A stretch of 64,000 nucleotides of DNA from Capillidium heterosporum (taxonomy: Eukaryota > Entomophthoromycota > Entomophthoromycetes > Entomophthorales > Capillidiaceae), in contig WBMQ01000009.1 of assembly GCA_016630905.1 (NCBI GenBank), positions 992,001 to 1,056,000 of the forward strand, read 5' to 3'. Below are positions 1 to 64,000 of the stretch, piece by piece. Each line of letters begins with the position of its first letter. Positions within the stretch are counted from its first letter, which is position 1. The notes under the pieces were generated by a model. That model was not told the origin of the DNA and searched no databases. It saw only the letters and a list, made by a program, of their open reading frames with translations. Position numbers and translations under genes: made by a program.

Positions 1-413
1 TCTGTCCATTGTTCTGTTTAATATGTTTAAGTGGATACGTGGTTAGAAGTATTTTCAATCTCAACGATATCGACTACACCTTTCTTCTACTTTGGTCAAG
101 CTATGGCAACGGTACCTTTTCCTTTCTTCAAAATTGTAAAATTTTCTTTATAGGGCTTATAGGTACATTCAACTGTATAGCATTTTTGATGGATCCTACC
201 TTCCAGATCGCCATCATCAATATGTTTAGATCTATTAGATCCAAGGTGTCTAATTCTTACGATAGCAGTAACCCAGAAGAAAGTATAGTTATTTTAAATT
301 CTGAACTAATGTTGCAAATAGTTGAGATTAACTCCTTCGAGGAAGAAGCACAATACAAGGATGATGTCTATAAACCTACGACTAAGCTGTTGGGCGGTAC
401 TGAAATTTTGTAG
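1..413 (+). CDS. GPCR, C-terminal fragment (5' end outside window)
   Basis: The reading frame is open from base 3 to a TAG at 411-413 and enters from upstream. It begins in a hydrophobic stretch with a Pro (CPLFCLICLSGY), which fits helix 6 of a rhodopsin-like receptor. A polar loop follows, then a second hydrophobic segment (IFFIGLIGTFNCIAFLMDP) with a DP in place of the usual NP of helix 7. The basic segment FRSIRSK and an acidic tail match the start of a cytoplasmic C-terminus. The two complete receptors near 61-63.7 kb have the same layout, with a Pro in helix 6 and NPLF in helix 7, but this one is clearly diverged from them. Ligand and G-protein partner are unknown. The first five helices lie outside the window, so the family call is moderately sure. 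Confidence 0.55.
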   Translation, partial: CPLFCLICLSGYVVRSIFNLNDIDYTFLLLWSSYGNGTFSFLQNCKIFFIGLIGTFNCIAFLMDPTFQIAIINMFRSIRSKVSNSYDSSNPEESIVILNSELMLQIVEINSFEEEAQYKDDVYKPTTKLLGGTEIL

Positions 414-599
414 ATAGACTAAATAAATATAGTTTAAATCTTCAAAATGGAATAAATGTTGTTAGAAATCAAATATATTAAAATGAAAAGGAGTAATAAT
501 TGGGATGCGATTATATATATAGCCTAAACATATAATATTTCCGAGCCATATATTTACAACCAATAATAAAGTGTCTTTATTAGATCTATTAGATTCATC

Positions 600-1258
600 C
601 TAATTATAAAAGCTCTTTTTGATGGTAGCTTGGTTAGCACTAGCCAAGTTGAAGCTTATGAAAGGACCAAGAGATTTACTCTGAAGTTGAATATTCTTAC
701 CTTGGATATCAACGATATGTGTGTAACACTCAAGAGTCCCTCTTTTGCCTATAGCATTTTGGTTCACATTTTTGATGGAATCGACAGTAGTATTGATGCT
801 GAGAGAACCTAGTTCCTTATGATCAAAATAAGGTATCTCAGATAACTTTACTATTTGAGATAGGAAGAAAGAAGATATCTTGACTGGCATTCTATTGAAG
901 ATTGGTATCGAAAATCAGAGGCAGATAGAAAGCTTCTGTAGGATAAGCTTCATCACAACAAAGTAAAAAGCTTTGATGGATATTCTGTTTGAGTTTGACA
1001 TCGAAAAGGATGGATAAAGTTTTAACGAATTGGCGGCTGAAATAACGGCAGGGAATGATGTAGTACAGAGATCCAACTACAGTATCACAATGATGATGGT
1101 TCCACTTGATAACTTTGTTGATTTGGTGATATTGAAACTAGTCTAAATTGATGTAGGTACTGTGAGATAGGGCCTTAGTCTCAGCTTTACCGGTGAAGTC
1201 AAGGTTATGGTCGGCGATAGCGGGAATGAGGATGGAAGCGACTAATTTGGAACTTGTT
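600..1258 (-). pseudogene. Broken copy of a His-rich secreted protein (paralogue of 25023-25608)
   Basis: Read on the minus strand from 1258, the frame gives SSKLVASILIPAIADHNLDF, then GKAETKALSHSTYINLD. This aligns residue by residue with the start of the gene at 25023. The ATG position is ACA, so the start codon is lost. A TAG stands at about 1138-1140, where the 25-kb copy has CAA and the 32-kb copy has CAG. Further on NHHH, LYYIIPCRYFSRQF and a C-terminal S-x-x-[IV]-N repeat remain recognisable, with a further in-frame TAG near 893 and a frame change close to 890. Function is unknown. The homology to the other two copies is direct; the call as a dead gene is well supported. Confidence 0.6.
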
Positions 1259-1851
1259 TTGTAAGGTCTATATTCAATTTACAGCACACTTTATAGTATA
1301 GATTCTATGGTATAAGCCTTCCTATTTTAGTTTATAAGCTAAAGCTAGAAAAGCTGAAGTATTTTGATATATCTAAAATTTATTTATATCATTGAATGTA
1401 GAGTAAAAAGTATATTAAAAGCACTAAATTGACTAAATATATAAATATCAGGTTTAATAGTGTACCAGAATAGTGATAAATTTTATCGTATATCAAGTGT
1501 TTTACATTTGGAATTTATCTAACTGATGTATAAATAAATATGCTTCTAATAGACTTATGCAAATCTATAAGTTAAATTGATTTAGCTTATTTTTATGAAT
1601 ATATAGAATGGTAGTATACTAGCTGCATCCACAAAAGTTGTTTATTGCAGAGAATATAGCTCGGAAGTAGCTACAAGTAGCTTCCCATTTAATATACTTT
1701 TGATAAAATCTCATATTTAGAATGGCTTATTTTAGTAAATACATTTAACTCATACTTGTTCGATGTCTATTTTATATACAACCTATCAAAGTTATAGATG
1801 AAATGCCACATTCTCAAGATATTAGCGAGTGCTCAAAAAGTATATATATAT
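1259..1851. other. AT-rich intergenic stretch
   Basis: No readable frame or RNA gene is seen. It lies between the broken secreted-protein copy and the 3' end of PRI2. Confidence 0.5.
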
Positions 1852-3670
1852 TTATTGGTTCAGCTGTAGCTTATCAAAGGCTGTCGATAGTTGGTAGAAC
1901 ATATTGGGATGGGAGATAGGATTTGGTAAGGAGGTACCATCACCACCACTAGTGTTGGTGTGAGATAATTCAAAGTACCTAGTGCAGGCGACGTTGTACT
2001 GCTTCTTTTTGACTAGGTCGGTAATCTGTGATATATCACTGTTGTTGAAGTCAGGGTGCTTGAACTGTAGGTCTAGTGTAAGTTGCTCCAAAGTTTGGTA
2101 CTTGAATGGGCATCCGTGGAGCTGATCCCTCGCTCTAGGTACGGTGCTGATGATCTTTTCACAGCTAAAAGTATATCAGCAAAGCGTGGGTTAGAAATAT
2201 ATAGTTACCTATAAGGTGTATAATCCTTGGCATGCCCCTCCTTACCGTAGGAATGTCTAATGTTGTAGGCATACCCCTTGTTGAATTCGTCGTCTGATAA
2301 ATGCGTAAAGCTAGCTCTCCAGAACTGAAGAGCTTGATCTAGGGGTAGTCCTATACCTTTCAAAAACAGTCCCAGCTGTAACCGGGCATCGTGCTTGAGG
2401 TGGCTATCCCGGTTTAACCCAGCCAACATGGTTGCCATACACAGTGGGAAATGTTTTTTTACCTATATCAAAATAAATATGTAGATATAGAGTAAATCCT
2501 ACTTTGGGTATATCAGATGCCGTAATCTCACCGTTGATTTTCTGTGAATCGGTTGGATCGTAGGTGTTGAAAGATTTGGTAGTGACGGCATGTAGTAGTG
2601 GCATCAGCCGCTCATCCTCATCCAACTGGGATAGTTTTGAGCTGAGTGCCTAGTTTTTATAAATCAATATATTACAGAAATATATTAAAGTTGTTACTTC
2701 TAAACCTTTAGATAAGTTCGACTTAAATTCGGCGTAGATCCAAGAATACGAGTACTCTTTAGGTACGAATGCGTAGCCACCGATTACAAACACCTGTCGG
2801 TTACCAACCAGATCTAATACTTTTGTAAAGGGGATCTATACAGATTTATATAATTAGTATTATTCATAGTAGTATTAGTTACCTTAAAAAAGTCCTCCTG
2901 CTCAAACCAATTTTCGAATCCACCAAACTTCGACGCAATCAACTGATCCTTATACTTTAATTTTTCCTTGGGAGATAACTAGCAAAATTAAATAAACTAT
3001 TCTAAAGCATTACTTACTTTCTGATAAGGTACGCCTAAAAATTTGATGAGTTCGGAACGGGTTTCGGGTAGAGCGGTAGATAGCCTTAGCCTAGTTGATA
3101 TAGAATAGACAGTTTTAAAATAAAATTTATAAAAAGGATTACTTGAATAGCAGAGTTTCATATTTGATAAACCAATTCCGTAGATCTAAGCTATAGTAGA
3201 ATAAATTTAAAACAACTTTTCTTAAAGTAGCTACCTCTTAGAGAAAGCTAGTCGCAAGACGAAATGGGACAGGTAATCCTTCCTCAGGACATCGTAATTA
3301 TCACTCTTATCACTCAACTTGGGTTTGTTTAGGTACTCTCTACATAGCCTCTCAAAGGTACCTTCCAAATCTTTGCCAGTTTGTCCTTTTAAACTGGCTG
3401 CCTCCAAACCTTTCAAGACTAACTTTCTTAAAAAAATTTTAAACCTAAATATTTACCTTGAAGCCTATCGATAGCAAAAGTTTCGAACTCCTCAATAGAA
3501 ATTTCTTCGGTTGGATTGGAAGCATACCAATTCAGTTCGTCGTTGATAACTTTGTGCTCGAATTTGTAATCTAGTATGTACTGGTACCTAACTTGCTTGT
3601 GTTTGGTTGGGGTAGGAGTTAGAGCTGAATCAGTATCGATGTTGTCAACCCTTTTGTTCTGCTGGAACAT
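1852..3670 (-). CDS. PRI2: DNA primase large subunit (PRI2/PRIM2)
   Basis: Large, iron-sulphur subunit of the DNA polymerase alpha-primase complex, which makes RNA primers at nuclear replication forks. Nine exons: complement(1852..2164, 2209..2462, 2503..2649, 2698..2835, 2883..2978, 3018..3090, 3143..3190, 3235..3409, 3457..3670), giving 485 residues, close to the yeast protein. Introns are 39-52 nt. Diagnostic stretches are EEFETFAIDRLQ, LSHFVLRLAFSK, DEDERLMPLL, LGLFLKGIGLPLDQALQFWR and YNIRHSYGKEG. All four cluster-binding cysteines are present: HFPLC (about C305), YSC (C383), HGC (C400) and NVAC (C442). The start at MFQQNKR was chosen because it matches the short family N-terminus; an in-frame ATG 33 codons upstream exists. 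The first intron (3410-3456) is the least certain junction. No sign of damage. Confidence 0.93.
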
Positions 3671-4341
3671 CTTGTCTTGTAAATTAGAAAAGGTAAGATT
3701 AGGGTGTAGGTTGTACTTTTGGAAGGATAGACAGCTTGTGTTAATTTTACACTTTTTATCCACCCTCAAAAAGTCAACTAATCAGCAGCTTTATAATATT
3801 CAAACTCTGAAGCTAAACATTGGCTCGCCACTTTATAGTTTATTATAGTAACAATATTTGTCAAGTGGGACTATTTTTAAGACCCCCTCTAGTATAAGAG
3901 TTTTAACATCTCCAAGGGATTGCAGCTCCCAGAACGAATACTGCTTCTCGGTCATTTTTTACTTTTCCCACTCACTTTATAATCCTAATCCACAGATTTT
4001 TAGCAAAGTTCTATAAACCGTAAAGTTTACGATTCTGATAGGAATTGACTACAAGCATTCCAAAATTAGTCTAGTTCTTTAACTTTTGTTTTGCTTGTTA
4101 TATAAAATAGAATATAGCCAATAAACCCAAGAGAACTGGGAATATTTTTGGTGAAATTGAGATTATGAATCATGAAACGAGTATAAAAGTCAACTAAACT
4201 TTTAAAGCTACGTAAACAGCTTATTTTAGCACCAACACCCAACACAATGTAGGAGGACCAACACTACATCCAAGACTACAAAGATTAAAGAGGAGTGAAT
4301 ATTGAGAAGATAGTCTTACAGAGTCTAACTTTAAAAGTAAG
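3671..4341. other. Upstream region of PRI2
   Basis: AT-rich and non-coding as far as can be read. It should hold the PRI2 promoter, but no convincing element was identified. Confidence 0.4.
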
Positions 4342-6722
4342 ATGCCACTGACTAACGTACTTGCCCTCCTCAACAATAAATATGTAAGGATACTGTTTAA
4401 AGATTTAAAGGCTAGTATGGAGTTTATCGGTGACACAACGAAGATAAAGCAACTGATAGCTGATAATATAGTCAAATTCATCAATGGCTTCGAGTTCAAT
4501 AGAGATAATCTAGAGGCTTTGGAAAATATTGTTAGCTACAGCCTATCTGAGTAAATGGTAACTTCAGCCTACTGATTCTAAGCTTTTATTTAATAATATT
4601 GATTCATTGATACTAGGTTTCTGTATACCTCCTAAGGAACCACTTTAAGCCGATTTTAGTCCTCAAAACTCCACTACCTCCTCAGCCCAAGGCTATGACA
4701 GTCTAGCCACAAAGAGACTTCATCCATCTGAGTTTAATCGACCTCGGACTATATCTATTAGACTCTCCACTTAGATCAGCATTTCATCAAGCCAACCTAT
4801 TCCCACTTTGGCTATCAGAACTTTTAGTACCAAGCCATCAACCTTAACCACGTAAATATTGGTCATAGCTATTCCTAGAGCGAAAATCTCTACCTCACCT
4901 TCAAACCCAATATCGTAAGCACCTATAGCCAGATTTAAAAATGGCCAAAAATATAATTATTTTGGTGCATACAAACTATATGCCCCATTCTTCATTAGTC
5001 AGGCATTAGTTTCAAATTCTCCTCAGGCTGCTTCTCCATCAAGATGCATCAATCGTCCGCCTGAACAGCTCACAAGTGTTTGAGCTCTATTTTCCCAAAA
5101 TCAAGCTGGTATTCCAAGGCCTCCTCAGATTTCTACAAACCAAGCAAGCTATTAAGCTCCACAACTCGTAATTTCCTTAGGTTCATTTCATCGAGTTTAA
5201 CTCCCTAATACTCGGATCGAATTTAAGAACCTCCACTACTGGAACACAAATACATAGAGACGCAACCAACTCAACTTCTAGGCCTCAAAAACAACTTCTG
5301 GAGCCCTCTACCCTCAAACTCGGTCACACATATCCAGCAATTACCTCTTAGCCTGAGATAGATCCTCTACAACTGCTTCAGTTCAAATCATTACTATTTT
5401 CTAAGCTGATTCGAACTATTTAATCATCAACTATCTGTTCAAGCAAGGATTTACAACATTAACTTCAACTCTACCCTTTGGTATAGCTTCAAAGAAGCAG
5501 AGAACAAGTCAAATTACTTTGGTTTATTCCTAGTGACCTTCATTTCTTGATCAAGTTTTAAATTCGTTTTCTTAAATTGACTTTAATTTGAAGATCATGG
5601 TAAACAGGTGCCAGGGATCAAGTTGATGTGCGCCACCAAGGAGAACATCAAAAAAATGATATCTTGTACATCGCCTTCCCTTAAATTTGTGAGTTCTGGG
5701 TTAACAGGAAAGTCTACAAACCAGTAAGTCTGGTTTTGAGATTCTTGCCAACTTTTTAGAAAATAACAGGTATAAAGGAACATCCGAGGACAATTAAGGC
5801 CCGAATATACTTCCCTTGATCAAAGATAACCTGATGAGAGAACACGCCATTCAGCTTGCTTACTTGAACACTATCAAAGTAAAGTTTTCTAAAATTTAGG
5901 TTCTGATATAGATCGACTAGGATTTCGTGCTGATTTCATATCTCGCCAATATGAATCTGATCGATATGCTCTTGGAGAATATCATTGAGAACAAGTGCAT
6001 CAGTGTAAAAGATAGCAAGGCATAGTATGAGTACTGTACATTGATATCGGAAACTAACTCTTTACTTTAGATTTTAAGTTGGATAAGGATGACAATATCG
6101 TAGTTGAAGCCATTCAGCTATCATTGTACTGCCTGGCAAGTTTATACACCGTCAGCAGTCACTAACCTTTTTTTCTAGAACAGCTTAGGTAGGATCACTC
6201 AACTCTTCCGATCTATCAAATATACTCACCTGCAGTGCTTCGATGCAAAGTTCTTTAATATAAACTCCCAGTACAAGACCTGGAAGCCCCCCAGCTGCAA
6301 TCGGAATATGGATTCTTTCTGTAACTTGTACATTGACATCTATTTTCTTGAAATTCTACAGAGCACATCTAAGATTCAAGAAAAGGTACTCTTTAATCTG
6401 ATGGACCGTGGAGCTTGGTTGACCTTAACGCCAAGTCTGAAGAGATTATAAACCTAACTGGCACCAACGACGAGGAAATCGACAAGTCATAAGCAAGTCA
6501 AGATTCTTATTAGAGTAGCTCCACCTCTGGCCTTAATTTACAACCAACTGATACCGATTTGATCAATTGCAAGTAGAAAGATCACGAGGCTGGCATTGAA
6601 GCCAGTAATGCTAGTGAACTAAGCAACCTCTCTGACAAATTCGATGCCAATGAATAGTCAACTAAACAGGGAAAGTTCTAACTCACATTTCGGATCCAAA
6701 GTCTTCTGATAGTAACAAGTAC
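4342..6722 (+). pseudogene. Decayed coding sequence, protein not recognised
   Basis: This stretch keeps the base composition of coding DNA, but the frame is repeatedly broken. An intact 70-codon piece stands at 4342-4554 (MPLTNVLALLNNKYVRILFK...). From about 5812 to 6033 one frame reads as helical protein (NLMREHAIQLAYLNTIK, then DFVLISYLANMNLIDMLL) interrupted only by TAG codons at 5897, 5909, 5918 and 6023. Further exon-like blocks follow near 6060-6140, 6181-6383 (including YKTWKPPSCNRNMDSF) and an acidic tail to about 6690 with TAG and TAA codons. The helical blocks look armadillo-like, but no family was recognised. Between 4.6 and 5.6 kb more than one frame looks protein-like and the structure could not be resolved. 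It may be one relic gene or two. Confidence 0.4.
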
Positions 6723-7405
6723 TAACAACAAATGTATCCTATTTTATACTTGTAATTGTTTATATTTAATTTAAAAACGTATGCATATCCACTTGGTTCG
6801 ATCTATGGAGTATACTCGTATTTCATGGTACATAATTCTAGAAGCAATAGCTACCTTGTCTACTTGAAAGTAGAGCAGCTGTTAAATCCAAAGTGAACTT
6901 AAATATGAGGCTATGTGCTAGACGGTTTATTAGATATACTTTTATTAGCGATAGTATTTTAAAATGGCTTATATTAATCGCCTATATATCAATATATCAA
7001 TTTGAAAATCAACTTGTACTTAGAAAACGAATGGGAGTTATGGAAATGAATATTACTTAAAGATGTTAAACTATAGATGAATATGTATTTATTTTATGGG
7101 CATCAGGTAAAGTGTATTTTGTGCCCAATGTCATCAATCATGTCACCAGAAATATATCTAAAGCTAAATAAACCTTCTAAAAATAGGACTAACAAAACTA
7201 AATAGATGACTAGCTTTACACATCATATATCAGTTAAAAATATAATCCCAGACATAACAATCAAAGGGTATAAAACTACACTTTTAAAGGAATAAATGAA
7301 GCCTAGGGACGTACCTCAACTATCAAAACTTAAGATCTTGACTAAAAACTCAATATTCAAACATTGCAAGTTGAATTCTATCGTACAAACCAATTAGGAG
7401 TATAT
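6723..7405. other. AT-rich intergenic stretch
   Basis: No gene or repeat recognised. It lies downstream of both the relic on the plus strand and eS21 on the minus strand. Confidence 0.4.
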
Positions 7406-7783
7406 TTATTGGGTGTTGTTGTAGACGCTAGATAAAATAAAGTTAGAAAATATAGGATACCTATATAAATACCTGGCCAAGTAACCGTCCCTGGTAGCTA
7501 AACGGTTGATGGAGTCATCAGACTCGCCCTGAGCACGGATGAAACCGCAGATGGCGTAGGTCTTGAAGGCACCGGTGTATTTTCCACTCTCGTCGACATC
7601 ACCAATGTTGATCTGTACAGAGCTGTGGTCCTTGGCCTGGATGAGACGGTTGGAGGCAGAGCTTTTTAAATAACAATTAAATTTATGTTCTTTCAAGACA
7701 GCATTTGCATATTAAGGTGGGATAAAGACTTACCATTTACGGGGTACGTAAAGATCGACGATTTTTCCCTCGTTGTTTTCCAT
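7406..7783 (-). CDS. RPS21: 40S ribosomal protein eS21
   Basis: Small-subunit ribosomal protein. Three exons: complement(7406..7427, 7473..7661, 7734..7783), 86 residues, the usual length for the family. The N-terminus [20 protein letters not shown] and the core [19 protein letters not shown] and [20 protein letters not shown] are characteristic. The first intron (72 nt) splits a codon after VPRK. The second (45 nt) leaves a last coding exon of only 22 nt ending SVYNNTQ and TAA. Splitting off the first few and last few codons of a ribosomal protein gene is also seen in eL31 in this window. Single gene, no visible operon-like context. Confidence 0.95.
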
Positions 7784-9786
7784 TTTGTTAAGGTAGCTTA
7801 AGTTCTTAGGCTGAAGAGAAGAAACTGAATTTGAAATTTGGTATTGGTTTTACAGGTGGAAAATTTTTTAACAAATTGGTTGGCTCACCCTAGTTCGTCA
7901 AAACTTTTTCTAACTCGAGAAGCATCGACCAATTAGGAGGCTTCCTGGGCTCAATTTCCTTTTGAATCTTTAGGGTTTTCAGCTAGAGTCCAAAATTCTA
8001 AAGAAACTTTGGACTACACTAAAGAATAGATATAGTTTCAATTATGTATAGAAAATATAGCATTATATTTTAACATATATAATAACTTTTACTGGTTTTT
8101 AAATGTGCGATGTATTCCACTATCGATTAATTTTAAAATGCCTCATAAAACTATATGCTTAGCCATATTTCCTTCGTTTGTCTCTATATGGCTGTTTTGA
8201 ACTATAAATTTATACTATAAGAATGTCAGTAAACCTGAACAGACATGGTAATGAAACTTCACTTTGGCAAATACTTGGAGATATATATAGCTCGATACTA
8301 GATGGACAACCAAATGGCTCTTCCTAGATTGTATTAAATATTTGATAAGTTTCAAACATATCATTATTATTGTCAATATTTTACTTCATTTGCTAGTCTT
8401 TCATAATTTGCCTTAATACGGCTACATTTTGCAACACTTTAGAAGCTACACTATAAACTAGATCAGATTTTGATCAATATGTCTCGTTAATCGACAGTAC
8501 AAGTGATCTTTTTTTAAATGATAACTAATATCCCGGCTTCGACTTTCGATACTTGAGCTTATATATGTCATTGTAAGCCTAATGAAAGTAATGGTAAAGA
8601 TATTTTAAAGTACTATAGAGCCAAAATGCATCCTATTTGCATATATTAGCTTCAAAGTATATTCCATTCTTCCCCTCAAGTCTAATATAGGTATATTTTT
8701 ATCGATAATTGGAAAGGTCTTTAAGATTGTACCCAAAAGTTGAAAAGGCACACTAGATCGATCAATTTCAGTATATGGAATCATAAACTTTTGTCCAAAA
8801 TTCCACTTGAGAGGATATTGAACCACGATTGAAATCGGCATGCTCATTCAGTTAAAATAGAAATCAATGCTAGATTAAATGTTGGCACTATTTGGAACTA
8901 CATTCAAGTTCAAAAAATACCCATAATTCTACAAAATAACCTATTACACCATATAAAATTTGTAGTTGCACTATTTAATATCTACACTTAAATTAAAAGA
9001 AAAGCATATAAATGTTGCAACTACGAATTTTATATGCTTTAATATAGTATTTTGTAGTAACAGTTACTTTTTGGATGTAAATATGTAAATGCTGATGTAA
9101 TTTGGAAAAATTGTATCAACAAAAATAGAGTAAATTTAAAGTAGCTAATAGCTGGATTTTAGCTATTACTTAAGCATAGTAATCCTATTAAAGCTAAAAG
9201 GTAAGTGCATCAACATTCAGCAAAAAGACTCATCAAATAGATACTATACTACAAGAATTCCACCTATAGTGAACTTTTAATTAGAATTTATATATTTTCA
9301 ATTTAGACTATCGTAATTTTATACTAATCAAAAGTAATGCCAAAATGGTATTTGTCTAATATAAAATACTGAATTTGTGCCACATTTGTAAACTTATAAT
9401 ATCGCATCTTAAAGACCCATCCCCAACTGCTTTATGTTAACACTGCTTCTTTATATGCAAGATTTGGACAGATATATATCTCAATAAACCCTGGACAAAT
9501 ATATTGATGTAGTTCTGTATATTTCTTTTATATACGATATAGCTTTATTATCTAGCATTAGCAACTGTATAATAAATCTGACATTGTGTATTTTCATCCT
9601 TGATGAAAATGCCCCAAACCAAAGGGGTGAATTTATTGATCAATAGTATACAGCTACTATAACCTCCATTGGACAATTTTACATGCACTCATTTAATGTT
9701 AATTTACGGGCAACTTAGAACAGAGAATTCATACCTCAGCACTTTGTTCTCAGCATCGCAACTCAGTAGAAAAATCAAGTTACACT
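7784..9786. other. 2-kb intergenic region between eS21 and the PIG-X-like gene
   Basis: Divergent upstream region for both neighbours. It is AT-rich and contains the imperfect hairpin at 8929-9057. One 80-codon open frame on the minus strand (8605-8847) has no recognisable motif and was not called a gene. Confidence 0.4.
8929..9057. repeat. Imperfect inverted repeat (about 42-bp arms, 44-nt loop)
   Basis: The left arm 8929-8971 begins CTACAAAATA and ends TTTGTAGTTGCA. The right arm 9016-9057 is its reverse complement with roughly seven mismatches. The 129-bp element could be a short relic of a foldback or MITE-type element, or a chance palindrome in AT-rich DNA. No target-site duplication was identified. 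Confidence 0.45.
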
Positions 9787-10601
9787 ATGCTAGAACTATT
9801 ACTCAAACACGATGACCGGCCTCAATCCGGGTACCATATCAACTTAGACTATCAAATTCAACCATTAGTAATCGGTAATCCTAACGTTAAGTGTCAACTT
9901 TTATTCAACTTTGATCACAAAGTTTTTGTCGATCCTTACCAACTTCGTCAACAACTGTTAACCAACTACAATGGAAACGATGATATTAAATACAATTACA
10001 ATGACAACAACAAGACTGAATTAGAACGACCTAGCTATTTGTTAGATGATGGTTACTTTACTAAGGTACAGGTTGATATAAACAATTTGAAATTGAATAG
10101 AATCTATAATATCAATTTAATCGTTCATGTACGGTACGTCGAACCTAACGATAACGACGAAAAGTACGAGAAAATATATATTAAGCAGCCCAAGTTGATC
10201 TGTCTAGGTAAAATTATATATACATGAACTTTTTTAGTAACTTATTTCTCAAACTAGATAAAGATGAACGAGAGCAAGCTTACCAATTAATTATCACCAC
10301 TTCAACTACCACTCAAAATATAACTTTTCAATCGACCGATAGTTTACGACTGCCTTTAAATGACATGGAGGCACTAATACCCAGCGGAAATTTGAACTTG
10401 TTGTGGCCCACCTGGTTTTTGACGATTGTTTTGACATTTATGTTAACTTTTTACTTTTGCTACAAAGTTTGCAAGCGATTCCCCATGCCCGACTGGCTGG
10501 AAACTAATAGTGAGGATAGGAGTAGAGTAGGCAAAGTTTACGTCGGGGGCCCAAGTAGTTTTGTCAATGGGATAGAGGGGAAGGTAGGTAAGGATCAATA
10601 A
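9787..10601 (+). CDS. PIG-X/Pbn1-like subunit of GPI mannosyltransferase I
   Basis: Expected role: endoplasmic-reticulum membrane partner that stabilises the first mannosyltransferase of GPI-anchor synthesis. Two exons, join(9787..10207, 10258..10601), 254 residues; the 50-nt intron restores one frame across two overlapping open frames. The PIG-X signature is visible: GYHINLDYQIQP, a Cys in VKCQLLF, then the core motif VFVDPYQLRQQ and later HVRYVEP. Near the C-terminus a single transmembrane helix (about LWPTWFLTIVLTFMLTFYF) follows an IPSGN segment and ends in a short basic cytosolic tail. This matches the lumenal-domain-plus-one-helix plan of the family. No clear signal peptide is seen after the chosen ATG. 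The family is divergent, so the call rests on the FVDPYQL block and the topology. Confidence 0.68.
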
Positions 10602-11699
10602 AGACTTAGTTGCTTTATAAGGCTTTGAATACATATTTGTGTTGCTAATATTCGTTTGTACGATTTTTAAGTCTTTATCGAATTGTATAATTTCACTTGG
10701 CATCTTATACATGCATGTAGAATACAAAAGTAGATCTATCTATTTACAAGGAAGGTATCTTTACAACTACCTACGATTGTTCTATCTAGAATAAGTACAA
10801 AATCTTAAAGTTTATTATAATATATTTAGATTATAACGACTTACTTCTCATATATATAAAGTACGATTACTGAGTAAAATATTTGGCCTATAAGGTGCAT
10901 TTTACTTAGCCAATTAATAGAATTCATACATCATTTCAGCTGTCTAAAAATTTTAATGGATGCCATACAAATAAATTTTATCATAGTTGAAAATAGTTTA
11001 CCAATATATAAAGCTATACCAATCCTACTTTTATGTGACACGTATATAGATATGGTTTTAACATAATTGCCTATTCTGCACAATCAAATAGCTAACTTTA
11101 TTGAAAAGGTGTAGTATACTTAGATATAAGTTGTCAGTTTGGCTAAAATAGTCTCCTACCAATTTAAAAGAAGGTTTATAAACTATAAATATAAAGCCTC
11201 ATATATATTAAAGGACTACAGGTATAGGTAAGCTGCCCTAATACTGTAACCAGCACTTTAATAGTTCTATCACTTAAGCCTATAGTATTGCAAGGTTAAA
11301 ACTTAAACCTTTCAAAGCAAGTGCAAGAACGCATACTCAATTCTATATTGCACCATATCTGATGCTTTGAAAGTTTAAAATATGGTGATAAACTACTTGC
11401 TAAAGTATAACTAATTAATCATTGATGTGATAAAGGTAGAGTAAATGATGAAAATTTTGATGATTATAATCAAGACTTAGGTATTTAAATTACTCCATTA
11501 CTAATAACTTTGAAAACTTAATGTACAATAGTAGAGATGCATTAACTGTAAAGGTTTAAAAGGAAAGCAATGAGGGAACAAGTACAAAACTATTCAAGTT
11601 ACCATCAAAAGATGCCAAAAACTTTAGGACTTATCCGATATATGGAATAGAATAAAAGCAGATACTTTGCTATAAGTTATTTTTTATTTCGAAAAACAT
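10602..11699. other. AT-rich intergenic stretch
   Basis: Convergent 3' ends of the PIG-X-like gene and eL31 flank it. No readable gene was found. Confidence 0.45.
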
Positions 11700-12153
11700 T
11701 TAGTTCTCGACAACTTCAGTCTGTAAACCTAAAGTAAAGAGTCGGTAATTGTTTGAAATATAAAAAGTACCTTTGACGGAGGGGACCTGGACGAAGGAGG
11801 CTAAAGTGTACAACTTGTTCTTGGCTTCCTCATCGTCGTTACGCTTACGGGCAAGACGGACACGCATGCGGTGTTCAACGTGCTTGACACCACGGGCCCA
11901 GACGGCCTTGTTCAAGCTGGGGTCGATGCGGACATCCTGGGTACCCATCTGCTTCTGGGCGAACTCTTTGATGGCCTTGATGGCTTTGGGAGCACGCTTC
12001 TTGAAAGAACTTTTAAAAAAGAAAAACAGTTAGCCTTGCTATTTTGCTCAATAATTACGATCCGTGGACGTATTTGTGTAGGTGGATGGTGTAATCCCTG
12101 GTTACTACATCAGCTAAAGTAGAACGCTTGTTTCCTTTCTTTTGGTTAACCAT
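11700..12153 (-). CDS. RPL31: 60S ribosomal protein eL31
   Basis: Large-subunit ribosomal protein near the polypeptide exit. Three coding exons: complement(11700..11728, 11771..12009, 12059..12153), 120 residues, typical of the family. Recognised by [60 protein letters not shown] and the C-terminus GLQTEVVEN. Introns are 49 and 42 nt. Just upstream of the ATG the sequence reads ...TTCAATAG|TAAGATGG, with a GTAAGT at about 12244, so an 87-nt intron in the 5' leader (12158-12244) is likely. This is a common place for regulation of ribosomal protein genes, but here it is only inferred from splice signals. Confidence 0.95.
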
Positions 12154-13595
12154 CTTACTATTGAAGCATTTGGATATAAAAATTAAGGTTAGTAATATTC
12201 TAACTCGGAGGCATAAAGTTGAGTAGTAGGAATAAGCAACTTACAGTATATATTTAAGGTGTAGCAGAAGCTTGCCGGTTTAAGAGAGAGAAGCTGGTTA
12301 CCTTACAAATAGGAAAAGGTAAATGGGACAAAGTAAAATTTCACCCATGCAAAAAAGTTTTTAGCTCTTAGCCCAATCATTGGTTCCAGTTTGTTGGAAG
12401 TTCACCGAACCGGTAAATTTTTTGGGGTCTTGGAAATTTTCAAGTTGGCAAGTTCGAAGCCCAAGGAATCCAAGCTTCAAGTGGAACTTTTATACACTGG
12501 AAACAAGGTTATATATATATAGGTATATATTTTAAAAAAATTAAAAACTGGTTTCAAACAAATTTTCTAATAGTTGTTAAGTTTAACACTTGAGCATCCA
12601 TAGTTTCGCTTTGCTACTTTAAAGCTATCGAGACTGAGGATATCCAACCTTTCAACTATGAAAATTATATGTTAAAGTAATAGCATATCTACCTACTGGC
12701 TCATGTAGCTTTACATTGTAGAAAACAAAAATTTACTTATTTTTCAATAACATAGAAAGCTGTTATGTACAGTGGAACTAGACGCTTAGAATACCTATAG
12801 AAACTATTTAGTTATCTGAGAATATTAAATATATCAGCCATTTTAATACCAATATTTAGTATTAAAGTATATGCTACATACTACTGTATGTGAAAGGTAA
12901 ATGTTTTATTTAACCTTAATATTCTATGAGATTTTTAACTATTGTCTCGAAGTTTAATATATTATATTATTCAAGTTTACGGCAAAGTATCAAATATAGT
13001 ACTGTTCTATACTTTTATAAGATGTGATAGCTCTATAGTCAAGTATTCTTCTCTAAGGTCAAATGCAACACGAAATTTAGATAATGTTCAACATAAATCT
13101 CCTAGGGAGATATAAAGAGAATAATCTTTATTATAATACGAATATATTACAATTAATATAGACGAAATCAAGCTTGTGAGGATTCTATCCAAAATTAGTT
13201 TGGAAAGAGATGTAGATAAACTTTTATAAAAATAAAGTGAAAGGAAAGTATATTGCGCATGATTTATAGGTATATAGTGGTTTTTATCCGATAAATTGGT
13301 ACTTGAAAAACTAGATCACTATACCAATACTATCTTTAAACTATAAGTAATGTTGTGAAACAAGATGGACAGGCTACAAGGTAGAATTATTGAAAAAATA
13401 AAGAAAGTAAAAGTTAAATCCGAGACGATAGATGTTTTATAGTAGAGAATTAAACCATAGGGTAAACTACCGACCGTTGGCGGTAAAGCTAACTTTTATT
13501 TAGTTGAAAAACCTAATAGATATAAAGATCCCATAGTAAAAAATCTAAAAATAAATCTGTAGAAGCTACCCTTCTGCTCCATTTCAAGTTTCTTT
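12154..13595. other. 1.4-kb intergenic region upstream of eL31
   Basis: It contains the probable 5'-leader intron of eL31 (12158-12244) and presumably its promoter. The rest is AT-rich and unreadable as protein. Confidence 0.45.
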
Positions 13596-14417
13596 CTACT
13601 TGAACATCCTCAAATAAGCTAAAAGCATAACAAAAAGTAAATACATTATCGTGTTCATAAAATATTACCTAGTATCAGAGCCGAGGTACCGGTTATAGTA
13701 CCTATCATATACTGCAGAATTTGAAATTTGATGCTTTCCAACTGCCCTTTCAAGTGAAAGACCTCCTGTTCCAATTTGGCTTTGGCTTCGATAACTTTTG
13801 CCTGTTGTAAACTTGCCTCATCTCTTAATCTACCCTTCTCCAAATTCATATCTAAACGAACACCTGACTGACACCGATTAATCTCTTCGTTTAACTTGCG
13901 TTTCAGCTTTTCTACTTCACTAGCTAGCATCTCGTTTTCTTTTTTCAAAATGGCAAAGTCATTTTTCTCGAGCATCTGAATTTCTGACTTTAGCTGGACG
14001 AAATCTACTTTGTAAGTGTAGACACTCTATTTTTATAAGAAATTAATTATTAATATTGGTGGAAAAAGTTACCTTCTCTTGAACTTCTTTAGTTACTAGG
14101 TCCGAGGTGATGGAAACTACACTATTTATAATAAAATATATATATATAAAAGCTAAAATAGTACCTCTCATTTAAAGAATCCTTAATAGCTAGAACTATG
14201 GATTCGGCTTGCTGGTTAGTGAACCCTTGCCCTTCTAATCTATTTACTAAGTCGTAGGTATTGAAATGCAGCTTTTGGTTCAAAATCGACCTAGTAGTTG
14301 AAAAATTGATCCCTAATATATAAAAATAGTTAGCTACATTTGAAACTATAGCTTTTTACGTGAAGCTTTGATATATTTTAAATAAATATTCGGCTTGATA
14401 AGGCTGGTGTTGCGCAT
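13596..14417 (-). CDS. Mitochondrial coiled-coil protein, CCDC90/MCUR1-Fmp32 family
   Basis: Family members sit in the mitochondrial inner membrane. Yeast Fmp32 is linked to cytochrome c oxidase assembly and proline metabolism, and animal MCUR1 to the calcium uniporter. Five exons: complement(13596..13618, 13669..14026, 14073..14121, 14165..14312, 14360..14417), 211 residues. The N-terminus (MRNTSLIKPNIYLKYIKASR) is basic and amphipathic, as in a mitochondrial presequence. Then LHFNTYDLVNRLEGQGFTNQ, the typical head motif, and a long coiled coil with RLDMNLEKGRLRDE. It ends in the short membrane segment FQILQYMIGTITGTSALIL and AYLRMFK. The last exon is only 23 nt. Order and length fit the family well; which mitochondrial role applies cannot be decided. 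Confidence 0.88.
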
Positions 14418-15048
14418 CTTGAGTACTTAATTCTAGCTGATAGAGAAGTTGCTTGTTCTTGTAAGTTGGACTTTGAAATTTTCAGGGAATGGGTCTGAAA
14501 TTTTGTAAGGAGTGTGGGATTCTAATAAAAGTTGACAGATTGACATCACTTTTTCGGTAGGATTTTGGATAGACTCGGAACTGTTATCTATACATAGATA
14601 TATTGTAGCTCACCATTTATATCAAGGAGCAAGGTTGCATTAAGTTTATAGCGATACTTTAGTAACCCCTTTTATATGAGTTACTAGCCTTTAATGGAGA
14701 TATGCTAACTTCAAATTTGTTTATCCCTTTAGTTTTTGGATATCAAGACATGAATCATCGACAAAATAATAGTATACAGCTTAACAAAAATACATTGGAT
14801 TAGTTCTAATTTATAGCTGTCCCATATTCAAATAGAGGACATTTCTATCTAAATATAACATTCTTACATACACTTATAAAATCAAGTCCAAATCGCATAT
14901 CAAAGGAATCAATAATAATTTTATTTAATTAGTAACTAGAGGGAAGGGCAGCATTAGTATCAGATCAACATCAAGTTTCTGGATAAAGGAGAGATGGGAG
15001 AAGGGGACGTAAAAAGAAGTAAAGAGCTACAAGAAATCCCAATTGGAA
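14418..15048. other. Intergenic region upstream of the CCDC90-like gene
   Basis: AT-rich, no gene recognised. It lies between the 5' end of one minus-strand gene and the 3' end of the DHHC gene. Confidence 0.45.
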
Positions 15049-16695
15049 CTAGCTCATAACGACCGAAGAACTACATTCATTGATAACAGAGGCAGCAACT
15101 TCATGGTCAGCGGATGGCGTATACTCAACTGAAGATTCAGGATAGGGTAGCACTTTCTTCAAATCCTTACTCCGCCATACCAAAAAAGGGGGTGGTGCTG
15201 TTCGAAAAAGCACTTCACGCCAATTCCCCAAAACGGATCCAGTGTGGAAGGGGTTCTCACCGTTGAACCTATTCTCAGATCTTAACTTCTCGTGGGTCGT
15301 CAAGTTTTTGGAGATCAAAAAGATGTGGAAGAGAAGCAAAGAACCTAAAGACCACATGAAGACGAAGGTGAACAAAGTCAGCACCATGCTCATAGGTATG
15401 ACACGCAACACGTCAAGGAACGAAGTGTTCTCATCTTTAGCCAGCATCTCACTGGAGACGCAGACCAGGTGCAATATGCTAAATGCTAGCATATATACGC
15501 AGGAGAGGAAGGCGAATAAAACAAAAAAGAAAAAGTACCGGTAGTTGCGTCTACCGATACAATTATTTAACCAGATACAGTGGTGGTCATGTTTCTCTAA
15601 ATAAAAATTGTCGTTAGGAAAATGTGGAACTAATAGTTTGCAGAAAAATAGACTTACCAATGCAGTTGTCACATTGACGACAGTGGGAGGCTCGAAGCGG
15701 CCGGTAGATGCCACAGGTGGTGCAGAATTTGAGGGGATAATCCTTGCCGTTGACGTTGGAGAACCTATCTATATAATAATCCTCACCGGGGTCTTGCAAG
15801 GTGGGGGATAAGTTGGCGTCCCAGGTAAACTCCTCCTCTTTATCCATAAAGTTACGGTACTTGCGAGGAATTATCTAAAGTTAAAAGTTACTATAGATTT
15901 AAAAGGAAATGTTTGTACCCCAGGGTCGCTAAAAGAGGTACGGTACATGAGAACTATTGTAGTAAGTATCATTACGAAGAATATAATTGGAGGAGCCGGT
16001 GTGAAATGGGTCCATAGATAAGGGCATCTAATTAAAAAAGCGTTAGAAATGGATGCTATTGATAAAAGTTATACTTACACGAATATAAAAAACAGGATGG
16101 AAGGAGTCAACAACAAGACGTTGGTAGCGAAAAATACCCAGGGATCAGTTCCAGTTATCACCCTCCCCTTCAAGAGGAAGGTATTCTTAGATGGATAGAT
16201 CTTGTACAATCGTGGTATCTTATCGGACATATTTGGATTGAACGGAGAGAATTTGATACTCTCCTCCCTGATGTTGCTTCGTAAAGATGGAATAGGTGAC
16301 CCTTCGTTGATGGCATTTTGCAAATTATTTTCCAAGTTCAAGTTGTTCCTAGATATCGAATAGGCGTTGGGGGTAGGGGACCCATGTCCTTTGGAGTTTG
16401 AGTTGGTATCAGTCTTGATAAAACTAGCTCGCGCTAACTTTTTTGTTATGTCGGCTATTGATAACATGGATACGGGTCGCGAAGTTTGGTCGACCTTGAA
16501 GTGGATTTCCATTGGTGGTAAAAGTTGTAAAGGCGGTAGTACTGGAGCTGAAGTAGAGCCAGCAGTTATGGAAGAGTTGCCCATAGCTGAATTAATAGTT
16601 TCGGCACTACCACCGTCATTAACAACTTGGTCGATTGATTGTATAGTTGCTTTGGATCGCCTACTGTTGGAGTTGGAGTTGGTGTCGGGCTGCAT
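15049..16695 (-). CDS. DHHC palmitoyltransferase, Erf2-like
   Basis: S-acyltransferase that attaches palmitate to cysteines of membrane proteins; Erf2 enzymes act on Ras-type substrates in the endoplasmic reticulum or Golgi. Four exons: complement(15049..15596, 15658..15874, 15919..16027, 16079..16695), 496 residues. A polar Ser/Asn-rich N-terminal region of about 170 residues precedes two transmembrane helices. The zinc-finger block follows: FCTTCGIYRPLRASHCRQCD then EKHDHHCIWLNNCIGRRNYR, with the catalytic Cys in DHHC (about residue 321). Two more helices and the TTxE-type motif LTTHE with NPFHTGS complete the family pattern. The intron at 15597-15657 falls inside the finger. The start is the first in-frame ATG; an upstream ATG at 16748 opens a different short frame and may belong to the leader. 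Stop is TAG. Confidence 0.9.
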
Positions 16696-18071
16696 ACTTG
16701 AATACAATAGCTAGTTCCACTAGTGTTGTAGGTGTATTGTTCGCTCACTAAATTCTAAAGTTTATAAGAGTAGTTTAGTTTAGTTGAAGTTTATCCAAAT
16801 TCGTTTTAAACAACTTTGGACTTTTAGTTGCTTCCTATTGGAAATTAGGCGATCAAATTGGTGGCCTATGGTCGAAATTTGGAACAAAGTAGGGTGAACG
16901 TGGTTGAAGCTTGTGAAGCAAATTTCAATTGCTCACTGGCTAGATTCGAATTCCAATGGTTATTTTACTTTAGATACTCTTTTTCTATATCGTACACTTA
17001 TAAAAGGTATACCGAAGACCAGTATGATGCGATATACCTATGTCTTGTAAAAATACCTCACCATCAACCTACCTTAAATAAAGCCCAATATACTCTAATT
17101 AAAAGCTCCAATATATTGGTAGCGGGGGCCAATATTCTAACTAGAACTACCTATACTTCACATTAGATATTTACAAGGATCTTTAAAGAACCAAATCAAA
17201 TTTGTAAGAAATCTGGAATTGGATTCTTCCAATAAGGATCATTTCTATTCTATCCATACATGTACACCTAACTTCACTCGTAAAAATATTTCATTTGCCA
17301 TCAAAAAATGTTCTAATATTTGTGGGGAGAAATTTGGAATTGCGATGATAAATCATACCCAGCTTTCTTTTGGTTGAAAGGAGTATTCGATAAGGTGTAA
17401 AAGTGGGGCTAATAGTTTTGTCAAAGTCCCGCAGGTAGGATTAGCATCTGAATATGATATCGAAAGGGAATTTAAGGTTAAGTGTTGGTCAAAATTTTTG
17501 GAGTAGTTGAAAAAGATGCTATTTTAAATATGTATTTATTTGGGATACAAACATCCTGAAGTGTATTTTGAATAGGGCGTCACTGCAAATTGGAAAAGAA
17601 GTTTGATATGTCCTCTCAAAGCTCTATTACCAACTTAGTAAAACCATATGTATATTTAGATATAGCTTTACCTGAACTATTTCATTGCCCATTTCTTGGG
17701 AAACAAAATATTCTGCAACTTCATCAAAGAAATTGCCAAGAATATTTGTTGAATTTCAAACTCAAGCCATTTTACAAAGTTTGAATTCTAATTAATCGAA
17801 CGATTTTGTTATCTAAATTGGCAGCTATGAACTTGTATATCATTAAATTTAATCAATATTTCTCATCCCAATTTCATCCTCAGAGATGGGGATAAAGGTC
17901 TAAAAACTTTACAAAAGTAGCCAAAACTTACAAACTGTATGGATACTTATTGGCTGAAGCTATTTAGTGATGACGATTCCAAAGGCTGAAATCTTAGATT
18001 AGATAAAATTTCAAACTAAACTAACTTTGTTGCTTCAACAAGCAAAGAAAAGAGCCAGGAAATAGTTAAAG
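16696..18071. other. Intergenic region between the DHHC gene and the F-box relic
   Basis: Upstream sequence of both flanking genes. Two open frames on the plus strand (16858-17166 and 17590-17784) show no domain, no homologue I recognise and no splice context, so neither is called. Confidence 0.4.
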
Positions 18072-19223
18072 ATGTTGGATCGATTACCCTACGAACTGAT
18101 GGAAGAGATATTCTCAAACATAGAAGCTGAAGAATGCACAAAATTTCAATTAGTTCCCAAGTTTACCTATCCAATTGCAACTCAAGTTTACTATCCAACA
18201 CCGGTATGAATTACTTTTTACCTTAGGGCTTACTTCAAAAAAGATCCACATCTTCAAAGATGTAGATTCTGATTTGAGATATCAACTAACCAACTTGATT
18301 TTCTCAGACCTTAAGAGGCTGACATTTTAGGAATCAAATGACAACCCAATTACTATTGAGAAACTCATGCAACTATGTGACGTTGTAAAAAGCTTTACCC
18401 TACAATTCTCCAGCTTGTAGAGAATAGATATGGTTTTAGAGTATTTCCTATTCAAGTTGGTTGAGTTTCAAACACATGACTTTAAAACGAGCTACCTCCT
18501 ATTTGCCAATATCTTCATTCCAATGCTTGAGAAACTGATGTTTGTTGTAATAGAAACTTTGTTCTTACGGCTTACTGCCATTGCACATGCCTTTCTCAAC
18601 TTGAGAACTTTCCACCTAAGAACTAGAGCACCAATGAGAGGTGAACCCATCCCAACTTTTTTAAATATTTAGCACTTGCAACTTTCAGTGAGCTTCCAGC
18701 CTCTACTTCTAACTTTAAGTAACATAAGTAGCTTTCTCAAGTTGATTTCCTTTGGTGTTAATACCTCTCATCATGCCTACTTGAGGCTACTTTCATCCTC
18801 CTCAAGCTGAAGGATTGGCTCCAACTTACCTAGGTACATCCTTCTTACATAAACTTCCTGTCTATCGATTTCAACTGCTTTAAGTTCGTAACTGACTTCA
18901 TCTTGTACAATATCAACACTGATACCTTTACGTCCCAGCTTTTGCAAACCTTTTTCGCTTAGTTCACTAAGTTGCAACTGCAAAATCACGTAGTTGTCAA
19001 TACCCTCCCCTATTTAGCTTTGAAGAACCATTTCCGTGATTTAAGCGTCACCTACTTGCTCAGGATTCCTGTTGATTTTCTCAAGTGGATACCCACTTGC
19101 CTCCCTGACCTACAGACTTTGGAGCTAAAGGTCAATCCTGACAAAGGTAAGGTAAGCAACAGCTTTCCTAAGCTGAACTTTTGCTTTGTGAACTTACTGA
19201 TTTTCATAACCTCTCGGTTGTAA
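18072..19223 (+). pseudogene. F-box/LRR-type gene interrupted by five TAG codons
   Basis: F-box proteins carry substrates to SCF ubiquitin ligases. From the ATG at 18072 the N-terminus MLDRLPYELMEEIFSNIEAE is a clear F-box start. Downstream the protein reads as leucine-rich repeats (for example LTNLIFSDLKRLTF, MLEKLMFVVIETLFL, LPDLQTLELKV). The frame carries TAG at 18328, 18418, 18670, 18831 and 18960, while no TAA or TGA falls in the same frames before the TAA at 19221-19223. The frame also changes near 18190-18230 and near 18755-18775, either through unrecognised introns or indels. Each TAG sits where a Gln would be natural (for example LTF-TAG-ESND, FFA-TAG-FTKLQ). Taken at face value it is a pseudogene; see the finding on TAG codons for the alternative. 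Confidence 0.6.
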
Positions 19224-20047
19224 AACTTTGGACTCCGTTTTACAGAGTGGTTTCAAGATAAGATGAATCTGTTGATTGTATTCCGAAATTCGATAGATAA
19301 ATAGTAAAGATAAGGACTGGGGATTAGGTAACCTTTCAAGATTCTGACGAAAAAACTAATCTATCTTCAAATGTGTCAATTGATAAGCCTAAGTTTTCGA
19401 CGTATAGTTTTATTCCGATATGATTTATTAAAATATGCTTTTCATATATTTTAACTTTTACTGTTTTCAATATTAGTTTTAGCTCGACAAGCTACTCTAG
19501 CGTAATATTAAAGGCTGCTATTTCAAACGACTATACCGTCTTATATATTTTTATAACTTGATTAGTATACCCGTTTTAAAGCTAAATTAGCAAAAACTAT
19601 TTGTAATTGAACTGGTATATACTATGGTCGCCGATATGCAAGTAGCCTCGAAGCTATAGGGAAAAGGTTAAAGGTGTTAAATGTTTGAATGAGAGTCAAT
19701 CTATATCATTATTTTAAAGTTCGAGGATTGTACATATTTTATACAGAATTATAATATTTATGTGTAATCCACTGTATAATAAAGTGTAGTTTGATTGAAG
19801 ATATATTTCTAATGCTGTAACTTCCAAAACATTTATTTGCCCAATGTACTACCGATATTTAATACATTTATATGTATAACCTGATATCTACTTGAAAGAA
19901 TATATTTATCGAATATATTTAAACTTTTCTGTATATACAATTACTAAAGCAATACTAAACATTTCGATATCAAACGTCAAACAATATAAAGGTATAATAG
20001 TTTATTTGACATAGCAGTGGTATCAACGACAGATAAATTAAAAGAGC
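19224..20047. other. AT-rich intergenic stretch
   Basis: Between convergent gene ends. No gene or repeat recognised. Confidence 0.45.
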
Positions 20048-21755
20048 TTAACAGATGGAAGAGAACGTGTTACTTCTCTTAGGCTTGGGTAATCCTCGCT
20101 TGGTAACGTCATCCGATTTCTCCTTGACTTCCTCGGTCTTACCCTTGCGCTTCTTCTCTGAGCTACTTTGCTTGGCCAAGAAGGGATTTTCGGCAGCACC
20201 TTCCTCCATAACTTCGAAGATACTTTTACCTCCATTGATGGTCATGATACCTACGCTGTCCCCAGACTTGGCCTTACCGTAGAGGGCGTTAGAGGCTGAT
20301 ATGATATCGTGTACGAGACGATCGATCATCTCTTCACTAGCGTTCTCCTTGATGACAATGCGTAAGATCTTGGTCTGTTCTTCACCTTTGGGCAAGTTAT
20401 AGGCGGGGATCAACCAGCCTTTGGTACGTACGAGACCCGAAATATCGGAGACATCCAGGCCGGGGCAGGATTCCTTGAACTGCTTACTCAAGGTGAAGGC
20501 AACTAGGGGCAGGCCTACGTTCAGCTGTTCGATCTTGTATGACTTCTTGTCGATCTCAGTCTTACCACCATGTTTGCCCTTAAGGCGGTGGACATCAGAA
20601 AGTATGGTAAAGAACCCTGACTGCTCTAGGGCTCTGGATAGGTAACGTGCGTTGTGGAGGCAGTTCAACATGACGTCGCGGTAACCTTCGTGGCCCAATC
20701 TCAGGAAGTTATAGTACTGGGCGATCAAATGGGTTGATGGCCTGGAGAAGTTTAAGCTGAAGCTGTACTCGGTGACACCCAGGTAGTGCATTTCGAAAAT
20801 TAGATCCTTGTGGAGCAAGTTTTTGTTCTTCCAGACAACCCATCCTAAACCAGCGTAGACTAAGCCGTACTTGTGGCCACTGGAGTTGATACTAACGACT
20901 CGTTTGACGTCGAAACCCCAGGTCAATTTTGGAGTAGCAAATGGGGCTACAAATCCACCAGAAGCAGCATCAACGTGAATGGGGACGTTCAAGCCAGTCT
21001 TGGCTTCGATGGCATCTAAGGCATCAGACAAGGCTTTTACATCTTCGTAGTGGCCGGTGTAGGTTGAACCTAAGATGGAGAACACACCGATTGTGTTCTC
21101 GTCGACGTACTTCTCCAGATCTTTGGGGATCCATGACGTATTGATGGCCCTCTTTAACTGGTATGATACGTGCTTCCACGTCAAAGTATCTGGCGAACTT
21201 TTCAATGCAGCAGTGGGCGTTGGATCCAAGTACGCAGTTAGGCTTACTGTAGTCTTTACCGGCGTCAATACGTTTTTGTTTCCAAGCCCACTTCATGGCT
21301 AAACCACCTAAGATAACACCTTCAGAGGAACCACCGCACACCGTACCTATGGCTTCGTTTCCATTTTGATTTTTCCAAAGGTGAGATAGCATAGAGATAC
21401 ATCGTTCGTGGATGATCATGGAGGAGGGGAACCCGTCGGCATCTACAAAATTCTTGTTTATGTTTTCGTTGATGAGGAGGTTAGCTTCCGGTTCCATCCA
21501 CCCGGTCAAGAAGGTAGCACAGTTGAGGTCAGGCTTCCCGTCCAGCATCAGCTCGTCGTGGATCATACGATAGGCCGCTTTGGACTCGGTGGATTTCTGG
21601 GGGATCTCGAACTTGGGGATGGGGTTCTGGGTGTAGCGGCTGGCATAGGCATAGCTATGCATGGCTTGGGCTTGCCCACGCTTTAGAGCAACTTTGTTGG
21701 TGTCCTTGGCTTCCGATAAGATTTTCTCGGGATCGACTTGTCCTACTAATGGCAT
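20048..21755 (-). CDS. GAD1: Glutamate decarboxylase with a one-base frameshift
   Basis: PLP-dependent enzyme that converts glutamate to GABA and CO2, the entry step of the GABA shunt. Intronless; about 568 residues if read through, close to yeast Gad1. Family features: NCATFLTGWMEPEANLLINE, TVCGGSSEGVILGGLAMKW, HVDAASGGFVAPF, and the PLP lysine in SINSSGHKYGLVYAGLGWVV. A Lys-rich tail ends RSNTFSSIC. The frame is broken: upstream the protein reads EGHQYVMDP and downstream KDLEKYVDENTIGVFS in another frame. The run of four G on the plus strand at 21125-21128 (CCCC in the mRNA sense) has one base too many. Both halves are otherwise free of stops and well conserved, so this is either a sequencing error or a very recent inactivation. 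The start is the ATG at 21755 (MPLVGQVDPEKI). Confidence 0.88.
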
Positions 21756-22039
21756 TTTCAACAGTTTCTGAATCTACTTTAGGCGCTGGGCCTGCTTTTA
21801 TAATGTAGGGAAACGTCATACATCATAGTTACTACCCCTTTGTTCAGAAATTCAGGAAGTTGTAAACCATCCCTTATCCAGACTTTGATAAAATAAACCC
21901 AAGGATTTCATGCTGACGTAAAGAATTTATAAATAGCAAATTTGAAGATTGGATTTATACTATAAAGACAAATACAAGTTATCATAGGTGAAGCTTAAGA
22001 CACTTTTAATTTCTAAGGTGAAGAGTTAGTATTCATACA

Positions 22040-24052
22040 CTAACGACGCACTGGTACCTCAGGCTGCTGAGCCTGAGGGTTCTTTACGGTCTCATCTACA
22101 CTCAAAATCAAAGTGGCAGCTTCGGTAGCCGATCCAAGCATGTTGATCTTGATTAACGTAGGTTCCCACACGAAGGCCTCGAAGTTGTCGGCAATGGTTT
22201 CGTTCTGAACATCTACACCGTACCAGGTACCTTTAGGCTGAGTGTGCTTCTGTCTCAACTGTGTAAGGATACTGGTAGCATCGAAACCAGCGTTGTCACA
22301 TAGCTGTCTTGGGATGACCTCCAAAGCTTTGGCAAAGGCCGAGATGATGAGCTGCTGCTTGCCTTCAACAGTACGGGCATGTTCGCGGAGGTATTTGGAG
22401 ATTTCCATCTCGATGGCACCACCACCAGCTACGACGGTGTGGTGCTTGATAGCACGACGAACAATCATGATGGCATCATGTAGCGAACGTTCGACTTCGG
22501 CGATGAACTGTTCAGCACCACCACGTAGAATCAAGGTGCAGGTTTTAGCATTGGGGCAACCCGAGAATAAGTTGAATCGGTCACCACCGATCTGGCGTTC
22601 TTCAAACTTGGCGCAGGTACCCAAATGCTTTTCGGGCTCGAGTCCAGAGCAAGTGGATTGGATGGCACCACCAACTGCCATAACTACACGGTTCATATCG
22701 TCAGCCGACACACGACCGGCACAGAAAATATCCCTATCAGCGAAATATTGGGTGGCCAAGTCACCGATAGGAAGCTTGGATAGGACGACCTTGGCGCCAG
22801 TGGCTACGATACGCTCCAACTTCTCGAAGATGATGGTCCACTCGGCGTCAACAATCTTCTGGTACTCTTCAACTTCGTCGATACGTACCTCAGCGTTGTC
22901 CTTTTCAGCTTTTAGTTCCAGCTCGACGTTGAGACATAGGATCTTGGGGTCGACGAAGGATTTGGGCTGCTGCTCGAATCCAGCGTAGGAGAATGTCTTC
23001 TTGAAGGCAACACCGTCAATCAGCTGGGAGTCCTGCATGGCGCCACCGGGAACTTTCTTGATACCAATCAACTTCTCATCCAAGGCCTCCTGATCCAAAC
23101 TTAGTACAGCATCGACAACCATCTTGGTGAAGAAATCCTTTTGGGAGTAGATAAGCTTGCTGGACATGGCAGTCGAAGCACATTTGCTCAATAAGGAACG
23201 GAACTCCCTAAAATTAATAAATAAAGGAATATAATGGTTGATATTACTCGTCGTTGTTTTCGCGATTGATATTTACAGCAATCTCTTTGACTTTGGCGAT
23301 AGCCTATTTATAATTAATAAAACTTCAAATGAATTAAAACATTACAAGCTGAGCGGCAGCACGGTATCCCTTGATGATGGCATGGGGAGAAAGTCCCTCC
23401 TCAATATAAGACTTGACTTCCTTCAACAACTCACCAGCAAACAGAACTACACTGGTGGTACCATCACCAACTTCAGCATCCTGGGCACGAGCAATATCGA
23501 CCAAAGCGCGAGCAGCTGGTTGAACGATATCCAACATCTTCATAATGGTGGCGCCATCGTTTGAAATGGTAACTTGACCTTTTCACTATCGTTAATTTCA
23601 TTTGTTTAGTTTGAAAATTAATACCGTTTTGAGCTACAATCAGTTTATCCATACCCCTAGGACCCAGGGTAGTTCTTATGGTATCGACAACTGCGTTACA
23701 AGCGTTGATGTTGGATAACAGTTGACCTTTACCTTGGGAGGTATCGGTACCTTCCTTTAATAAAACTATTTGTGGTTGCTAGATGATTTTATAAAATTGA
23801 AAGGTTAGAGCCAAATTTCAAAGAAAGTACTAATATAAACTAAAATATCAGATGTGTTATTCTCTGTTTAAAAGAATTTAGAGCTACAACATCGATGTTT
23901 TTGTTTGAAACTAGGCTATAAAGTAGACTGGGAAAAGTGGAAGTATAAAAAAGTTATTAAAGATATAGGAGTATTAAGCTTAAGTTAATAAAGCAAATTA
24001 GAAAAGTACAAAATAAAGATGAAGTTACCATAAAATTGGGAGCGCCGGACAT
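22040..24052 (-). CDS. CCT7: T-complex protein 1 subunit eta (CCT7)
   Basis: Subunit of the cytosolic TRiC/CCT chaperonin, which folds actin, tubulin and WD-repeat proteins. Five exons: complement(22040..23207, 23248..23303, 23346..23578, 23625..23778, 24029..24052), 544 residues, as expected for the family. Landmarks: [40 protein letters not shown], the nucleotide-binding motifs [10 protein letters not shown] and GDGTTSVV, and near the C-terminus [17 protein letters not shown] and [20 protein letters not shown]. The first exon holds only eight codons (MSGAPNFM) and is followed by an intron of 250 nt, five times longer than the others in the gene (38-46 nt). Such a long first intron may hold regulatory sequence. 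Stop is TAG. Confidence 0.95.
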
Positions 24053-25022
24053 GTTTACTTTCGTTTCCTTTGACTTTATAGAGCTGAGTTAGGTGTCGCT
24101 TATACAGTGAAAAACAACTTGGAAATTTTTGGAATCCAAAGCTCAAATTACTTTCTGAAACTTCATTGGCTAGAGTTCGAATTCTATTGGTAGAATTAAG
24201 GTGCTATTGTATAAGTTTCGATTTAGAGCGCCTATTTCTCTTGGATTCTAATAAAGAAATTTGGTACTTTAAATAGGAACGTAATTGATAATATTCCGAG
24301 AAAATCGAACAGAAAGTATAAGAAAATGGTGATAATTTTACTTATAAACTAGCAAATATTTAAGGCTCATAAGTACGATTTAAAAATCTATACCAAGTAT
24401 ATCCAAAATTAATCTTTACGATATACATATTACCTATCTCTTGTATTCACTCAAATTAGCCTTCAATACCAAGTATATTTTAATAAAATGCTGATACATA
24501 CATCTAGCTTTGCCTCCAATTTTTGTAAAATTTCCGTTCGATAATTGGTACTTGATCTACTAGAAATCTACAATAGTTGATGGTCTTTATAAGCCTATAG
24601 AAATAAATTTAAATGAGTTTTTATGTTTCTTTATACTATTTTCAAATATTCCCAAGAATATGAATACCATGATAGCATATCCAGTCTTTATTATGAAAAG
24701 CTACTTTAATACGATTGGTATTTACATGGTAGTGCATTTCAATACTCAACGCTAGTTTATCAGTTATACAGGCTTCAATGTAGGTATTTTTTGGATATAT
24801 TAGGATTTATCAACCATATTGAATCTAAATAGACTCGATATATATCTATCTAATCACCTACTTAGGTTAAATATATATATTGAAGTTTAAACGAACGAAT
24901 ATATAAAATCTGATATATCTACTTAGGGCTATAATGCCAGTTAGTTAAAGATATCCAAAGCCTATATCATAAAATATCTATTATAAGTACAAATCAAGCT
25001 TCAAACTGAAGAAACTGTAAAA
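24053..25022. other. Divergent upstream region of CCT7 and the His-rich secreted gene
   Basis: AT-rich. No coding signal is seen; promoters of both genes should lie here, but no element was identified with confidence. Confidence 0.4.
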
Positions 25023-25608
25023 ATGAATTCCAAATTGCTTACCTCCATCCTCATTGCCATCGTCGCCAGCCACCACATTGACTTGACCGGAAAAGTCGAG
25101 ACCAAGACTTTATCTCCCACTACTTACGTCAATTTAGGCCAATTTCAGCGCCATCAGTCTGAAAAGATAATTGAGGGACATCACCACGATCACCCCTACT
25201 ATCGTGACATGGCAGTTGATCCCATGTACTACACCATCCCCCGCCACCTATTTCAGCCGCCAGCTCACCAGAACTTTGCCCGTTATCTCTGATATCAACC
25301 TTGAACAGCATGTTAATCGTGGTTTCTTGTACCCTCATATTCAAGAGGACTTGGTCACCACTACCATACCTTCCTACCGTAAAGTTAAGGGTAAGCTTGA
25401 ATCTCCAGATGTCAACATTGCTATAGGCTCCCTTATCAACAAGAGCCAGGCTACTGCTGGTAAAAAGAGTTACCTTGATCGTCGTACTGATATTATTTAT
25501 GACCGCGGTAACCTCGATACCCTTGAAGCTGGTTCTCCTGATATCAATATCGCCGTTTCTCACCTTTCCAATCAGAATCAGGGACTTGTCTCCAAAAGTA
25601 GTAGATGA
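25023..25608 (+). CDS. His-rich secreted protein of unknown function, one-base frameshift
   Basis: The gene starts MNSKLLTSILIAIVASHH, a short signal peptide. A region with a histidine cluster follows (IIEGHHHDHPYYRD), then MYYTIP. After that the protein continues in a different frame: ATYFSRQLTRTLPVISDINL, then repeats of the type SPDVNIAIGSLINKSQ and SPDINIAVSHLSNQNQG, ending SSR and TGA. The broken copies at 600-1258 and 32428-32848 run through this point in one frame (YYIIPCRYFSRQ, YYTIPCHYFSHQ). This places an extra C in the run of five C at 25238-25242. There are no other stops in about 190 codons, so the frameshift is very recent or a sequencing error. Histidine clusters can bind metal, but nothing else supports a function. 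No homologue outside the window was recognised. Confidence 0.6.
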
Positions 25609-26160
25609 ATACTGCTTAGAGTTCTAGGATACCGAATAAATATACATCTATATTATCATTTTTATATTTATAATTTATAAAAGCTTGGTATTAAAGGATT
25701 TTTAACCAATGATAGATAGAAACTAAATGCATTTTAAAAGTTTTATAGGTAGATATCTATATCGGTAGATTGCCTTTCACCAAACTAATCATTTTACAAT
25801 GAAAGTTACTTTATCAATGGAAATATATATAGGAAACTATAGATTAAAATGCTAGTACAAGTTGATCTCTATTAATGCTATTTGGACCTATAGAACTTTA
25901 GCAGATAGTTTTATAAACTATATACAGGTAATAGCAGTTCTAGATATATTATATATTCCATCGCTCAATGATCTAAAAGTAAATTTCAGGCTTAGATTTT
26001 TTTATAAAAAGTCCTAAAAGACAATACAGAAATATATTCACAAATAATAAGTAGCTGTGTAAAGAGTAGTATATGTAGAAGCTATACAGTTTATAAAATT
26101 TAGCAAGCTAAATGTAAGCGTACACCAACTTGTTTTTTTGAATACAGTTACTATATTAGA
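25609..26160. other. AT-rich intergenic stretch
   Basis: No gene recognised. Confidence 0.4.
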
Positions 26161-26720
26161 TCGATTTAAAAAGCCAGTAGAAGACGCAATACTACTTCCA
26201 TATGCGAATGGTATTACTGACCATGCCTGTATTTCTAACTTACAAATAGAATAAAAGGTTTACTACAAGTACTCCAACATTCAAAAGGAAAATATCTCAA
26301 TCGATTTATAATGCACCTGCAGTCTCAATCCAGGACAAAACATTCGATTTACAGTTAATCCGAAGTTGTCGGGTTTATGCTTTACCCACTCTAGTGACTT
26401 GACGGAATAGGAAAATATCTACATTAGTTACCTGTTCTATTTACATATACTGTAAGCATCAAAACTTGGAAATCGTTAAGAATATGTATCCAAAGCATGT
26501 GTACGAAAATGTATTAGAAATAGGCAAACCAGTTTTTAATTCTAGTATCCCTAAGCCAACGATGCACCTTTACCAATTTCTTTATAGCTTCCACATATCA
26601 TTTCCATTTCAATATGCAGGTGCACATCGACATAGGCTCATATATCGACAACTAATACGAATTTACCTATCCCTTAACTCCATAACTGCTACAGTCGTCG
26701 CAAAATTCCAAAATATTTGA
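26161..26720 (+). pseudogene. Decayed coding sequence, possibly arrestin-like
   Basis: One frame reads GITDHACISNLQIE, a TAA, KVYYKYSNIQKENISIDL, a TAA, then CTCSLNPGQNIRFTVNPKLS and after a further TAG an aromatic stretch. The last 84 codons (26466-26720, including LEIGKPVFNSSIPKPTMHLY) are open in another frame. The order of a beta-strand-like block, an LxPGQxIxFxVxP motif and a further strand block resembles arrestin-fold proteins, but the match is weak. It is clearly not an intact gene. Confidence 0.3.
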
Positions 26721-27522
26721 TATATTGTCGGTCTAGCTCTTTCTACAAACCAAAGTAGTATTACAAATCTTTATATAAATCCAAATCTAACCACATATAG
26801 GCACTTTTGAATTTGAAATGCATTTGAAGTATCCAAGCTTTTATATCGACTAATTCGTTGGAAAGTCCCGTTAAATTCCCATACATATTAAATAGTTCCT
26901 ATATCTGTCAGTATGGTTTGGGCATAGTCATGTTTCTTTAAATCAGGCATTCACCCGTAACAATTTATTAAATAAAATGACCTACACTCAATCTCTCAAA
27001 CCCATCTAATCAGGGCAGGTTAAAGGCCAAGTCTACCTGAGCTGAGATCAATGGATAGGCGCCATCATCTGAGCCAGACTCTGGTTCACCCATAGCATTG
27101 ATGGTTAAGTTGAACTGGATCTTAGCACTTGAGCTCATGCTTTGGTATAGTCATGGTTAAATGTTTACCCGGTTAAATTTTCTTGATTGATGTTGGAAGT
27201 GATAGGTTACGTAGCCTGTTGTGAAAATATAGTAGCATATCTATCCTATTTTTGGAGATTATATATATATCAGATCCGATGCTTTCGATAGATGATTGTG
27301 ATTAAGCAAAAATAATCAGATAGCTAAAATGTAAAAACTACCAAAATTAAATATAGTGATCAACATAAAAATTTACTATATACTGTTAAAAAATTAAATT
27401 TGGAAAGAGGTGTTTTGGGATAAAAGAACATAGGGTATGAGTTAGAGGATGGGCTGCGATGGTAGGAGGTACTATATCTAAATAATGTAGGGTAAGAGTA
27501 TGATAAGTTACGGCAAGTCCTC
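26721..27522. other. Intergenic stretch with possible coding remnants
   Basis: Downstream of the indoleamine dioxygenase gene. Short protein-like patches near 26960-27160 could not be assigned to a frame or family. Confidence 0.3.
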
Positions 27523-29310
27523 CTAAACTTTGTTTGATACCGTCTCATCACGAACCTGCTTGAGGAAGGGGATCAAGTCAGTACCTCCAGTGCCCCTAAC
27601 AACATCATCCTCACCACCCAAGGTCTTGGCGATACCGTGGTCGGAGTGGCTCTTAGGGATAGATGGCAAGTTGACCTTAGATTTCAAAGCGGCAATTTTA
27701 CTGCCGGTAGTAGCAGTTCGCTCCAACTTGGCCATGCTAATGTCCTTAAATGAGCTCATGGATTTGAGATTTTGGAGATCCAAGGCAGGGCTCGATGAAC
27801 TTGGAGTAGGGACGCCAGAGGGAGCTTCACTGTTGTTACCGCTATTGGTTCTTGTGAGGCTAGGTTCGTTACCATCGTCACTGGAGAACGAGTTGGAGCG
27901 CGTGTCAACGGTAGGTTTGATCTTTGGAGATTGTACGAATTTCTTGTTGAACTGGGGTGGGATCCCGTTTTCGGCATCGCTGCCGATCGAGAAGCTGGTC
28001 ATGGAAGGGCCCTTCTTAGCGGGTAGTACGATGTACTTGGTGACGATTTGGATGTGAATATCCCTAAACTTCTTAAGAGCATCGATGCACTCGTTGTAGA
28101 TGGCTGCGCAGTCACCACCTACCTTCTCGACGAAAGGGTGCAAATTGGCAACTTTAGTCAGATCCTCTAGGAATTGGCGGTGCAGACCAGGCATGTGGGC
28201 ACGCATGCTGTAGAGGTAGGTCGTATGAGTATGCTTCTTGGATGGCAGACCCTGCTCCTTAAGTAATCGATCCTCCTCTTTGTACTGTTTCCATTCCTCG
28301 CTAGTAGGGTAGTGAGCAATACCGAGAGCGATATCGAAGGCTTGGATAAGCGCTGACTGCCCAGCACTTCCACCGGCGTACTTGCGATAGCAAGAAGGTG
28401 GGATAGGCTCCTCGAAACCTACATCGTCGACACCTTCATAAAGGAGACCGTAAGGGAGACCTGCCTCTTCCATATTTTCCCACCCAGCGAGGTAAGGTCG
28501 GATCTTCCAGTAGAATACGTAGGGGTCACAGCGTTCGTACATTTGCCTTAAAGTCGTGTTGATGTCCAACAAAGCGACCCGCAGTTTGAGCAAACTTTGG
28601 GCGACTCTGCATTTGTTGTTGTCACGGACTGCTTGGATGGATTCAATAATGGCTAGTAAGGCCTGGCCACCTAAAGCCTCGATAGCTACCGAGACTAGGT
28701 AGAACCACGATTCGTCGGTAGATCCGGTGAAGGTGAATTGGGTTGCAAGATTTCTGGATACAAAGTTAATAACTAGCAAATTAAACTTTTTTACGTTAAA
28801 GAAATGGGCTCGCTAGGGTCCATAAGCTTCCAATTCCATAGGATGGCCGAAGCATTAGTAATCACTGGATGAATTCCCAGGTAGGATGAAATTTTTGTAA
28901 AAGGAATCGAAAGGTTGGAAGGCAGAACCTAGTGAAAAAGTCAGTTGAAATATAGCAGTCCATCTCCTACCTGAGACACAGCTTCATTTTTGCCCCAGAC
29001 GTAGGAGTGGGATAGGAAGCAGAGGACAACGTAGGCACGTTGGTACTCCTTGAGGGTGGTAAGTTTATCGGTATCTAGCGTCGGTAGCTAAGTAAGATTA
29101 GTTTCAGCTTCGATAACTAAATGGTACTTTAGAGATACGCTTTCTGAACCGCCCCGAAAGTAATAAGGCGGTGACGTTGTCGAGGATTTCTTCCCACGGT
29201 TCGTAGTAGGAAGGTAACCTCTTCAGTGGAGGCGTACTGGGCAAGAAACCAGAGATCGGGTTGACGTCGTAGTCTTCGAGTTTGGGTATGGGGAGTTGGT
29301 CGTTAGCCAT
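27523..29310 (-). CDS. IDO: Indoleamine 2,3-dioxygenase
   Basis: Haem enzyme that opens the indole ring of tryptophan to give N-formylkynurenine, the first step of the kynurenine route to NAD. Four exons: complement(27523..28753, 28795..28928, 28971..29087, 29128..29310), 554 residues. Typical blocks: LSHSYVWGKNEA, VLPSNLSIPFTKISSYLGIH, a block containing FTGSTDESWFYLVSV, FYWKIRPYLAGW, GGSAGQSALIQAFDIALGI, MRAHMPGLHRQFLEDL, and FRDIHIQIVTKYIVLPA, whose His aligns with the haem-ligand His. After the catalytic domain (about residue 400) there is a polar Ser-rich tail of about 150 residues that smaller family members lack (human IDO1 is about 400 residues). The tail looks disordered, with possible phosphorylation sites. 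Stop is TAG. Confidence 0.93.
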
Positions 29311-32300
29311 GCTATAGTTTTGGCGATGAAATTTGTGATAGAAGTTAAAGTTGAGTGGAGTTTGGTAGCTTAGCTACTTGGTGCTATATTTTAGCTTTAC
29401 TGTGATTTAATAGTTTGAATTGAATGGAGTTGAGATTTGGGAAAGAGAACCCTCTATTTATATCGTAGAAAAAAGTTATTGGAATGGGCCGGTTTCCTAA
29501 CTTGGACTTTTATAAAAAAATAGGCTAAATACAATTTCATTTGCCAGAAGGCTAAACGAATTGATCCATCCAAGCTTAGTGATTTGGAATTTAGTTTATT
29601 ATCCTGCAAGCTTGCCCACCAGTCTCGGTACATAACTTGGAATGAGTTTTGGTAGGAAGATCGAATTCCTATATACGTGTACAAAGGGAACTTTCTCAGA
29701 CAAGGGAGCTATATTGGTACTCTATCCCCACGCCACGGGTCTACAATGTCCTACTTTATGTCAAGGATCTAGTAGTATTTGTGCTTTACTTTCAAATAGT
29801 AGCAGTACAAGACGGAATAGTTCTTTACTTGGCAATGATCTACGCACTCATATATGTGCTTTATCATAGTTTCTTATAGTGTAAATAAATATTCATGATT
29901 ATCATAGTAGTGATGCAAGATTCATATGAAACTTTATCTCAAATATATCTATTCGAAATTGGGTTTAATAACCAGAAATATAGAATTGAAAATGATAGCT
30001 ACTATACAGCTTTCTGGCAAATTAACATTGTGCCATATGTATAGATTTGAAAATTAGGTATATCCGATCGAAAAAGGAATTCAACATATAAACACTATAT
30101 CTATAAACAATTTTATCAAGTACTGAGCTCTTTAAACTTTCAATCGCAATTGTTTGTAGCAAAATAGACCTAGATAAGCATAGGCAATTACTACTACTTT
30201 AAGCAAGCACACCCATATAGCATCCAAACTTGTAAAATATCGAATAAATAGTAAAAGTGGCAAGTAGTGGAGATCACTAACAATTATGGTATATCGATAA
30301 TTTGTATTGCGATTATACACTTAGTCGGTATAGCAATCCTCTCAAGAAAGCTTGAAGTTATTAGCGGATACGAAATAATCAAACTCCGAGCTGATCTCAA
30401 TCTAGCACGGATGTTTTGTAGCTTTCGACGGACTACCCGACTACATTTGAAAATTTCAATATATTGGTAAACAAAAAGATAGTCTGTTTATAGGTGTTTT
30501 CATCGTACCTATTTAAATTTTGAAATCGTTTGTTTACTATGCTTATCAAAGCAAACATATCTCCAATAATCTAGATTTCCCAATCCAACGTATAGGAGAA
30601 TTATTCTTAAATCAGTTGCAATGCAGTTGGTTAGCTCAATTGTATTCTAAATTTACTAAGCATAAGTTTATATATATATTTCTAAGTGTAAGGTAAATTT
30701 ACAGTGAGCTGTAGCTACATACCTTTTCTTTTACAAGCCCCATATATCCTTGTATCGGGGTTCGATTTAGCGCTCCAATACTAATTTTTATTAGGTGTAT
30801 CATAAAAACCAAGTATAGCTCTTACTACTTGGCAAAAAAGCAACATAGTAACGCCATATATGTGATTTCAAATCATGAATAATACTTTTGCTTGAACCTC
30901 ACTAAATGTTGGTATCGTAGACCTGCGCTTAATATTGCTAAGAGCTGATATTTACTAATTTAGGTAAAGAGACTAATCGAGAATTGATAACCAAGTATCG
31001 GTGCCAAAAAAACTACTATTTACCCTATCTCAAGTATAGAGTAGTAAACTAAGAATAGGTATAAGATATCGAAGGCAAGCACTACTTTTAAATCAACTTA
31101 TAACTGTGATCTACAAGTCATTGATATAGTTTTAATCGTGAATACGCAATAGGTACAAGCCAAACTATAGTAAGTTTGGAGTGTAGATTTGCGAACAATC
31201 TTTATAATAGATACTGGACCTTTTTGGAAACAGAAGGTTCATTTCTAAGCAATTATGTAAACTCTATAGAACTGTGCCTATCTCAAATCAATAAGCATAT
31301 TTATGTATAGAAATTTGAATGTAGAGTACTCAATTTAACTTTAGCTCATAAGCTCCACACTAAAATTTGACAGGTCATCCTCAATTTCGATTCCACTACA
31401 ACAGGTAGCTAAATTGAGCCAAATCGCCGTTACATATATAAACTCACCATCGCAACATAAAATTCCCAAAACGACGTATCCCATTTCAATTCTATTTTAT
31501 GCCATACAAAACATGATCAAAAGGTCGGTATTTCTTTTGAATATAATTCGCTTTATTTAATAAATATTTGTAAGAGCCGATAAAAGTAACGTATCAATTA
31601 CGAAGGGACTTTTAAATTAAGAGCCGACATTTATCTTGTGATCGGCACAAGGACATGACCATCCAAATGGAGTATAAGGACAGTAGAAGTTGAAATGGGT
31701 TGATACGAGTGATCGACTAGCATTTATTGGGATCTCTTGAAAGTTTGCTCTAGGTAGGTAAAAGTGTAAGCTGGTTTAGGTTGTTTAGCTTCACCCAATT
31801 CAAAATAAGCATGACGCAAGCTGGTGGAAAAGTGGTGTGTTCTTAGCTTTGGCAAAAGGTGTCAGTTTGAAATGTAGGAGTAAGTGCCGAAACTTCAAAT
31901 TTTCTAGCAATGCAATTACATAAGCATCCCTGGACACTAGGTTCCTATTTTTTGGTTATATAGATATCTTTGATCATCCAAATATATGCTTCTATGAATA
32001 GAGGTATTATTATGACTAGGGGAAATCGTGGATATTAAACAGAAAATATAGGTGAGCTTAAAGCCGAAATGTATCATTTATGGCTTATAAACTTGCTAAT
32101 CAGAAAGTTACAAATCCAAATAACCATACAAAGACCGATCATAGTAAAACTTTGCTACATAACTGCTATTTATACGGGCTTCTATTGATCAAGCAACGAC
32201 AGCTTTGAAAGGCTCTATTTAATTAAAAGGGATTCATAAAGGTACAATGCCTACTCGAGAGCTTTAAAGATGAATTCTATTCTACAGAATATTGATCTTT

Positions 32301-32427
32301 AATCTCATAATCGCACCACCTATAAAAATCAATTGTAAAAAATGGCATACAAAGATGAATTTGATAACGTACTATATTCACTCGATCTCAAGAACTTTGA
32401 TGATACTCATTACTTTTGAAAGACTAA
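29311..32427. other. 3.1-kb gene-poor region
   Basis: AT-rich. Two overlapping open frames near 29642-29879 on the plus strand, one ending in a hydrophobic stretch, and one at 30267-30470 have no recognisable domain and were not called. No RNA gene or repeat was found. Confidence 0.4.
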
Positions 32428-32848
32428 CCCTTGGCTCTGATTAGAAAGCTTAGAAATGGGGATGATGTGAGAGATCCAAGCTTAGCTTTACTTCCTTGGT
32501 GGTAAGGTAGGTCAAAGATGAAGCCCTCATCACAACGGAGTAAGAGGCTTTGGAGGGCATTTCATTTGAAATTAATGTCGGAGAGGATAGGTAAAGTTCT
32601 AATAAACTGATGACTGAAGTAGTGACAAGGAATGGTATAGTATAGAGTTTCAACTACGACATCACGGTCATGGTAAAAGTGATGGTGGTGATGCTATTTG
32701 AAAACCTTGTTAACTTGATTATACTGGAACTGATTCAAGTTGATGTAGGTGCTTGGAGATAAAGTCTTGATTTCAACTTTACCAGCAGAGTCAAAACTGT
32801 GACTAGCAATGGTAGCGATAAGGGTGGAGGTATGAGTTTGAAATTCAT
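32428..32848 (-). pseudogene. Second broken copy of the His-rich secreted protein
   Basis: From an ATG at 32848 (MNFKL...) the minus strand changes frame within the signal peptide. It then reads HSFDSAGKVEIKTLSPSTYI, NLNQFQYNQVNKVFK, a TAG, HHHHHFYHDRD, LYYTIPCHYFSHQFIRTLPI, LSDINFK, then a TGA and decayed sequence. This aligns throughout with 25023-25608 and 600-1258. Here the histidine cluster has five consecutive His. The S-x-x-[IV]-N repeats at the C-terminal end are no longer readable. Confidence 0.6.
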
Positions 32849-33530
32849 TCTGTGATGTTCTTTTTCGATTTCCAGTTTATTATTATAGTAAAATTTGATT
32901 ATATTAACTTTCACATCTTAGCTATAAAATAATTTAATTTGATATATAGCAAAAAACTTACTAAAAATACTAAATTGATTAAATAGATAAGTTTTTTAAT
33001 GAGCTATAATAATGATAAATCTTAATGCATATCAAGTGTCTTATATTTCGAAGACTATGTAACCGATATGTAAGTAAGCAGTAGTTTAGTTGTCATATAT
33101 TAATATAAGATATGTTTTTGAATAACCATAGTAACTAAGCTAAATAAATTATTTATAACAGGTATACAAAATGGCGTCGTAGTATCGGTACTTTACAAGA
33201 CTTTCCAAAAATAATAGCTTCAGGGAATGATTATATCAAACAGATATACTTATTGAACAGATGATTGATTTCCAACAAAATTTGCATAAATTTTTAATAT
33301 GGGCTGGTAATCATTTCATTTTGTGCTTAATGTGTCAAAGTATCCAAGTTCAGTAAAGGTTAGAAAAGAGTAAAACTTTGAAGGTAGAAGTAGATTTATT
33401 ACTTGTTTACGATTTTCCAAATATTTGAAGTTGACAAGGGTATCTGTAATTATAATGGAGATGTATACAATGAATTTAGCTGGACTTAGATTCCTTTCTG
33501 CTGACTTAATATTGGATTGCACTAGTGGAA
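32849..33530. other. AT-rich intergenic stretch
   Basis: No gene recognised; a 68-codon open frame on the minus strand (33316-33522) has no supporting feature. Confidence 0.4.
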
Positions 33531-33910
33531 ACTGGGATAAAAATTGAGATTGTGCGAGTAGAAACTAAGATCAGAATCAAGCTCGCTTATTTTAAAGTTG
33601 CAAAGATGTAGGTGATGGATTTCTACGTACCTGGCTTTGAGGTATCAAAGCTTCAAATAGTAAAGTTTGATGTCGCAAACTTAAAGATGGATATTCTCTC
33701 TGATGATCACTCCTAGCGCGTCTACAATTACTATGTTTCAATCAATTATATAACCTTTGTTGTAATTGTAGGGAAAACTACCTGGAGTATGCTTCCATTC
33801 AGATTGAGCAACTGCAATAAAAGTATTCTGATGGACAGTTGTGTAGATCGGATCGAGGCAAGTGGAATAGTTCCGAGATGTCCTTTTACAATAAGCGTAG
33901 ATCTTTTTAA
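33531..33910 (+). pseudogene. Relic coding sequence with in-frame TAG codons, not recognised
   Basis: One frame reads IEIVRVETKIRIKLAYFKVA, a TAG at 33609, VMDFYVPGFEVSKLQIVKFD, MDILSDDHS, a TAG at 33714, then RVYNYY. After a frame change near 33735-33770 it continues ENYLEYASIQIEQLQ, a TAA at 33818, KYSDGQLCRSDRGKWNSSEM and a terminal TAA. Composition and residue order are those of a real protein, but no family was recognised. Confidence 0.35.
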
Positions 33911-35930
33911 ATAAAGCCTATATACAATTGGAGATACGGCTGGTAATTGAGCTTAGAGGTAAGTTTGGAAGCATATACTAAGTACCAAACCCCTACCTTT
34001 TGGAAGCTTCGCTGACATCTAGACCTGGGAACCGTGGTGCTGGATCATTGGTACTAGTTTGAAAGTAGCAGTGGCAAATGGTGAACGCTACAAAGGTATC
34101 TAATACAACCCAAATTCTTATATTCATTTTGAAATTTTTTTATTTGAGTAAGCCATCTTTTAAACTAGTATTGATCCTATTTTTAAGTATACGTCTTTCA
34201 GCTTTTCATTTCAATTTTTGAAATAGATCTTGGGCTAAACTTGATATGTTACGAATAAATAAATTTTTCACAAATAGTAGAGACCTACATACTTTAGTTC
34301 CAGCACCTATCTAAAATATATATATATTATATTGAAGCGCTTGAAAACTGGATGTTTGCAAAATGCTATATTATATATGAAAACATTTGATAATTTTGCA
34401 TTTAAATGAGGTCTATAATATACAGACCTAATTGAAATAGCAATTGAAGTATCTGGTTATCAACTAGCCAGGTTGAACTAATAAACTCAAGTTCCCCTGC
34501 CCATTTACCAAAAGGATGTGGGTACTTGACAAGGATATCCCACCCCCATTTCAAACATGTAGTTTTGCTAGTAGCCTATTAGTCTTTTTTAGTATTTTAG
34601 AATGGATATAAATATTTATTTTAGTTGCACAGACTGTGTTTGGACATAGGATGTGAGATATAATTCGTTTATTTTTAATTTTGACAATACATGTCATTTA
34701 ACTGCCATAGTTTCCAGTGTCGTAAAGCGTACAAGTATTCAGATTTTACTTGTTATAGTCAATACTAGCTAAATCAAATACCTTTGATATAAATAATCAG
34801 GTTTACTACAATAAAAAATAATGTATACATAAGGAAAATATATACATTCAAATTTATACATAGGTAATCAAAAACGAATTTCATAAATATCCTAGGCTTT
34901 TGTTGCTCTTGGTTGCCCAATTCGTTCTTTTTACTATCGCTACCCATAATCTCATTATCGATTCATCCAAAAGTACACAAGGTGTATAATGAAGCAAATA
35001 AAATAATTTTTATAGATAAATGACTGTATATGCGGAAATCAAATTTGTTCGAATTTAATTCAATAAACTCTTGAAAATTTATCGGCAAGTACATTTAAAT
35101 AACTTCAGCATTACTTACCAATCGAATTCAAAACACAAAATTTGATAAAATTTGAATTAAAGTGGATCATATTTTTATATTTACTATATTTTTCTGAATT
35201 ATATCTAAAGCTTTATCAAAATTTACTCATAAAACCGTATATTTAATCAAAAACAAAAAACCATCAAGCTTTAGTAGGCTTCTACCTCCTTTCAAATTGA
35301 TCTCATAGATATTTAATTTAACTTGGTTAGTTAAATCCTGTCATCATCTACTTTTAGCTTATATATATTAGTTTAGCCTTTTATAGGAAGCTAAGATTTA
35401 AAATTTTCAAATTGAAGTGTCAAACACTTAGAAATTAGCACGTCTCATTACGTTTATTATCAACTAAATCCTTCAATATCACCGTTATCTAATTAGAATA
35501 TATAGGCTAGTTCGACCAATATATATTGTTTTAACTGAATAGGAAATTTACAATTTGTTGTCCCTATTTTTACCAATTCCTATATATACGAATTTAGTAA
35601 AAAATTAGATAGCACCATATAGAAATAAAGCAATTTACAATTTCATGATTTATGTTGGGAGGAAATATCAGCTACAATCGCTCGTAATGGATTATAACTT
35701 TTAAGGAGCAATGGTGTACATTAGCTCAACCATCGGCTTTAGTTTCTCAATTTTGGATTCGAACTCATTAACCACACCATTTCTTTATCTCGTTAATAAC
35801 TACTTACCCATTTCTTTCTAACATGATTACTTTGGGTATTCAAATACTCCACTTCAAAAGGGTAAAGTGCTCTTTGTTGTAGGAACTTTTTATTTCAACA
35901 TATGGTGTCGAAACAACATAAATATAAGTA
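33911..35930. other. 2-kb AT-rich region upstream of the left repeat arm
   Basis: No gene was found. The right part should carry distal promoter sequence of the left GH81 copy, and it is unrelated to the sequence at the same position beyond the right arm. Confidence 0.4.
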
Positions 35931-35934
35931 AAAC

Positions 35935-35942
35935 TATAAATA
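35935..35942 (+). promoter_or_regulatory. TATA box of the left GH81 gene
   Basis: TATAAATA, 48 bases before the ATG. It sits at the very edge of the repeated arm, so everything upstream differs between the two GH81 copies. Confidence 0.55.
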
Positions 35943-35982
35943 GTAAACAAACTTCAACCAAGCATTTAAAAATATAAGAAAG

Positions 35983-38082
35983 ATGTCTTTACTACATTGG
36001 TCTACTAGCTGGGTATCCGCCTTTTGGAGCAACAATAGTTCAGAGCCCGACGACCCAAACCAAATCCCAACCGCAAGACCCGGAAGGAAGCTTGAGCGCC
36101 CCGCCTCTATATTCCAAGATAAGCCTTTTGAGCCTATGGATTTGAACACGACCGACATCTCAGTCAACAAGCCCAGCTTCGAGTTCAAGGACCACCCTTT
36201 GAAGCCTACAAACCTCAACTTGACTACCAGCCGACCCTTGCAGACCAACCGATGGTGGCAGAATTTGGTACTCAATCAAGGATACGGTACCATCCCTCTC
36301 TATCCCTATTTAATCCAGTGTAAGGACAGCAGCATAGTTATCAGCTACCCTGAGAAGGTGGCTACTGCCGACTACGTGATAAGTCCGTTCGTAGCCAACT
36401 GGACCATCAACTTCAACTCTACAGGAGCCCGTAAACTAAGCTCAATCGACGACTTGGGTGTAAGTATGATGTTTGGCAGTAGCGTCAAAGCCTATTTTAT
36501 TCGAGGCTGTCCCTATTTCACTATGGAGGTCAACGCAACCAACTTAAGATTCGATACCATCCACGCCATCCTTTCAGTTGTCACCAGTAGCAAGCGCACC
36601 ACCGTCAACTTCAACAACGGCCAAACCTGGGCTATATACTTGACGTCTCCAATGGCATTTACCAACACTTTGAACAGCTTAACTTTGGTAGGTGCCTATA
36701 CTGGAACTGTGCGGTTAGCTTTAGTGCCTCAACCTATCGACCAGAACTTGGCGATCTTGGACCAGTTTTCATCAACCTATCCTACCGGTGGCGATGTCGT
36801 ATACGAATTCCCGTCCGACCGCCAAGCCTACCTCCATTTCAACTTCAAGAAAAAGGGTGGAAACCTACCCCTTTTAATGCTAGCTCTACCCCACCACCTG
36901 GATTGTATAGTCAACTTATCGAAAGCCAATTTGAATGGGTACAACTGCCTGAAAGGTCCGATGACGGCAACAGTAGGTGACCAGTGGACTTTGTTAGAAG
37001 ACCTCAACACTATCCAGTGGTTCTCTCCCAACAAGGTCAAGGCGAACTTTGTCGATTTGATCAAGCAAAATATTACAGCTGATGTCAACTTGACGACCCA
37101 AGCTGAGGACCCTTACTTCCTAGGTAAACACATGGCCAAGCTGGCAAGGTTGGCCTTAATCGCTGAGTCGGTAAACATGGCCCAGACCATCCCAAGTATC
37201 CTATCTAAAATCAAAGCAATAATCGAGCCTTGGCTTAAAGGCCAAAACTCGAACAAGTTAGTCTACGACCAGACTTGGGGTGGGTTGGTAACAGTCCAAG
37301 GCATCAATGACCAGAACGCCGATTTTGGTATGGGCTACTACAACGACCACCACTTCCACTACGGGTACTTCATCTACGCAGCTGCAGTCATAGGCAAGTA
37401 TGACTTGAACTGGCTACAGGCCTACCAGGAGCCGATACTTGTCATGGTACGCGACTGCATCAACCCTAACGGAAACGATCCCTACTTCCCCAAGTTCCGC
37501 ATGAAGGATTTCTACGACGGTCATTCCTGGGCATCTGGATTGTTCGAATTTGGCGATGGTAAGAATCAAGAGTCAACTTCGGAATCAGTCAATGGTTACT
37601 ACGCCGTCTACCTCTTAGGTTTAGCTCTTAAAGACTCTACCATCTCCAATTTGGGTAATCTGATGCTGACTACTGAATTAAGGTCTAGCAAAAAGTACTG
37701 GCATATGACCGATAGTTCGATCTACCCTAGTAGCTTCAGTAACAACAAGACGGTAGGTGTACTTTGGAATACCAAGGTGGATTATGCAACTTGGTTTGGG
37801 AAGAATGTAGAGTATATCCATGGTATACAGATGCTGCCTTTTACTCCAATCTCCCATTATCTTTTGGATAGGAGCTGGGTGCAGCAGCTGTATCCTATTT
37901 TAGCAACTGGCATTTCGAGACAAGATCCACCTATAGCTGATGGATGGCGTACTTTTATTTACATGGCGAAGGCGGTATTTGATTCGCAAGGAGCTTACCA
38001 GGATTTCCAAGCTAGTCCTAAAGGTATGGACGATGGTAATACTATGACTAATACTTTGTATTGGTTCGCTACTCAACCTTAG
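35983..38082 (+). CDS. GH81 endo-1,3-beta-glucanase, left copy
   Basis: Cleaves beta-1,3-glucan, as in the Eng1/Acf2 family that acts in cell separation, wall remodelling or glucan degradation. Intronless, 699 residues. The domain begins with RPLQTNRWWQNLV (about residue 84). Family hallmarks near the catalytic site are NADFGMGYYNDHHFHYGYFI (about 443-462), KDFYDGHSWASGLFEFGDG (about 506-524) and GKNQESTSESVNGYYAVYLL (about 525-544), which holds the catalytic-type acidic residues. It ends RTFIYMAKAVFDSQGAYQDF and ATQP, then TAG. No signal peptide is evident after the ATG (MSLLHWSTSWVSAF), so it may be cytosolic like Acf2 or leave the cell by another route. The identical second copy is at 49665-51764. 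Confidence 0.93.
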   Translation: MSLLHWSTSWVSAFWSNNSSEPDDPNQIPTARPGRKLERPASIFQDKPFEPMDLNTTDISVNKPSFEFKDHPLKPTNLNLTTSRPLQTNRWWQNLVLNQGYGTIPLYPYLIQCKDSSIVISYPEKVATADYVISPFVANWTINFNSTGARKLSSIDDLGVSMMFGSSVKAYFIRGCPYFTMEVNATNLRFDTIHAILSVVTSSKRTTVNFNNGQTWAIYLTSPMAFTNTLNSLTLVGAYTGTVRLALVPQPIDQNLAILDQFSSTYPTGGDVVYEFPSDRQAYLHFNFKKKGGNLPLLMLALPHHLDCIVNLSKANLNGYNCLKGPMTATVGDQWTLLEDLNTIQWFSPNKVKANFVDLIKQNITADVNLTTQAEDPYFLGKHMAKLARLALIAESVNMAQTIPSILSKIKAIIEPWLKGQNSNKLVYDQTWGGLVTVQGINDQNADFGMGYYNDHHFHYGYFIYAAAVIGKYDLNWLQAYQEPILVMVRDCINPNGNDPYFPKFRMKDFYDGHSWASGLFEFGDGKNQESTSESVNGYYAVYLLGLALKDSTISNLGNLMLTTELRSSKKYWHMTDSSIYPSSFSNNKTVGVLWNTKVDYATWFGKNVEYIHGIQMLPFTPISHYLLDRSWVQQLYPILATGISRQDPPIADGWRTFIYMAKAVFDSQGAYQDFQASPKGMDDGNTMTNTLYWFATQP

Positions 38083-39725
38083 TTTAGGATCCTGCATTTT
38101 AGGGGGATAGTTGGATGCTGTACAAGTTGTATAAGCTAAATGGATAAAGGAGTGTAATTAAACTGATGCTCAGGTTCTTAACTTGGTTATATATGGCTAT
38201 TATGTCTATTTAAATTTGGCATTGTACTCAAAGTAGTGATTTTCAGTCTTATAAGTGAAATCTAATCTTTCAATTCAATTTAGCGATAAATGGCAATAGT
38301 TTGAACATTGCTATGTATCTTTAAGCACGAAATTCAATTGTATGAACCTATCAACTTAGCTACCTATGCCTTAAAACATACCTCGTCTTTCCTTTTATTT
38401 GGAAGTTACAGGAGTTATGCCAAAGTAAAAATGAAGCTTCCTACCCAAAGTTTTAGGAATGCTTCAAGTTTTGAAAAGTCTTTTGAATTTTGGTATTACC
38501 TATATATATCACCTGATTACATATATAGGATGCTTTGCTTTTAGGTAGAGTGGGTTATTCATCTCCAAAACTGTAAGCTGCCCTAATCTACTCGGTTTAT
38601 AGAGTAGGATTAGCATCACGTTTTTACTAAGAGTTTTAGGTATAGTGGAATGATTGACATTCATCATTCTTTTAATTTTAAAAATAAAACCATTTACGAT
38701 ATGTAAATTTGGCTTTTCATCAACCTTATAGAATACATAGTTTCATGGAAACCGATTTATATTAGTAGAAATTTTGTAAATTATCTTATTAAATGATGCA
38801 AATGGCTTAAACATATTTGTTTCGTATTTACAGAAATGGAGGTCACCAGTTATATAGAATGGTGGTTTGCTATAGTATTGTATACCTATTTAACAGAATA
38901 CTAATACTAAAGTGATTGTGTGTAATAGAGGTTACTGTTTACTATAGGAGTTCAATAGCTCACCAAATTTTCTACCCTCTACATACGTTAAGCTTTTACA
39001 TGAAAGGTCAATAAGCCTATTGAAGTTGATCTTTGGATGCTTAGTTTTAGATTATCGCTGTATATACATCCAATAGTCCAAAGGCGATATCTTAAATAGT
39101 ATTAAGCTATTGGATACTACAATACAAAAGATATAGGCCCATATTTAGCGCGTCTCAATCACTGATGAAGTTTATCGAGGTAGAGCTTTAGTTGTTGATA
39201 ATATATTTGCTTTTGCCAAAAATAAACGAATACCAATAGCCAGAGGGTTTCGATTTAAAAGCGTCGATAACCCTACAAGCGCTTATATAGTTTACATGGG
39301 TAGCCTGTAAACTTATAAGGAAAACATCAAGCTACATGCCAAGTAAGGCAACATTAGTTTTGTATTATAAAGCCTCACCCAGTTCGAGAGTGGTCTTTTG
39401 CTTAATTATACTACCGGTGCCAGTTACCAATACTTTGTAAAAGTCCACCACAAAAGTTTAATATTGACCATATTTAGCCAGTATCAATGGGATGAACTCA
39501 ATAAGTTCCAAATAAATTGTACCTTAACTAGTTGTTTTGACTGCTATATAGTATATTTAATTTGGAATTATAAGTGCATTCTCAAAGGTGAGCACTAAAA
39601 TGTAGGCATTCGTCAATCTAAAGAAGCTACGGTCGTGCGGGTTTCCAAAGATATGCATACGCTAAAATGATATCAACACTTTATTGATAAAGAAATGTAA
39701 GACTATATATATTGATTTACTTGTG
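38083..39725. other. GH81-peptide intergenic region in the left arm
   Basis: Repeated in the right arm. Small open frames here (38308-38544, 39398-39598) also occur in the right arm but carry no signal or domain. The sequence from about 38.55 kb onward has a diverged tandem relative at about 40.6-41.7 kb. Confidence 0.5.
39620..39650 (+). promoter_or_regulatory. Conserved upstream element of peptide gene 1
   Basis: AAAGAAGCTACGGTCGTGCG followed by GGTTTCCAAAG, 76 bases before the TATA box. The peptide gene at 41895 carries a closely matching copy (41706-41736), although most sequence around both has drifted. A binding site for a common regulator is likely. Confidence 0.5.
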
Positions 39726-39732
39726 TATAAAT
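39726..39732 (+). promoter_or_regulatory. TATA box of peptide gene 1
   Basis: TATAAAT, 94 bases upstream of the ATG. Spacing is nearly the same in the other peptide genes (84-94 bases). Confidence 0.55.
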
Positions 39733-39819
39733 ACCGACCTAAAGGCTCGGGTTTCCAACATAGCAACAGATCAAAACGCAACACTCATAAAAAATCCAAT
39801 CCAACTAAAATAATATAAG

Positions 39820-40101
39820 ATGAACAGCATGCTAAAGTTGGCCATATTACTATCCAGTCTTATTTACGTACTATCCTTACCACCCCAATTTCCTGCTTTA
39901 AGCCTACCTGATACCTCCTACTTCAATGAGCTTTTCAAAAACATTGGGAAGCCCAGTACCCTCGACATTAAAGATTTGAATGGAGATCAACTTCAAGCAT
40001 TTGATACCAACCAAGATAAGGGCAAGGGTGACAAAAGTAACGATGATGAAGCGAATGGTGAAGGAACTCGGTTCTTTAGACCTTATCGCGGCATTCATTA
40101 A
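39820..40101 (+). CDS. Secreted peptide precursor 1 (FFRPYRGIH type)
   Basis: 93 residues, no intron, no cysteine. It starts with a signal peptide, MNSMLKLAILLSSLIYVLSL, then PP. A pro-region follows (SYFNELFKNIGKPSTLDIKD and so on), then a polar linker (DKGKGDKSNDDEANGEGTR). The protein ends with FFRPYRGIH directly before TAA. The last nine residues are the best conserved part among the four family members in the window, which suggests that this C-terminal peptide is the mature product. An Arg stands just before FF, as a possible processing site. Downstream of GH81 in the left arm; the repeat ends inside this gene at 40027. No known pheromone, toxin or effector family was recognised. Confidence 0.75.
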   Translation: MNSMLKLAILLSSLIYVLSLPPQFPALSLPDTSYFNELFKNIGKPSTLDIKDLNGDQLQAFDTNQDKGKGDKSNDDEANGEGTRFFRPYRGIH

Positions 40102-41705
40102 ATTTTTTTGATTTCAACAATCTACAAGAGTAGCTATAAATTTCTAATGATCAAAGCTGTTAATAAAGCTAATGGATCTCTCTTTTTAGGCCTTTTACAC
40201 TAACATCAGTTTTCTAAATACCATTATTATATAGTCGCTACTTTACTTCAAGCTAGAGCGTATTTATAATATTTGTATATAAACATGGAAGCATATGATT
40301 ATAGATGCGGCTAATCACCATCTCCCTTACTACAAAAAAAGCTTCTCCATCGTAGGCGGCGGTAAAATTGTGTCACAATCCTTGCCCTCATATGCAAATC
40401 AGCTTTAAAAAATCAATATTGAGATCCCTTCAACTTTGATGATCGGCAAAGGTATCGAACATTTAGCCATCTCTACTTCCAAATTGAACTTCCGTATTTC
40501 TTTCCCTTGCTATTCAAAAACTGCGGTATTTATGCCAAATATTGTCGAAACCGCCTACCCAAATTCCAAGGATTTCTCGACTCTTGGAGGATCATTCGAC
40601 TTCGTCTGCCTCCTACAAATATACGAAGATCCTCTAGTTCCATAGGTGTAGAATTCTTAGCTTTATACCGAATACACCATCCATTTTGAAAATTGCAAGG
40701 TATCCTAATCCATTCCGGTTTATAGATCAGACTATTATCAATTTTTTTAGTACAGGAGCTAGGTAGAATAGAACGGTTAAAGTTCATACCTTCTAATCCG
40801 ATACAAGATAGCTAAAGCATTTAGATATAGGATATAAATCTAACTTAATATCGATTTACTAAATACTTGGTTTGTAAAGAACGGTTCGGATGAAAGGAAT
40901 AGTTTGTTATAGAACCTTTGTGGTTGTTTAGTGTAGCTTAATGGTGTTTATAAATGCTAGATTGATAGCGTAATATCCCAAATAGTACCATAGACGAGAT
41001 AGCTCGCATTGAAATTATTTGATTAAAACCGAGTTGATAAATTAGACTTGCCAGTTTATTTGATCCATAGGCTTTTATTGGGTAAAAATACTGTGGTACT
41101 TGTTTCAAAATATATCTAGTACTCTAAGAGATATGCAGTTCAAATGCACTATATGAATTAGATAGCTCACTAACTTTTTTAATCTTTACATATATTAAAC
41201 TTCTACATGACAGTTCAATAAAACTATTAAATCTCACTTTTAAACACTTGATTTTTTGATTTGAAGTACTTTATATCAAATCAACCAAAAGTAACTTCAT
41301 ATATATAACCAAGCTTTTGAGCATTTTAACACCAAGCTTCTAGGCTCACATTTAGAACACACCGACAACTAATGAAGTTTACCGAGGTATAATTCCAGTT
41401 TGAAACCATATGTTGAATTCTATCCAGAAATATCTCAGCACCATTAACTAGAGGGTTTCAATTTACAGCTTCGGTAGCGCTACAAATGCTTAATTCAGTT
41501 AAGCTGGTAAATTGCAAGCCTATAAGAAAAGTATAGTGCGAGATGCCATGTAAAAGGGCAATGGTTAATGAGTTGGAAAGTCCTACTCAGCTTGAGAGTA
41601 GCTTTTTTGCTTGATTAGTTAAGGTACTTAAACCAATGTTTGGTAAAACAGTCACCGCAAATTTTATAATTCTACAGCCTATAGAATATAGATATTCGGT
41701 AACGT
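40102..41705. other. Spacer region, diverged tandem copy of the 38.5-39.6 kb sequence
   Basis: Blocks near 40690-40800, 41160-41230 and 41440-41640 match blocks near 38570-38670, 38950-39020 and 39230-39410 in the same order. An example is AGAGGGTTTC with its flanks, at about 41451 and 39240. No protein is readable here. The region links peptide genes 1 and 3 as products of an old tandem duplication. Confidence 0.5.
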
Positions 41706-41736
41706 AAAGAAGCTACCGATGTGCGGTTTTCCAAGA
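41706..41736 (+). promoter_or_regulatory. Conserved upstream element of peptide gene 3
   Basis: AAAGAAGCTACCGATGTGCG followed by GTTTTCCAAGA. It matches 39620-39650 with only a few differences and lies at a similar distance from the TATA box. Confidence 0.5.
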
Positions 41737-41810
41737 AACATTCTACAATTTTAAAAGCGATGCCCATACTCTATTAACAAAAACCAAATACTACATATAT
41801 ATATTTCAGG

Positions 41811-41817
41811 TATAAAT
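41811..41817 (+). promoter_or_regulatory. TATA box of peptide gene 3
   Basis: TATAAAT in the context GTATAAATACC, identical in its first ten bases to the box of peptide gene 1, 84 bases before the ATG. Confidence 0.55.
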
Positions 41818-41894
41818 ACCAATCCAAAGTCCCAGTTTATAAAGCAACAGCTTCTTCCAAACTCAATACCTCTAATTAATCTTAACCAACTCCA

Positions 41895-42164
41895 ATGAAT
41901 GCCCTGCTAAAGTTGACGCTACTATCTATCCTTACCTATGTACACGGCCTACCAACTAGAGAACCTTTGGCGCACCTACCCAACAAATCCAACCTCAACA
42001 ACCCCTACCTCGACACCTTGAAATCCAACTTTATGGATTTGAAGAGCCTGGGTGGCAACAAGCATCAAACTCCTAATAAGGGCAAGGATAGCAACAAGGG
42101 TAACGATGATAGAAAGAATGAAGAAAATATCCAATTCTTTTCACCTTACCGTGGCATATACTAA
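41895..42164 (+). CDS. Secreted peptide precursor 3 (FFSPYRGIY type)
   Basis: 89 residues, intronless, cysteine-free. The signal peptide MNALLKLTLLSILTYVHG is followed by LPT, as in precursor 1 (LSLPP). The pro-region contains NPYLDTLKSNFMDLKSL, related to the NLDTLTNNLKDL of precursor 4. A polar linker (NKGKDSNKGNDDRKNEENIQ) leads to the terminal FFSPYRGIY and TAA. Here the residue before FF is Gln, not Arg, so a simple tribasic or dibasic cleavage just before FF is not conserved. The N-terminal two thirds have drifted strongly from precursor 1, while the last nine residues differ at only two positions. This pattern points to selection on the C-terminal peptide. Confidence 0.75.
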   Translation: MNALLKLTLLSILTYVHGLPTREPLAHLPNKSNLNNPYLDTLKSNFMDLKSLGGNKHQTPNKGKDSNKGNDDRKNEENIQFFSPYRGIY

Positions 42165-42735
42165 TTTTTTGAAATTCCAACTACATGTAGTCGTGTATAT
42201 GTACTTGCTGGTGATGAAAAAATAATTAATAAAGCTAGTGTATCCGTTTTTTACTTTGTATACTATATTTCTATAAATAAGCTGCATGTGTAGGTAGAAA
42301 ATCTAGAGCGTATTTCCTTTACAATCCCACATTTTTTTATTTGATCAATAAAGTCCGCCCCTGTTAACCTACAAAATCCACCAAAGTAAAATAGCTTTTC
42401 CGAACGTTTATAAAGTCTTTCGGTATCTATGGGAAAGGCTATACCGGATGCGCCCTCATGTATACACTATCCTAGACATCAGTCGAGACATATAATATAT
42501 TATACCAGGGTGAAGTGAAGCATTTATTGAACAGTAATAATACTATACAAGTCATTCATAGATGACCAATTATTTATAGTTTGCAATTACCGCTCAAAAT
42601 ACTTTTGTCTACGTCTCCCATACTAAAATTGCGGGTTTGTAATGCATTGCATCTAAAGTATTGAAAGATTTGGGTTGGTATCCATAAATATGGCACCTAC
42701 CTTATCTTAAAAAACTATATATTCCAAAAATTTAG
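42165..42735. other. Intergenic stretch between peptide genes 3 and 4
   Basis: No gene is seen. A partial match to the upstream element core (TTGCGGGTTT, about 42629) occurs about 105 bases before the TATA box of peptide gene 4. Confidence 0.35.
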
Positions 42736-42742
42736 TATAAAT
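42736..42742 (+). promoter_or_regulatory. TATA box of peptide gene 4
   Basis: TATAAAT in the context GTATAAATTA, 94 bases before the ATG, the same distance as in peptide gene 1. Confidence 0.5.
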
Positions 42743-42829
42743 TAAATAGAGACCACAACCTTGACTTATAAAACTCTATTCCCAATCCAACCTCCATACT
42801 TCCACACCGCAAAACTTTTCAACTTTACG

Positions 42830-43117
42830 ATGCAAGTCTTCCAGCTAGCCACATTAACCACTTTAATCAACTTGGCTGTAGCCATCTTCCTACCCAACAA
42901 CTCCAACTTGAAGGGGTTGGTTAATGACGATAAACTACAGATGCTCAATCCTAACTTGGATACTTTAACCAACAACTTGAAGGATTTAGCTAACATCAAC
43001 CTCATCAAGGATTCCCTTTTCAACTCCAACAGTAATCCTGGAAAGGACAACGGCGGTAAGGATGGTAAAGGTAAGGGTGAAGAGCAGTTCTTCAACCCGT
43101 ACCGTGGTATCCATTAA
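42830..43117 (+). CDS. Secreted peptide precursor 4 (FFNPYRGIH type)
   Basis: 95 residues from the first ATG, intronless, cysteine-free. The signal peptide MQVFQLATLTTLINLAVAIF is followed by LPNN. The pro-region has two NL-type repeats (PNLDTLTNNLKDLANINLIK). The linker is Gly/Lys-rich (NPGKDNGGKDGKGKGEEQ). The end is FFNPYRGIH and TAA. The sequence is the most diverged of the four outside the signal peptide and the last nine residues. The frame is open for 23 codons upstream of the ATG, but no earlier ATG exists. Same strand and spacing pattern as genes 1 and 3. Confidence 0.72.
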   Translation: MQVFQLATLTTLINLAVAIFLPNNSNLKGLVNDDKLQMLNPNLDTLTNNLKDLANINLIKDSLFNSNSNPGKDNGGKDGKGKGEEQFFNPYRGIH

Positions 43118-44704
43118 ATGTTTTTAATATGTGTTAAAACCACTCTAATTCTAATAAATAACTAATAAAAGCTTTCCTATTCGTTTAAATTTACAATGGT
43201 TTATTTTATCCAACATATATGAACTTAGTAATTCGTAATTATATACTAGTTGATTTACAGGCCATTCTTTTTAGAAGCATTGGTAAATCAGTATCGATTA
43301 ATATACCTTTGGATTGACCTAATATATATAATAAAGAGATGAACGATGCTAAAATAAATGTCCAAACCTACTTGATCTATAAAATATATAATTTTTTTAC
43401 CAGCAAAATATTTTTGGTTTTTGATAGAGCCCATATTTATCTAATATAGTATGTATAAGCATATATTGAATTTCCAATCGAATAGCTATCGAGTCCAAAT
43501 AATATATTCTTTCGTATTCCTATCGCTCAAAGCCAACACACAACTTCATTAGATGAAAATTAAAAAGCTGATGAATATTTTCACATCAAGAGCCAGCTCA
43601 AGCTTTCACTCAAAAGTTCAATTCCAATCAGTTCCTCAGCAAAGGTACTCAAAGTAAGGAGTCAATAGACATTTCAAGTAATACCAAGGTGAATTTGTAT
43701 TTCATTTTTGAGGGCGTGTTGATACCTTTATAAAATCTAGAACTTTTGAGTTGAGCTTATAGGAACAATAGTCGCAGTCTCAGTTTTAAATCAACATCTG
43801 AACCCTTGAAGCTTGGATACCTAAATAATGTATTATCTTTAAATAGCGATAAATGTAATGTAGTAATATATGTACGGTATATCAGTAAAACTGAGTTTTT
43901 TTTGGAGCTAAAATCTTAGAATGAACAGCTTGCTATAAACTGCGAGTTAATATATACTGCATATACTGCTACTAAGCCAAAGGGATTCGATATCTATAAC
44001 TCAAAGCCTCTTGAACCTTTTCCCGACCTTAAAGCACTTGATTCGACTGACAATTATTGGAAACTTCCTAGCATCTAGCTTGAAGCAGGGTCTGATATTA
44101 AAAGACTAGAAGTTAACTTGTAGTGATCTTTCAAAGGATATAAACCATTAGCTATCTTTGGACAATACCATTAACATCATTGATCCACACAAGGTGAGTA
44201 GTACAGTGGATTTCTTTACCAACCATTTATAAAAGTCGCAATACCATCGCTTAATTTAAAGTGACTACATGTCTAATGTAATGAAGACTCGAGAAGTCTA
44301 ACTAGGTTTAGTAATGGTATTAAATAGTGATATATATTTCGGCTCTGGTTTATCAATATCAATTCATTATAATTATAAAAACAAGGACATTTACAATACA
44401 GGAAACGATTGGCATATGCCTTGTGTAGATACCAGAATCAAATAAAGGCTGTTAAGACGATAAAATCCTTAAGCTATAGTGTGATTGTGCGCAGTATTCA
44501 ACTTTGTCTAAGAAATATACTAGGTATAATGTTCCAAAAATAATCTACAGGTGATAGAATAGGCTAAATTCCTTTTTTGGTTTTAATTATGATGCATATC
44601 GATAGGGCCTATACAGAAAAGCAGCATAAATAGAGGTAGTAGACTCATTTTTCAAAATTCAAAGTACAAAAAGCCGCATACAGTTGAAAATAAAGGCTGA
44701 AGTG
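43118..44704. other. Spacer region with LRR-like coding remnants
   Basis: Near 43980-44130 one frame reads KGFDIYNSKPLEPFPDLKAL, then DSTDNYWKLPSI, a TAG, LEAGSDIKRLEVNL, a TAG and a TGA. It looks like a leucine-rich repeat relic similar in style to the F-box gene at 18 kb. A short start-like piece stands at 43554 (MKIKKLMNIFTSRASSSFHS). The two were not linked with confidence. The rest is AT-rich upstream sequence of the P450 gene. Confidence 0.3.
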
Positions 44705-46653
44705 ATGAAGGAACTACCACTATCGACAACCAGTATCGCTATTTTAATAGCCATAGTACTGATGCTGATTGCTGTAAAGAAGGTACCGGCTTGAGTTTAA
44801 AGAACGCTCCACTAACTCCTACGGTAGATAATCTACAACTTATACGAAAGTCCGTTGAAAGATGTACCCGGCTCTCTACTATCTCGAATACTCCCCTACG
44901 ACATCCACTTCTCTAAATTGGACGGCACGCACCCCTTTCTCATACATAAGTACCATCAAAGGTACGGACCGATAGTATATATAGGTAGCTCCAACCTAAA
45001 TGCATAGTTTTTAACAATTTTAGAGCCAAACTGCGTATCCTTCGCTACGGGAGAAGCGGCCAAAGAAATCTACGCGACCTACGCCTACACCAAATCTACT
45101 GAGTATGACGCTTTGGCGTTTTGGAAGGGCAACATATTTAGCATGACGTAGGTTTTTAGATGCATGTATTTTCTGACATTTTTACAGGGATGTGAATCAA
45201 CATCAAACAAGGGTAACTACTTAAATACTCTTAAATTTGTACTAAAATTCTATTAGAAAAGAACTATGGTGCCATCATTCAGCCCCAAGGCCATTGAAGG
45301 TATTGAAGAGACGATTGTCGAACATGGTATGGGAAAGCTCTGTCAGAAGTTGGATGAAAAATTAGAGAGAGGGGAATCAATCGATCTTATTAGATACTTA
45401 CATTCCATGGCCTACGTATCACTTTTATCATCGACAACAACTAACTATCGATACTTCTAGGATGTAATTGGTAAAGTAGCGTTCGGGACTTCATTTGGTA
45501 TGTTGGATAACATAGATATCCGGCATCCTATACTCAAGTGGGTTGATGACTTTTTGATTGGGGTCATGATGGTAAACTTAGCAGCTGTTGTACTTGGATA
45601 TTAACCTATCTCAATAGAGGATCCTATTCCCCTTCTTGAATAGATTTACCGATCCAGCTCGAAGAAATTTGAAAAAGGTAACCAATTTGACAAGCAATTT
45701 TTATTTTAATGTAGTGATGTAGTTTGCGATCGAAGCTATAAAGAATGCCCAAAAATCCGATGTCCATGACACTATATTGAGTTTACTTATGGATGCTATC
45801 GATCCCAAGACGGGCCAGAAGTTGACTCATGAAGAACTTGCTGAAGAATCTATCATTCAAATGTTATTTCACCGCTTTACCTTAATTTAACTAACTTTTA
45901 TTTTCAGTGTCGCTGGTACTGATACTACATCCAATACCTTAACATGGTAACCAATATTTTATAAGAAATATCCTTAAACGGTACGTTTTTAGGATTTTCA
46001 TCATGTTGATGAAGCATCCCAAAATTTACTTAAAATTGACAACTGAACTCAAAAGTGCATTCTCGACCAACAACATCACTTTCTCCAAATGCAAACAGCT
46101 ACCCTATCTCAACGCTGTTATCTACGAAACTATGCGACTAATGCCAGTTACTGGTGAGCATCTGGTTCGAGTAACTCCTAAAGGAGGCCGAACCATATGT
46201 GGCTATTTTATGCCAGAAGGGGTAAGTAGTTAAGAGTAATGTATCTAAAAATTGGTAAACTTTTAGACTATAGTAGGCGTAAGTATCTACTCTCTTCACA
46301 ACTCTGAAATCAACTTCAAAGATGCTGACAAGTTCTTACCAGAGCGGTGGTTGATTGAAGTGGATGGAAAATTAACTTTTTCAACTGAGGTTGCTAATGA
46401 TAACTTTTTACCTTTTTTAATGGGACCTAGAGCTTGTATGGGAAGGCAGTAAGTTTATATTAGTTATATTATTGCTAATACAATTTTATTGCGCTTTAGT
46501 TTGGCTTGGATGGAACTTTACCTGACGGTTGCTTTCCTAGTTAAGCAGTATAGCTTCCAACCGGTAGATGGAGATCTCAATGTAGGGGTGAAATCCTACG
46601 TTGTCATCAAACCTAAAGCTGAGAATTTGTTCGTCAATATTAGTAAGGCGTAG
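44705..46653 (+). CDS. Cytochrome P450 monooxygenase
   Basis: Membrane-anchored haem monooxygenase; substrate unknown. Twelve exons: join(44705..44782, 44828..44984, 45024..45147, 45188..45212, 45257..45415, 45461..45571, 45618..45677, 45723..45862, 45908..45946, 45993..46221, 46267..46448, 46500..46653), 485 residues, normal family length. The N-terminal anchor is TSIAILIAIVLMLIAVKK. The C-helix region reads DVNQHQTRKRTMVPSFSPKA, the I-helix oxygen motif AGTDTTSNTLTW, the ExxR motif ETMRL, and the PERF-type motif PERW. The haem loop FLPFLMGPRACMGRH holds the ligand Cys. Introns are 39-51 nt and exons are as short as 25 nt. All motifs are intact, so the enzyme should be active. It lies in the spacer of the inverted repeat beside the peptide genes. 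Stop is TAG. Confidence 0.93.
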
Positions 46654-47645
46654 TGTTTTCTCAATAAACAAGTTTAAATTATTAAATACCATTGAATGGC
46701 ATATAATTGTCAACTTAACCCTTCAGCTAAGGCGTATATCAAACATCAGATTATATTAGTTTTCATAGTTAACCTACATTTGTACCACTACCCGACAATG
46801 TGCTTCGGGCTAAGTATTTTTATCTTTCACCGATCATTCATACTTTAAATCACTATACATCCAGTTCCCATCACCTTAATTAGCCGCCAATACATTTAAT
46901 TCCATCTGGGATTAATTACCCTTTTTAGGCACGAATAATTGGATCCTAACTTCGATAGCGGATTATTATAACTAGAACATATGCCTATCTCCTTGTTGGA
47001 AAAGAATCCACTTACATGTCGCCAATTTATGACTTCCTCTTAAGCTATGATATATATATGTTGAAACTCTTGTACAAAAAGGTAAATTGGATTAGCTTAA
47101 TTAAACATTTAAAGATTCCTAGCCAGTAGTTTTGCAAGAATTGAGTGCTTTTATTAGTTGTATAGTAACTGCCGCGTCTATATCAGACAGCCCGCAACAT
47201 TATTAAACATTCCACATCCTCTGCCGAAGGACTCACCAAGTTCGGCCGAACCCACTCGACTAGAAGTCCAAGCCAGTGGTTAAACACTTGATGAGGTCGA
47301 CCAGTCAAAATTAGTTATGTAAACTATTTTAAATAGTACTATGTCGATTTTCTTATATATTAAGGTAGAAAACTGAGGTTTGAGTGAGCCTTTGGAATAT
47401 TTTAAAACTTGTAAGTAGATGCACTAAAAGTCGATTAATGAATAAGGTGAGTATTATCGATCTACTATATGATACTTAGGATTCGGACGTAATCTGTACT
47501 TGACTTCATACATACACATACACTCCATTATAAAAACTGACCTATAGAATAAAAAATTAAAAGGAATAATATATTGATTTTATTAATCGGTGCTCGATCA
47601 TTAGAAAGTTATATATGCGCTTATACTCAGCTGGAAGCAAAACTT
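46654..47645. other. Intergenic stretch between the P450 and peptide gene 2
   Basis: Convergent gene ends. A more GC-rich patch near 47170-47300 is unexplained. No gene was recognised. Confidence 0.4.
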
Positions 47646-47927
47646 TTAGTGAATTCCACGGTAAGGAGAAAAGAACCGAGCACCTCGGTTACCCCCTTTA
47701 TTCATGTCACCTTGACTATCCTTGCCCTTATCTTGGTTGGTATCAAATGCTTGAAGTTGATCTCCATTCAAATCTTTAATGTCGAGGGTACTGGGCTTCC
47801 CAATGTTTTTGAAAAGCTCATTGAAGTAGGAGGTATCAGGTAGGCTTAAAGCAGGAAATTGGGGTGGTAAGGATAGTACGTAAATAAGACTGGATAGTAA
47901 TATGGCCAACTTTAGCATGCTGTTCAT
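47646..47927 (-). CDS. Secreted peptide precursor 2 (FFSPYRGIH type)
   Basis: 93 residues, intronless, cysteine-free. The first 66 or so residues, through DKGK, are identical to precursor 1 because they lie in the repeated arm. After 47720 the sequence departs: the linker reads DSQGDMNKGGNRGAR and the end is FFSPYRGIH and TAA. The mature-type peptide therefore differs from precursor 1 (Ser for Arg at position 3), although signal peptide and pro-region are the same. As in precursor 1, Arg directly precedes FF. Confidence 0.75.
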   Translation of the reverse strand: MNSMLKLAILLSSLIYVLSLPPQFPALSLPDTSYFNELFKNIGKPSTLDIKDLNGDQLQAFDTNQDKGKDSQGDMNKGGNRGARFFSPYRGIH

Positions 47928-48014
47928 CTTATATTATTTTAGTTGGATTGGATTTTTTATGAGTGTTGCGTTTTGATCTGTTGCTATGTTGGAAACCCGA
48001 GCCTTTAGGTCGGT

Positions 48015-48021
48015 ATTTATA
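48015..48021 (-). promoter_or_regulatory. TATA box of peptide gene 2
   Basis: ATTTATA on the plus strand, the mirror image of the box of gene 1; 88 bases lie between it and the start codon. Confidence 0.55.
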
Positions 48022-48096
48022 CACAAGTAAATCAATATATATAGTCTTACATTTCTTTATCAATAAAGTGTTGATATCATTTTAGCGTATGCATAT

Positions 48097-48127
48097 CTTT
48101 GGAAACCCGCACGACCGTAGCTTCTTT
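48097..48127 (-). promoter_or_regulatory. Conserved upstream element of peptide gene 2
   Basis: Exact mirror image of 39620-39650 in the right arm. Confidence 0.5.
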
Positions 48128-49664
48128 AGATTGACGAATGCCTACATTTTAGTGCTCACCTTTGAGAATGCACTTATAATTCCAAATTAAATATACTATA
48201 TAGCAGTCAAAACAACTAGTTAAGGTACAATTTATTTGGAACTTATTGAGTTCATCCCATTGATACTGGCTAAATATGGTCAATATTAAACTTTTGTGGT
48301 GGACTTTTACAAAGTATTGGTAACTGGCACCGGTAGTATAATTAAGCAAAAGACCACTCTCGAACTGGGTGAGGCTTTATAATACAAAACTAATGTTGCC
48401 TTACTTGGCATGTAGCTTGATGTTTTCCTTATAAGTTTACAGGCTACCCATGTAAACTATATAAGCGCTTGTAGGGTTATCGACGCTTTTAAATCGAAAC
48501 CCTCTGGCTATTGGTATTCGTTTATTTTTGGCAAAAGCAAATATATTATCAACAACTAAAGCTCTACCTCGATAAACTTCATCAGTGATTGAGACGCGCT
48601 AAATATGGGCCTATATCTTTTGTATTGTAGTATCCAATAGCTTAATACTATTTAAGATATCGCCTTTGGACTATTGGATGTATATACAGCGATAATCTAA
48701 AACTAAGCATCCAAAGATCAACTTCAATAGGCTTATTGACCTTTCATGTAAAAGCTTAACGTATGTAGAGGGTAGAAAATTTGGTGAGCTATTGAACTCC
48801 TATAGTAAACAGTAACCTCTATTACACACAATCACTTTAGTATTAGTATTCTGTTAAATAGGTATACAATCCTATAGCAAACCACCATTCTATATAACTG
48901 GTGACCTCCATTTCTGTAAATACGAAACAAATATGTTTAAGCCATTTGCATCATTTAATAAGATAATTTACAAAATTTCTACTAATATAAATCGGTTTCC
49001 ATGAAACTATGTATTCTATAAGGTTGATGAAAAGCCAAATTTACATATCGTAAATGGTTTTATTTTTAAAATTAAAAGAATGATGAATGTCAATCATTCC
49101 ACTATACCTAAAACTCTTAGTAAAAACGTGATGCTAATCCTACTCTATAAACCGAGTAGATTAGGGCAGCTTACAGTTTTGGAGATGAATAACCCACTCT
49201 ACCTAAAAGCAAAGCATCCTATATATGTAATCAGGTGATATATATAGGTAATACCAAAATTCAAAAGACTTTTCAAAACTTGAAGCATTCCTAAAACTTT
49301 GGGTAGGAAGCTTCATTTTTACTTTGGCATAACTCCTGTAACTTCCAAATAAAAGGAAAGACGAGGTATGTTTTAAGGCATAGGTAGCTAAGTTGATAGG
49401 TTCATACAATTGAATTTCGTGCTTAAAGATACATAGCAATGTTCAAACTATTGCCATTTATCGCTAAATTGAATTGAAAGATTAGATTTCACTTATAAGA
49501 CTGAAAATCACTACTTTGAGTACAATGCCAAATTTAAATAGACATAATAGCCATATATAACCAAGTTAAGAACCTGAGCATCAGTTTAATTACACTCCTT
49601 TATCCATTTAGCTTATACAACTTGTACAGCATCCAACTATCCCCCTAAAATGCAGGATCCTAAA
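48128..49664. other. GH81-peptide intergenic region in the right arm
   Basis: Mirror image of the left-arm intergenic region, with at least one base difference (near 48873). No gene is seen. Confidence 0.5.
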
Positions 49665-51764
49665 CTAAGGTTGAGTAGCGAACCAATACAAAGTATTAGT
49701 CATAGTATTACCATCGTCCATACCTTTAGGACTAGCTTGGAAATCCTGGTAAGCTCCTTGCGAATCAAATACCGCCTTCGCCATGTAAATAAAAGTACGC
49801 CATCCATCAGCTATAGGTGGATCTTGTCTCGAAATGCCAGTTGCTAAAATAGGATACAGCTGCTGCACCCAGCTCCTATCCAAAAGATAATGGGAGATTG
49901 GAGTAAAAGGCAGCATCTGTATACCATGGATATACTCTACATTCTTCCCAAACCAAGTTGCATAATCCACCTTGGTATTCCAAAGTACACCTACCGTCTT
50001 GTTGTTACTGAAGCTACTAGGGTAGATCGAACTATCGGTCATATGCCAGTACTTTTTGCTAGACCTTAATTCAGTAGTCAGCATCAGATTACCCAAATTG
50101 GAGATGGTAGAGTCTTTAAGAGCTAAACCTAAGAGGTAGACGGCGTAGTAACCATTGACTGATTCCGAAGTTGACTCTTGATTCTTACCATCGCCAAATT
50201 CGAACAATCCAGATGCCCAGGAATGACCGTCGTAGAAATCCTTCATGCGGAACTTGGGGAAGTAGGGATCGTTTCCGTTAGGGTTGATGCAGTCGCGTAC
50301 CATGACAAGTATCGGCTCCTGGTAGGCCTGTAGCCAGTTCAAGTCATACTTGCCTATGACTGCAGCTGCGTAGATGAAGTACCCGTAGTGGAAGTGGTGG
50401 TCGTTGTAGTAGCCCATACCAAAATCGGCGTTCTGGTCATTGATGCCTTGGACTGTTACCAACCCACCCCAAGTCTGGTCGTAGACTAACTTGTTCGAGT
50501 TTTGGCCTTTAAGCCAAGGCTCGATTATTGCTTTGATTTTAGATAGGATACTTGGGATGGTCTGGGCCATGTTTACCGACTCAGCGATTAAGGCCAACCT
50601 TGCCAGCTTGGCCATGTGTTTACCTAGGAAGTAAGGGTCCTCAGCTTGGGTCGTCAAGTTGACATCAGCTGTAATATTTTGCTTGATCAAATCGACAAAG
50701 TTCGCCTTGACCTTGTTGGGAGAGAACCACTGGATAGTGTTGAGGTCTTCTAACAAAGTCCACTGGTCACCTACTGTTGCCGTCATCGGACCTTTCAGGC
50801 AGTTGTACCCATTCAAATTGGCTTTCGATAAGTTGACTATACAATCCAGGTGGTGGGGTAGAGCTAGCATTAAAAGGGGTAGGTTTCCACCCTTTTTCTT
50901 GAAGTTGAAATGGAGGTAGGCTTGGCGGTCGGACGGGAATTCGTATACGACATCGCCACCGGTAGGATAGGTTGATGAAAACTGGTCCAAGATCGCCAAG
51001 TTCTGGTCGATAGGTTGAGGCACTAAAGCTAACCGCACAGTTCCAGTATAGGCACCTACCAAAGTTAAGCTGTTCAAAGTGTTGGTAAATGCCATTGGAG
51101 ACGTCAAGTATATAGCCCAGGTTTGGCCGTTGTTGAAGTTGACGGTGGTGCGCTTGCTACTGGTGACAACTGAAAGGATGGCGTGGATGGTATCGAATCT
51201 TAAGTTGGTTGCGTTGACCTCCATAGTGAAATAGGGACAGCCTCGAATAAAATAGGCTTTGACGCTACTGCCAAACATCATACTTACACCCAAGTCGTCG
51301 ATTGAGCTTAGTTTACGGGCTCCTGTAGAGTTGAAGTTGATGGTCCAGTTGGCTACGAACGGACTTATCACGTAGTCGGCAGTAGCCACCTTCTCAGGGT
51401 AGCTGATAACTATGCTGCTGTCCTTACACTGGATTAAATAGGGATAGAGAGGGATGGTACCGTATCCTTGATTGAGTACCAAATTCTGCCACCATCGGTT
51501 GGTCTGCAAGGGTCGGCTGGTAGTCAAGTTGAGGTTTGTAGGCTTCAAAGGGTGGTCCTTGAACTCGAAGCTGGGCTTGTTGACTGAGATGTCGGTCGTG
51601 TTCAAATCCATAGGCTCAAAAGGCTTATCTTGGAATATAGAGGCGGGGCGCTCAAGCTTCCTTCCGGGTCTTGCGGTTGGGATTTGGTTTGGGTCGTCGG
51701 GCTCTGAACTATTGTTGCTCCAAAAGGCGGATACCCAGCTAGTAGACCAATGTAGCAAAGACAT
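49665..51764 (-). CDS. GH81 endo-1,3-beta-glucanase, right copy
   Basis: 699 residues with a protein sequence identical to the copy at 35983-38082, and all the same catalytic-region motifs. It is transcribed away from the right end of the repeat towards the spacer. The leader near the ATG shows small differences (for example AAACATT for AAGCATT). The arm ends at its TATA box (51805-51812), so its upstream region is unrelated to that of copy 1 and the two may be expressed differently. Confidence 0.93.
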   Translation of the reverse strand: MSLLHWSTSWVSAFWSNNSSEPDDPNQIPTARPGRKLERPASIFQDKPFEPMDLNTTDISVNKPSFEFKDHPLKPTNLNLTTSRPLQTNRWWQNLVLNQGYGTIPLYPYLIQCKDSSIVISYPEKVATADYVISPFVANWTINFNSTGARKLSSIDDLGVSMMFGSSVKAYFIRGCPYFTMEVNATNLRFDTIHAILSVVTSSKRTTVNFNNGQTWAIYLTSPMAFTNTLNSLTLVGAYTGTVRLALVPQPIDQNLAILDQFSSTYPTGGDVVYEFPSDRQAYLHFNFKKKGGNLPLLMLALPHHLDCIVNLSKANLNGYNCLKGPMTATVGDQWTLLEDLNTIQWFSPNKVKANFVDLIKQNITADVNLTTQAEDPYFLGKHMAKLARLALIAESVNMAQTIPSILSKIKAIIEPWLKGQNSNKLVYDQTWGGLVTVQGINDQNADFGMGYYNDHHFHYGYFIYAAAVIGKYDLNWLQAYQEPILVMVRDCINPNGNDPYFPKFRMKDFYDGHSWASGLFEFGDGKNQESTSESVNGYYAVYLLGLALKDSTISNLGNLMLTTELRSSKKYWHMTDSSIYPSSFSNNKTVGVLWNTKVDYATWFGKNVEYIHGIQMLPFTPISHYLLDRSWVQQLYPILATGISRQDPPIADGWRTFIYMAKAVFDSQGAYQDFQASPKGMDDGNTMTNTLYWFATQP

Positions 51765-51804
51765 CTTTCTTATATTTTTAAATGTTTGGTTGAAGTTTGT
51801 CTAC

Positions 51805-51812
51805 TATTTATA
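51805..51812 (-). promoter_or_regulatory. TATA box of the right GH81 gene
   Basis: Mirror image of 35935-35942, at the outer edge of the right arm. Confidence 0.5.
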
Positions 51813-51816
51813 GCTT

Positions 51817-53473
51817 ATAATTTGCCTTTGTAATGTTCCAGTATCATTGTAATGAAATCATAACTTCCCACCGTAAGTGAACTGTACCAGCTTGAGGTGA
51901 AGCATCTGACGACTCAAATTTAATCACATTTTGAAGGAGATGCAGATGTAGATGTATAAACAAATTAAAGTAGTGGTGTGTAATGGATTTGAATCAATAT
52001 TTTGATTAACTGGAGATGGGAATGGAGCAAATGTTACGTTTGCGTTCCTTAAAATTTAACTTTCCATTACCAGAACTTAATAGCCCATATTCCCTCCCAG
52101 TTCAAATCATATGGAGCTGTAAACTCCCTTTGTTTATACGGTGCTATTTAATATTTTACTACATCTGACTTGCATTTGGTTACTATGAATTAATGAATAA
52201 AGGACATCAACCCGTAAATTTTCCATTTAGTCAATAAGGTATATCAAATTGAGCTAAATATATTTCAGGTTAATATATTAAAGGGTTTCGTTGACGGTAA
52301 ACTTGATATAGTGTGACTGCTTTATAAGTATTTGACATTAGCTTCCTATAAAAGCCTAAACTAATAAATAAACTTTCAAGGGAGATGTAAACTGGAATAG
52401 TTCCAACTAGCTGTGTTAATTTGATACAAATTGGGATATATATGAAACTTGTGAAAAGTTGAGATATCCTATAGATGTGCGTCAAATATCTACCTCACAT
52501 TTAAAGGTATGGTAAAAAGAATCGTAAAAGAAACAATACATATTGAAATGGACTTGATAAGGTAGCAGTATCTTTTAACAAAGTTTAAATACTATATGAA
52601 AAAAGCAATTATGATGAACCACTTTAATACTTTTACAAAGCTGATAATAGTATAGATTTTATTTATCAACTGTACTACGAGACTAAAAAATTTAGAGATC
52701 ATTCAACCTTGAGATATTCAAATTAATGGTAAAGTGTACTGTAGTCTAATTGATAAACTTCAACTCTCTGATAATATAAATGTATTTAACTTGTCTTGTT
52801 ACGCTTGATGTAATTTTAACTCAAGCTCGATGCTCCCAATTGTTTATGGAATTACAACCTTTTCGCTATAGTTTAATTTTATCACTATGAAACTAATATA
52901 GCTGAACTATAAATTATATTTTTAGCTATGTTAAAATTAATATATTAAGTAGCTTAATGGATACCTTTAGGTTTATATTTCATCATTACAAGGATATATA
53001 TAATATTTTTTGTATGTACTTTTATAGCTTTTTACAATAAGTTTTGAAATAGGATACTAACTTTCGATCTCACATTTATAGATGGAAATATAACTATAAT
53101 GCTGATGATAAAGCTACTTTAAAGTTATTTCGATATAGCATTCTCGTAAATATATAAGTCTATTCGTGCTAAACTAAATTAGTAGTATGTACCTTGATGA
53201 AAAATAGAATACATCAAATCAAAAAGATACTTCAAGCCATAATAATTTGAAGAAATGTGCTTCCAATCACGAAAGCTTTTCTTTGTTGGCAATCAACTTC
53301 TCGTCCAAATTTGGTTCTGATAAGCTAATTCCCCGCTTCAATTAAAATAGTCTAAGATGTGATGTAACTTTAGTCTTGGTCAGCTTGATTAGCACTTGTT
53401 GTTCTACACCCCAACACTGCAAAGTAAAAGGTAACCTTAGCCCACCATCCAACTAATGGAATTATAGTAATAA
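51817..53473. other. AT-rich region right of the inverted repeat
   Basis: Divergent upstream region of GH81 copy 2 and the ADF-H/PH gene. No gene recognised. Confidence 0.45.
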
Positions 53474-54871
53474 ATGTCCTGCGACTTATCTGAACCCACT
53501 ATTGCCGAAGCCTACCAACAGATTCTCTCTGGAGAGATCCAATGGTAATAATTTTTGTTTTTTGCTTTATGGTTTAATTATATTTTGTTAAGGTTGTTGC
53601 TTGGTTACATGGACACGCGTGAGAAACTTTTTTTATACCAAAAGGGCAACGGTGGTATCGACGAGTTGAAAACTTACATAAAGGATGACGTTATGTTCGC
53701 TCTACTACATTACAATGACCATCTCGTTTATATCGTTTATGTCTATGGGAAACTCAAGTAAGTTACAGTTTAAATTCAAATCTAAATTTTGCTTAGGGGT
53801 GCCAAGCGAGGTAAGTTAAAGTAAAGCTTTGAGTATTTATTTAGTTTACAACAGCAAAGACGGTTATTCATGGTAAAACGGTTGCCAACTACTTTGAGGT
53901 AAGCCTATTATCTACAAGTTCTCATGTATTAGCAATTCGACGTGCCCTTCTATATGACAAAAGTTGAAGACCTGACTAAAGGCAGTATCGAAGTACAAAT
54001 TAAGAACAAAGGAAGTAACACTGACTTCTTCGACCTTATCGCTCAAGAAGTCCCTACTAATCCTCTACCCCCAATTCCCCAACCTGATATAGAGGCACAA
54101 GGATCAGCCACTTCGGAAATAAAACCAGCTGAAGTCAGTGACCCATACCGTACTAGTATTTTAGAAGCTGGAGCCCACGAAGAAAATATGATGAATCATC
54201 AGATCCCTACTAGCCCATTTAAGGAACCTATCTTGGAGATCGAAGAGCCTGAAGAGATGCCAAGTGTTGGTGTGCACATCCAGCCTATTGAGGCGCAGGA
54301 ATCCAAGGAACAGATCGAAGCAGTTGCCAAGCGTAAAATCCAGGAAGCTTGGCAGAAGCGGGAGTCGGTTAAGATTCAGTTTGACCATGCCAAGGAGAGT
54401 GACGACGTATTTGATTGTTGCCTTCAAATTTACTTATATTTTTTAACTTTAGAGCAATCAACTGTCTGGATACATCACCGTCTTAGGGGGAGGATGTTTC
54501 GTAAGTTGATATTCAATTTTCACAAATGCTTATATTTAACTTCTTTATATTATATAGTTCTGGAAACGCCGTTGGTTCGTATTGCGCGGTGAAGCCTTGT
54601 ACTTTTACCGTGATCCATCGGTAACTTTGATCAAACTACTTTTGCTTAACTTTTTTATAAAATATAGGACCATTACCCCGTTTCTTGTTTGGATTTAGGG
54701 GGTTCTAAGGCCAAGGTTAATGATGCTAGCCTCGATACCTTGATCCCCCACTGTTTCAAGCTGGATTTGGCTAAGGACAATGGGAATAATGAGATTTATT
54801 ATTTCTTTGCCGATAATGAGAAGTTGAAGCAGTCGACTATTGCTGGTATCTTGGAGTCCACTAAAGCTTAA
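53474..54871 (+). CDS. ADF-H (cofilin/coactosin-type) plus PH domain protein
   Basis: Probable link between actin and membrane phosphoinositides. Eight exons: join(53474..53544, 53593..53757, 53797..53810, 53855..53898, 53933..54406, 54453..54500, 54558..54620, 54668..54871), 360 residues. The first about 130 residues fit an ADF-homology domain of coactosin or drebrin type: DELKTYIKDDVMFALLHYND, GAKRAKTVIHGKTVANYFEQ, FYMTKVEDLTKGSIEVQIKN. An acidic, Pro/Glu-rich linker follows, with a helical stretch AVAKRKIQEAWQKRESVKIQ. The C-terminus is a PH domain: SGYITVLGGG, FFWKRRWFVLRGEALYFYRD, then HCFKLDL and YYFFADNEKLKQSTIAGI. Exon 3 is only 14 nt, and without it and exon 4 the ADF-H domain would be incomplete. 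The splice pattern keeps the frame throughout. Stop is TAA. Confidence 0.82.
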
Positions 54872-55703
54872 ATATCTAATGGGTTTGATTTTTATACCTA
54901 ATGGATGGACGCTGGGGTTCAAATTTACTTTACTAAAATTATCGATAATGGAATATGCTGTTTTTTGAAGTGATAGGCTAAGGATATTATTTTTTGGTTT
55001 GTAGTTTGTATACTAAGAGAGTACTTGATCTATTGAAGTAACTTGCACATATATGTATTTATATAAGAATACTTATAGATGGAAATTGAGGCACTTTTAA
55101 CATTTTCTCTTTCGCTATATCACTTTTGAGTCTGTTATTTTGGTATTTTTCAAGGCATCTTAATAGTATATTGTCAAACTGCTAATGAAAGGATAAAAGT
55201 AATGTATGGAAAGAATGACAAATATTAGATAGCCAAAGTATTGGATTAGAGTAGAAAGCAAGCTTTGTTTAGGTTATTTTATAGGGCTTAAAGTATTCGA
55301 AGGTCAAATGCAACTTGGCACAATAGACTTTGTTTAGATGGCAATGATTGGATTGAAAGGTCCATACTGGTCTAATTGACAAAGTTTTCTAATTAAATAG
55401 ATATATAGCCAATGCTACAAGGTATGAGTATTAGAAAGGCTGGTGTACGGAATAGTAGCTCAATATCTGTATATCTATTTAAATGAAGGACTTTATAGTA
55501 CTCATTTTAAGAACAATTTCCAAGATGGATAGAATTTGTGTTCCATTTGTTTGAAACCTCTACCAAGCTTGATGCAAATCAGATGAACCCGGAAAAACCT
55601 ACCCAACACCATTTCACCACCCAAATTTAAGGGACAAATCGAAATTGGTTCAGTGACTATTAGACAAGCTTACCAAAGTTCAACCAGCTCAGTTCCAACT
55701 ACA
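54872..55703. other. Intergenic stretch before the FYVE gene
   Basis: 3' region of the ADF-H/PH gene and leader of the FYVE gene. The FYVE frame is open upstream of its first ATG from 55587, so an unrecognised 5' exon is possible. Confidence 0.4.
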
Positions 55704-57408
55704 ATGCAGGGAAGACAACTTAGTTACGACAAAGCAACAACTTCAAGGTCAAATACATTCGATGGATTTATATGCCCCGACTGCAAATTAGTCTTTTCCA
55801 ACGTCTCCAATTTAAACACCCACCTATACCGCGTCCATGAATCGAACAGGAGCAGCGATAATGGTTCATCTTCAGATGAGATTGGCGAATATTTCTCCAG
55901 TATATTTAAGAGTGCTCAACAGAAGATAGCTGACTTCTCCAAAAAGACACCTAACCTTCATCAACTGCAAAAGATGGCCAAGGGGAAGAACATTACCCCA
56001 TATGAAACGAATGCCGACCAAGTCGACTCCAATCCCATAAAGTTTTATAGTCAACATTATAAAAGTTTGAACACGAATAGGTGCTTTGAAGTCGATTGTA
56101 AAAAGAACTTAGGGTTACTGGCTTCTAAGCTCAACTGCAAAAGGTATTTTTATTTTTATTTTAATATATTGAATTTCAAAGGTGTGGAGAAGTCTTCTGT
56201 AACGACCATTGTGACTGGCTCATGCGCCTAGACCCAACTACGGCCCAACATGATGTAAATTCCAACATCTGGGCTAGCGTCTGCTTCAATTGCTTCAAGT
56301 CGAAACCAGGTTACAACGATTGCCAAGGCATGACGCGCGACAAATCAACCGAATTCCTCTTGAATCGACGTAAGCGGGTAGATAAAGTGCAACTGGAGTA
56401 CAACCTTATCGAATCGCGTCTAGATAAATTTCGAAAAGTCCTCACGTCTCCTAAACCTATATCATCCAGCAACATGAAGAAGATCGAGCAGAGTATCGTG
56501 TACTGGCAGCCCGACAAAGAGGCGACAGCCTGCCCGTACTGTAAGTTGAACTTCAAGGCTTTGCCCATCAATCGCAGGCGGCACCATTGTCGCTTATGTG
56601 GAAAAGTTGTTTGTGGTACGAAGACCTGCTCCGATAAATTTGAGATCGTGTCATTTCAAGGTAAGATACCGTTTGGTATTTATTTTTTTAGAATTCGAGA
56701 ACCTTGCCTAACCGAATTTTATTTCAAATAGGCGAAGAATCTAACTTACAACCGGTTCATATTCTCATCTGTCAGAACTGCCACTCCTTGACTGACAAGA
56801 TCGAACTCAAGAACAGTAAAAGATCCACTGCTTGGGCCGTTGATACCTACTACGCCAATCTCAAGCAGATTCAAACTATTATCCAGCACAATCTCCCTAA
56901 ATTCAACGAGGCCATCACTAAGTTGCAGCAAGTCAAGACTAAAAAGGGCAATCAACTTGATGAGGCAGATACCGACGTTCAAGTGGCCTCTAATTTCCGT
57001 ATCGAACTTTTAGGTGCCTTTTCCAAATACGACAGCGTCATTCAAATGATGCGCAAGTTAGTTACCAACTCCAACAATCCAGCTAGTTTGCAGTCACGAC
57101 TCCTCAACGCTATCATCGCTTCAGCTGTCAATTTTTTGCAGCTACATACAGTATCTTTAAGTGTACTACCGCGACTACTTCAGAAGGATCGTAATACTAG
57201 TTCGCAGCAAAATTCATCATCAGAAGGTACGCCTAACCCGTCAGTTGTTAAGTTGGAGGGACCTTCCCATCTTGATGTGTTTAGGGAACAGATCAAAAAT
57301 TTGGATAGTTTGATTGAAGAAGCTACTAGAAATAGGAATTTTGAGGATGTTAAGGCTTTGACGTTGGCCCGTAAAGAGATTGTCGATGAAATCGAATTGA
57401 TGTCTTGA
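55704..57408 (+). CDS. FYVE-domain protein of Pep7/Vac1-rabenosyn type
   Basis: Endosomal tether that binds phosphatidylinositol 3-phosphate and Rab5-type GTPases in vacuolar or endosomal transport. Three exons: join(55704..56143, 56182..56660, 56732..57408), 531 residues. A C2H2 finger near the N-terminus reads FICPDCKLVFSNVSNLNTHL. A second zinc-binding block (NCKRCGEVFCNDHCDWLMRL) is made by joining exons 1 and 2. The canonical FYVE domain has YWQPDKEATACPYCKLNF, RRRHHCRLCGKVVCGTKTC and HILICQNCHS. A long helical region and the C-terminal Rab-binding-like helix pair (EQIKNLDSLIEEATRNRNFE) follow. The arrangement is that of yeast Vac1. The start is the first ATG in frame; a 5' exon may be missing. 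Stop is TGA. Confidence 0.88.
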
Positions 57409-58343
57409 GATTGAGAAAGTAGCGGTGGTAGCAACTTTTGTTTAGTTTGATTTGGTAGCTCTCGAATTTATTGGATATTTGGATGTGTTTAGTTTGGGCA
57501 AGTATGTTGTTTGTTTTAGTGATAAAATAACTAGTTAATGTTCTTATACAAGTTTAGATACAAATATTTTAAATTTAGTATATCAGATAAGTATAAATTT
57601 ATAGATGTAAATATCCAATGTATTGATGTTGAAAGCCCATTAGTATCATCAAAAGCTCAAAGTAATAGTTTTTTTATAAAATAATATATATTTTTCAAGG
57701 TAAAAGATTTAAATTACATTAAGCCAAGGCTATATATACAATTTGTCTGTAAATGCAGTTATAATGAATAGAAAAGTGGCATTTTAAGCAAAATTACTTT
57801 GGTTTGGTAAAGGTCTGGCATATATCTTATCTAATAGTTAAAGTATAAGGAATATAGATGTAGTAAAATACATACGTGCTATTTTCTCATAAAAAGATTA
57901 TACTAGTGGCTTTGAATAGGTTCTATTGAATCCTTACTACACAATCCAACAAACCCATCTATCATAACCAATTTCAAAATCCCTATATATTCATTTTTAC
58001 ATTATACTAATTCTATGAAACTCAAAGACTTACCTCAAGTTTGTAACCATGGAGGTTACCTATCTGGAATTTAAGGTTAGTATAGGTACTGAGAGCTATA
58101 CCGGTTTCGTAATTGACGTGTATGCCTACTCCAAAATATATTTGGTACAGGAATACTTACATCATCACACTTTAATCTAGGGTTGTTTTTGTACTTATAG
58201 TAGATTTGAAGGTAATATCTGAAGCGATCACCACGTCAAAAACCTTGCCAAGTAGTGGAGATTATTGATGATTAACTGGTATAAATGAGAATTTCAAAAC
58301 GATTGAGGACATGGGATAAAAATATAGCTTCAAGATGAAAAAA
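57409..58343. other. Intergenic stretch before tRNA-Ile
   Basis: AT-rich. A short start-like sequence at 58050 (MEVTYLEFK followed by GTTAGT) could not be extended into a gene. A run of six A at 58338-58343 is the pol III terminator of the tRNA on the minus strand. Confidence 0.4.
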
Positions 58344-58417
58344 TGCTCACTACAGGGGTCGAACCTGTGACTTTGGCGTTATTAGCACCACACTCTAACC
58401 AACTGAGTTAAGCGAGC
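58344..58417 (-). tRNA. tRNA-Ile (anticodon AAU)
   Basis: 74 nt, no intron. On the minus strand the acceptor stem GCTCGCT pairs with AGTGAGC (one G-T pair). The D stem is ACTC/GAGT with loop AGTTGGTTA, the anticodon stem TGGTG/CGCCA with loop CTAATAA, and the T stem ACAGG/CCTGT with loop TTCGACC. The A at the 3' end is the discriminator base, and CCA is not encoded. Six T follow as terminator. The anticodon AAT reads as IAU after inosine editing, decoding AUU/AUC/AUA. Confidence 0.95.
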
Positions 58418-58852
58418 TTATACCTGAGTACAGAATATTTCTCTTAAATATCTATATACTATTAATATGCTTTCTTTGCAATTTGTCAAAGACAGTCCTT
58501 CTAGTTTCTTGGATTTCTTTTAAAGGAACAACTTGTTACGAACACTTAGCTTCATAACTAATAATGCCTTACTACTAGAGTTATCTATCACTACTATTTG
58601 CCGCAATCTCCCATTCATAAATTAGACTTTGGATGAAGTTACCTTTTAGTTACATCGGACTTGGCCCAAAAAGAACAATTACCAAAATAAACAAATTCAT
58701 TAGTTCATCAATTAGTTCTTTTTTCTGGCAACCAATTTTTCAATTAATTAATTGTCAGGACTATGGCAATACCAAAATGAGTTCTTAATACCAAAGTTCT
58801 AATCTCAACCCTACCCAACTTAACCCAATATTATTTTCGACATCCCAACTCT
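58418..58852. other. Divergent upstream region of tRNA-Ile and the transporter
   Basis: No gene is seen. AT-rich with a more CT-rich leader just before the transporter ATG. Confidence 0.4.
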
Positions 58853-60481
58853 ATGGAAGTTCCAACTAGCTCGGATACCAACACCACTTTACATCGAAGT
58901 ACGTTGAGTGCCTACGACCAGGTGCCTTTACTCCCCAACCAATATCTACCTGAAGATCCAACTAGGGATCCTTACTTCAACAAGGTAGTTAACAAACTGG
59001 AACTCAAGACCTTTTGGACACTAAGCTTCGTCACCCAACCATACTACTTACTCATATATCAGCTTATTTTGCCCCTCTATTTGACTTTGTTTATTGCTAC
59101 CTCGTTATCCAAGGATTGTTATGTCGATAGCTTGGAATGCCAGATACCTTGGTTAGGGTACCAACTCGACTCTCTACTAACTTTAAGTTTGGTGTGGTGC
59201 GTAACTTTACTTTTCCAATTTTTTTTAAGTATACAGTTGGGTACGTTGGCTGACTTTGGCTTCTACCGCAAGTTTATGATAGTTTTGCTGCTCTTCATCC
59301 TATTCTGTCTAACCTCGCTCAACCTGATACCTTACGGCAGACCTTTGGCTTTTATTACCTTTATATTTGTCATACTGGTACGCATATGTTTCAACTTGAT
59401 TTTAGTGTACAGGTCAGGGTACCTCTTCACCTTGGCTTACCATCACCCAAGGACGCGAACCGCCTTCCAACTGTTGACTACCGACTTTCAGTTGTATTTT
59501 AGAGTCTTCGAACGAGTAGGTATAAAGTTGTGCCAGCAGGACCTTTTGATAGGTAATCTTGCTACCGTAGTGTTGAGCTTATCCAGCTTGATATTTCTAG
59601 TGTACTTTAAAGGGTTATTTAGTATGAAGATGGTCATGTTTTGGTTTGGAGCTTTCCTGTTCTTAGGCGCTTTGATATTGAGGCTATGGTTACCCGATCG
59701 AGTTTTCCGACCAGCACCTAGTCACTTTAGCACCTCCTCATTCGCATTCTTAAGGAACTTTAGGACGTTACTAAAACTCTACCAACTCTCCAATACAGTC
59801 GTCTATTTAGTTATTATATTCCTACTGAACTTTAGCTTGGAGATAATCCATATGACTCTATTGTGGTCCCTAAGCAACACAACCTCTCTCAACTTACTCA
59901 AGGTCATTCTCCTGGTAGCTTTCGAAGCTTTGGCGACCAGCTTAGGTCTACTGTTGAAGATGGCTTTGATCAAAATGTTCAAATGGAAGGTCAAGCCCAG
60001 TCTCGTATTCAATATCTTACTGACTTTGATAATTCCCTTGATATTCTTTTTCAAATTCAACTTCCTGAACACGGAGACCATCTTAGATATGAAGGATCCT
60101 ATGCGATCTTTTACGACTACCAAATTCTTTGACTTGGTGATGGATTGGAACGTAGTGTTTGATTTATTTGTCAAGACAATGCCGCTCCTAATCTTCAAGT
60201 TCCTAAGTTCCAACGTCGAACCGCTGTCCAAAGTCTACTACTTCCACCTCATTCCCAACTCTAGGTTCCATCAGTTCTTGGCCTACTATCACAACACTTT
60301 GACTTTGACTTCACCGATGGCTGCTGTCACTTTACTCTTGGTCGTTGCCTATACCAACAGCTTCAAGATTGTGTTATTCGCCACCATCGTCCTAGTTTTG
60401 GCTTTCGTCATGGTGTTATTCTTGATTGATGAGAATAAGGCTAGGGCTCAGGCAAACCTGTTTGTTAAATTAGTGGAATAG
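58853..60481 (+). CDS. Atg22-like multi-pass transporter
   Basis: Atg22 proteins export amino acids from the vacuole after autophagy. 542 residues, intronless, with a cytosolic N-terminus of about 50 residues and roughly ten to twelve hydrophobic segments. Two regions resemble the family. QLGTLADFGFYRKFMIVLLL recalls the ADYGxxRK loop after the second helix. The C-terminal part YYFHLIPNSRFHQFLAYYHN, followed by TLTSPMAAVTLLLVVAYTNS, matches the IPxGxExxFFxLYxxTxKxSSxxGP region and the last helices. Conserved glycines and acidic residues of Atg22 are often replaced, so it is a diverged member or a sister family of the major facilitator superfamily. It ends with a short polar tail and TAG. Substrate and membrane are inferred from the family. 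Confidence 0.55.
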   Translation: MEVPTSSDTNTTLHRSTLSAYDQVPLLPNQYLPEDPTRDPYFNKVVNKLELKTFWTLSFVTQPYYLLIYQLILPLYLTLFIATSLSKDCYVDSLECQIPWLGYQLDSLLTLSLVWCVTLLFQFFLSIQLGTLADFGFYRKFMIVLLLFILFCLTSLNLIPYGRPLAFITFIFVILVRICFNLILVYRSGYLFTLAYHHPRTRTAFQLLTTDFQLYFRVFERVGIKLCQQDLLIGNLATVVLSLSSLIFLVYFKGLFSMKMVMFWFGAFLFLGALILRLWLPDRVFRPAPSHFSTSSFAFLRNFRTLLKLYQLSNTVVYLVIIFLLNFSLEIIHMTLLWSLSNTTSLNLLKVILLVAFEALATSLGLLLKMALIKMFKWKVKPSLVFNILLTLIIPLIFFFKFNFLNTETILDMKDPMRSFTTTKFFDLVMDWNVVFDLFVKTMPLLIFKFLSSNVEPLSKVYYFHLIPNSRFHQFLAYYHNTLTLTSPMAAVTLLLVVAYTNSFKIVLFATIVLVLAFVMVLFLIDENKARAQANLFVKLVE

Positions 60482-60764
60482 TTCAATGGAGTAACTTGGT
60501 ATTCGTAAGGTAGATCAGGAATAGCATCGTTAAATGAACAATAAATGGATATAATGCGTTGTTGACGCTTTGAAATTCAATTAAATATCTGTATTGATAA
60601 TTTTTTCAACATATTTCTATACCTTTCACTATTTACCGTATATGTCGCTAGTTTTTTTAATGAGGAAATAAATACATTTAGCTTAGACTAAAGGTTATGA
60701 AAATATAGCTGCAGAAATCGCTTATTAAATTTAATGGCATCAAAATTAGTAGTATTATTGAATA
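60482..60764. other. Short convergent intergenic stretch
   Basis: 3' ends of the transporter and receptor 1; no further feature. Confidence 0.4.
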
Positions 60765-61853
60765 TCAGTAGGAAACACATCTAAGCAAGATTAAGAGTAT
60801 TGGTGATAAGGATTGTGACTCAAGGTGGCAGGTGGTATCGTTTTGACCAAGTACAACTGATCTGAACATGACGAAAAGTCGCTTTATGTACCTTCTAGAA
60901 GGACCATGGGACACCAGCGTAAAGAGGGGGTTTACGAGCCCGACCGTTGAAAACAGAATGTGCGAGGTCATAAACACTTCCTTAGGGATGGTATAGTTCC
61001 CACCTACGATCTCGAGACATACGGCAATCTCGGGCACGATGCAGATGATGTACATTATGATTACACCAATAAGTTTTAAGGTAGCAATCGTTCTTGCCTT
61101 GGAAGTGCTGGGGTCAGCATACGAGGCGTCACTAGGTTTGTTGGCCATAATGACACTCTGGCTGTCGTCGGCAGTAATTGAGCTCATGGGGTAGGGATTC
61201 TCGGGAATAGGTTTAGCGGTACGTCTGTAGACCATCATCATTGAGTAATAGCAGAATGCAATGACAGTCATCGAAATGGCAAATCTGGCTATCAACACGG
61301 TGAGCCACATGATGAAATAGGATCGGTTGGGTTCGTCGGGGAATCCAAAGGGAAGGCAGACTAGGCCGGCCTTAGACCAGATGAAAGGGGAGTCGTAGTA
61401 CATGTTACCGACTGTTATACCAACTGAAACGAGCTGGGAAACTATAACTAAGCTGACCCACTTCCAATATTCTACCCGTATATTGTGACAGATAGCCAAG
61501 TATCGCATCAATCCTAGGATGGCTACTATCTCTAGAGTCGATTGCGAGATACTGAAGGTAATTGTCGCATCTAAGCCACACCACCAGCTTGGAAAAACAC
61601 TCCAGTCGTGACCACTGGTCCATATTATGATGGTTCTAATGAAGCTAAGAAGGTAGAAGACAAAGTCCAAACCGGCCACCATCCCTATCAATCTCAAATC
61701 GGACCCTTCGAACTTGAGACCTATACCAGTTACCCCTATAGTCATCAGGTTGAGAACCATACCGACTATAACTTGGAAGAAGAAAAAGATTTCGGCTGGT
61801 AGGAGCGCATCCTTGAGGTTGAACACGTTTAAAAGTTCTTTTGGTGGGTACAT
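60765..61853 (-). CDS. Rhodopsin-like GPCR, tandem copy 1
   Basis: Seven-helix receptor, 362 residues, intronless. Helices lie at about residues 19-43, 52-78, 91-116, 131-151, 178-202, 259-282 and 295-316. The disulphide pair expected between helix 3 and the second outer loop is present (C92 in SWWCGLD, C166 in GLVCLPFG). Helix 3 ends with LMRYLAICH, a DRY-like motif. Helix 6 has a Pro (CIVPEIAV), and helix 7 ends VNPLFTLVSHGPSRRYIKRL, the NPxxY position. The third inner loop is polar with DDSQSVIM. It is highly similar to the copy at 62659-63741. The last about 20 residues (HLESQSLSPILLILLRCVSY) differ from copy 2 because of an extra base at 60830. Ligand is unknown; it belongs to the opsin/amine-receptor-like fungal GPCR class by layout only. 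Confidence 0.8.
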   Translation of the reverse strand: MYPPKELLNVFNLKDALLPAEIFFFFQVIVGMVLNLMTIGVTGIGLKFEGSDLRLIGMVAGLDFVFYLLSFIRTIIIWTSGHDWSVFPSWWCGLDATITFSISQSTLEIVAILGLMRYLAICHNIRVEYWKWVSLVIVSQLVSVGITVGNMYYDSPFIWSKAGLVCLPFGFPDEPNRSYFIMWLTVLIARFAISMTVIAFCYYSMMMVYRRTAKPIPENPYPMSSITADDSQSVIMANKPSDASYADPSTSKARTIATLKLIGVIIMYIICIVPEIAVCLEIVGGNYTIPKEVFMTSHILFSTVGLVNPLFTLVSHGPSRRYIKRLFVMFRSVVLGQNDTTCHLESQSLSPILLILLRCVSY

Positions 61854-62658
61854 AATAAAAAGTTAAAGGCAACAAGCTTCCAGCAAGGTGCTATTTATAC
61901 AGTCAATCTCGTAAAGTTCCGATTTGAAGATGGCTATTGACATTCCTGAGCTTAGGTTGTCGGGATGCCGTTGGCCAAATAAAGTAACTTGGCAATTGAA
62001 ATTTTGTGGAGAACATGTTGAGTAAACAATTACATTCGATTCCTTTACAATCACTTGATTAGCAAGGTACCATTCGTCAATGATCGATTGCTTCAGCCAG
62101 CTTTAGCAGAAAAGGTTTCTCAATTTGGCAAATACAAAATTCTTAATTGCTGATGAAGCTTCATTGTTCTAAATATAAGATTAGACGCACCAAAAGTATA
62201 TATAGACGCTCCCCATACTACACAAAAGGATCACTAGTTCTCATACCTTCTATATAAGCCCCTCGCCATCGGTACTATCCATTGGTACTTTATCATTCCC
62301 ACATAGCCACTTGTTTGACCCTTTCCTTCTATTTGTAACCCCTTTGCTTAGAATTTCTTTTCTCCAATAGATTCAAATATATTTTAACCCAACTTATAAG
62401 CTCATAAAAAACAGTTGAAAAACTACCTCCATACGTACTGATCACTATGTCTCATGGCTTTTAATCAACTGGCGGTAGACCCTTTATTCTCCATCCGGCC
62501 GGTTTCTATTGATTAGTAAACTGGCTGTACATCCTGCCGTTAGGAGAAATGTATTTAGAATTATACCAGGTATAAATTGAAGGGCATAAAGTTGTAGTTT
62601 CAGGAGATGCTTTATTAAACCTGATACTATAGAAATTAGTAGGGGCATTAAAGTATTA
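61854..62658. other. Intergenic region between the tandem receptors
   Basis: Upstream region of receptor 1 and 3' region of receptor 2. No gene is seen; a 63-codon minus-strand open frame at 61863-62054 has no support. Confidence 0.4.
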
Positions 62659-63741
62659 CTAAGCGTATTGCTGGTAGGGATGGCTACTCAAGGTGGCGGT
62701 GGTATCGCTCTGACCAAGTACAGCCGACTTGAACGTGACGAAAAGTCGCATGAAGTACCTCTTGGAAGGACCGTGACTGATCAGCGTGAAAAGAGGATTT
62801 ACTATCCCAATGGTCGAAAACAGTATATGCGTTGTCATAAATACTTCCTTGGGGATATCGTAGTTGCCGAAGGCGATCTTCAGCGAGACAGTAATTTCGG
62901 GCACGATGCAGATGATGTAAATTATGACTACGCCGATGAGCTTCAAAGTGGCTATAGTCCGCAGCCTCGAGGTGCCTGGATCGGCGTACGAAGCGTTGCT
63001 AGGCTTGTTGGCCAACTTGTTATCCATTATGACGCTCTGGCTGTCGTCGGTGCTGAACGAGTTCATAGGGTACGGGTTCTCGTTATCGGGGATCGGTTTG
63101 GCGACACGTCTGTAGACCAGAGTCATGGAGATGTAACAGAATGCGATGACGATGATGGATATGACAAACCTACCTATCAACATACTGAGCCACAGGATGA
63201 AGTATGACCGATTCTCTTCACCAGGGAATCCAAATGGCAGGCACACTAACCCAGCCTTGGACCATATGAACGGATTGTCGTAGTACATGTTGCCAATCTT
63301 TATGCCGATCGAGATGAACTGGGAAACCCCTACTAAGCAGATCCATTTCCAGTACTCCACTCGCACGTTATGACATATAGCTAGGTATCGCATTAAACCT
63401 AAAATGGCTACTATCTCCAGGGTTGATTGGGAGATACTGAATATGATCGTCGAATCTATACCACACCACCAAGAGGGAAAGACACTCCAGTCGTGATTGC
63501 TGGCCCATATGATTATAATTCGAATGAAGCTGAGAAAGTAGAAGATGAAATCGAGGACGGCAACTAGGCATATCAGATATAGATCGGACCCTTCGAACCG
63601 GAGACCGAACCCGGTAACCCCAATAGTCATCAGGTTAAGAGCCATGCCGAATAAAACTTGGGCAAAAAAGACGATCTCGGCTGGTAAAAGGGCATCCTTG
63701 AGGTTGAATACGTTTAAAAGAACTTTGGGTGGGAGCATCAT
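62659..63741 (-). CDS. Rhodopsin-like GPCR, tandem copy 2
   Basis: 360 residues, intronless, same topology as copy 1: seven helices, WWCGID and GLVCLPFG cysteines, LMRYLAICH after helix 3, IVPEI in helix 6 and VNPLFTLISHGPSKRYFMRL at the end of helix 7. The third loop keeps DDSQSVIMDNK with a short insertion relative to copy 1. The tail is TTATLSSHPYQQYA followed by TAG and TAA. The start could be either of two adjacent ATG codons. Strong similarity over the whole length shows a recent tandem duplication. Confidence 0.82.
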   Translation of the reverse strand: MMLPPKVLLNVFNLKDALLPAEIVFFAQVLFGMALNLMTIGVTGFGLRFEGSDLYLICLVAVLDFIFYFLSFIRIIIIWASNHDWSVFPSWWCGIDSTIIFSISQSTLEIVAILGLMRYLAICHNVRVEYWKWICLVGVSQFISIGIKIGNMYYDNPFIWSKAGLVCLPFGFPGEENRSYFILWLSMLIGRFVISIIVIAFCYISMTLVYRRVAKPIPDNENPYPMNSFSTDDSQSVIMDNKLANKPSNASYADPGTSRLRTIATLKLIGVVIIYIICIVPEITVSLKIAFGNYDIPKEVFMTTHILFSTIGIVNPLFTLISHGPSKRYFMRLFVTFKSAVLGQSDTTATLSSHPYQQYA

Positions 63742-64000
63742 AATTTAAAAATATGAAGTGGTGGCTAAGTTCCAACTGCAAGCTATTTATATGAATAGAT
63801 ATTGTAAGCTTTTGGTTTGAAGTTACTGCTGCAGCCTTAGTATTTAGACTTTTTGGTAGGTTTCTGGCAATAAAGGGAATGATACAATTTAATACTGGTA
63901 GATATATTGTATGCCCGAATACACCAAATTGCTTCGACATGGCTTGATAAGCGAAGCACGATTCGCTACTGCCCAATCACCTTGGTCAGTCTTAAACACC
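63742..64000. other. Upstream region of receptor 2 to window end
   Basis: Presumed promoter. An open minus-strand frame here only overlaps the receptor start in another frame. Confidence 0.4.

Follow-up and report, generated by a model that had tools for sequence, protein, structure and literature searches.

The four precursor genes at the locus

The locus described here lies in a window of 64,000 nucleotides of Capillidium heterosporum DNA, the whole stretch that was analysed, and comprises four small genes, each of which is an uninterrupted open reading frame (ORF) of 89 to 95 codons. All four encode proteins of one layout: a signal-peptide-like N-terminus, a middle part lacking cysteine, a polar linker of K, G, D and N, and the nonapeptide FF[RSN]PYRGI[HY], hereafter the tail, which in every gene is followed immediately by a TAA codon. 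The genes, numbered in coordinate order, and their nonapeptides are as follows.

39820..40101, plus strand: gene 1, a precursor of 93 amino acids with tail FFRPYRGIH (ORF and own-genome homology E-values)
40072..40098, plus strand: the conserved C-terminal nonapeptide of gene 1 (translation; selection test)
41895..42164, plus strand: gene 2, a precursor of 89 amino acids with tail FFSPYRGIY (ORF and homology)
42135..42161, plus strand: the nonapeptide of gene 2 (translation)
42830..43117, plus strand: gene 3, a precursor of 95 amino acids counted from the ATG, with tail FFNPYRGIH and the most diverged front (ORF, homology, codon counts)
43088..43114, plus strand: the nonapeptide of gene 3 (translation)
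47646..47927, minus strand: gene 4, a precursor of 93 amino acids with tail FFSPYRGIH, carrying the gene-1 front with another linker and tail (ORF, duplication comparison)
47649..47675, minus strand: the nonapeptide of gene 4 (translation)

The ORF of gene 3 as listed begins at an upstream TTG, and the ATG at 42830 is used here. A preliminary description had placed four small ORFs with these tails at these positions, and coordinates, translations and stop codons agree with it, as do the absence of cysteine (none in any of the four precursors) and the presence of R or Q ahead of FF (R, Q, Q and R in coordinate order). When gene 2 is used as a query against its own genome, it retrieves gene 1 at E 9.4e-13, gene 4 at E 9.9e-11 and gene 3 at E 2.4e-6, and the four genes are therefore homologues rather than look-alikes. 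In the genome of 29,545,739 bases, a DNA pattern for FFxPYRG matches four times (reversed-pattern control, one match) and a pattern for PYRGI[HY] followed by a stop likewise four times (control, none), all of them at this locus; genome searches with the single proteins of genes 1, 2 and 3 recovered the four genes alone, together with one weak match of gene 1 (E 0.08) that contains an internal stop.

Inverted duplication and flanking signals

Genes 1 and 4 lie inside the arms of an inverted duplication, which differ by 2 mismatches in 4,065 bp and also carry a GH81 glucanase gene.

35963..40027, plus strand: left arm of the duplication, with the GH81 gene, the gene-1 promoter and gene-1 codons 1-69 (comparison with the right arm)
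47720..51784, minus strand: right arm (comparison with the left arm)
35983..38082, plus strand: GH81 glucanase gene, duplicated together with the peptide gene (PF17652 at E 6.9e-110, PF03639 at E 7.8e-40)
49665..51764, minus strand: second GH81 copy (sequence comparison)

The duplication had escaped the preliminary description. Genes 1 and 4 have the same 220 bp of upstream sequence, and the similarity breaks off abruptly within the linker, at a stretch of GGGCAAGG which gene 2 contains as well; past this end, genes 1 and 4 show short similarity alone, at best 35 bp at 80% (E 2.8e-4). Gene 4 keeps its frame and tail intact across the recombination junction, as would be expected if the linker served as a spacer only. 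The simplest reading is that gene 4 would combine the front of gene 1 with a linker, a tail and a 3' flank that come from an older paralogue, and that recent duplication or gene conversion would have done the joining, in an order of events that we infer. Since the first 69 codons are common to genes 1 and 4, the locus holds three independent fronts and four independent tails. Recombination in the linker, as read from this junction, re-pairs fronts and tails and leaves frame and tail intact.

By eye, TATAAATA-like elements can be made out ahead of genes 1 and 2, at a distance of about 80-95 bp, and AATAAA occurs within about 70 bp after the stop in genes 1 to 3. Two longer blocks upstream of gene 1 recur upstream of gene 2.

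39232..39408, plus strand: upstream block 1 of gene 1 (matches 41440-41617 ahead of gene 2 with 69% identity in 183 alignment columns, E 5.3e-10)
39596..39648, plus strand: upstream block 2 of gene 1 (matches 41682-41734 ahead of gene 2 with 77% identity in 53 columns, E 2.8e-7)

Both blocks are absent from the upstream region of gene 3, and three control promoters gave short matches only (E 0.26 or worse). As a DNA query against the genome, the gene-1 promoter found the promoters of genes 1 and 4 only and missed that of gene 2, so the reach of this search is limited.

Selection on the tail, and its proposed secretion and release

The conservation of the precursors is concentrated at their C-terminus. 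Of 98 columns in the four-sequence alignment 18 are invariant, and seven of these fall within the last nine (hypergeometric 6.6e-5, in a test that simplifies by taking columns as exchangeable); with genes 1, 2 and 3 alone there are 20 invariant columns, again with seven in the tail (1.5e-4), and nine-column windows clear of the tail hold at most three in the four-sequence alignment. Nei-Gojobori counts over the nine tail codons give, across the six gene pairs, a pN of 0.05-0.16 against a pS of 0.43-0.96, and in the seven codons chosen for their invariant residue, where pN is 0 by choice, pS still reaches 0.38-1.12. The linker, on an alignment that is partly arbitrary, gives a pN of 0.33-0.57 and a pS of 0.29-0.70, and the middle part a pS of 0.83 with a pN of 0.46 for gene 1 versus gene 2 and a pS of 0.91 with a pN of 0.64 for gene 1 versus gene 3. 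All of these counts draw on few sites, on gene pairs that are not independent and on the paralogues of one genome only. Because pN in the tail is low relative to pS in all six pairs and pN in the linker is as high as just given, the tail is under strong purifying selection, and the view that it is the functional part of the precursor is well supported by these comparisons. Within the tail, position 3 is R, S or N and position 9 is H or Y.

The earlier proposals that selection acts on the C-terminal part and that position 3 is the variable residue are thus upheld. The earlier picture of pro-regions that have drifted around a fixed tail holds for the contrast between the tail and the rest and fails for genes 1 and 4 as separately drifted copies, given their near-identical duplication; nor is the drift of the middle part wholly free, for genes 2 and 3 have NPxLDTLxxNxxDL in common there.

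With these counts in hand, the suggestion that the four ORFs are coincidental or decaying and without function retains next to no probability. Homologues outside the genome were not found in a protein database of low reach, which is what chance ORFs would lead one to expect, but the changes in the core are mostly synonymous in all six pairs, the four frames are intact and genes 1 and 2 have conserved upstream blocks in common; we reject the suggestion on the selection test. The same data bear on a more serious alternative, unlikely in our judgement but deserving attention, namely that the product is an effector or antimicrobial peptide aimed at a host or competitor (insect, plant or microbe) whose position 3 varies with the target. 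That the four copies, all at a single locus, have three alternative residues at position 3, that a peptide gene was recently co-duplicated with a GH81 glucanase gene and that recombination re-pairs fronts and tails would all suit such a role. Arms-race effectors usually diversify in their active part; here, against the effector reading, seven of the nine positions are invariant and position 9 takes only H or Y, and no convincing match to a known peptide or protein was found, in a database of low reach.

As regards secretion, the window has 56 ORFs of 60-130 codons that begin with ATG, and when their N-termini are ranked by a hydropathy heuristic, all four genes come among the first 8. Of the signal peptide proposed in the preliminary description, the hydrophobic N-terminus stands; its designation as a signal peptide draws on this heuristic, by which three further ORFs in the window equal or exceed gene 1. 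A dibasic pair is found in one of the four proteins (gene 2), separated from FF by six residues, and there is none at the tail itself, in keeping with the earlier remark that no plain Kex2 site precedes FF. Since the genome contains two P_proprotein (kexin-type) domains, proprotein processing as such is likely in this organism. At the level of sequence, a monobasic-type cut, some other cut and no release at all would look alike, and a C-terminal motif can also stay conserved uncleaved, as a sorting or binding tail.

A rather improbable alternative, in our estimation, is that the tail is never cut off and serves as an anchor or docking motif, attaching for example to glucan or to a partner; the product would then be the whole protein, a small protein that is secreted or part of the wall. 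The lack of a recognised processing site ahead of the tail and the partial conservation of a second stretch, in the middle parts of genes 2 and 3, speak for such an anchor, whereas the strong divergence of the remainder and the low complexity of the linker leave little protein to be anchored; moreover, a docking tail might be expected on other proteins as well, and the exact motif patterns occur nowhere else in the genome.

Known peptide systems, neighbouring genes and interpretation

Searches of Pfam and NCBIfam with the peptide genes returned nothing above the cut-off. Two sub-threshold matches, that of gene 3 to DUF961 (E 0.23) and a lysozyme in a PDB profile search (E 0.089), were taken as chance. 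In a protein database that apparently hardly covers the lineage, none of the 161 candidates for the four-gene alignment reached E 1, and the last 40 residues of gene 4 yielded no candidate with three common five-residue words. As a coverage check, a neighbouring GPCR was run against the same database, where not one of 3,594 candidates reached E 0.001; because even this protein finds no relative, the lineage is apparently hardly covered, and the negative results for the peptide genes are therefore no proof of lineage restriction. Of five nonapeptide core strings, four were absent from open-access full text and one occurs in a single, unrelated paper that is by its title about transition-metal films. 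Within the reach of Pfam, NCBIfam, this low-reach protein database and open-access text, the family may thus be called undescribed, as had been claimed.

The closest analogue of the layout is found in plants. CLE precursors, according to PMC4526924, are cysteine-poor and consist of a signal peptide, a variable domain conserved between duplicate or orthologous genes only, and a conserved C-terminal peptide, directly before which K is the commonest residue (48.4%), followed by N, E, A and H. The four precursors likewise join a variable domain to one conserved C-terminal peptide and are free of cysteine, but they are fungal, and FFxPYRGI[HY] is not the CLE motif (compared by eye, with no Pfam family above the cut-off). 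By analogy, the family resembles C-terminally encoded peptides without being a CLE family. Among fungi, PMC6339444 defines its search for KEPs, which include the alpha-factor precursors, by a signal peptide together with internal repeats that have KEX2 sites between them, and it notes that some Zoopagomycota are rich in KEPs. The present genes resemble them as small, apparently secreted fungal precursors of a short peptide and differ in having one peptide copy per protein in all four cases and no dibasic site at the peptide; membership is ruled out by the missing repeats and the missing Kex2 site. The likeness to alpha-factor drawn in the preliminary description hence does not extend beyond the general layout, for which the CLE type is the nearer model. 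Genome searches with PF02116 (STE2-type receptor) and PF02076 (STE3-type receptor) gave no match, and none of the control genomes gave one either. The a-factor-type lipopeptide pheromones of Dikarya have a CaaX box at their end and no signal peptide; the present peptides share with them the position at the C-terminus of a small precursor, and the absence of cysteine from all four proteins rules this type out.

Dikaritin RiPPs such as ustiloxin and phomopsin derive from a secreted precursor with an aromatic core and have a P450 gene nearby. The precursors here are apparently secreted and have an aromatic core, and a multi-exon P450 gene lies between genes 3 and 4, at about 44.7-46.7 kb (PF00067 at E 4.6e-14 on one exon), so that a dikaritin-like RiPP whose F/F/Y-rich core is oxidised by this P450 can be envisaged. 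P450 genes are, however, common in fungi, each precursor holds a single core with no dibasic or Kex2 site beside it, and a genome search with PF11807 (UstYa), run without a positive control, gave no match; we regard this origin as very improbable.

The window, with a GC content of 36.6%, also holds ATG22 and IDO genes. Together with the GH81 and P450 genes and the number of class-A-like GPCRs in the genome, these features point to a fungus, perhaps one of Conidiobolus type. Towards its end lie two GPCR genes.

60765..61853, minus strand: gene for a rhodopsin-type GPCR at a distance of 13 kb from gene 4, a candidate receptor as a lead only (7tm_1 genome search, 38.8 bits, above the cut-off; unreported by hmmscan)
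62659..63741, minus strand: tandem GPCR paralogue, 78% identical (hmmscan and genome search)

With 7tm_1, hmmscan reported the second gene only and the genome search put both above the cut-off; against PDB sequences, the second gene gives weak rhodopsin matches to five entries (best E 3.8e-5). Two further relatives, 44% and 37% identical, lie about 59-67 kb further on, the 37% match crossing three stops, and the genome as a whole has 24 matches to 7tm_1, 20 of them above the cut-off. By chance, a cluster of the size of the peptide locus would fall within 13 kb of any of these 24 places at 2.1% of positions, a figure computed post hoc, so that the linkage of peptide genes and GPCRs is a lead only. 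The motif is absent from five short ORFs with hydrophobic N-termini in 30 kb around the further GPCRs, on the same contig beyond the window. For Conidiobolus coronatus, 125 putative GPCR genes are reported, of which 112 bear the annotation class-A rhodopsin-like, 7tm GPCR superfamily or 7tm_1, and for C. obscurus 28; the part of that report available to us names no peptide ligand (PMC12387763).

Taken together, we lean, by a modest degree, towards the four genes being secreted precursors of one C-terminal nonapeptide, or of a decapeptide beginning with R or Q, that acts outside the cell and is probably a signal read by the fungus itself. In such a scheme the N-terminus would route the precursor to the secretory pathway, a disposable carrier and spacer would be formed by the leader with the polar linker, and a protease without a dibasic requirement would cut just before or just after the R or Q ahead of FF, so that a short aromatic and basic peptide could work outside the cell, most likely as a signal to the producer, and perhaps be perceived through a rhodopsin-type GPCR. 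Secretion, cleavage, extracellular action and receptor are all steps that we infer; the likeliest further step would be release of the tail and its action as a signal, and a role of the linked GPCRs as its receptors would be a speculation open to testing. A purely disposable carrier does not predict the NPxLDTL that the middles of genes 2 and 3 have in common. A bolder version, to which we would assign only a small chance, has an early-diverging fungus use FFxPYRGI[HY] as a peptide hormone or mating pheromone that is set free in the absence of a dibasic site and read by the class A GPCRs 13-16 kb away.

What the sequences establish, as far as they reach, is a real precursor family, undescribed as far as searched, with selection focused on its C-terminal nonapeptide. 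A survey for repeats with intervening Kex2 sites, of the kind described in PMC6339444, would miss precursors laid out in this way. The nonapeptide is defined and comes in four natural variants, which makes cheap synthesis and direct testing possible. To our knowledge, pairs of a peptide and a class A GPCR are otherwise known mainly from animals, and the pairing suggested by this locus, if true, would be a fungal one.

The inverted duplication and the genes around it

35963-40027 and 47720-51784, inverted duplication, 4,065 bp per arm with 2 mismatches
about 44715-46660, plus strand, cytochrome P450 gene
27523-28779, minus strand, gene for an indoleamine 2,3-dioxygenase-like protein (PF01231, E 6.3e-88)

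The two arms of the inverted duplication, which are spaced 7.7 kb apart, each hold a whole GH81 glucanase gene together with most of a peptide gene, and their sequences suggest either a very recent duplication or else gene conversion that is still ongoing. The P450 gene lies between peptide genes 3 and 4, with its coding sequence spread over several reading frames, the breaks being presumably due to short introns.

Rhodopsin-type GPCR genes

60765-61853 and 62659-63741, minus strand, tandem pair of rhodopsin-type GPCR genes

The members of this pair share 78% identity, and two more relatives lie on the same contig, about 59-67 kb off; for the first member (60765-61853), no homologue was found in the protein database at E 0.001.

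Other short reading frames with hydrophobic or signal-peptide-like N-termini

L024:4960-5244 (contig coordinate about 1060960, beyond the window), plus strand, 94-codon ORF
25023-25292, plus strand, 89-codon ORF

The 94-codon ORF, located 5 kb past the GPCR pair, resembles gene 1 in that its N-terminus is hydrophobic and runs into SLP, but its C-terminus is unlike that of gene 1. The 89-codon ORF, with its strongly signal-peptide-like start and a later part rich in His and Tyr, may be a further gene for a secreted peptide, or else a first exon.
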